Positions 1-30,159 of a stretch of DNA of 30,159 nucleotides are shown piece by piece. The first letter of the stretch is position 1. Every line of letters begins with the position of its first letter. The DNA lies in the IMG/VR virus record IMGVR_UViG_3300025168_000420, positions 1 through 30,159 of that record. One strand, given 5' to 3'. The position numbers were made by a program, and so were the translations under genes. Origin of the DNA: a virus. The notes under the pieces are model-generated. The model saw nothing but the letters and a program-made list of their open reading frames with translations. It did not search any database and was not told where the DNA came from.

Positions 1-24
1 GATGGTAGCCATTTAAATAAATAA
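1..24 (+). CDS. 3' end of an upstream gene (partial, uncertain frame)
   Basis: Bases before the first complete gene. Frame 1 reads D-G-S-H-L-N-K and stops at TAA 22-24; frame 2 stops at 14-16. If the window ends are joined with a 4-base overlap (gatg), frame 1 would continue the tail-fibre-like gene that runs off the right end. This is a guess from very little sequence. Confidence 0.25.
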   Translation, partial: DGSHLNK

Positions 25-26
25 AT

Positions 27-206
27 ATGCAAACTCTTATAATTATAATTTCAATAGTAATGTTTTTAACTGCCTTAATGTTGGCGTTAACAGTTTACGG
101 TATATTTACAGATAAAGATAAGGACGGAATTCCTGATGCTTTAGAAGATAAATTTAACCAAGTAGTAAGCGATATAAAACAAGAAATTGAAAAGATTAAA
201 AAATGA
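27..206 (+). CDS. small single-TM protein with an EF-hand-like Ca-binding loop
   Basis: A 59-residue protein. Residues about 3-27 are a strongly hydrophobic membrane segment. Residues 29-40 read DKDKDGIPDALE, which fits the 12-residue EF-hand/thrombospondin-3-type loop D-x-D-x-D-G-x-x-D-x-x-E at every key position. A charged, probably helical tail follows (43-59, rich in K and E). The stop overlaps the next start as ATGA (203-206), so it is translationally coupled to the M15 peptidase. Lying directly before the peptidase and the 3TM holin, it probably belongs to the lysis module, perhaps as a spanin-like or regulatory membrane protein. That role is inferred from position only; calcium binding is inferred from the motif. 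Starts at ATG 27. Confidence 0.75.
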   Translation: MQTLIIIISIVMFLTALMLALTVYGIFTDKDKDGIPDALEDKFNQVVSDIKQEIEKIKK

Positions 207-553
207 AATACTTTACGTTAGATGAATTTGATTCACCTGACCACAAAGGTAGTGGTGTTAATATGGACAGTAACTTTCTTGAGTTGCTCAACAACGCCCG
301 TCAAACTGCAGGGATACCATTTAAAATCACAAGTGGATATAGGACGGTTGAGCATAACAAAAAAGTTGGAGGTGTTTCAAACTCAAGCCACCTATCCGGT
401 CTTGCGGCAGATATTAGTATATCGTCCGGAAACGAAAGATACGTTGTTCTTAATGCCCTTATTAAAGCAGGATTTAAAAGGTTGGGAATCGCTAAAACCT
501 TTATACACTGCGATACCGACGGATCAAAGACAAGCTCGGTATGGACATACTAA
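203..553 (+). CDS. M15-family peptidase, probable endolysin
   Basis: A 116-residue single-domain protein of the Peptidase_M15_3 (D-Ala-D-Ala carboxypeptidase-like) type. The zinc-site signature is visible: SSHLSGLAAD at 61-70 supplies His63 and Asp70, and FIHCD at 100-104 supplies His102. ITSGYRT at 42-48 is the usual substrate-side motif. The length is normal for a stand-alone phage M15 domain, and there is no signal peptide, so release to the peptidoglycan should depend on the holin encoded just downstream (636-1052). Probable role: cutting peptidoglycan peptides at the end of infection. It starts by ATGA overlap with the membrane protein upstream. The family is clear; whether the bond cut is LD-endopeptidase or carboxypeptidase type is not visible. 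Confidence 0.88.
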   Translation: MKYFTLDEFDSPDHKGSGVNMDSNFLELLNNARQTAGIPFKITSGYRTVEHNKKVGGVSNSSHLSGLAADISISSGNERYVVLNALIKAGFKRLGIAKTFIHCDTDGSKTSSVWTY

Positions 554-571
554 TACGGTAGGAAGTACGCT

Positions 572-643
572 ATGGAACAATTAATTACCGGTTATATTGT
601 TTTTCGTTTATTAGAATATTTAATAATAAAAACCTTTGGCTGA
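572..643 (+). CDS. possible 23-residue hydrophobic peptide
   Basis: ATG 572 to TGA 641-643 encodes MEQLITGYIVFRLLEYLIIK followed by T-F-G, a short hydrophobic helix. A purine-rich taggaag lies about 8 nt upstream, and the end overlaps the TTG start of the holin by 8 nt, as expected for a coupled small lysis gene. It is too short to recognise and could be chance. Confidence 0.35.
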   Translation: MEQLITGYIVFRLLEYLIIKTFG

Positions 644-1052
644 AAAGAAAAAATTTAAAGATACCCAAGTAGGCAAATTCCTCTTAAATAAGATACCAGA
701 CGTAGTTGGAGCCGTTGCCGGTAATACCGCCGTAGGGAGTGTTATACAAGCTATTATTGGTGGCTCAAGTATGAGCGATGCTGACAAAGAAATAGCACTT
801 AAAAAACTTGAATTAGAGAGAGCCGAAATAGACGGTACAACAAGGCGCTGGGTAGCCGACGCAAGGAGCGGATCTTGGTTATCAAGTAACGTAAGACCTT
901 TAACTTTAGTATTTTTAACCGTTAGTTACGTTATAGGTTGGTATTTAGGTTACCCTTTAGACTCAATTACCGGTCTTCTCTCGATCGTTATTGGAGGATA
1001 TTTTGGGAGCAGAGGTATAGAGAAGGTATTTGGTAATAATAAACATCAATAA
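636..1052 (+). CDS. three-TM holin (GTA_holin_3TM type)
   Basis: A 138-residue protein. N-terminal residues 15-45 are amphipathic and Gly/Ala/Ile rich. A charged helix follows (48-70), then the block RWVADARSGSWLSSNVRPLT at about 71-90, which resembles the conserved core of 3TM holins (RW..D..S.SWL...RP). Hydrophobic stretches at about 91-107 and 110-128 are membrane spans. Expected role: lesions in the inner membrane that release the M15 endolysin. The only in-frame start is TTG 636, because a TAA precedes it at 627-629. The stop overlaps the next start by one base (TAATG). Family assignment is from memory of the motif; the lysis context supports it. Confidence 0.75.
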   Translation: MAEKKKFKDTQVGKFLLNKIPDVVGAVAGNTAVGSVIQAIIGGSSMSDADKEIALKKLELERAEIDGTTRRWVADARSGSWLSSNVRPLTLVFLTVSYVIGWYLGYPLDSITGLLSIVIGGYFGSRGIEKVFGNNKHQ

Positions 1053-1183
1053 TGGCAAATCAAAAAGTTATTAACTACAAAAAAGTTAAAGTTAAAAGAA
1101 AGGGAATACATAGTAAATGCAAACAATCGTCTTTAAAATCGTCAAAGAATTATACTAAGAAATATAGAGGTCAAGGTAGATAA
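1052..1183 (+). CDS. small very basic protein
   Basis: A 43-residue protein with about 15 Lys/Arg and no acidic residue. It reads MANQKVINYKKVKVKRKGIH, then a Ser/Lys stretch, and ends YTKKYRGQGR. Proteins with the RKGIHSK...KNYKKKYRGQGR pattern recur in flavobacterial phages as conserved hypotheticals (from memory). Its charge suggests nucleic-acid or virion DNA binding. It overlaps the holin stop by one base and is the last gene before the 1184-1315 intergenic region. Confidence 0.7.
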   Translation: MANQKVINYKKVKVKRKGIHSKCKQSSLKSSKNYTKKYRGQGR

Positions 1184-1315
1184 TGTTTATAATTCAAATA
1201 CAATAATACTGGATTATTAAAAAAAAACGAAGTAACTTTGGTGGGTAGTGGGTAATTAATTACTTTATTATTTTATATTTAATATAAGAAATTTATAAAA
1301 ATTTTAATTTATATT
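1184..1315 (+). promoter_or_regulatory. AT-rich intergenic region, candidate promoter for the early block
   Basis: A 132-nt gap between the lysis genes and the recombination genes. TAACTTTG at 1233-1240 matches the Bacteroidota -7 element TAnnTTTG but has no TTTG 19 nt upstream. TATATTTA at 1274-1281 matches the variant box seen at 12458 and 26753, also without a good -33 element. A promoter here is expected from the layout but the sequence support is moderate. Confidence 0.4.
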
Positions 1316-1579
1316 ATGAAAGTAGACGACGAAATAAGGAAAATTACTAGCTATAAAACTTGGAGCGTTAAACGTAAAACGGATACCTTATTAGAAATGG
1401 ACGCTATTAACTATACTAATCTAGGTACTGACTCAACTAAAACAGAAAAGAAAAACGTTAAAATTATTAGTAGAAAAATATATAGAGCTATATCTATTAT
1501 TAATCCTTTAGACGGTTATATACTAGAGGCTCATATGAACGAAAAAGATCTAAGGAGTCTAGTAGATGCCCAAAACTAA
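1316..1579 (+). CDS. hypothetical phage protein
   Basis: An 87-residue protein of mixed charge. I do not recognise a functional domain. The sequence KITSYKTWSVKRKTDTLLEM (about 9-28) looks like a conserved small protein of flavobacterial phages. The end overlaps the start of the NinG gene by 14 nt (1566-1579), so the two are probably co-translated. Position as the first gene of the recombination/replication block suggests early expression. Confidence 0.75.
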   Translation: MKVDDEIRKITSYKTWSVKRKTDTLLEMDAINYTNLGTDSTKTEKKNVKIISRKIYRAISIINPLDGYILEAHMNEKDLRSLVDAQN

Positions 1580-1955
1580 AAAACCTTCAAGGAGTAAACT
1601 TGTAAAGAAACTCGATACGGTATTTAGTCAATGGGTAAGGTTAAGTAAAGCGGATAAAAACGGATATTGTACTTGCGTAACTTGTTCTAAAAAATTATAT
1701 TGGAAAGAGATTCAAGCGGGACATTTTCAAAGCCGGAAACATTATAGTACTCGTTGGGACGAGCTAAACGTTTTCCCGCAGTGCGTCGGTTGTAATGTAT
1801 TTAAATACGGAGAGCAATATAAATATTCTCTTTTTTTAGGAAAAGAAGCCGCAGAAGTATTATATTTGAAAAGTAAAGAAATTGTAAAGTTCTCTAGTAG
1901 CGATCTAGAAGATATGATAAAAGATTATAGTCAAAGACTAAAAAAGCTTACTTGA
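1566..1955 (+). CDS. ninG: NinG/Rap-like recombination endonuclease
   Basis: A 129-residue protein matching the lambda NinG (Rap) family. The zinc-knuckle Cys residues are C35/C37/C40 (CTCVTC) and C73/C76 (PQCVGCN). IQAGHFQSRKHY at 49-60 contributes the HNH-type catalytic His53, and Asn77 lies in the second knuckle. NinG proteins are structure-specific nucleases that act on recombination intermediates such as D-loops and Holliday junctions. It is placed directly upstream of an ERF annealing protein, which fits a phage recombination pathway. The start at ATG 1566 lies inside the preceding gene. A strong terminator (1986-2014) follows. Confidence 0.86.
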   Translation: MPKTKKPSRSKLVKKLDTVFSQWVRLSKADKNGYCTCVTCSKKLYWKEIQAGHFQSRKHYSTRWDELNVFPQCVGCNVFKYGEQYKYSLFLGKEAAEVLYLKSKEIVKFSSSDLEDMIKDYSQRLKKLT

Positions 1956-1985
1956 TTTTTTTCTTGTAAATTTGTTCTTTGTTTT

Positions 1986-2014
1986 GGGGCGGCAGAAATG
2001 TCGCTCCTTTTTTT
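1986..2014 (+). terminator. rho-independent terminator
   Basis: A 9-bp stem GGGGCGGCA/TGTCGCTCC (two G-T pairs) with a GAAA loop, at 1986-1994 and 1999-2007, followed by seven T. It closes the 1316-1955 transcript. A longer open frame through this hairpin (1979-2167) is rejected. Confidence 0.85.
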
Positions 2015-2030
2015 GTTAATTATTTTTTAC

Positions 2031-2038
2031 TATCTTTA
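2031..2038 (+). promoter_or_regulatory. candidate -7 box for the ERF/SSB operon
   Basis: TATCTTTA just after the terminator and 5 nt before ATG 2043 resembles TAnnTTTG with one mismatch. A TTTG ends at 2015, only 15 nt upstream instead of the 19 seen in the clear promoters. Position right after a terminator supports a promoter, but the match is weak. Confidence 0.4.
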
Positions 2039-2042
2039 CAAT

Positions 2043-2150
2043 ATGGAACAATTTACAAAAGCAGAACTCTATGGCAAGGTACAAGAACTGCAATACGAAA
2101 ACGAACAATTAAAGAATCAATTAATTTTAAATACAAAGATCAATGGCTAA
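2043..2150 (+). CDS. 35-residue coiled-coil-like protein
   Basis: ATG 2043 to TAA 2148-2150 encodes MEQFTKAELYGKVQELQYEN and then EQLKNQLILNTKING. Leu residues at heptad-like spacing and many E/Q/K suggest a short coiled coil. It overlaps the ERF gene start (2143) by 8 nt, implying coupling. Small Leu-rich peptides of this kind are common before recombination genes in related phages, but I assign no function. Confidence 0.6.
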   Translation: MEQFTKAELYGKVQELQYENEQLKNQLILNTKING

Positions 2151-2667
2151 GAAAGAAACAAATATAAACGAAAAACTATTTAATCTACAACAAGAGATAG
2201 GTACTATAAGCAAAGACGCGAGTAACCCGTTTTATAAATCTAAGTACTTCGATATAAATTCTTTGATAAAACAATTACAACCTTTATTAAAAAAGAATAA
2301 GCTTTTACTATTACAACCTATAGAGGAGGATATAGTAGTAAGTAAGATACTTTGTATTGAAGGAGGCGGAGGTATAGTAAGCGGTTTAAAGTTGCCTCCT
2401 ATAACGGATCCACAAAAGTTAGGTAGTTGTATCACATATTACCGAAGATATACTTTAGCTAGTTTATTAGGTTTACAAGCTATAGACGACGACGCAAACG
2501 CTGCGACCGGTAATATAAGCCCGACTATCGAAAAGCCTTGGTTAAATAAAGATACGTTGCAATTTACAAAAGCAATAGATTTTTTAAATCAAGGAGGAAA
2601 TATTAAAGATATAGAAGCGAAGTATAAAATAAGTAAAGCAGTTAGAGATGAGTTATCTAAACTGTAA
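2143..2667 (+). CDS. erf: ERF-family single-strand annealing protein
   Basis: A 174-residue protein. The ERF signature GSCITYYRRYTLASLLGL at 94-111, followed by the acidic run DDDAN at 115-119, is clearly present. N-terminal SNPFYKSKYFDINSLI (27-42) matches the start of the ERF fold. ERF proteins anneal complementary single strands and load on resected ends, as RecT and Redbeta do. The likely partner is the RecE-type exonuclease at 7031-7804, with the DUF3127 SSB-like protein next door. The C-terminal third (130-174) is a variable tail, probably a small helical domain. Length is close to typical for short phage ERF proteins. Confidence 0.88.
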   Translation: MAKKETNINEKLFNLQQEIGTISKDASNPFYKSKYFDINSLIKQLQPLLKKNKLLLLQPIEEDIVVSKILCIEGGGGIVSGLKLPPITDPQKLGSCITYYRRYTLASLLGLQAIDDDANAATGNISPTIEKPWLNKDTLQFTKAIDFLNQGGNIKDIEAKYKISKAVRDELSKL

Positions 2668-2726
2668 AGTAAAAAAAACATATTACAACTCAATTTATAA
2701 TAACAAACCAATTAAAATAACTATAT

Positions 2727-3059
2727 ATGGAAATTACAGGAAATATCAAACTAATAACGGAAACGGAAACGGGAACCTCAAAAGCGGGGAAGGAATGGGC
2801 GAAACGTCAAATAGTAGTAACGACTAACGAAACGTACCCCCAAGATATCGCAATAGATTTTATGGGCGATAAAATAACACAAATCAATAATTTTGAAGTA
2901 GGGAACCCGGTAACGGTTTCTATTAATATTAGAGGTAACGAGTATAACGGTAAGTACTATAATAGTATAAACGGTTGGAAGATAGCTAATACTATAGGTC
3001 AAGTTAATAACAACGATCAACAACCCGCTAGAGAGAAAGTAGAAGATTTACCTTTTTAA
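2727..3059 (+). CDS. DUF3127 OB-fold ssDNA-binding-like protein
   Basis: A 110-residue protein matching the DUF3127 pattern: GTSKAGKEWAKRQIVV (16-31), a YPQDIAIDFMGDK block (37-49) and ISINIRGNEYNGKYYNSI-like core with the final GW at 83-84. These proteins have an OB fold and act as SSB substitutes in many Bacteroidota phages (family knowledge). The C-terminus EDLPF resembles the acidic SSB tip ending in PF, which recruits other replication and repair proteins. The gene follows the ERF recombinase and is followed by a terminator, so it is likely abundant early. Starts at ATG 2727. Confidence 0.82.
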   Translation: MEITGNIKLITETETGTSKAGKEWAKRQIVVTTNETYPQDIAIDFMGDKITQINNFEVGNPVTVSINIRGNEYNGKYYNSINGWKIANTIGQVNNNDQQPAREKVEDLPF

Positions 3060-3066
3060 TTTAATC

Positions 3067-3090
3067 GGGGGTTAATAGCCCCCTTTTTTT
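3067..3090 (+). terminator. rho-independent terminator or attenuator
   Basis: GGGGG at 3067-3071 pairs with CCCCC at 3079-3083 around a TTAATAG loop, followed by seven T. The next gene starts only 9 nt later without an evident promoter, so it may act as a partial terminator that lowers expression downstream. Confidence 0.8.
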
Positions 3091-3098
3091 ATACCTTA

Positions 3099-3236
3099 AT
3101 GATAAAACTAAAACAAGGCGAAGAGTTTCCTAAAGACTTTTGGAATTATGACGTAAACGCTATAACCGGATACTATATAGAACCTCAACGTAAAGAACAA
3201 AACGACAAAGTAGCAAGAAAATACCATAAACGATGA
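3099..3236 (+). CDS. 45-residue hypothetical protein
   Basis: ATG 3099 to TGA 3234-3236 encodes a small charged protein that begins MIKLKQGEEFPKDFWNYDVN and ends KYHKR. No domain recognised. It overlaps the ATPase start by ATGA (3233-3236), so the two are co-translated. Codon use matches its neighbours, which argues that it is a real gene. Confidence 0.65.
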   Translation: MIKLKQGEEFPKDFWNYDVNAITGYYIEPQRKEQNDKVARKYHKR

Positions 3237-4144
3237 TAGCGCATTCAAGAAAAATACAAGATAAAATATTAGATATAAAATACGGTAGGATAAAACAAGG
3301 TCTAAAACTTGATATACCCGAGATTGACGAACACTTAAGGTATAAGCAGGGAAATTTTAATTTAATAATTGGGCACGCAAATTCGGGAAAAACCACCTTT
3401 TGTGTTTATTTATTTGTTCTTTGGGCGGTAAAGCATAACTTAAGGTTTTTAATATGGTCAAGCGAAAACACTCCTCAATCTATAGTAAGGAAAATAATAG
3501 AGTTTAAAATGGGTTTACCAATTACGGAAGCTTCGGACGAACAAATTAATAATGCTATTTCTTGGTGCGACAACCACTTTAAAATAATAGACGTCGACGA
3601 TCTATATACCTACAAACAATTAATTAACGAAGCTAAACAAATTAAAAGCGTTTGGAATTACGATTCTTTATTAATAGATCCTTATAATAGTTTATCTAAA
3701 GATCCAACGTTACAAAAGCTAGTAGGTAATTCGCACGACTACGATTATCAAGTGGCGAGCGAGTTTAGGCTTTTAGCTAAGAAACAAAATATAACGCTAT
3801 ATTTAAACGCGCACGGAGTAACAAGCGCAATGCGGTCGATACATACAAACGGAGAATATCAAGGCTTACCTAAACCGTTAGGAATGGCGGACGTAGAAGG
3901 TGGGGGTAAATGGGGAAACCGGGCTGACGATATTTTATGTATCCATCGTTATACAACGCACCCGAGTGATTGGATGTATTCTAATATTAGTATACTCAAG
4001 GTAAAAGAGAACGAAACCGGCGGAAGACCTACATCGTTCGATAATCCTATAAAAATTAAAATGAAAATTAATAACGTTGGATTTGAGTTTTTAGGATCCG
4101 ATTTATTAAAAGAAAAACCAAAAGAAGAAAAAATACCGTTTTGA
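3233..4144 (+). CDS. RecA/DnaB-like ATPase, probable replicative helicase or AAA_25 protein
   Basis: A 303-residue P-loop ATPase. Walker A is GHANSGKTT at 47-55 and Walker B is DSLLIDPYN at about 144-152. The stretch FLIWSSENTP after Walker A has the catalytic Glu and the arrangement seen in RecA-fold DnaB/AAA_25 proteins. LNAHG near 192-196 is the sensor-like strand. There is no DnaB N-terminal domain, so it is a compact helicase or recombination ATPase of the kind phages use for replication. The tail ends in KEEKIPF, close to an SSB tip, and the SSB-like gene nearby ends EDLPF. It starts by ATGA overlap. Helicase activity is inferred from fold and context. Confidence 0.78.
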   Translation: MIAHSRKIQDKILDIKYGRIKQGLKLDIPEIDEHLRYKQGNFNLIIGHANSGKTTFCVYLFVLWAVKHNLRFLIWSSENTPQSIVRKIIEFKMGLPITEASDEQINNAISWCDNHFKIIDVDDLYTYKQLINEAKQIKSVWNYDSLLIDPYNSLSKDPTLQKLVGNSHDYDYQVASEFRLLAKKQNITLYLNAHGVTSAMRSIHTNGEYQGLPKPLGMADVEGGGKWGNRADDILCIHRYTTHPSDWMYSNISILKVKENETGGRPTSFDNPIKIKMKINNVGFEFLGSDLLKEKPKEEKIPF

Positions 4145-4356
4145 TTATAATAATTTTTTTATTAGTTATTGCGTTTATTTTTATAGTAATAGGACATATA
4201 AAGAAAGCTGAGATATTTATAAGCCCGATAAAAGGCTTTATGGTTGGTTTTTTATATCACAAAGACGAATATTTAGAAGAGGACGAGTTTACCCTACAAT
4301 GTTTGTTAGGGGTAATTAGTTTAAACGTAATATGGAAAAATCTGCCGAGTGGCTAA
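4141..4356 (+). CDS. small membrane protein
   Basis: A 71-residue protein starting at TTG 4141, whose last two bases form part of the TGA stop of the ATPase (TTGA overlap). Residues 2-18 (IIIIFLLVIAFIFIVIG) are a clear membrane segment, and a moderately hydrophobic stretch at 53-66 could be a second. Function unknown. The end overlaps the sigma-like gene by 25 nt. The tight packing between a replication ATPase and a sigma-like factor suggests an early membrane protein, but nothing shows its job. Confidence 0.65.
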   Translation: MIIIIFLLVIAFIFIVIGHIKKAEIFISPIKGFMVGFLYHKDEYLEEDEFTLQCLLGVISLNVIWKNLPSG

Positions 4357-4883
4357 AAATAGTAGCGAAAGAGCATAAAAAATGGATTAAGCTTGTTAAT
4401 AATTTAGGAGAGTATAGCTTTGCGGAAGATATAGTCCAAGAGGCTTATATTGTTTTATATAAATATACTAACGAGGAAAGTATAATAAAGAATGGAAAAG
4501 TATCTCAAGGATATATGTTTTATACTTTACGCTCGGTTTTGTTTCAATTTCATAACGCTAAAAAGAAATTTAAAAGACAAGATATAGACGATAAAGAATT
4601 CTTTAATAAAATACCTAATATCGATAATTTAGACGTTGAACAAGGTTATAATAACTTTTGTCTTCTTTTAGATAAAAAGGTAGATACGTTTAATTGGTAT
4701 GATAAGAAACTTTGGAAGCTTTATTCTCAAACCGATATGTCAATAAGAAAGATAGCGTCCGAAACCAATATAAGTTGGGTAAGTATATTCAATAGCTTAA
4801 AAAATATTAAGAACGATCTAAGAGAAGATTTAAAAGAAGATTACGAAGATTGGAAAAATAGAGATTACGAACGATTAAAATAA
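4332..4883 (+). CDS. sigma-70-like factor
   Basis: A 183-residue protein. Residues 31-45, AEDIVQEAYIVLYKY, match the region 2 core of ECF/sigma-70 proteins (AEDLVQE.F..L...), and YTLRSVLFQFHNAKKKFKRQ (64-83) fits the end of region 2. Residues about 123-165 (YDKKLWKLYSQTDMSIRKIA and the following helix) look like region 4, with the helix-turn-helix MSIRKIASETNISWVSIFNSL. Role: probably directs host RNA polymerase to phage promoters. The late motif repeated before TerS, tail, protease, scaffold and portal genes is an attractive target. The region between the two domains is acidic, as in other phage sigma factors. Alternative: a sigma-fold DNA-binding regulator without polymerase binding. Confidence 0.7.
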   Translation: MEKSAEWLKIVAKEHKKWIKLVNNLGEYSFAEDIVQEAYIVLYKYTNEESIIKNGKVSQGYMFYTLRSVLFQFHNAKKKFKRQDIDDKEFFNKIPNIDNLDVEQGYNNFCLLLDKKVDTFNWYDKKLWKLYSQTDMSIRKIASETNISWVSIFNSLKNIKNDLREDLKEDYEDWKNRDYERLK

Positions 4884-4888
4884 AAATT

Positions 4889-5305
4889 ATGGAAAACTAC
4901 AAAGGAGACAAACGTAGTAAAGAATACAAACGATGGAAAAAAAACTTAGAACAATCTAGTAAAGGATTAGGCGATAAAGTCGAAAAGGTCTTTAAGGCGA
5001 CAGGAATAGATAAGGCGGCTAAATTTATACTAGGAGAGGACTGCGGATGCGAAGAGCGTAAGAATACTTTAAATAAAATCTTTCCAAGTAAAAAGATTAA
5101 TTGTTTAACGGAAGACGAATATAATTATTTAGATACTTTCTTTAAACTAAAATCCTCTAAGGTTACGCCCGATCAACAAGCCGAATTAATATTAATATAC
5201 AATAGAGTATTTAACGGTAACGCCGTCGCGACAAGTTGCGGTAGTTGTTTTTTAAACGGAGTATACGATAAACTAAATAAAATATTTAACGAGTACAACG
5301 ATTGA
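4889..5305 (+). CDS. conserved hypothetical protein with Cys pairs
   Basis: A 138-residue protein with a basic N-terminus (1-25). GLGDKVEKVFKATGIDKAAK (26-45) precedes DCGCEERK (51-58), and SCGSC lies at 116-120. Cys52, Cys54, Cys117 and Cys120 could form one metal site. This arrangement (GLGD..EKI.KATGI...DCGCEERK) is a recurring conserved hypothetical in flavobacterial phages from memory. Function unknown; metal binding is inferred. It lies 5 nt after the sigma-like gene and overlaps the next gene as TTGA. Confidence 0.75.
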   Translation: MENYKGDKRSKEYKRWKKNLEQSSKGLGDKVEKVFKATGIDKAAKFILGEDCGCEERKNTLNKIFPSKKINCLTEDEYNYLDTFFKLKSSKVTPDQQAELILIYNRVFNGNAVATSCGSCFLNGVYDKLNKIFNEYND

Positions 5306-5682
5306 AAGAGAAGGAGCTTTTTGAATATCTAATAAAATGTTGTTACCCGGATCTAGTAAAAGCTAAAAAGCAAATGTCTCGGTGGGATTGTTATAGCCCG
5401 GATAAGAGCCATAGGATAGAATTAAAATGTAGGGGTAAGCATTACGATAGTTTACTTATTGAAAAAAAGAAGTTTGACGCCTTAATACTAAAGTGTAAAG
5501 AAAATTTAGATATACCTCTTTATATAAATTATACTCCTAAAGGCGTATATAAATTTAATTTGTATATTGTTAAACCAATTTGGGAAATACAATACCATAA
5601 TAAAACGACTCAATTTAAAAATAATAGTAAGATACCAAAGGAGGTAGCAATGTTAGATATCAAAGACGCGGAAATATTATAG
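5302..5682 (+). CDS. predicted PD-(D/E)XK-type nuclease
   Basis: A 126-residue protein with a pattern typical of the restriction-endonuclease fold: Asp29 (RWDCYS), a strand ending in IELKCR at 39-44 giving Glu40 and Lys42 of the ExK motif, and then a helix with EKKKFDALI (53-62). A second half is rich in aromatic strands. It starts at TTG 5302, coupled to the previous stop by TTGA. Probable role: an endonuclease in phage recombination or replication, or a host-DNA degrading enzyme. The catalytic pattern is visible but weak on its own, so family assignment is tentative. Confidence 0.5.
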   Translation: MKEKELFEYLIKCCYPDLVKAKKQMSRWDCYSPDKSHRIELKCRGKHYDSLLIEKKKFDALILKCKENLDIPLYINYTPKGVYKFNLYIVKPIWEIQYHNKTTQFKNNSKIPKEVAMLDIKDAEIL

Positions 5683-5704
5683 AATAATTATAAACAAAGA
5701 AACA

Positions 5705-6019
5705 ATGAACAAAAAAATAAACAACCTTAAAGAAATAGAATACTATACTAACTTTAATTTAGTAGGAGAGTATATAGTAGAATCAAGAAAGTTAAAGCCG
5801 GAAAACAAAGCTTTAAACGATATGTACTACGCTTGGCAAGAAGTCGGCTTTTACGCTAATAACCTTATAGGTAACGAGAGACATTATAACGATTCCTTAA
5901 GCGAGTATAGAGGCGATAAGATAAGAGCGGTAGAACGATCAAGGAAAGCCGAGGAAAAAATAAAAAGTTTAGAGCAAGAGATAGAAAAGCTTAAGATAAG
6001 AATAGAAGTAGGTATTTAA
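5705..6019 (+). CDS. hypothetical protein with a C-terminal coiled coil
   Basis: A 104-residue protein. Residues about 60-100 are charged and show heptad-like spacing of hydrophobics (SRKAEEKIKSLEQEIEKLKI), a good coiled coil. The N-terminal half contains NDMYYAWQEVGFYANNLIGN at about 39-58, which looks helical. No known domain recognised. A probable oligomeric or adaptor protein in the early block. Confidence 0.7.
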   Translation: MNKKINNLKEIEYYTNFNLVGEYIVESRKLKPENKALNDMYYAWQEVGFYANNLIGNERHYNDSLSEYRGDKIRAVERSRKAEEKIKSLEQEIEKLKIRIEVGI

Positions 6020-6031
6020 ATAATAAAACAA

Positions 6032-6304
6032 ATGAGCGACTCAATAAAGAAATGGCACGAGATACAAGACGATAATAAATGGACTACCGATAGTACCGGG
6101 TACTCTTATAACAATATACCTAAGGATCCTATAGTTGAAAGCGTATTAAATAAGTATAAGACTAGATCAAGAGACGGTATTATAAAATACAATACTACTC
6201 TTTACGATAACCCGGACGGGTTTTATAAGTTTCTTACGCATCTTCAAGAAGAACTTATGGACGCTACCTTATATATAGAAAAGATAAAACAACAAAAAAG
6301 TTAA
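6032..6304 (+). CDS. MazG-like / all-alpha NTP-PPase-like small protein
   Basis: A 90-residue protein. The C-terminal half reads KYNTTLYDNPDGFYKFLTHL, then QEELMDATLYIEKIK (about 73-87). The pattern KYGTTL...WL.HLQEELMDA..Y.E is widespread in phages and resembles the EExxD region of all-alpha dNTP pyrophosphatases, though the first helix motif is not obvious here. Possible role: nucleotide-pool sanitation or control. The family is recognised by pattern only; enzymatic activity is not certain. It is the last gene before a host-type promoter. Confidence 0.6.
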   Translation: MSDSIKKWHEIQDDNKWTTDSTGYSYNNIPKDPIVESVLNKYKTRSRDGIIKYNTTLYDNPDGFYKFLTHLQEELMDATLYIEKIKQQKS

Positions 6305-6311
6305 TAAATTG

Positions 6312-6342
6312 TTTGTATGTTAAAATTATTTGTTTATATTTG
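6312..6342 (+). promoter_or_regulatory. host-type promoter (TTTG-N19-TATATTTG)
   Basis: TTTG at 6312-6315, exactly 19 nt, then TATATTTG at 6335-6342, a full match to the Bacteroidota -33/-7 consensus TTTG-N19-TAnnTTTG. TTGTTT occurs twice 21 nt apart (6309 and 6330), about two helical turns. It drives the gene at 6369. Confidence 0.85.
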
Positions 6343-6368
6343 AGTATTATTAACAAACAAATAACAAG

Positions 6369-6614
6369 ATGAAAACAAAAACAAATACAGATTTTTTAGA
6401 ATTATTAAGTAGAGAAGAGGTAAAACTTGAAGTCTTTGAATTTAAGTCTCATATTCTCGGAGAGCTATTAGAAGCTACAATTATAAGAAATACTATTAAC
6501 GAAATAGTAAATGTTATATCAATTACAAGAAGAAACGGAGAACAATTAACCTCTTGGGACTTTCAAGACGCTAGTCACGATTTACATAGACAATTAGATT
6601 CTTTTTGGAGATAA
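6369..6614 (+). CDS. accessory hypothetical protein with its own promoter
   Basis: An 81-residue protein, mostly helical in appearance, acidic at the N-terminus. No domain recognised. It is bounded by a perfect host-type promoter (6312-6342) and a GAAA-loop hairpin (6624-6639). It lacks the TCG/ACG/CGA-rich codon style of the surrounding genes. This promoter-gene-hairpin build is that of a moron or host-takeover gene expressed as soon as the DNA enters. Function unknown. Confidence 0.7.
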   Translation: MKTKTNTDFLELLSREEVKLEVFEFKSHILGELLEATIIRNTINEIVNVISITRRNGEQLTSWDFQDASHDLHRQLDSFWR

Positions 6615-6623
6615 TAAAAATAG

Positions 6624-6642
6624 GGGGAGGAAACTCCCCTTT
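6624..6642 (+). terminator. GNRA-loop hairpin, probable terminator
   Basis: GGGGAG at 6624-6629 pairs with CTCCCC at 6634-6639 around a GAAA tetraloop, followed by only three T and then A. It is a stable hairpin; the short T-run makes it a partial terminator or an mRNA stabiliser. Confidence 0.6.
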
Positions 6643-6656
6643 AAAAACATAGAACA

Positions 6657-6824
6657 ATGACAAATACAATTTACACTATCGATTGCGATTACTACAAAAA
6701 ATCATTCGAAACTATTAGAGAATTAGTTGAAGATATTATTAATTCGGGAATGGATACGGATTACGAAATTTTAAAGAACGGTAAAAAAACCGGCGAAGTA
6801 GTAGATAACCTTATAATACTTTAA
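6657..6824 (+). CDS. 55-residue hypothetical protein
   Basis: ATG 6657 to TAA 6822-6824. It starts MTNTIYTIDCDYYKKSFETI and contains a helix with RELVEDIINSGMDTDYEI. Acidic, no recognised domain. The next gene starts 3 nt later, so they form one unit. Confidence 0.6.
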   Translation: MTNTIYTIDCDYYKKSFETIRELVEDIINSGMDTDYEILKNGKKTGEVVDNLIIL

Positions 6825-6827
6825 ACA

Positions 6828-7034
6828 ATGACAAATATTATAGAAAAATTAATAGAATTATACGATCTCTCGTACGAAAGAGAAGACAACTTAATTATAT
6901 CAAGTTTGATACACGATACAATTATAGAAATTGTAAGAGACGATTCAATAAAGGCGGAACAAGGTCGTCTTATATTTGATAGGTTAGATAAGATTAGAAG
7001 ACGATCTAATATAAAAATAAAAGCTACGATATGA
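6828..7034 (+). CDS. 68-residue hypothetical protein
   Basis: A small, probably all-helical protein (IIEKLIELYDLSYEREDNLI near the start), with a basic end RLDKIRRRSNIKIKATI. No domain recognised. Its stop overlaps the exonuclease start as ATGA (7031-7034), so it may be an accessory subunit or merely a coupled small gene. Confidence 0.65.
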   Translation: MTNIIEKLIELYDLSYEREDNLIISSLIHDTIIEIVRDDSIKAEQGRLIFDRLDKIRRRSNIKIKATI

Positions 7035-7804
7035 TAACATTATTAAACGGGGAAACTTGGGGCAAAGAAGAGATCTTAGCTCAAATGTACGACGACGAAT
7101 TTTATTACGGTCACTTAGGCAAGTACGCTTTAAGTAGCTCAAGCCTTAAAACTATTCTTAAAAGTCCTAAAACTTATAGAAACGTAATTAAGTACGGAGA
7201 TCCTAGTTCGGGAAGTCCGGCGTTATCTTTAGGTAGACTCGCTCATTGGATGTTGCTAGAGCCTAGAAAAATAGATAAAATACATTTTGTAGATACATCT
7301 AAAAAGAATACTAAAATATACAAAGAAGCAAAAGAGAACGCTAAAGGTGCGGAAGTATTCTTAACAAAAGAAAAAAAAGATACCGAGAGAATAACCGACG
7401 CGGTACTAAGAAACGAAGCGGCTTTAAAATTACTTAGTAATTCGAATTTTGAAGTTCCCGAGATCGGTTTACTTGAAGGATTACCATTTAGAGCAAAGGC
7501 GGATATTATTAAAGGCGATACTATTATAGATTATAAAACATCAAGCGACCTTAGAGGATTTAGGTACGCGGCTGATAAATACTGTTATGACCTTCAAGCC
7601 TATTTATATTTAAGACTCTTTAATAAAAAGAAGTTTACTTTTTTAGTAGTAGATAAAGGTAGTACCGATATAGCAATCTTTGAAGCTAGCGAGGATTTTA
7701 TCAACAAAGGAAAAGACAAGTTTTATTCCGCCGTTGAGAATTATAAATATTTTTTCCAAGATAATAACGATCTCGATCAATACGTTATGCGCGGTATACT
7801 ATGA
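7031..7804 (+). CDS. RecE-type PD-(D/E)XK exonuclease
   Basis: A 257-residue protein of the PDDEXK exodeoxyribonuclease VIII-like family (PF12684 type). ALSSSSLKTILKSPKTY (33-49) is the typical start. LGRLAHWMLLEP at 68-79 gives the conserved His72. FRAKADII at 153-160 gives Asp158. IIDYKTS at 165-171 is the catalytic D-x-K with Asp167 and Lys169, and YDLQAYLYL at 186-194 supplies the Q-xxx-Y helix. It should resect duplex ends 5' to 3', making ssDNA for the ERF annealing protein at 2143. Both flanking junctions are ATGA overlaps, so it is translated together with the CmoA-like gene. Confidence 0.85.
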   Translation: MITLLNGETWGKEEILAQMYDDEFYYGHLGKYALSSSSLKTILKSPKTYRNVIKYGDPSSGSPALSLGRLAHWMLLEPRKIDKIHFVDTSKKNTKIYKEAKENAKGAEVFLTKEKKDTERITDAVLRNEAALKLLSNSNFEVPEIGLLEGLPFRAKADIIKGDTIIDYKTSSDLRGFRYAADKYCYDLQAYLYLRLFNKKKFTFLVVDKGSTDIAIFEASEDFINKGKDKFYSAVENYKYFFQDNNDLDQYVMRGIL

Positions 7805-8454
7805 AAGAATTTAGCTTCGATACAATAAAAGATTTTGACGGGCATATAAACAAGAGTATACCTTCGTTTAATATATTACTAAATTTAATAGAAAATATCT
7901 CTTATAGTTTTATTAGAGATAATTACAACGTCTACGACCTAGGTTGCTCAAAAGGTAGTTTACTTTTAAATTTAAGTAAAGGAAATAAAACAAATACTAA
8001 TTTTGTAGGATACGATATATCTTCAAACCTTTTACCTAAAGATAAAAACAAAGTTTACTTTTTAAATAAAGATATAACCGAAGAGGATATTAAGTTTATA
8101 GATCCTTCTTTAGTATTATCTATTTTTACTTTACAGTTTATTGATTACAATAAGAGACAACCTTTATTAAATAAGATATACAAATCTTTAAATAAGGGAG
8201 GAGCTTTTATCGTTGCGGAAAAGGTTTTTGTTAAGGACTCTTATATACAAGATATTTTTACTTTTGCTTTATACGATTACAAAAGAAATAACTTTACTCC
8301 TAGCGAGATTTTAAGTAAACAAAAAGACTTAAGAAAGATAATGTTTCCCCTTAAGGAAAAAGAAAATATTAAGCTATTTAAAAAAGCCGGGTTTAAAAAA
8401 ATAGAGCCTTTCTTCCAATCCTTAAACTTCAAAGCTTGGTTATGTATAAAGTAG
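7801..8454 (+). CDS. CmoA-like SAM-binding enzyme, possible Cx-SAM synthase
   Basis: A 217-residue class I SAM-fold protein that resembles CmoA, which turns SAM plus prephenate into carboxy-SAM, more than generic methyltransferases. Matches remembered from E. coli CmoA: VYDLGCSKG (44-52, motif I), FTLQFI (109-114), RQPLLNKIYKSLNKGGAF (119-136) then VAEK, YDYKRNN (158-164), KKAGF (194-198) and FFQSLNF (204-210). The N-terminal FDGHINKSIPSF (12-23) parallels FPDMIQRSVPGY. Odd point: the Arg that holds the Cx-SAM carboxylate in E. coli CmoA (Arg199 as I recall) aligns with Gln174, next to Lys175. No CmoB gene is present. It is coupled to the DNA methyltransferase that overlaps its end. Alternative: an ordinary small-molecule methyltransferase. 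Confidence 0.72.
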   Translation: MKEFSFDTIKDFDGHINKSIPSFNILLNLIENISYSFIRDNYNVYDLGCSKGSLLLNLSKGNKTNTNFVGYDISSNLLPKDKNKVYFLNKDITEEDIKFIDPSLVLSIFTLQFIDYNKRQPLLNKIYKSLNKGGAFIVAEKVFVKDSYIQDIFTFALYDYKRNNFTPSEILSKQKDLRKIMFPLKEKENIKLFKKAGFKKIEPFFQSLNFKAWLCIK

Positions 8455-9527
8455 AATACAAGCCTATAAAATTAAAAGACGTTAAGGAGGAATCTAATAA
8501 AAAACTATTTAACGTTATTTCTTTCTTTGCCGGAGGAGGAGGTTCTTCTTTAGGATATAGAATGGCGGGAGGAAAAGTTTTAGCAATAAACGAATTTGTA
8601 GAAAGCGCTCAAGATACTTACCGGGCTAATTGGGAGGATACAAAAATATACCCTAACGATATAAGACAAATAAAAGGAGAGGATATACTAAGAGATCTTA
8701 ACCTCAAGAAAGGAGAACTAGATATATTAGACGGCTCCCCTCCTTGCGCTTCGTTTTCCGTAGCGGGCAATAGAGAAAAGGATTGGGGCAAAGAAAAGAA
8801 GTATAGTAATAAAACTCAAAAGACCGACGATCTATTTTACGAGTTTGCTAGGATAATAAAAGAAATTCAACCTAAGACTTTTATAGCGGAAAACGTTAAA
8901 GGTATGTTAATCGGGCAAGCTAAAGATTTATTTGGCAGCGATCAATTATCAATGTTCGGAGAGCATAGCGAGACGATATACCATACTTTAACTAATATAG
9001 GTTATAACGTTTCTTATAGAGTTTTAAACGCTAAAGACTTTGGAGTTCCTCAATCAAGAGAAAGATTAATTATAGTTGGAGTAAGAGACGATATACAAAA
9101 AAAGTTTAAATTTCCTAAACCTTCAAACTATAGATTTAATTTAAAAGAAGCTTTCGAAGGATTAGAGAATACAAAAGAAGAGCTTAAAGAAGCTAATATA
9201 GAAGCTTACTCTATATATAAAGAATCTAAGAAACTTAAAGAAGGAGAGCAAAGCGTAAAGTATTTTAGTTTAATAAAGACGGATAGGAATAAACCGTCGG
9301 GAACTTTAACCCAAACGGCGGGATCGATATCAGCCGCTTCTATAATACATTGGGAAGATAGAAAGTTTACCGTAAGCGAAGCAAAAAGAATAATGAGCTT
9401 TCCGGACGATTATAAATTAATAGGAAAGTATAGAGATAAGATAGAGAGACTAGGGAGAGCCGTTCCCCCTTTATTAATGAGATCGGTAGCTAAACAATTA
9501 TATAATTTAATTTTAAAAGAACAATGA
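8442..9527 (+). CDS. DNA cytosine-C5 methyltransferase with Arg in motif X
   Basis: A 361-residue Dcm/HhaI-type enzyme with all main motifs: FAGGGGSSLGYRMAG (29-43, motif I), NEF (50-52, II), GSPPCASFS (98-106, IV, catalytic Cys102), ENVKGM (150-155, VI), QSRERLI (204-210, VIII), target-recognition region about 225-300, FTVSEAKRIMSFPDDY (309-324, IX) and RLGRAVPPLL (336-345, X). Motif X normally has Asn where this one has Arg339. That Asn lines the pocket around the methyl group of SAM, so the change should alter cofactor choice. QLSMF at 168-172 resembles a sliding-clamp-binding peptide. I chose ATG 8442 over TTG 8436; it overlaps the CmoA-like gene by 13 nt. Product could be 5-methyl- or 5-carboxymethylcytosine in phage DNA, protecting against host restriction. 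Confidence 0.92.
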   Translation: MYKVEYKPIKLKDVKEESNKKLFNVISFFAGGGGSSLGYRMAGGKVLAINEFVESAQDTYRANWEDTKIYPNDIRQIKGEDILRDLNLKKGELDILDGSPPCASFSVAGNREKDWGKEKKYSNKTQKTDDLFYEFARIIKEIQPKTFIAENVKGMLIGQAKDLFGSDQLSMFGEHSETIYHTLTNIGYNVSYRVLNAKDFGVPQSRERLIIVGVRDDIQKKFKFPKPSNYRFNLKEAFEGLENTKEELKEANIEAYSIYKESKKLKEGEQSVKYFSLIKTDRNKPSGTLTQTAGSISAASIIHWEDRKFTVSEAKRIMSFPDDYKLIGKYRDKIERLGRAVPPLLMRSVAKQLYNLILKEQ

Positions 9528-9961
9528 AACAAATAAATATATTCGGAGAGATAGAAGAAAGAAATTGGTTTGATGATAACTTAAAACAAATTAAGATAGG
9601 TCTAGAAGGCGAAAGCCAAATAAGAGCATTACTAAGTAAAAAGAATATAAAGTTTATGCAAGCCGACTTAATATTCAACTATAACAATCAATACTATTGC
9701 GCGGAGGTTAAAACACAAGAAAAATATTTAGCTCCTCCGTTTGACGGACACGGCTTACCAATGTGGCAAATAACCGCAAGGATAGAACTATTTAATAAGA
9801 CCGGGATTATACCTTACCTATTTATTAGATGCTTAACCGATAACTTAGTATACCATCAAGACTTAAGAGAATTAATGCGAACCGAATATTATCAAACAAA
9901 AGGAAAGTCACCAAGAGTAATATTTAATTTAAGCGAATTTAAAAAAAGTAATATTGAGTGA
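9524..9961 (+). CDS. PD-(D/E)XK nuclease-like protein
   Basis: A 145-residue protein with a PD-(D/E)XK layout: a helix with LEGESQIRALL (27-37), Asp48 in a strand (QADLIF), the AEVKTQ motif at 60-65 with Glu61 and Lys63, and a helix after WQITARIELF (81-90) with Gln82. The region after ExK has a long loop, APPFDGHGLP, as in VRR-NUC or Holliday-junction-type enzymes. QINIF at 3-7 resembles a beta-clamp-binding peptide. The start overlaps the methyltransferase stop (ATGA at 9524-9527), so the two form a cassette. Possible jobs: recombination nuclease, or cleavage of unmodified host DNA. Fold assignment fairly likely, role unknown. Confidence 0.6.
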   Translation: MKQINIFGEIEERNWFDDNLKQIKIGLEGESQIRALLSKKNIKFMQADLIFNYNNQYYCAEVKTQEKYLAPPFDGHGLPMWQITARIELFNKTGIIPYLFIRCLTDNLVYHQDLRELMRTEYYQTKGKSPRVIFNLSEFKKSNIE

Positions 9962-10164
9962 ACCACAATAAAATAAGAGACCATTATCTTTTAGCCCTAA
10001 TAGATATAGCAAACGGTAAAAATATAATGGAATTAGAGGAAGCTATCGACGACTACGAGGAGCTTGAAGAGTACGAGGCTTGCGCCGGTATTTTAAAAGC
10101 AATACACGAAAGCGGATATTTAACAATAAAAGATTTAATTAAAATAATAGATAAAAATGAATAA
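9958..10164 (+). CDS. 68-residue acidic hypothetical protein
   Basis: Starts with GTG 9958, overlapping the TGA stop of the nuclease (GTGA). It contains a very acidic helix at about 25-40 (ELEEAIDDYEELEEYEACAG). No known domain. Acidic small proteins sometimes mimic DNA, but nothing here shows that. It overlaps the DnaA-domain gene by 8 nt. Confidence 0.65.
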   Translation: MNHNKIRDHYLLALIDIANGKNIMELEEAIDDYEELEEYEACAGILKAIHESGYLTIKDLIKIIDKNE

Positions 10165-10621
10165 AGAAACAATACAAAAATTAGTAGAAGAATTTTACGA
10201 ACTTGATATAACTCGAAATACTAGGAAAAGAAACTACGTTGAGGCTAGAGCAATGTATTATAAAATAGTAAGAGACAATACAAGATTAAGCCTAGAGGCT
10301 ATAGGTAAAACGGTTAATAGAGACCACGCTAGCGTATTTTACGGAATTAAATCCCTAAGTAATTGGATTGATACCGATCGATCTATAAAAGCAAGATATA
10401 GATTACTAGAAGAGCAAGTAGAAGAGTTTAAGTCTATAGCTACGGATAGAAACTTAATTAAAGAAGTAGATCAAAAACTAGCTTTAGAGTTTAGTAGATT
10501 GAACCATAGGCATAAAGAATTGTTAAACGAGAATATAGGACTCGCCTTAGAGTTGAAAAAATTAAAGGAGGATCATAGTAAAAGAGAACAATTTTATACT
10601 AGATACGGGTTTATAAATTAA
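10157..10621 (+). CDS. DnaA domain IV-like DNA-binding protein with coiled coil
   Basis: A 154-residue protein. Residues 24-66 (KRNYVEARAMYYKIVRDNTR through SLEAIGKTVNRDHASVFYGI) match the DnaA box-binding domain: ARAMYY, then the helix-turn-helix SLEAIG and the signature NRDHASV at 54-60 (compare GGRDHSTV of DnaA). The AAA+ ATPase part is missing. Residues about 75-145 form a long charged coiled coil. It could be an origin-binding initiator, a competitor of host DnaA, or a regulator. It is the last gene before the terminase block and its late promoter. Domain call is good; role is inferred. Confidence 0.72.
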   Translation: MNKETIQKLVEEFYELDITRNTRKRNYVEARAMYYKIVRDNTRLSLEAIGKTVNRDHASVFYGIKSLSNWIDTDRSIKARYRLLEEQVEEFKSIATDRNLIKEVDQKLALEFSRLNHRHKELLNENIGLALELKKLKEDHSKREQFYTRYGFIN

Positions 10622-10646
10622 CAATAACTTAAAAATCTTATTATAT
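10620..10646 (+). promoter_or_regulatory. late promoter motif copy 1 (before TerS)
   Basis: AACAA at 10620-10624, 14 nt, TATTATAT at 10639-10646. Same architecture as four other copies (13195, 22286, 23674, 26814). Here 25 nt separate the box from ATG 10672; in the others 4 nt. Interpreted as a -35/-10-like pair recognised by a phage-specified polymerase; not experimentally known. Confidence 0.65.
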
Positions 10647-10671
10647 AATTGAATAAACAATCTATTTCAAT

Positions 10672-10914
10672 ATGGATAATCGAATAAATAACGGAGGAGC
10701 TAGAGAAGGAGCCGGAAGGAAACCTAAGTCCGAAGAGATAAAACTAGTAGAAAGATTAAGCCCTTTAGAGGACGATGCGCTTGCCGCTTTATCGGAAGGA
10801 GTTAAATCCGGGGATATCAAATGGGTTACTCTATATCTCAATTACTATTTAGGAAAGCCTAAAGAAACTAGAGATATTACTATCAACGAGGACTTACCTC
10901 TTTTTATTGATTAA
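10672..10914 (+). CDS. terS: terminase small subunit-like protein
   Basis: An 80-residue protein that begins with GGAREGAGRKPKSEEIKLVE (8-27), a common start of small terminase and related HTH proteins. Helices follow (LSPLEDDALAALSEGVKSGD), and then YLNYYLGKPKE. Small for a TerS, but the pattern and the 1-base overlap (TAATG) with the TerL gene support it. Role: recognises packaging DNA and recruits the large subunit. It is the first gene behind a late-motif promoter. I see no clear separate HTH, so DNA recognition is by family inference. Confidence 0.7.
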   Translation: MDNRINNGGAREGAGRKPKSEEIKLVERLSPLEDDALAALSEGVKSGDIKWVTLYLNYYLGKPKETRDITINEDLPLFID

Positions 10915-12083
10915 TGCGGGTTAAAAAAACCAAGGCATTAACGAAATTAAGAAGTCTAGATAATAGGATCAAGGTTGTAAGAGGCGGAACCTCCGCCGGG
11001 AAGACAATTTGTATCTTGCTTATCCTAATCGATTACGCTATTAAAAACGAAGGAAAAGAGATAAGCGTAGTATCGGAAAGTATACCGCATCTCCGTAGAG
11101 GTAGTTTAAAGGACTTCTTATCGATCTTAAAGGGACTCAATAGGTATAAGGAAGATCAATTCAATAGGAGTACCTTAAAGTACACATTTACAAATAATAG
11201 CTATATCGAATTCTTTTCAACGGATCAACCCGATAAGCTTCGCGGTGCAAGACGAACCGACCTATATATTAACGAATGTAATAACGTACCCTTCGACGCT
11301 TATAATCAATTATCGGTAAGAACCTCCGGGAATATATGGCTCGACTATAATCCTTCGAATTTGTTTTGGGTAGACAAAGAAATAATAGGGCAACCCGATA
11401 CGGATTATATAACCCTAACTTATAAAGATAACGAAGTACTTCCTCAATCGATAGTAGACGAAATAGAGAAAGCAAGAGAGAAAGGTAAGACCTCGACTTA
11501 TTGGTTAAATTGGTGGAACGTCTACGGACTCGGAAAAATAGGATCTCTAGAAGGCGTATGTATTCCGGATTGGAAAGAGATAGATAGAATACCTAACGAA
11601 GCTAGACTATTAGGATATGGCTTAGACTTCGGCTATTCGGTAGATCCAAGTTCGTTAATCGCTTTATACAAATGGAACGAAGCCTATATTTACGATGAGG
11701 TTCTTTATAAGAAAGGAATGCTCAATAGAGATATAAGTAGATTCTTAAGTCAATTAGAGATTACCGAAACTATCGTGGCGGATTCCGCAGAGCCAAAGAG
11801 TATAGCCGAATTACAAGGATACGGACATTCTATTTACGGAGTAAGCAAAGGAAGAGATTCCGTAGTATACGGATTAAACCTAATAAACCAAAACGAGATA
11901 TACGTTACCGCAAGAAGCAAGAACTTAAAAAGAGAACTAGGAGGTTACGTTTGGGCTAAAGATAAAGAAGGTAATACCTTACAAAAACCAACAGGGCTAC
12001 ATCCGGATTGTATAGATGCGGCACGCTATATTTTAACCGATCAATTAGAAAACCCGAATAAAGGCGAGTATTATATTTATTAA
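10914..12083 (+). CDS. terL: terminase large subunit
   Basis: A 389-residue Terminase_3/XtmB-like protein. Walker A is GGTSAGKT at 24-31; Walker B with the catalytic Glu is DLYINE at 116-121 (Glu121). The nuclease part begins near 230: Asp238 (GLDFGYSVDP), Asp290 (IVADSAEP) and Asp365/368 (HPDCIDAARY) form the RNase H-like metal site. It cuts concatemers and pumps DNA into the prohead. Length and motif order are normal and all catalytic acids are present. Start ATG 10914 overlaps the TerS stop by one base. Confidence 0.95.
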   Translation: MRVKKTKALTKLRSLDNRIKVVRGGTSAGKTICILLILIDYAIKNEGKEISVVSESIPHLRRGSLKDFLSILKGLNRYKEDQFNRSTLKYTFTNNSYIEFFSTDQPDKLRGARRTDLYINECNNVPFDAYNQLSVRTSGNIWLDYNPSNLFWVDKEIIGQPDTDYITLTYKDNEVLPQSIVDEIEKAREKGKTSTYWLNWWNVYGLGKIGSLEGVCIPDWKEIDRIPNEARLLGYGLDFGYSVDPSSLIALYKWNEAYIYDEVLYKKGMLNRDISRFLSQLEITETIVADSAEPKSIAELQGYGHSIYGVSKGRDSVVYGLNLINQNEIYVTARSKNLKRELGGYVWAKDKEGNTLQKPTGLHPDCIDAARYILTDQLENPNKGEYYIY

Positions 12084-12089
12084 AAAAAG

Positions 12090-12120
12090 TTTGGTAGTTA
12101 ATAAAAAGTTTATATCTTTG
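12090..12120 (+). promoter_or_regulatory. host-type promoter (TTTG-N19-TATCTTTG)
   Basis: TTTG at 12090-12093, exactly 19 nt, then TATCTTTG at 12113-12120: full match to the Bacteroidota consensus. The sequence after the box (GAGTATAATTAA) resembles that after the 6335 box (GAGTATTATTAA), so the two promoters may be related by descent. Drives the gene at 12144. Confidence 0.87.
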
Positions 12121-12143
12121 AGTATAATTAAAAACAAAGACAA

Positions 12144-12398
12144 ATGGAAACTAAAATATTTTATACGGAAACGGGATACGATAGAACAAGCTACATATTT
12201 TTTGAGATGAGAAAAGAAACAAAATGTTTTTATTACTTAGAAGCTATTGGAAAACATAACAACGAATATGGCGTTAATCCTGATAGAACTAAAGTTACGG
12301 GAACAGGATTTAGAATTAAAAAAGACAACAAACGTTTCATACAATGGAAAGGACAATCTTTAAAAGAAAATAGAAACTACACTTATACAGGAGCATAA
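12144..12398 (+). CDS. accessory hypothetical protein
   Basis: An 84-residue basic protein with several aromatic residues, probably a small beta-rich domain (YIFFEMRKETKCFYYLEAIG at about 17-36; GTGFRIKKDN later). Not recognised. Immediately behind a consensus host-type promoter, and with codon use unlike the flanking terminase gene (few TCG/CGA codons). Best explained as a moron-type gene inserted between terminase and tail genes. Confidence 0.7.
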   Translation: METKIFYTETGYDRTSYIFFEMRKETKCFYYLEAIGKHNNEYGVNPDRTKVTGTGFRIKKDNKRFIQWKGQSLKENRNYTYTGA

Positions 12399-12424
12399 CA
12401 CAAGAAATAAATAATTAAAATAAA

Positions 12425-12446
12425 TTGTTTATTAATTGTTTATTAA
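12425..12446 (+). repeat. perfect tandem 11-mer, possible operator
   Basis: TTGTTTATTAA occurs twice head-to-tail (12425-12435, 12436-12446), a spacing of one helical turn, overlapping the -33 region. Such phased direct repeats often bind regulators; alternatively they are AT-rich chance. The 26743-26804 copy keeps the first unit but its second is TTGTTTATATC. Confidence 0.5.
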
Positions 12447-12465
12447 ATAAATAGTAGTATATTTA
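12436..12465 (+). promoter_or_regulatory. host-type promoter (TTG-N19-TATATTTA)
   Basis: TTG at 12436-12438, 19 nt, then TATATTTA at 12458-12465, one base off TAnnTTTG. Same N19 spacing as the other host-type promoters. Drives the small gene at 12500. Confidence 0.7.
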
Positions 12466-12499
12466 CAAAGTAAAACAAAAACAATTAAAATTATATCAA

Positions 12500-12664
12500 A
12501 TGACAAATTTAACAAAAAAACAATTCAATCAAGTTTTAAACTTAAAAAGCGATATTATTAAAATATCAAGTGGTAATGTAGCTTACAAATTAATGTACTA
12601 TATGTATGTAAAAAAGTTAAAAACTAATTACCCTGCAATAAGACAAATATTAAATTTAACATAA
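12500..12664 (+). CDS. 54-residue basic hypothetical protein
   Basis: ATG 12500 to TAA 12662-12664. It starts MTNLTKKQFNQVLNLKSDII, is Lys-rich and probably helical. No known domain. Bounded by its own promoter (12436-12465) and a strong terminator (12673-12692), so it is a self-contained accessory transcription unit. Confidence 0.65.
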   Translation: MTNLTKKQFNQVLNLKSDIIKISSGNVAYKLMYYMYVKKLKTNYPAIRQILNLT

Positions 12665-12672
12665 GAACACAA

Positions 12673-12692
12673 GGGGGGCAACCCCCTTTTTT
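12673..12692 (+). terminator. rho-independent terminator
   Basis: GGGGG (12673-12677), GCAA tetraloop, CCCCC (12682-12686), then six T. Ends the accessory units at 12144 and 12500. Confidence 0.88.
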
Positions 12693-12711
12693 ATTAACCA
12701 ATAATTATATT

Positions 12712-12897
12712 ATGGAAAACAAAGTAGAATATATAATGGTAAAAGAATTAACAAAAAAAGAAAATAGAAAGAACCTCATCAAAATATTTGGTGGTGCATT
12801 ATTATGTGGCTTATTTGCAATAGCTTCAATGTATTTCTTTTTATTCTTTATATTGTGGGCAAATGAAATAACAGATAAAGTTGTTGGATATTTTTGA
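12712..12897 (+). CDS. single-TM hypothetical protein
   Basis: A 61-residue protein with a charged cytoplasmic N-terminus (about 1-25) and one membrane segment at about 25-49 (IFGGALLCGLFAIASMYFFL, then FFILW). Function unknown. It begins 20 nt after a terminator with no clear promoter of its own. The next gene starts 1 nt after its stop, so they are probably co-expressed. Confidence 0.65.
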   Translation: MENKVEYIMVKELTKKENRKNLIKIFGGALLCGLFAIASMYFFLFFILWANEITDKVVGYF

Positions 12898-12898
12898 T

Positions 12899-13117
12899 AT
12901 GAAAGAAGCTTGTTGGTACGAAGAAATATACGTCGTTCAAAAACCTATAAAAGTAGGAACTAAAAAAGGAGGCTACGACGTTACCTTAAATATAGATTAC
13001 AAAGGTAAGAATACGATTGAAGGAAACGAAACGTACAAACAAAATTCTAGAGAATTAGAAAACAAAATAGAAGAGGCTTATAGATACGCCTATAAGAGAT
13101 TTATATTAAGAGAATAG
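12899..13117 (+). CDS. 72-residue hypothetical protein
   Basis: Starts at ATG 12899, one base after the stop of the TM protein; an alternative TTG at 12881 would overlap that gene and is less likely. It begins MKEACWYEEIYVVQKPIKVG and seems to be a small alpha-beta protein ending in a basic helix. Codon use (TAC, GAC, ACG) is like the main phage genes rather than the accessory ones. No domain recognised. Confidence 0.65.
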   Translation: MKEACWYEEIYVVQKPIKVGTKKGGYDVTLNIDYKGKNTIEGNETYKQNSRELENKIEEAYRYAYKRFILRE

Positions 13118-13159
13118 TTTGGGCAGCTATAAATGTCTTTTTCATTTGTTTGGGGAATT

Positions 13160-13187
13160 AGAGGAGCTTAACTAGGTTCCTCTTTTT
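13160..13187 (+). terminator. rho-independent terminator
   Basis: AGAGGAGC (13160-13167) pairs with GTTCCTCT (13176-13183, one G-T pair), then T-run to 13187. The preceding stretch GTTTGGGCAGCTATAAATGTC (13117 region) looks like a decayed relative of the 1986 terminator. Separates the accessory genes from the tail operon. Confidence 0.75.
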
Positions 13188-13194
13188 CTATTTA

Positions 13195-13221
13195 TACAAA
13201 TTAGGTTTAATTTTATTATAT
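13195..13221 (+). promoter_or_regulatory. late promoter motif copy 2 (before tail chaperone)
   Basis: TACAA at 13195-13199, 14 nt, TATTATAT at 13214-13221, then 4 nt to ATG 13226. Part of an 18-nt string TTTATTATATATATATGA (13212-13229) that is identical at 23691 and 26831. Confidence 0.7.
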
Positions 13222-13225
13222 ATAT

Positions 13226-13885
13226 ATGAAAGTACAAATAAACGTTCCGGATAGTTTAAAAGATATTACTCTAGAGCAATACCAAAGATTCGAGAAGATA
13301 AATACCGAAGAGAATAAAGATAGCTCCTTCCTACTACAAAAAATGATAGAGATATTTTGTAACCTCAACCTTAAAGACGTAGCTAATATAAAATACAATA
13401 GCGTTCAAGAAATAACAAACCATTTAAATAAAGTCTTCGAAGCTAAAACGGAATTAATAACTACTTTTAAATTAGGAGGTATTGAGTTTGGATTTATACC
13501 CGAGCTTGATAATATAACTCTAGGAGAATATATAGACCTCGATACTTATTTAGGCGAGTGGGATAATATGAAAAAAGCTATGAATGTCCTATATAGACCT
13601 ATAACTAATAAGAATAAAAATAGATATACTATAGAGGATTATAAAAAAAACGATAATACCGAACTTCTAAAAAGTATGCCTTTAAATATCGTAATGGGAT
13701 CTCTTGTTTTTTTTTGGAATTTAAACAAAGAGTTATTGCAAACTACCCTGAGATATTTGAACAAAGAAGCGAAGAAAATGAATATGGACCAGCGGCTAGT
13801 TTTGGAAGAAAATGGGGATGGCTATCCTCTATATACGGTCTCGCACAAAAAGATGTTACCAAATTTGAAGATATCACAAAATTAA
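13226..13885 (+). CDS. tail assembly chaperone (gpG-like)
   Basis: A 219-residue protein. It starts MKVQINVPDSLKDITLEQYQ and contains EFGFIPELDNITLGEYIDLD (about 87-106) and VLYRPI (about 121-126), a pattern found in flavobacterial phage tail operons. At 13707-13715 a run of nine T gives GTT TTT TTT TGG in this frame. A second frame opens there (13714-13965), so this is the unshifted product, as lambda gpG is to gpGT. The last 57 residues (ELLQTTLRYLNKEAKK, LEENGDG) still look natural, so both frames are probably used. Position before the other tail genes and behind a late-motif promoter supports a chaperone role. Confidence 0.7.
   Translation: MKVQINVPDSLKDITLEQYQRFEKINTEENKDSSFLLQKMIEIFCNLNLKDVANIKYNSVQEITNHLNKVFEAKTELITTFKLGGIEFGFIPELDNITLGEYIDLDTYLGEWDNMKKAMNVLYRPITNKNKNRYTIEDYKKNDNTELLKSMPLNIVMGSLVFFWNLNKELLQTTLRYLNKEAKKMNMDQRLVLEENGDGYPLYTVSHKKMLPNLKISQN
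13707..13715 (+). other. slippery T9 run, candidate -1 programmed frameshift site
   Basis: Nine T. In the chaperone frame the run is read G-TT TTT TTT T-GG, so a T TTT TTT heptamer allows the tRNAs to slip back one base and continue as TTG GAA TTT in the -1 frame. The downstream reading frame has no ATG of its own. A homopolymer sequencing error is the main alternative. Confidence 0.65.
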
Positions 13886-13965
13886 ACGCACATAAATGTT
13901 TTCTATACTTAGCGTTTGAGAAAGAAAAGATAGAACTAGAAAGAAAACAAATAAAAAATAAATGA
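13714..13965 (+). CDS. tail assembly chaperone -1 extension (gpT-like)
   Basis: An 83-codon frame, -1 relative to the chaperone gene and overlapping it for 172 nt. It has only a TTG as possible start, at the slippery run. The protein SFGRKWGWLSSIYGLAQKDV (about 29-48) followed by TKFEDITKLNAHKCFLYLAF is a pattern I associate with phage proteins next to tail chaperones. Expected as the C-terminal part of a frameshift fusion, by analogy with gpGT, where the extension binds the tape measure. Its end overlaps the next gene by ATGA (13962-13965). Direct TTG initiation is the alternative. Confidence 0.62.
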   Translation: MEFKQRVIANYPEIFEQRSEENEYGPAASFGRKWGWLSSIYGLAQKDVTKFEDITKLNAHKCFLYLAFEKEKIELERKQIKNK

Positions 13966-14420
13966 AAGGATTCTATAACTTAACGGATAAATTAAAAGAT
14001 ACTTTACTTGCGGAACCTTTTGTTAATACGGTAACCTTTGGAAGCTTAGACGATATAGATCTAAACAAACAAACTATCTTCCCGTTGTCTCATATTACGG
14101 TAAACAATACAACCGTAGGAACTAATATATTAACGTTTAACGTTAGTATCCTATCAATGGATATAGTAGATATAAGCAAGGCGGAGACTACGGATATATT
14201 CGTAGGTAACGATAACGAGCAAGACGTTTTAAATACTCAACTAGGATTATTAACTAGAGTTATAAATACGCTACAAAGAGGAGATCTTTTTACGGAACTT
14301 TATCAAGTAGACGGAGACGTAAGTTGCGAGCCTTTTGTAGATAGGTTCGAAAACAAGTTAGCCGGATGGGCAGCTACCTTTGACGTTAAAATTGAAAACG
14401 ATATGACGATATGCAACTAA
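13962..14420 (+). CDS. tail or neck protein, possibly tail terminator
   Basis: A 152-residue protein with KGFYNLTDKLKDTLLAEPFV at the start and conserved-looking FPLSHITVNN, SILSMDIVDISK and DNEQDVLNTQLGLL blocks. The end CEPFVDRFENKLAGWAATFD is also typical. Between the chaperone and a gp10-like gene, it occupies the place of a tail-completion or terminator protein. I know the pattern from flavobacterial phage virion operons but not a proven function. Confidence 0.55.
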   Translation: MKGFYNLTDKLKDTLLAEPFVNTVTFGSLDDIDLNKQTIFPLSHITVNNTTVGTNILTFNVSILSMDIVDISKAETTDIFVGNDNEQDVLNTQLGLLTRVINTLQRGDLFTELYQVDGDVSCEPFVDRFENKLAGWAATFDVKIENDMTICN

Positions 14421-14932
14421 AAGAAGTAAATAAAACTCTTAATAAGTTCGGTAAGTACGTTGTATCTCAAGCTAGAGCGAATCTAACTAGAGGTAAAAAG
14501 AACTATACAAGAAACCTATACGAAAGTATTAACTATATACTAGAGGAGTCTAAAATAGGTCCACGTATATATTTTGAGATGGACGATTACGGTATGTTTC
14601 AAGATCAAGGAGTTAAAGGTAAAAATCCAAGTCTTGTAAAGAACGGGAAACAAAAAGCTCCAAATAGTAAATTTAGTTTTAAGAATAAAATGCCTCCTCA
14701 AAAACCATTATCGGAATGGGCTAAAAGTAAGAGTATAAGATTAAGAGATAGTAAAGGACAATTTAAAAAAGGAAGCTACCAAACTATAGGCTTTATATTA
14801 CAAAAAAGAATATTTGCTCAAGGTATAAAACCAAGTCTATTCTTTACTAAACCTTTTGCTAAATCATTTAAGAACCTACCTCCGGAATTAGCAAATAGTT
14901 TTGGTATAGATATAGAAAAAATATTAAGTTGA
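14411..14932 (+). CDS. HK97 gp10-like head-tail or tail completion protein
   Basis: A 173-residue basic protein. KFGKYVVSQARANLTRGKKN (about 12-31), then LYESINYIL and YFEMDDYGMFQDQGVKGKNP, matches the gp10-like pattern in which an N-terminal helix is followed by a strand with YG.F.D.G. The C-terminal IGFILQKRIFAQGIKPSLFF is also family-like. Expected to join head to tail. The start overlaps the preceding gene by 10 nt. Assignment from pattern memory. Confidence 0.6.
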   Translation: MQLKEVNKTLNKFGKYVVSQARANLTRGKKNYTRNLYESINYILEESKIGPRIYFEMDDYGMFQDQGVKGKNPSLVKNGKQKAPNSKFSFKNKMPPQKPLSEWAKSKSIRLRDSKGQFKKGSYQTIGFILQKRIFAQGIKPSLFFTKPFAKSFKNLPPELANSFGIDIEKILS

Positions 14933-14933
14933 T

Positions 14934-16415
14934 ATGAGTACAAAGATAAACGTAAGAAGCCCCTTTTATTTACATTTAGTAGAGCCTAGTCCTCCCTTAC
15001 CTGACTTTAATTGTTCGGTCGCAAGCTTAGTAGGTTTTGAAGTAGATAATCAAGGTATAATAACTTTACCTAGTCCCGCCGTTGGAGTTATAGATTCTAT
15101 ATCGAGCGACGACGGAGACTTTTCTAATAACAAGTTCCCTACCGAAACAACGGATACCTCGAGAACGATAAAAATAAAACTACTTATTCCTATAGGTTAC
15201 GCAAATACGATTGATATCTTTTTTGAATGTCCCGTTACCGCAACGCAACCGGGAGTAACTAGCTCGGTCGTACAGCCTACGGTTTGTTCCGGTGGACCAG
15301 GTACCTCGGGAAGTATAAGCGCTCAAAGTTTATCGGTAGGCGGATCAAGTGTAGATATTGCTTTAGCGGGATTCTTTACAAGCGAAACAACATACGCTTT
15401 TTCTAACTTAAATCCTAACTTAGTAACGGCGGCGTTAAGCGGTAGTACTTTAACTTTATCGCCAAATGTAATAGCGGGATCAACTACGGTTTACGCAATA
15501 GGGAGAGACGCTAGTTATCCGACAACTTGCGAGGCTACTCAAAGTATAGCGGTTACGGTAACGGATAGTACTACGGCTTTTAGTTGTACCGCTCCAACTA
15601 ATCCGGCTTTACAAGGAGGAGGTATTACTCAAGCGGGGGCAATAACAAACCCTACAACAATAGGAACTATAACAAAGATAATGGCAACCTCCGGAGGCGG
15701 AGCGATAACAAGTGTAGCGGCAAATAGCGGATCGTCGGCTCAAAACGTAACTTTGTTTTTTAATATTACGGTACCTTCGGGTTATTCAAACGCAGCGGCT
15801 ACCGTAGAATGTTCGGCTACTTTCTCTCAACCGGGAACGACGGCTCCTACGTTTACTTGTTCTTTAGCAAACCTTACAGGTCAAGCAATAGCAAGAAACG
15901 GTGCTATATTTTTAGGATCTTCAACCCTAGGAACGGTTAAGAGTTTTACGCCTCCGACAGATCCTTTTAAAGACGTCCCGACGGACACTTCAAGAACGGT
16001 AGTATATCAAGTAGAAATACCTTCGGGTTATTTAAACGCGGGATCTACAATAGATTGTAGCGTAACAATGACGCAACCGGCAACGGTAAGTATTTGTGGA
16101 TCAAACAATTTCTTTATAAGTTCGGGAAAGACAACGCAGGAGGGACATTGTAACGCAGCTTACGGTGCGAATAAAGCGATAAGCTCAACGGCGGCAAGTT
16201 TAAACGCGCTTCTTAATAGTCAAGTATGCCAAGGCGGTGTAGCCTTCGACGGTAACGGATTATATTACGGCGTATTTACTTCGTCGGCTTCAAGTGCAAT
16301 AGGAGCGGTAGGTAAATCTTATTATGTAATAAAAATAGAAAGTACGGGAATAGTTAGCGAATTAGCAATAGTATCTTGTAATACTACGGGCGGAGGAGCT
16401 GGCGTAATAGTTTAA
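14934..16415 (+). CDS. virion protein with three repeated Ig-like modules
   Basis: A 493-residue Ser/Thr/Gly-rich protein. About residues 25-108, 215-302 and 304-391 are related modules: each starts F-[NST]-C-[ST], carries a G-x-I strand, and ends IP.GY.NA....C.V..TQP. Between the first two, SLSVGGSSVDIALAGFF (about 131-147) through YAIGRDASYPTTCEATQSIA resembles a bacterial Ig/cadherin-like domain. The C-terminal 100 residues (AYGANKAISSTAASLNALLN and GKSYYVIKIEST) form a separate domain. Probably a tail-exposed decoration or adhesion protein. It lies in the tail operon; exact location on the particle is unknown. Confidence 0.65.
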   Translation: MSTKINVRSPFYLHLVEPSPPLPDFNCSVASLVGFEVDNQGIITLPSPAVGVIDSISSDDGDFSNNKFPTETTDTSRTIKIKLLIPIGYANTIDIFFECPVTATQPGVTSSVVQPTVCSGGPGTSGSISAQSLSVGGSSVDIALAGFFTSETTYAFSNLNPNLVTAALSGSTLTLSPNVIAGSTTVYAIGRDASYPTTCEATQSIAVTVTDSTTAFSCTAPTNPALQGGGITQAGAITNPTTIGTITKIMATSGGGAITSVAANSGSSAQNVTLFFNITVPSGYSNAAATVECSATFSQPGTTAPTFTCSLANLTGQAIARNGAIFLGSSTLGTVKSFTPPTDPFKDVPTDTSRTVVYQVEIPSGYLNAGSTIDCSVTMTQPATVSICGSNNFFISSGKTTQEGHCNAAYGANKAISSTAASLNALLNSQVCQGGVAFDGNGLYYGVFTSSASSAIGAVGKSYYVIKIESTGIVSELAIVSCNTTGGGAGVIV

Positions 16416-16419
16416 AATT

Positions 16420-17400
16420 ATGAGTTTAAAAAGTGTAGTAGTAGATTTATATATATGGGATGGTACGATTTCCGATCAACCTATAACGCCCGCGTATACA
16501 ATTAATAAAAGTGTAATAAGCGGACAAACAAATATAACTTTAGAAATAGCGGAACTTGTAAGGGATTATTTTACTATTACCTTTAACAACGATTACAATT
16601 CTATTGCAAGATATGTACGAACCGTAGTAAGTTCTTTTGACGATAGCGATGAGCCTTTCGATACGAATCCTATTGTAACCGATTACGTCGCTTTAGACGG
16701 TTACGGATATTTTGAAGAGGGAGCAAATCCGGAGTTAGATAGACACGCTTTGATAAGTTCAACGGATATATATCTTCCCGAAGGTACCGTAGGAAAGTTT
16801 CCAATATTTGCCGAAGGAGTAGGTAAGGTAATTATAGATTCAACGACAACGCAAATAACCGATAACGGAAATACAAACCAAAAAATACAATACGTTTCAA
16901 TCCCCGCAAATACCTCAACTATACAAGTTTTCGATACGGACGATAGTACGATTAAAAAGACAATAAAGGTAACTAATATTTGCGAACCAAAATATACTAC
17001 TTTTAAAGTAACCTTTGTAAATAAGTTTGGAGCTTTTGAAGATTTGTATTTCTTTAAGAAAACTAGCGAAGTAACAAACGTAACCGATGAGCTATTCAAG
17101 AAAAATATAATTACTAATACCTCTTCTAATTATAATACTTACGAAAATCAAAAAGGAAGAATAAACGTAAACGCTCAAACTTCCTTAACAATGAATACCG
17201 GGTATGTAAGCGAGGTTATGAATCAAACAATAGAAGAACTATTCTATAGCGAAAACGTTTATATAAGATACGAAAATAAAACTCTAGCTATAATACCTAA
17301 ATCAAAATCATTACAATACAAAACTTCTTTAAACGATAAACTAATAAACTATACCATAGACTTCGATTTCGCGTTTGATAGAATTAATAATGTTAGATAA
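16420..17400 (+). CDS. virion structural protein, possible distal tail protein
   Basis: A 326-residue, beta-rich, acidic protein. FKVTFVNKFGAFEDLYFFKK at about 195-214 followed by QTSLTMNTGYVSEVMNQTIE is a pattern found in flavobacterial phage tail modules. Middle strands alternate with D/T/N loops. The stop overlaps the start of the 1061-residue gene by one base (TAATG). It may be a distal tail or baseplate component, inferred from its place before the largest tail protein. No catalytic motif seen. Confidence 0.6.
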   Translation: MSLKSVVVDLYIWDGTISDQPITPAYTINKSVISGQTNITLEIAELVRDYFTITFNNDYNSIARYVRTVVSSFDDSDEPFDTNPIVTDYVALDGYGYFEEGANPELDRHALISSTDIYLPEGTVGKFPIFAEGVGKVIIDSTTTQITDNGNTNQKIQYVSIPANTSTIQVFDTDDSTIKKTIKVTNICEPKYTTFKVTFVNKFGAFEDLYFFKKTSEVTNVTDELFKKNIITNTSSNYNTYENQKGRINVNAQTSLTMNTGYVSEVMNQTIEELFYSENVYIRYENKTLAIIPKSKSLQYKTSLNDKLINYTIDFDFAFDRINNVR

Positions 17401-20400
17401 TGTTACAACTACAAATTTATTTTGATGGTCAACAAGTAGAACTTTTTAAAGATGAGAGTATTGTATTAACACAATCAATTCAAGATATAAAGGATATACA
17501 AAAAGTCTTTGTACCTTTTACTCAAACGTTTAACGTTCCCGCAAGTAAACAAAACAATATAATATTCCAACATTTCTATAACTTTAATATAGAAGGATTC
17601 GACGCTCGTAAAAAAACCCGTTCCGAATTATACCTTAATTATAAGCTATTTAAAAAAGGTAAGATAAAACTTGAAGGAGTACAACTTAAAAACAACGAAC
17701 CGCATACTTACAAGCTTACTTTCTTTGGCGATACTATAAATCTAAAGGATCTAGTAGGCGAAGATAAATTAACCGCTTTAGGTCAATTAAGTAAATACAA
17801 ATTCGACTGGACCGATACTAATATATCAACCTATATGGCAACCGGATTAAACGTAGCTACTCCAACCGGTACAATGGTCGACGCGGTTATAGTTCCTTTA
17901 ATAACGCATACGGCTAGACTAATATTCGATAGTAACTCAAGCGTAACTAATACCGATACTATAAAGAATATAAATCCGTCTGCGGGTACAAGTACAGATT
18001 ACGGTGTACCTTATAGTCAATTAAAACCTGCAATTAGATTACTAGCTATAATACAAGCTATAGAAATAGAATATGGTTTAACTTTTAGTACGGACTTTTT
18101 TAATAGTACAAATACCGCCTTCTTTAATTTGTATTTATGGTTACATAATAAAGAGGGGGATTTTCAAACAAACCAAGACGCTCAATATCAAGGAATAAAT
18201 ATTACAAATAAAGTAGATAAAAAACAATTCTTTACCGGTTTTAAAAACGCAAGTTATTCCTCTTTTTTAGACGATATAAAAGCTAGAAAGTATTTTAACG
18301 ATAGAAACTTCGATAAGATATTTAGAAAAATGAACGTTATAGTTGTACCTAACGGAGCAGCCGTCTATACCCTTGTAATTAAAAAAGACGGTCAAGAGTT
18401 CCAAAGGTTTGAGAATCTAACAGGTACTACCTCGTTAGGGCAAACGGGGACGCTTAAAGATAAAGATTGGCTAGAACACGAGGACGGAGTATTTACTTAT
18501 TTTATAGAAACGGAAGCGGTTTCAAGTTATACAATAACAGTAGAATTATTAGTCGGTAAGAAAGGAATAGGAAGAGCGCATCCAACCGGATCTTTTCAAT
18601 TAACCGCGGCAAAGACGGCAGATGATCCCGCAGATCCTTTGCAATTAGTACCGGATATTAAAGTGTTAGACTTTCTTACTTCTATATTTAAAATGTTCAA
18701 TCTTACAGCGTTCCAAGATTTAGACGGTATTATACAAGTTAAAACATTAGACAACTTTTACGCAAGTAGTACAACGGTACACGATATAACTCCTTTTATA
18801 GATAAGACGGAAACTATTACGGATACCGTATTACCTTTTAAAGAAATAGATTTTAGTTACGAAGGTACCGATAGCTTTCTAGCAAACAACCATTTCCAAA
18901 TAGCCGGCGTTGAATGGGGATCCTTAAGATCCGACGGATCGAACTTTCAAGCTACAAACAAATTCGACGGTCAACCCTATAACGTTAAATTACCTTTTGA
19001 GCATTTTAAATACGAACATTTATATACTCAAGCAAATAACGTAGTAAGTTCAAACGATAGCGGAATACAATACGGATATTCGGTAGACGAAAGCGAAAGC
19101 CCGTATTTAGGTAAGCCTCTTATATTTTACGCAGTCAACGCAAACGCAACAATTAGAACTTTAAACTTAGCAAATACAGCAGGTGCGTCCGTTGCTGGTC
19201 CATATATTCCTTTAAACTGCGAAGCGACGGGTAGTACTTCGTTAGTAGGAAAACAAAGTCTAAACTTTAACGCAGAATTCGATGAGTTCTCAAGACAAAT
19301 AAATAATAAGAGCTTATTTGAAACTTATTATAAGACTTATATTAAAGACGTCTTCGACGTTCGTAAAAGACTTACAAGCGTAAAGGCTTATTTGCCTATG
19401 AGTATTATTTATAAATTAGATTTAGCGGATCGATTTATATTGAATAATAACGAATATAGAATAAACAAAATATCTACAAACTTTGAAACAGAAGAAAGTA
19501 GTTTAGAACTTACTAATATATTTGAAGCTCCCGTATTTAAACAGTTAAAAGTATTACAAGATAATTGTTTAACTGTTGATACTACGACAATAACCGCGGA
19601 TAGTGTAGATTTAAAAGTAGATTCAGGATGCGACAATCAATTTACTTTACCAAGTATAAAAACGGGTATACCTAGTACGACGGTAAACAACCCTACAAGT
19701 GTATTTGCAAATACAAGCTTAACGGTAACTCCTCCAACAATAGCAACCGATCAAATACCGGTATCTACTACAACGGAGGTATTCTTTAGTCATAAAATAA
19801 CGGCAATAGGTAAAGTAGGTAATACGCAAAAGCTCGACGAATACGGATATTTATATTCTACGTCTTTAACTAACTTAAGTTCTACGGATAACGTTGATAC
19901 CTTAAAAGCATTCGGAGATATAACTACGGTACCGTTTACGCCTACGTTGGCGGTTGTTAAAGTTTTATTAGATAACAATTTATCGGTAAATAGTACTTAT
20001 AAAAAAGCAGGTTTAACGCATCCTTCAATACTTTATTATAGATTCTACGCGAGAACTAACACCGACGTACAAAACGATAAAGCAGATGCGATAAGTAGTG
20101 TTGTATCGGCGGCTACCGTACCGGCTACTGTTAATCAATATAACAACGCAAGCGGAGAAAACCTTTATGGTATTGTTGGTACGGCGGGTTATATGAGCGC
20201 AGGCTCTCCGCAACATAACTTATCTAAAGGCAACTTCACTTTATATGGCGCCGAAGATCAAGATGGTATTATAATAGGAAATGTAATACAACCAAATGAA
20301 ACCGCAATTAAAGAAATAGTCGAATGGTTATCTAGTGTCGCTAATCCAAGCGCGGGAACTTATTATCCTGTATCGCATACATTTAAAGCAATAAATAGAT

Positions 20401-20585
20401 TTGGAGTAGATTTCTCCGCTGTATTTAATTTTAGCAATAAAACTAATGCTTTTGTAAAATATCATATGTATTTAAACGCTTACCCTATTGTAATGATTAA
20501 GGGAGGTACGGTTACAGGAAGTATAGTTACCGGAGGCTCTTTAGGATTGGCGTTTACGGTTGCAGATTTACAAAGTACTTCTTAA
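17400..20585 (+). CDS. large tail or baseplate hub protein
   Basis: A 1061-residue protein, the largest in the window. N-terminal residues 1-130 (LFKDESIVLTQSIQDIKDIQ, then FTQTFNVPASKQNN) are a signature of flavobacterial phage tail proteins that I associate with a hub-like role. The middle contains alternating strands and DFLTSIFKMFNLTAFQDLDG (about 425-444), as in baseplate hubs. The C-terminal third (after about 720) is Thr/Ser-rich with fibronectin-like spacing and probably points outward for host contact. No peptidase motif seen. The function is inferred from size, operon position and pattern. Confidence 0.62.
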   Translation: MLQLQIYFDGQQVELFKDESIVLTQSIQDIKDIQKVFVPFTQTFNVPASKQNNIIFQHFYNFNIEGFDARKKTRSELYLNYKLFKKGKIKLEGVQLKNNEPHTYKLTFFGDTINLKDLVGEDKLTALGQLSKYKFDWTDTNISTYMATGLNVATPTGTMVDAVIVPLITHTARLIFDSNSSVTNTDTIKNINPSAGTSTDYGVPYSQLKPAIRLLAIIQAIEIEYGLTFSTDFFNSTNTAFFNLYLWLHNKEGDFQTNQDAQYQGINITNKVDKKQFFTGFKNASYSSFLDDIKARKYFNDRNFDKIFRKMNVIVVPNGAAVYTLVIKKDGQEFQRFENLTGTTSLGQTGTLKDKDWLEHEDGVFTYFIETEAVSSYTITVELLVGKKGIGRAHPTGSFQLTAAKTADDPADPLQLVPDIKVLDFLTSIFKMFNLTAFQDLDGIIQVKTLDNFYASSTTVHDITPFIDKTETITDTVLPFKEIDFSYEGTDSFLANNHFQIAGVEWGSLRSDGSNFQATNKFDGQPYNVKLPFEHFKYEHLYTQANNVVSSNDSGIQYGYSVDESESPYLGKPLIFYAVNANATIRTLNLANTAGASVAGPYIPLNCEATGSTSLVGKQSLNFNAEFDEFSRQINNKSLFETYYKTYIKDVFDVRKRLTSVKAYLPMSIIYKLDLADRFILNNNEYRINKISTNFETEESSLELTNIFEAPVFKQLKVLQDNCLTVDTTTITADSVDLKVDSGCDNQFTLPSIKTGIPSTTVNNPTSVFANTSLTVTPPTIATDQIPVSTTTEVFFSHKITAIGKVGNTQKLDEYGYLYSTSLTNLSSTDNVDTLKAFGDITTVPFTPTLAVVKVLLDNNLSVNSTYKKAGLTHPSILYYRFYARTNTDVQNDKADAISSVVSAATVPATVNQYNNASGENLYGIVGTAGYMSAGSPQHNLSKGNFTLYGAEDQDGIIIGNVIQPNETAIKEIVEWLSSVANPSAGTYYPVSHTFKAINRFGVDFSAVFNFSNKTNAFVKYHMYLNAYPIVMIKGGTVTGSIVTGGSLGLAFTVADLQSTS

Positions 20586-20595
20586 ATAAAAAGAT

Positions 20596-20745
20596 ATGAT
20601 TAAAAATATATTAGACTTATTAGAAATAGCTAAAGAAGAAAACGCAAGAGGCGAATTTATAGATATAGCTTTAGGAAAAAACAAACTACCGGAGTCAATC
20701 AAAGAAGGACTCAATCAATATAAAAGAGGATTATGGGAAAAATAG
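20596..20745 (+). CDS. 49-residue protein before the tape measure
   Basis: ATG 20596 to TAG 20743-20745. It starts MIKNILDLLEIAKEENARGE and is helical and charged. The end overlaps the tape-measure start by 13 nt, so the two are co-translated. No family recognised; a small helper of tail assembly is possible. Confidence 0.6.
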   Translation: MIKNILDLLEIAKEENARGEFIDIALGKNKLPESIKEGLNQYKRGLWEK

Positions 20746-22280
20746 TAATGGACGTCGAGGTAAAAACCGATAGCGCGATAGATAACGTAGACGACTTAAA
20801 AGAATCATTAGAAGACGTAAGTAAGGAAACTAAAAACGTATCCGACGGAGCAAACGTTATGGGCGGTCAACTTGACGCGGCAACCGGAGGAGCTATAAGT
20901 AAGTTTAAAGGATTGACTACAACTATTGTAGGAGTAGTAAAAAGTTTTAAGTCTTTAAGGTTTGCAATTATAGCGACTGGTATTGGAGCTTTAGTTCTAG
21001 CTATTGCTGCGGTAGGAGCGGCGTTTACTAATTCCGAGGAAGGTCAAAATAAGTTTTCTAAAATAATGATGCAAATCGGCGTAGTTACCGGTAACGTTAT
21101 TGATATACTAGCAAACTTAGGAAAAGGTATTCTATCCCTTACTAAAATATTTAGCGATCCAGCCGCTGCGCTTCAAGGATTCAAAGACGGAATCGGAGAC
21201 GCGGTTGACGGAATTAAAAACTTTAACGAAGAGACTAAAAAAGAAATTGAAATAGCCGGACAGCTAGCGGATCAATACGCGGAGGCGGATAGAGCAGAGA
21301 GAGCTTTATTAGTTTCTAGAGCAAAAGCAAATAGAAGTAGAGCAGAGCTTTTAGAAAAGGCGGTTAATAAAGAAAAGTTTTCGGTTGCAGAGAGAATTGG
21401 ATTCCTCGAGGAAGCGGGAGCTATAGAAGAAAAGATTACAAACCAAGAAATAGAAGCGGCGCGTTTAAGGTTTGAAGCTAAAAGAGAAGAAAATACCTTA
21501 TCCGGTTCTACTAAAGAAGACTTGTTAGAGGAAGAGCAATTAAAAGCAAGATTAATAGATCTTGAAACGGCAAAGCTTACTAAACAAAAAGAAGTAACGA
21601 GTCAAATTATAGCCGCAAAGGCAGAGGAGGCAGCTGCGTTAAAAGCAATAAGAGATAAAGAAGCGGCGGATATAAAAGCGGCTCAAGATTTAAAAGATTC
21701 TCAAGACAAAGAGAGAAACGATAGAATAGCAAAAGAGAAAGCCGATGCTAAACAAAAAGCAGACCAAGCTGAAGCTATTGCAGAAAAAGAGAAAGAAGAC
21801 GCGGAAGCGGCAGCGTTAGATTTAGCCGCTGCGCAAAGAGACAATACCTTAAACGCTATTATAGGACTAGCGGGAGAGGGATCTAAGGTAGGTAAAGCGG
21901 CGGCGCTAGCACAAGCTACTATATCCGGAATACAAGGAGTACAAAACGCCTATACTACGGCACAAGCTTCGCCAATAACGGTAGCTTTTCCGGCATATCC
22001 TTTTATACAGGCAGGTATTGCGGGAGCGTTTGCTTTAAAAACAATAAAAAGTATTGTAAGCTCTAAAAAACCTAGCGCATCGTCTAGCGGAGGAGGAGCC
22101 GCAACATCAACGCCTCAAGCTCCAAGTTTTAACGTTGTAGGAGCTTCGGATACTAATCAATTAGCCCAAGTAATAGGAGAGGACAATAAAAAGCCTTTAA
22201 AAGCCTTCGTAGTTAGTTCTGACGTATCTACGGCGCAATCTCTAGATAGAAATATAGTCGAAGGAGCTTCGATAGGATAA
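20733..22280 (+). CDS. tape measure protein
   Basis: A 515-residue protein with the usual composition. Coiled-coil start (VDDLKESLEDVSKETKNVSD), a hydrophobic segment at about 76-98 (FAIIATGIGALVLAIAAVGA), then a long Ala/Glu/Lys helix region (about 190-375) and a second hydrophobic Gly/Ala stretch (about 385-445). About 1.5 angstrom per residue would predict a tail near 75 nm. It sets tail length and is ejected with the DNA. Short for a siphovirus tape measure, but not unusual. The C-terminal 60 residues are Ser/Pro-rich. Confidence 0.85.
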   Translation: MGKIVMDVEVKTDSAIDNVDDLKESLEDVSKETKNVSDGANVMGGQLDAATGGAISKFKGLTTTIVGVVKSFKSLRFAIIATGIGALVLAIAAVGAAFTNSEEGQNKFSKIMMQIGVVTGNVIDILANLGKGILSLTKIFSDPAAALQGFKDGIGDAVDGIKNFNEETKKEIEIAGQLADQYAEADRAERALLVSRAKANRSRAELLEKAVNKEKFSVAERIGFLEEAGAIEEKITNQEIEAARLRFEAKREENTLSGSTKEDLLEEEQLKARLIDLETAKLTKQKEVTSQIIAAKAEEAAALKAIRDKEAADIKAAQDLKDSQDKERNDRIAKEKADAKQKADQAEAIAEKEKEDAEAAALDLAAAQRDNTLNAIIGLAGEGSKVGKAAALAQATISGIQGVQNAYTTAQASPITVAFPAYPFIQAGIAGAFALKTIKSIVSSKKPSASSSGGGAATSTPQAPSFNVVGASDTNQLAQVIGEDNKKPLKAFVVSSDVSTAQSLDRNIVEGASIG

Positions 22281-22285
22281 TATAT

Positions 22286-22312
22286 AACAAAACAACTTAA
22301 AAAATATTATAT
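22286..22312 (+). promoter_or_regulatory. late promoter motif copy 3 (before protease)
   Basis: AACAA at 22286-22290, 14 nt, TATTATAT at 22305-22312, then 4 nt (TAAT) to ATG 22317. The part between, AACTTAAAAA, also occurs in copy 1 at 10626. Confidence 0.7.
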
Positions 22313-22316
22313 TAAT

Positions 22317-23318
22317 ATGGATATAGTCGAATTATTTATAGACGAAAACGACGAAGTTTCGGGAGTCGAAGCGGTAAGCGTAGTAGAAAACCCGGCAATA
22401 GAAGAAAATTTTATAGCTTTAAAAAATCAAGAGTTTAAATTTGCGGAGGTAGATAAAGAAAAACGAATATTGCTTGGTCCAGCGTTAATTCCGAACAAGC
22501 CTATATATCGTCAAACCAAAGATTCGGAGTATTATATTTACTTTAGTCAGGCAACCGTTAGAAAAGCGAGCGAGTTATTCTTTATTAGAGGTAATCAAAA
22601 TAACTCAACGCTAGAGCATCAACTTGAGCTTAAGGGATTAACGACGGTAGAATCTTGGATTGTAGAATCCGAACAAGACAAAAGTAGAATGTACGATCTT
22701 AACGTACCTATTGGAACTTGGATGATATCCGTAAAAGTAAATAATGATAAAGTTTGGCAACAAGTCAAAGCCGGAGACGTTAAAGGATTTAGTATAGAAG
22801 GCTACTTTGCGGAAAAATTAGAAACAAGACCTAACGAGCCTATTAAAGATGATTTATCTAAAATAGAAGACGAGTATTTAGTCGAAGAATTAAAAGAACT
22901 TTTACAAGAAGAAAAATTAGAGTCTTTTTCGGATTATCCTAGCGGAGTAAAAAATAACGCTAAGAGAGGTATTGAGTTAAACGAAAAAGTAAACAACAAA
23001 TGCGCAACTCAAGTAGGTAAAGTAAGAGCGCAGCAATTAGCTCAAGGAAAACCTATAACGACGGAAACTATAAAAAGAATGTTTAGTTACCTAAGTAGGG
23101 CTAGAGAAGATTACGACGAAAACGATACGAAAGCTTGCGGAACTATTTCCTATTTACTTTGGGGAGGTAAAGCCGGTTTACGTTGGGCGGGTTCTAAACT
23201 TAAAGAACTTGATTTAATGGAAGAGGATTTAAAAAAACCTTGTTACGACGGTTACGAAATGATAGGCTTTAAAATGAAGAACGGAAAAAAAGTTCCTAAT
23301 TGCGTACCAATAAAATAA
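22317..23318 (+). CDS. XkdF-type prohead protease with C-terminal extension
   Basis: A 333-residue protein. Residues about 40-170 match the XkdF serine protease: RILLGPALIPNKPIYRQ (50-66), STLEHQLEL with catalytic-type His101, VESWIVE (111-117) and KGFSIEGYF (156-164) with Ser159. The C-terminal part (about 205-300) is a second domain, with YPSGVKNNAKRGIELNEK and KACGTISYLLWGGKAGLRWA, found in other phage head proteins. The last 25 residues have Cys309 and a PNCVPIK end common on such proteins. It should process the capsid and scaffold genes that follow. Late-motif promoter directly upstream. Confidence 0.8.
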   Translation: MDIVELFIDENDEVSGVEAVSVVENPAIEENFIALKNQEFKFAEVDKEKRILLGPALIPNKPIYRQTKDSEYYIYFSQATVRKASELFFIRGNQNNSTLEHQLELKGLTTVESWIVESEQDKSRMYDLNVPIGTWMISVKVNNDKVWQQVKAGDVKGFSIEGYFAEKLETRPNEPIKDDLSKIEDEYLVEELKELLQEEKLESFSDYPSGVKNNAKRGIELNEKVNNKCATQVGKVRAQQLAQGKPITTETIKRMFSYLSRAREDYDENDTKACGTISYLLWGGKAGLRWAGSKLKELDLMEEDLKKPCYDGYEMIGFKMKNGKKVPNCVPIK

Positions 23319-23319
23319 T

Positions 23320-23667
23320 ATGGATTACAACCCAAGTCCTCAAAACGATAAACGAGCTTGTCTTTGTAAAGACGGAGTAACCTATTCTCGAGAATGTTGC
23401 GACGGTAGTCTAGAGGCTCAAGGTATAGGTAATATAGTAAAGACAACTACAACAAGATATTATAAAGTGACTAGTTGTAGCGGAGGGACGAAGCATATAC
23501 ATACGCACGATTTAGATTTAACCGTAGGAGATATATACTATTTAAAATTTGTACATAATAATCATTCGGATTGCTATACTATAACCTCAACAAGAAATAA
23601 CGGACACTTTGAAATAACTTCGGCAACGGCGTATAATAATTGCGGTCTTTGTCAAGCGGCTAACTAA
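23320..23667 (+). CDS. Cys/His-rich virion-associated protein
   Basis: A 115-residue protein with eight Cys: ACLCKDG (13-19, Cys14/16), ECCDGSL with Cys26/27, a middle Cys, and NNCGLC near the end. TKHIHTHDLDLT adds three His. The CLC..CC..QGIG pattern recurs in marine flavobacterial phages. Suggests metal-binding or disulfide-rich fold. Lies between protease and scaffold, begins 1 nt after the protease stop, and is thus probably a head component or assembly factor. Function not known. Confidence 0.65.
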   Translation: MDYNPSPQNDKRACLCKDGVTYSRECCDGSLEAQGIGNIVKTTTTRYYKVTSCSGGTKHIHTHDLDLTVGDIYYLKFVHNNHSDCYTITSTRNNGHFEITSATAYNNCGLCQAAN

Positions 23668-23673
23668 AAATAC

Positions 23674-23700
23674 AACAAACAAAAAAGTAATTTATTATAT
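23674..23700 (+). promoter_or_regulatory. late promoter motif copy 4 (before scaffold)
   Basis: AACAA at 23674-23678, 14 nt, TATTATAT at 23693-23700, then 4 nt to ATG 23705. Includes the 18-nt shared string at 23691-23708. Confidence 0.72.
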
Positions 23701-23704
23701 ATAT

Positions 23705-24322
23705 ATGAAATCAACTGATATGCTAAATAAAGTAAAAGAAATTCTTGGGGTTGAATTATCCGAAGAAAAGGAAGTAAAGTTGGCACAAGCCGAACTTGAG
23801 AACGGGACTATTATAGAGTCGGAAAGCTTCGAACCGGGGAACGAGATCTTTATAGTAACGGAAGACGAGCGCGTTCCATTACCTATCGGAGATTATAAAT
23901 TAATTGACGGAGAGACCTTAATTATTAAGGAAGAAGGTATAATATCTTCTATTGGAGCCGTTGAAGAAGAAGAGCCAACCGAAGAAGTAGACGCGGAAGA
24001 AGTAAAAGCGGAAGACGAAAAAGAAGAAATGGGTTACGCTACTAAGGAAGAACTTGAAGAAGTTAAAAAGGTAGTTGAAGAAATTAAAGCTATTCTTATT
24101 CCTAAAGAGGAAGAAATGAGCGAGGACGTAGAAACAAGTGTTAAGTCCGAAGAGACTACAACAAAAACCGTATACGCTCAAAAAGAAGATTTATCCGAAG
24201 TAGAAAAGGTTAACCATAACCCGGAGAACGAAACAGAAAAGAAGATGAATCTTTATTCTCAAAAAAGAGGCAATACTACTTTAGATAGAGTAATGCAAAA
24301 AATATCAAACTTTAAAAATTAA
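23705..24322 (+). CDS. acidic scaffolding-like protein
   Basis: A 205-residue, very acidic protein. N-terminal 1-30 is a helix (KVKEILGVELSEEKEVKLAQ). A beta-rich section (GTIIESESFEPGNEIFIVTE) lies before a long EEE-rich coiled coil (about 80-150, with ATKEELEEVKKVVEEIKAIL). The basic end (GNTTLDRVMQKISNFKN) could bind the capsid shell. Position between protease and major capsid protein, plus this composition, fits a scaffold removed on maturation. The assignment rests on context. Confidence 0.7.
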   Translation: MKSTDMLNKVKEILGVELSEEKEVKLAQAELENGTIIESESFEPGNEIFIVTEDERVPLPIGDYKLIDGETLIIKEEGIISSIGAVEEEEPTEEVDAEEVKAEDEKEEMGYATKEELEEVKKVVEEIKAILIPKEEEMSEDVETSVKSEETTTKTVYAQKEDLSEVEKVNHNPENETEKKMNLYSQKRGNTTLDRVMQKISNFKN

Positions 24323-24327
24323 ATTAA

Positions 24328-24735
24328 ATGTCAACAAAAATAACAACAAGTAACGACGTATTAAGAGCTAGAACGGAGCAAGAAACTCTTACTACTACTC
24401 AAGATATCCCTGTAAACAAAGCAGGTACTGAATTTAATATAGCAACGGATGCGAAAGTTATGACGCTTCCAGCTATTTCTTCAGAAAATATAGGAATGGA
24501 ATTTACTTTCCGTAATACGGGAGCGGACGGTAATAACATTATTACGCTTAGTCCGGCGGCAACGGATGCGATTCACGGAACTGTAGCGGCTGTACAATCG
24601 GGCGGTGTAGATAATAAAGATTGGATCAATACAAAAGCAACTGCTAATAAAGGCGATTGGTGTTCGATCAAAGCCGTAGCGTTAACCGACTGGTATTTAA
24701 CAGGAGGAGACGGCGTTTGGGCAAGTGAATCATAA
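24328..24735 (+). CDS. probable capsid decoration or head-fibre protein
   Basis: A 135-residue protein, low in Lys, rich in Thr/Ala/Gly. Residues about 35-75 (FNIATDAKVMTLPAISSENI, then FTFRNTGADGNNIITLSP) form strands with a Gly/Asn-rich loop, the sort of fold seen in decoration proteins. It lies between scaffold and capsid genes with only 5 nt to the scaffold stop. Function inferred from context and fold type. Confidence 0.55.
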   Translation: MSTKITTSNDVLRARTEQETLTTTQDIPVNKAGTEFNIATDAKVMTLPAISSENIGMEFTFRNTGADGNNIITLSPAATDAIHGTVAAVQSGGVDNKDWINTKATANKGDWCSIKAVALTDWYLTGGDGVWASES

Positions 24736-24759
24736 TAATTAATAAATAAAAAATATACA

Positions 24760-25686
24760 ATGGGAACGACAAATTCATTAACAACTACATACAGCGGTGA
24801 GTTCGCAGGTCAATACATCTCGGCAGCACTTCTAAGTGGTTCAACTTTGGATAACGGATTAATTACCGTTAAACCAAATATTAAATTTCAAGAAGTTATT
24901 AAAAAAGTAGCTTCTGACGATATCGTAAAAGATGCAACGTGTGACTTCGATCCAACATCGACGTTGACATTAACTGAGCGTATAATTACACCGTCAAATC
25001 AACAAGTCAATTTACAACTTTGTAAAAAAGATTTTCAAAACGATTGGGATGCTATCTCTATGGGATTCAGCGCATTCGACTCTTTACCAACTTCTTTTGC
25101 TGATTTCTTGATCGGTCACGTATCGGAAAAAGTAGCTCAAAGAACGGAGCAATCAATTTGGAACGGAGCAGCTGCAACGGCTGGACAGTTCGGAGGTTTT
25201 AAAGAGCTTTTATTAGCAGACGCGGACGTTACGGACGTAGGCGGAGGAGCTGCGGTAGATTCTTCAAATGTAATAGCAAAATTAGGACTCGTAGTAGATG
25301 CGATTGGTAGCTCACTCTATACAAGCGATGACCTATTTATATATGTATCGCAGAACGTAGCAAGAGCATATGTAAGAGCGCTTGGTGGTTTTGCCACTAA
25401 CGTTGGAGCAGCGGGTATTAACTCGGACGGTACTCAATGGTATACCGGAGGGACACTTTCGTTTGATGGCGTAAAACTCGCAGTAGCTAACGGATTAGCG
25501 GATAACACGATGGTTGCCGCAGAGAAAACTAACCTTTACTTTGGTACCGGTTTACTATCGGATCATAACGAAGTAAAAGTGATCGATATGGCGGATATTG
25601 ATGGAAGCCAGAATGTAAGAATCGTAATGAGATTTACGGCTGGAGTTCAGTACGGGATTGGAAGCGACATCGTACTATATTCGTAA
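24760..25686 (+). CDS. major capsid protein
   Basis: A 308-residue protein starting GTTNSLTTTYSGEFAGQYIS, with AALLSGSTLDNGLITVKPNI, an N-arm and E-loop-like start, and a spine helix near 110-130 (FADFLIGHVSEKVAQRTEQS). DDLFIYVSQNVARAYVRALG (about 188-207) is part of the HK97-like P domain. Codon use differs from most neighbours (more C-ending codons, more CGT), expected for a highly expressed gene. The leader AAAAAATATACA before the ATG is repeated before the next structural gene. It builds the head shell and should be trimmed by the XkdF protease. Confidence 0.85.
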   Translation: MGTTNSLTTTYSGEFAGQYISAALLSGSTLDNGLITVKPNIKFQEVIKKVASDDIVKDATCDFDPTSTLTLTERIITPSNQQVNLQLCKKDFQNDWDAISMGFSAFDSLPTSFADFLIGHVSEKVAQRTEQSIWNGAAATAGQFGGFKELLLADADVTDVGGGAAVDSSNVIAKLGLVVDAIGSSLYTSDDLFIYVSQNVARAYVRALGGFATNVGAAGINSDGTQWYTGGTLSFDGVKLAVANGLADNTMVAAEKTNLYFGTGLLSDHNEVKVIDMADIDGSQNVRIVMRFTAGVQYGIGSDIVLYS

Positions 25687-25708
25687 TAGATAATTAATCA
25701 ATTAAAAG

Positions 25709-25747
25709 GGTGGGTAAGCCAATAAGTGCCTACTCACCTTTTTTTTT
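25709..25747 (+). terminator. rho-independent terminator after the capsid gene
   Basis: GGTGGGTA (25709-25716) pairs with TACTCACC (25731-25738) with a G-T pair and a 14-nt loop, followed by about nine T. It limits read-through from the capsid gene into the next structural gene. Confidence 0.8.
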
Positions 25748-25763
25748 ATAAAAAAATATACAG

Positions 25764-26339
25764 ATGGCGTGTGATTTAACACTTGGTAGAAAAGAACCTT
25801 GCAAAGATGTTGTAGGGGGATTAAAAAATGTTTATTTTGTTGATTTTGGTGATTTGGGTACGGTAACCTTAGCCAATGATGAAATTACAAATATGACTGG
25901 TAGTTCTGGAAGTTTAACTGCGTTTAAGTACGAATTAAAAGGAAATAGCAGCTTTGAACAAGCTATTACCTCTTCTCGTGAAAACGGAACGACTTTCGTT
26001 GAACAAACCTTAACTTTAACTTTAAAAAAATTAACGAAGGAAGATAATAAAGAGCTGAAATTACTGGCTTATGGTAGACCTCACGTAGCGGTGGAAGACT
26101 ATAACGGTAATGTCTTTATGATGGGATTAGAGCACGGTGCGGAAGTGACCGGGGGTACTGTTTCGACTGGGGCAGCTATGGCAGACCTCTCGGGATATAC
26201 TTTAACGATGGCGGCATCTGAGCTTGCACCTGCTAACTTTATGGATTCGGATACAAAAGATGTTGACTTCCCATTTAGTGTAGTAGATTACGCTGGTTTA
26301 GATGGTACAGTAACTATTACTTTAGGAACAAATTCTTAA
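25764..26339 (+). CDS. probable major tail tube protein
   Basis: A 191-residue protein starting MACDLTLGRKEPCKDVVGGL, with strands and FEQAITSSRENGTTFVEQTL (about 64-83), later HGAEVTGGTVSTGAAMADLS. The pattern recurs after the capsid gene of flavobacterial phages. A role as tail tube is suggested by the size, beta-rich composition and the A-rich leader (ending TATACAG) it shares with the capsid gene, both proteins needed in many copies. Alternative: a head protein. Codon use is like that of the capsid gene. Confidence 0.55.
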   Translation: MACDLTLGRKEPCKDVVGGLKNVYFVDFGDLGTVTLANDEITNMTGSSGSLTAFKYELKGNSSFEQAITSSRENGTTFVEQTLTLTLKKLTKEDNKELKLLAYGRPHVAVEDYNGNVFMMGLEHGAEVTGGTVSTGAAMADLSGYTLTMAASELAPANFMDSDTKDVDFPFSVVDYAGLDGTVTITLGTNS

Positions 26340-26363
26340 TAGGGTTTTTATTTGGTAAAATTA

Positions 26364-26388
26364 GGGGGTTTTTAGCCCCCTTTTTTTT
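26364..26388 (+). terminator. rho-independent terminator between converging genes
   Basis: GGGGG (26364-26368) pairs with CCCCC (26376-26380) around TTTTTAG, followed by eight T. It ends the plus-strand head operon. The minus-strand gene ends inside its T-run, so the same hairpin can serve the other side weakly. Confidence 0.87.
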
Positions 26389-26722
26389 ATACTACTAAAG
26401 CGGCGTAAAATCTATTTGGATCGTAGAACTTTATAGTACCATACCATTTTTGACCTCCGTCGTAACAAACGGTAATAGTATTATTTGGAGCTATTATTTT
26501 AGAGTCTCCGTATTCCGTACCTTCTAAATCATCAATATACCAACCGCTAGGAGCGTTTTCAACTTTTAATACTAATTTTTCTAAGTTGTATTCGCTTCTT
26601 TCTAAAAAAACTTTACGTCCTTTATTGTCTTCGCCTATATATTTACGATTAGCAATTTTTAAAGCCTTTTCGTTTTGTTCTTTTTGTAACCTTTCTATTA
26701 ATTGTTGTTTTGAATTTTCCAT
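26387..26722 (-). CDS. accessory hypothetical protein, the only minus-strand gene
   Basis: A 111-residue protein beginning MENSKQQLIERLQKEQNEKA; the frame could start 20 residues earlier at 26782, but that start lies within the promoter, so ATG at 26722 is chosen. A Lys/Glu/Gln-rich N-terminal helix (to about 30) leads to a small beta-rich part (GRKVFLERSEYNLEKLVLKV; SGWYIDDLEGTEYGDSKIIA; KWYGTIKFYDPNRFYA). No family recognised. It has its own host-type promoter (26753-26783) and converges on the head-gene terminator. Likely an inserted moron-type gene. Confidence 0.72.
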   Translation of the reverse strand: MENSKQQLIERLQKEQNEKALKIANRKYIGEDNKGRKVFLERSEYNLEKLVLKVENAPSGWYIDDLEGTEYGDSKIIAPNNTITVCYDGGQKWYGTIKFYDPNRFYAALVV

Positions 26723-26742
26723 TTTATTTGTTTTTGTTATTT

Positions 26743-26804
26743 TTTTACTTTGTAAATATACAACCTTTTTAGATATAAACAAATAATAAACAATTTATTT
26801 TAAT
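26743..26804 (-). repeat. 62-bp promoter repeat, copy B (inverted)
   Basis: Inverted copy of 12414-12475: identical 21-nt block, one mismatch, TTGTTTAT, an unlike 14-nt spacer, and the identical 18-nt TATATTTACAAAGTAAAA. The conservation of both edges with a freely changed spacer suggests functional sites rather than a recent copy. Confidence 0.8.
26753..26783 (-). promoter_or_regulatory. host-type promoter for the minus-strand gene
   Basis: Read on the minus strand: TTTG (26783-26780), 19 nt, TATATTTA (26760-26753), one base from TAnnTTTG. Same geometry as 12436-12465. Transcription would start about 30 nt before the ATG at 26722. Confidence 0.78.
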
Positions 26805-26813
26805 ATTTAATTT

Positions 26814-26840
26814 AACAAAAAACAAGTTTTTTTATTATAT
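26814..26840 (+). promoter_or_regulatory. late promoter motif copy 5 (before portal operon)
   Basis: AACAA at 26814-26818, 14 nt, TATTATAT at 26833-26840, then 4 nt to ATG 26845. Contains the 18-nt shared string at 26831-26848. It sits back to back with the minus-strand promoter. Confidence 0.72.
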
Positions 26841-26844
26841 ATAT

Positions 26845-27192
26845 ATGATAGTATTGCAAGAAACTAACAACGCTCAAAATATAAACTTTATACCTAGAGA
26901 ATATACCGCCGGAGCTTCTTATACTTTTAATATAGTAGACGAAACTCAAAATAAAAGCGTATATAGTCAAGCGACAACCGGAGTAACTCAAAACCTATAC
27001 TATAATAGATATAGCGCTTCTTTTACAACCTTAAAACAAGGTATTTATTATATGCTTACCGTTTTATCCGGTACAAACGTTATCTTTAAGGACAAAATAT
27101 ACTGTACTAATCAAACCGATTTACCTCAATATACAATCAATAGCGGAGAGTATACTTCTAACGATACTACAAACGAATTTATTACAATATAA
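26845..27192 (+). CDS. virion-module protein upstream of portal
   Basis: A 115-residue protein starting MIVLQETNNAQNINFIPREY, mostly strands with Thr/Tyr/Asn, and ending YTINSGEYTSNDTTNEFITI. The pattern (FIPR...A...F.I.DE; DKIYCTNQ) recurs in the same place in flavobacterial phages. A neck or head-vertex component is possible but unproven. Stop overlaps the portal start by one base (TAATG), so they are co-translated from the late motif. Confidence 0.62.
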   Translation: MIVLQETNNAQNINFIPREYTAGASYTFNIVDETQNKSVYSQATTGVTQNLYYNRYSASFTTLKQGIYYMLTVLSGTNVIFKDKIYCTNQTDLPQYTINSGEYTSNDTTNEFITI

Positions 27193-29120
27193 TGGAGAAC
27201 CTACATATAGTTAATTTAGCCTCTTATAATAGACCTCAAATATCCGAAGACAAGCAAAGAGAATGGGTAAATTACGGAGACGATAATAATTACTACCAAT
27301 ATCTTATAGATTTATATACCAATTCTACAACTAATAACGCAATTATTAACGGTATAGCAAATATGATATATGGCAAAGGAATTGACGCTCTTAATAATAG
27401 TCAAAAGCCTAACGAATACGCCGCTATGCGATCTATAGTATCGGATCATTGTTTAAGAAAAGTTTGCTTAGATCTTAAATTACTAGGAGAGGGATCTTTT
27501 CAAGTTCTTTATCAAGATACTAAAGTAATAAAGGCGGAGCATTTTCCTAGACAAACCTTAAGACCGGAAAAATGTAACGAAGACGGAAAGATAGAAGCTT
27601 ATTATTACGCTGCCGATTGGACTAAAGTAAAGCCAAACGATAAACCTCAACGAATCGCTTCTTTTGGATTTGGTAACGGTAAAGAACCGGAAATTAAAAT
27701 ATGTAAAAGATACGTTTCCGGCTACGATTATATATGTCCCGTCGATTACCAAGGCGGACTAGCTTACGCGGAACTAGAAAGCGAGATATCGGATTACCTT
27801 ATTAACGACGTTCAAAATAATTTTTCGGGCACCAAAATCGTAAATTTTAATAACGGTTCACCGGACGTTAATCAACAACTCCAAATTAAAAACGACGTAA
27901 TGCGAAAGCTTACCGGCGCAAGAGGAGAGAAAGTAATAATAGCCTTTAATAATAACGCCGAAAGCAAAACAACGGTAGACGATATACCCTTAAACGACGC
28001 TCCGGCTCATTACGAATACTTATCTAACGAATGTAGCAATAAGTTAATTGTAGCGCATAGAGTTACAAGTCCTTTACTTTTAGGAATAAGAAACGATAGT
28101 AACGGACTAGGATCAAACGCGGACGAAATAAAAACCGCCGCTTTACTTTTTGACAATATAACTATAAAGCCTTATCAAGATCTTTTAGTCGATTGTATAG
28201 ACGATATACTAGCCGTTAACGATATAAGCCTTAAACTCTATTTTAAGACGTTACAACCGCTTTCTTTTATTGAATCGGACAACTTAGTTACCGACGAAGC
28301 TAGAGAGGAAGAAACGGGCGTTAAAAGAGATTTAAGCTTAAAAAGTCAAGTAGTAGATAAAGACTTCGCTATTATAGACGATCGTTTAGCTTATTCAACT
28401 AAAGAAATGGCTATCGAAGGAGCTAAAAATATAGGCTGCGAAGGTTATCACGAACACGAGTACGAGGGCAAGATTTGGTTTATGCCTTGCGAAGAACATA
28501 AACAAAGTAATTTAAGCGCCGAAACGGACGAAAAAATCTTTGATTTACTCAACGAGTTTGGCGAAGACGAAGATTTAGAAAATTGGGATTTAGTAGACGA
28601 ACGTAAAGTCGATTACGATCAAGAAGAGGCTTTAGATAAAATGGTAGGTTTAGCAAGAGTAGGACAAGCAACTCCAAATTCTAAAAGTAAGCAAGACGAA
28701 ACAAATAAAGAAGGAGTACAATTTAGAGTAAGATATCAATACGCTCCTTTAACGGTTTCGGCTAATAGTCGAGAGTTTTGTAGAAAAATGGTAGCCGCTA
28801 GAAAATTATATCGTAAAGAAGATATAATGCAAATGAGCAAACAACCCGTTAACGCCGGCTGGGGACCAGACGGAGCCGCTACATACGACATCTGGCTCTA
28901 TAAAGGCGGTGGATCGTGTCAACATTTTTGGATGCGTAAGACATATATGAGTAAAAAAATAGGAGAAAAAGCAAACGTTCCAAAAGACGAAATAAGCGTT
29001 AACAAAGCAAAAAAAGAAGGTTTCAAACCCGAGACTAACAATACTAAAGTTGCGAAACGTCCTAGAGATATGAAAAATAGAGGGTTTATAAAACCTAAAA
29101 ACTTTACAACACCGAGATAG
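27192..29120 (+). CDS. portal protein with a fused C-terminal domain
   Basis: A 642-residue protein. Residues 1-375 are the portal part: EWVNYGDDNNYYQYLIDLYT (25-44), then NNAIINGIANMIYGKG, LGEGSFQVLY (98-107), a wing and stem region, and VTSPLLLGIRNDSNGLGSNA (291-310), a common portal motif. A linker at 410-440 carries Cys416, His420, His422, Cys433 and His436, a likely metal knuckle. The C-terminal part (about 505-590; SANSREFCRKMVAARKLYRK and GPDGAATYDIWLYKGGGSCQ) is a domain also found on other phage head proteins. A basic tail follows. It forms the DNA entry vertex. Confidence 0.85.
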   Translation: MENLHIVNLASYNRPQISEDKQREWVNYGDDNNYYQYLIDLYTNSTTNNAIINGIANMIYGKGIDALNNSQKPNEYAAMRSIVSDHCLRKVCLDLKLLGEGSFQVLYQDTKVIKAEHFPRQTLRPEKCNEDGKIEAYYYAADWTKVKPNDKPQRIASFGFGNGKEPEIKICKRYVSGYDYICPVDYQGGLAYAELESEISDYLINDVQNNFSGTKIVNFNNGSPDVNQQLQIKNDVMRKLTGARGEKVIIAFNNNAESKTTVDDIPLNDAPAHYEYLSNECSNKLIVAHRVTSPLLLGIRNDSNGLGSNADEIKTAALLFDNITIKPYQDLLVDCIDDILAVNDISLKLYFKTLQPLSFIESDNLVTDEAREEETGVKRDLSLKSQVVDKDFAIIDDRLAYSTKEMAIEGAKNIGCEGYHEHEYEGKIWFMPCEEHKQSNLSAETDEKIFDLLNEFGEDEDLENWDLVDERKVDYDQEEALDKMVGLARVGQATPNSKSKQDETNKEGVQFRVRYQYAPLTVSANSREFCRKMVAARKLYRKEDIMQMSKQPVNAGWGPDGAATYDIWLYKGGGSCQHFWMRKTYMSKKIGEKANVPKDEISVNKAKKEGFKPETNNTKVAKRPRDMKNRGFIKPKNFTTPR

Positions 29121-29122
29121 TT

Positions 29123-29626
29123 ATGGCAGAGGCATTATTTGTAACTAGAAAAGATATAGTTAAGTATACTTCGGTATCCGGAGGACTTGATACGGATCGT
29201 TTTATACAATACGTTAAGATTGCGCAAAATATACATATACAAAACTATATAGGAACGGATCTTTATAATAAGATTTCTACCGATATTAAAGCGGGTAATT
29301 TAGCGGGTAATTACGCTACCCTTGTTGAGACGCATATTAAGCCTTGTTTAGTACATTGGGCTATGGTTGAGTACTTACCTTGGGCGGCTTATAGAGTCTC
29401 AAATCAAGGTATCTCTAAAGGTACTAGCGAAAACTCCGATAGCGTTTCAAAAGAAGAGGTAGATTTTTTAGTAGAAAAAGAAAGAAAAACGGCTCAATAC
29501 TATACCGATAGAATGATAGACCACTTCTCTTTTAACGCCGCTAGTTTATATCCGGAGTATTATAGTAATAATAACGACGACGTTTTCCCGGATAAAAGCG
29601 CGGATTATACAGGTTGGGTTATATGA
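29123..29626 (+). CDS. head-tail connector (DUF6712-like adaptor)
   Basis: A 167-residue, mostly helical protein. The start MAEALFVTRKDIVKYTSVSG and HIQNYIGTDLYNKISTDIKA (about 38-57) match the DUF6712 head-tail adaptor family, as does the helix with HIKPCLVHWAMVEYLPWAAY. It follows the portal gene by 2 nt and would form the ring beneath the portal. Its stop overlaps the next small gene by ATGA. Confidence 0.78.
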   Translation: MAEALFVTRKDIVKYTSVSGGLDTDRFIQYVKIAQNIHIQNYIGTDLYNKISTDIKAGNLAGNYATLVETHIKPCLVHWAMVEYLPWAAYRVSNQGISKGTSENSDSVSKEEVDFLVEKERKTAQYYTDRMIDHFSFNAASLYPEYYSNNNDDVFPDKSADYTGWVI

Positions 29627-29721
29627 TTAAAAAAATTAGAAAATACAAACCGAAAGAACAAAATATAGTTAAGTTAAAAAACTATTTAAAAAAGATATAT
29701 AACAAAAACGTAAAAAAGTAA
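29623..29721 (+). CDS. 32-residue very basic protein
   Basis: ATG 29623 to TAA 29719-29721. It begins MIKKIRKYKPKEQNIVKLKN and is over 35 percent Lys/Arg. It overlaps the connector stop by ATGA, which is good evidence for translation. Possible DNA-binding or assembly peptide; no family known. Confidence 0.55.
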   Translation: MIKKIRKYKPKEQNIVKLKNYLKKIYNKNVKK

Positions 29722-29731
29722 TTATAATAGT

Positions 29732-29947
29732 ATGGCTAATAGTATAAATTGGGGATCAATATATTGTCAAATGATAACAGACTCGGGATTTGGTTCCGAT
29801 ACGGCTTATTCGACTAATAGTATACCCGATATCTCGGCACCAAGTTGTTGGGGTACTTTTGAGTTAACCGCAGATTTAACGCAAATTTCCGGTACTCCGT
29901 TTTTAGCCGATACAACATTATATAAAGCAGATGCAACACAAATATAA
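29732..29947 (+). CDS. small virion-module protein
   Basis: A 71-residue protein starting MANSINWGSIYCQMITDSGF, with TNSIPDISAPSCWGTF in the middle and an alternation of polar and hydrophobic residues typical of beta strands. The same NWG.IYC...TNSI.D..AP.CW pattern occurs before tail-fibre genes in related phages from memory. Likely a small structural protein; role unknown. Confidence 0.62.
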   Translation: MANSINWGSIYCQMITDSGFGSDTAYSTNSIPDISAPSCWGTFELTADLTQISGTPFLADTTLYKADATQI

Positions 29948-29957
29948 AATTTAAAAA

Positions 29958-30159
29958 ATGGCTAAACAGGTTATTAATATTGGAACTACAGCAAACGACG
30001 GAACCGGGGATCCTATAAGAGATGCCTTTGACAAGGTAAACGACAACTTTACGGAACTTTATACAGATGATGCAGGAGATGTAGGAAGTATTACAGCAAC
30101 AGCACCAATAGCAAGAGATTCAGCAACAGGAGCAGTAACAATATCTCTTTTAGATGATG
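29958..30159 (+). CDS. tail fibre-like protein, N-terminal part (runs off the end)
   Basis: 67 codons before the window ends. The start MAKQVINIGTTANDGTGDPI followed by RDAFDKVNDNFTELY is a widespread N-terminal module of phage fibre and structural proteins, thought to attach to the virion. After it comes a Thr/Ala-rich stretch (GSITATAPIARDSATGAVTI) typical of a fibre shaft. The gene would continue beyond the window, or, if the molecule is circular with a 4-base overlap, stop after six more residues, which would be short for a fibre. Confidence 0.7.
   Translation, partial: MAKQVINIGTTANDGTGDPIRDAFDKVNDNFTELYTDDAGDVGSITATAPIARDSATGAVTISLLDD

Follow-up and report, generated by a model that had tools for sequence, protein, structure and literature searches.

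Phage T4 relies for its late genes on gp55, a small and divergent sigma factor that acts together with gp33 and the sliding clamp on promoters that have an AT-rich -10 element and are devoid of a -35 element. The stretch of DNA analysed here, a 30,159-base virus record from IMG/VR that is referred to as the window, similarly encodes a small divergent putative sigma factor and has AT-rich late -10 elements, but differs from T4 by the presence of a predicted region 4 and of a -35 element.

Salmonella phage 7-11 possesses a small ECF-type sigma factor, gp47 (SaPh711_gp47), with regions 2 and 4, and its bipartite late promoters are complemented by early genes that are read by the host sigma factor (PMC8948821). 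The window is predicted to share all of these features, whereas its promoter sequences are others and the host of 7-11 is a proteobacterium. The sigma factor gp36 of phage phiEco32 is also of the ECF type and serves middle and late transcription, and its -10 element tAATGTAtA resembles the TATTRTATA of the window (PMC8948821, PMC4331800); unlike in the window, however, no region 4 is recognised in gp36 and the phiEco32 promoters lack a -35 element. In addition, gp79 of phiEco32 inhibits host sigma70 transcription, and shut-off of the gp79 type is absent in 7-11. In both phages, 6-9 bp separate the promoter element from the start sites (PMC8948821). For 7-11, a motif had been predicted in silico (PMC4331800), but experiments later led to a consensus unlike it (PMC8948821), and caution is therefore required for all in-silico promoter predictions.

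With the switches of 7-11 and phiEco32 the window shares a phage-specific and repeated promoter motif that is restricted to late genes, host-type promoters before early genes, and a sigma gene outside of the structural block. With its bipartite late promoters and its predicted region 4, the system of the window probably works more like that of 7-11 gp47 than like that of phiEco32 gp36. The window protein is weakly similar to gp47 (hhalign probability 16, E = 0.0016, residues 27-167), and with gp36 region 2 alone could be aligned, again with weak similarity. Therefore, similar function and membership in the ECF fold group are claimed here, but not close descent.

The only annotated homologue, gp33 of Nonlabens phage P12024S (Inhavirus), is annotated as hypothetical, Sigma-70 region 2 being mentioned in a note, and its score for this Pfam region is above the gathering score. 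It is homologous to the window protein (hhalign probability 96, E = 2e-9), and as in the window the gene precedes the terminase and has a small Cys-rich gene in its vicinity, and a bipartite motif precedes the late genes. Unlike in the window, the -10 element of P12024S is CGTTA and not TATTRT, and identity in the profile alignment amounts to 22%. No report on a late-gene sigma switch in Bacteroidota phages was found in the open literature searched.

The putative sigma gene and its genomic neighbourhood

Nearly all genes of the window are located on the plus strand. The nearest relatives of its terminase belong to Flavobacterium psychrophilum phages (49% identity) and that of its portal to Nonlabens phage P12024S (37% identity), therefore the virus very probably infects a bacterium of the phylum Bacteroidota. 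Two ORFs just precede the early genes, a small peptidase-like one at 203-553, judged by eye to be of the M15 type, and a holin-like one at 636-1052 (PHROG 3427), so that the early block follows the lysis genes. The gene at 4332-4883 is situated within this early block, with the gene for a DnaB-like ATPase (3233) before it, recombination and methylase genes after it, and TerS/TerL further downstream. In the clade A relatives as well, it is found outside of the structural block, where it follows the DnaB-like gene and precedes TerS/TerL.

An earlier note on this DNA had assigned a region 2 segment and a region 4 helix-turn-helix (HTH) to one small protein of the early block. Both were located in the product of 4332-4883, with AEDIVQEAYIVLYKY representing residues 31-45 and MSIRKIASETNISW residues 136-149 (for an overview see Table 1). 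The reading frame is kept at 45-98% identity in 80 loci that were retained from 313 candidate stretches. In an alignment of 36 members, consisting of the window protein and viral relatives, the segment EDIVQE, which in sigma factors is part of the core-binding region 2.2, and several HTH residues are invariant. The conserved frame and the invariant residues argue that the ORF is not due to chance. A tblastn search with the window protein against cultured phages did not identify any relatives, and the genome scan for prophage relatives yielded just three weak ECF-like matches of 22-27% identity.

The small Cys-rich protein encoded at 4889-5305 is conserved beside the sigma gene or close to it in most of the records of all three clades of related phages. 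Neither a family with an assigned function nor a noteworthy fold match was found for it; a role as partner of the sigma factor is possible. The gene of its orthologue in P12024S, gp35, is preceded by a putative late promoter of the clade C type described below.

Table 1. Coordinates of predicted genes and promoter-like sites in the window.
Feature	Position	Strand	Details
Putative sigma-factor gene	4332..4883	+	183 aa, ATG...TAA
Predicted layout of the sigma-like protein			region 2 ~residues 7-79 (EDIVQE 32-37), linker ~80-96, region 4 ~97-166 (HTH 136-156)
Gene for small Cys-rich protein (CGC...CxxC)	4889..5305	+	conserved beside sigma gene
Host-type -7 element before gene 1316	1233..1240	+	TAACTTTG
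Host-type (Bacteroidota primary sigma) promoter-like site before early gene 6369	6313..6342	+	TTG-N19-TATATTTG
Host-type promoter-like site before small gene 12144	12091..12120	+	TTG-N19-TATCTTTG
Predicted late promoter, TerS (start 10672)	10616..10647	+	AATTAACA-N14-TTATTATATA, 22.5 bits, held-out scan
Predicted late promoter abutting start codon 13226	13191..13222	+	TTTATACA-N14-TTATTATATA, 24.5 bits
Predicted late promoter abutting start codon 22317 (head maturation protease-like)	22282..22313	+	ATATAACA-N14-ATATTATATT, 21.2 bits
Predicted late promoter abutting start codon 23705	23670..23701	+	ATACAACA-N14-TTATTATATA, 22.9 bits
Predicted late promoter abutting start codon 26845 (gene before portal)	26810..26841	+	ATTTAACA-N14-TTATTATATA, 25.7 bits
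Predicted late promoter abutting start codon 29732	29697..29728	+	ATATAACA-N14-TAATTATAAT, 19.4 bits

Elsewhere in the window, positions 7801-9527 are taken up by a SAM methyltransferase-like ORF and an adjacent C5 cytosine methylase; in several relatives, other genes are found at this position. Just before TerS, positions 10157-10621 encode a stand-alone DnaA DNA-binding-domain protein (Bac_DnaA_C, E = 2e-11), which is also present in most window-clade relatives. The gene 14934 contains an internal repeat of 68 nt (15772-15839 and 16018-16085, 72% identical), and its product is among the less conserved late proteins of the relatives. A minus-strand ORF of 131 aa (26387-26782) is found between the genes 25764 and 26845, beside a GGGGG...CCCCC-T hairpin, and two close relatives have minus-strand ORFs of similar size at this position. 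In the related record G005 (38,972 nt), two different copies of the head module (L086 and L087, comprising the 23705 to 29123 orthologues) are present, one at each end, so that the contig may be chimeric or have an unusual arrangement.

Profile and fold evidence for an ECF-type sigma factor

The profile search for sigma regions that the earlier note had proposed resulted in full-length ECF matches. The window protein was recognised by TIGR02937 (sigma70-ECF) with E = 7e-7, residues 26-166 covering positions 23-164 of the 165 in the profile, by TIGR02985 (Bacteroides-type sigma-70) with E = 4e-6, and by PHROG 1740 (sigma factor) with E = 1e-5. Both NCBIfam models were matched by all 36 members of the alignment, with best E-values of 5e-13 and 2e-11. 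The score of 29.0 bits that the window protein reaches is below the cut-off of 42.9 that NCBI sets for the model, and relatives that were scanned individually also stay under the curated sigma cut-offs; phiEco32 gp36, an experimentally proven phage sigma factor, obtains only 23.3 bits with the same model.

A search of the sequences of solved structures gave no match, and with the profile only matches at chance level were obtained. The AlphaFold (AF2) model of the window protein, which has a mean pLDDT of 78.7, had ECF sigma factors as top Foldseek matches in the PDB: 6dv9 (E = 5e-4), 6jbq and 1or7; a VIA Z of 9.9 was obtained as well. For region 2 of the model, superposition on 5uxx_C gave 3.5 A (80 residues), and for region 4, superposition on 2h27_D, sigmaE region 4 bound to -35 DNA, gave 2.1 A (69 residues). 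The rmsd of the whole model is high because the two domains have no fixed position relative to each other. The model is devoid of regions 1 and 3 and consists of helices at residues 7-79, a weak stretch at about 80-96, and helices at 97-176, i.e., two domains and a linker. Sequence and model therefore display what appear to be the features of ECF group 4, namely region 2 homology including the putative core-binding segment, a region 4 HTH, and the two-domain build. The -35 element of the window clade contains AACA and its -10 element is TATTRT; an ECF-like CGTT at -10 is confined to the clade of P12024S. Profile and fold evidence together support the view that 4332-4883 encodes a small, divergent, two-domain sigma-70 factor of the ECF type.

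A protein that derives from a sigma factor but acts as an activator or an anti-sigma factor, with another phage protein reading the motif, would be consistent with the sub-threshold profile scores and with the Pfam results, in which YlxM-like HTH families matched better and sigma region 2 was matched weakly; the conserved small neighbour 4889 could serve as a co-factor. We regard this as very improbable, since the ECF profiles match at full length, from region 2 through the linker to region 4, sigma structures were matched by each of the two domains, EDIVQE is invariant, and the spacing of the two promoter elements described below fits sigma regions 2 and 4.

A bipartite motif upstream of the late genes

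A repeated non-host promoter before the late genes had been claimed without the motif being spelled out, and it was identified in the present analysis. To this end, 24 related records with a common gene order were gathered, and a common pattern was observed upstream of four late gene families. Two-block de novo EM on 47 non-redundant upstream sequences, from which the window and the TerS upstreams were left out, returned the motif WTWWAACA-N14-TTATTRTATA, in most cases with three bases between motif and ATG. A loose regular expression for the motif turned out to be noisy. When the held-out window was scanned with the matrix, six sites of at least 18 bits were detected on the plus strand, all of them before late genes, at an expectation of 0.075 per strand (Table 1). 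The TerS site, the first predicted promoter of the late block, is separated from the ATG by 24 nt. The same scan gave one site of at least 18 bits on the minus strand (22069, 18.5 bits), which was taken as chance, as was a match of 16.4 bits at 8142 within the methyltransferase gene.

The motif was recovered when each gene family in turn was left out. TerS upstreams, on which the matrix was never trained, carried it in 19-20 of 21 cases in every run, and for the left-out families the counts were 10/21, 9/15, 16/16 and 13/16. Before early genes the motif was found in none of the 237 upstreams.

Early and late genes are preceded by different promoter-like sites

Window-clade genes with at least 25 nt of upstream sequence were counted, where 'late' was assigned from gene content. 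The phage motif precedes 83 of the 148 late genes, but none of the 77 early genes (Fisher 8e-21). The reverse distribution was observed for TANNTTTG, which is part of the Bacteroidota primary-sigma consensus (TTG...TANNTTTG; PMC6847099) and occurs upstream of 26 of 77 early versus 4 of 148 late genes (Fisher 3e-10); for both tests, independence is overstated as the records are related. Among the likewise related records of clade B, this host-type element was present before 26 of 39 early and 0 of 63 late genes, and the sigma gene of this clade has it directly upstream in 20 of 20 records. In the window clade, 12 of 15 members of the gene 1316 family have TANNTTTG upstream. Promoters of the sigma70 type (TTGACA/TATAAT) were not enriched in the first 20 kb of the window (70 found, 78 expected).

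No TANNTTTG occurs in the window between a terminator-like hairpin at 3067-3083 and the sigma gene, and the start of the gene overlaps the preceding small ORF, as it does in many close relatives. The window sigma gene may therefore be transcribed by read-through from upstream.

Motif and sigma gene occur together and vary together

An exact-pattern scan of 2.9 million viral contigs, which was blind to the sigma gene, retrieved at least 119 stretches. Among the matches listed, all were from the window's phage family, and most sites were located directly before the same three late genes. The strict pattern occurred in 0 of 296 Bacteroidota genomes. Of 23 longer records recruited by the motif, 22 by the window-clade pattern and one by that of clade C, 12 contain the window-type sigma gene. 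Nine of the 11 records lacking the gene were read (those of 11.6 and 16.5 kb were left out), and all nine are fragments that do not reach the DnaB-to-exonuclease stretch in which the sigma gene lies. Co-occurrence of gene and motif in relatives, which the earlier note had named as a check, is observed in every motif-bearing record that was read across this stretch. The Flavobacterium phage FPSV-S18 served as outgroup, its terminase being 49% identical to that of the window. Within the 29 kb examined, neither a convincing sigma match nor the late motif was detected, and its terminase (packaging) genes are preceded by the host-type TAACTTTG.

The sigma proteins of clade B are about 44-48% identical to the window protein and have ISSSSIF instead of ISWVSIF in the HTH. 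Anchored alignment on ACA yielded a motif in which ACA is 27 nt from the ATG in 49 of 49 sites, exactly the window-clade distance, and the -10 element, nA[AG]TTA, is unlike that of the window clade. Two of the three site families of clade B lie in very short gaps, where the -35 element extends in part into the preceding coding sequence, an overlap that may account for its conservation, and the evidence from this clade is therefore weaker. Clade C comprises P12024S and six related loci, which encode a homologous sigma factor. In most of them, late genes are preceded by AAAACA...CGTTA (17 sites), the distance between ACA and ATG being 27-28 nt, which matches the classical ECF promoter with AAC at -35 and CGT at -10, as given in a passage of PMC4153023 that cites Helmann 2002.

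With the window-clade matrix, 98 sites were detected in the window clade, 4 in clade B and 0 in clade C, and with the clade B matrix 64 in clade B and 7 in the window clade, where the own-clade counts of both matrices comprise the training sites; the scanning model of clade C was built on two sites only (27-nt spacing). The three sigma lineages thus each appear to have a version of the -10 element of their own in the same geometry. If this reading is right, the -10 preference of a sigma factor can drift while the -35 element is largely fixed. The proposal of the earlier note that the sigma factor is the likely reader of the late motif gains support from the sequences, as the motif seems to change in step with the sigma lineage.

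Alternatively, a host sigma factor, either primary or ECF, might read the late motif and the phage gene might be unrelated to it, and ECF sigma factors are indeed encoded by Bacteroidota chromosomes. The AAC within the -35 element is also typical of ECF promoters (PMC4153023). However, the late motif is devoid of the host TANNTTTG, the Bacteroidota genomes scanned do not contain the strict pattern, the motif co-occurs and co-varies with the phage gene, and FPSV-S18, in which the terminase is related but a sigma factor could not be detected, also lacks the motif, so that we give this explanation little credence.

As Shine-Dalgarno sites are missing in this phylum, the motif might instead be an AT-rich signal for translation that sits directly before the start codon and has no promoter function. 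We consider this highly unlikely: most copies do abut the ATG at fixed spacing, and translation in Bacteroidota is sensitive to the bases just before the start codon (PMC6847099), but the TerS copy is 22-31 nt from the ATG in most relatives and that of the 23705 orthologue 16 nt in two records, so that the motif is not tied to translation, and furthermore a second element lies about 30 nt upstream at fixed spacing, early genes are avoided, three of the five window promoters that abut the ATG have a T at -3 instead of the A favoured by Flavobacterium ribosomes, and the motif varies with the sigma lineage.

A proposed switch with leaderless late messages

We therefore favour, with a probability of about 0.85, the reading that a phage ECF-type sigma factor redirects the host polymerase from early host-type promoters to six or more late promoters, five of them predicted to give leaderless messages. 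This reading draws on computational results for the protein, namely its sigma homology and predicted fold, and for the motif, which is placed before late genes only, occurs together with the sigma gene and differs in form between the lineages. Host RNA polymerase would read the early genes from Bacteroidota-type promoters (TTG...TANNTTTG), and the phage sigma factor would be made during this early phase. Its region 2 would bind the host core enzyme by the EDIVQE helix, TATTRT at -10 would be recognised by region 2 and WWAACA at -35 by region 4, and the new holoenzyme would then use six or more late promoters to transcribe the genes for packaging, head and tail. The parts of an early-to-late switch that the earlier note had named, a sigma gene of the phage itself and a repeated non-host promoter before the late genes, both appear to be present.

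With TATTRT taken as the -10 hexamer at -12 to -7, the hexamer ends six bases before the ATG in five of the six window promoters. Position +1 would then be the A of the ATG, therefore leaderless late mRNAs are predicted, and the TerS message would carry a leader of about 20 nt. The prediction is sharp because a start further downstream would lose the start codon. The word leaderless is not used in the paper on phage 7-11 (PMC8948821). In Flavobacterium johnsoniae, 87% of the transcripts with a probable promoter have leaders of more than 10 nt (PMC6847099), thus leaderless late messages and their translation would represent a distinct mode.

We consider it somewhat more probable than the opposite that these are sigma promoters locked to the start codon, in which the -10 element sets the start of both transcription and translation, with leaderless late genes in a mostly leadered host group and at least three diverged pairs of sigma factor and promoter in related phages. 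If this is right, these phages would provide a compact natural set of diverged sigma factors and matching promoters for Bacteroidota RNA polymerase, and their late genes would allow a direct test of leaderless translation in the Bacteroidota.
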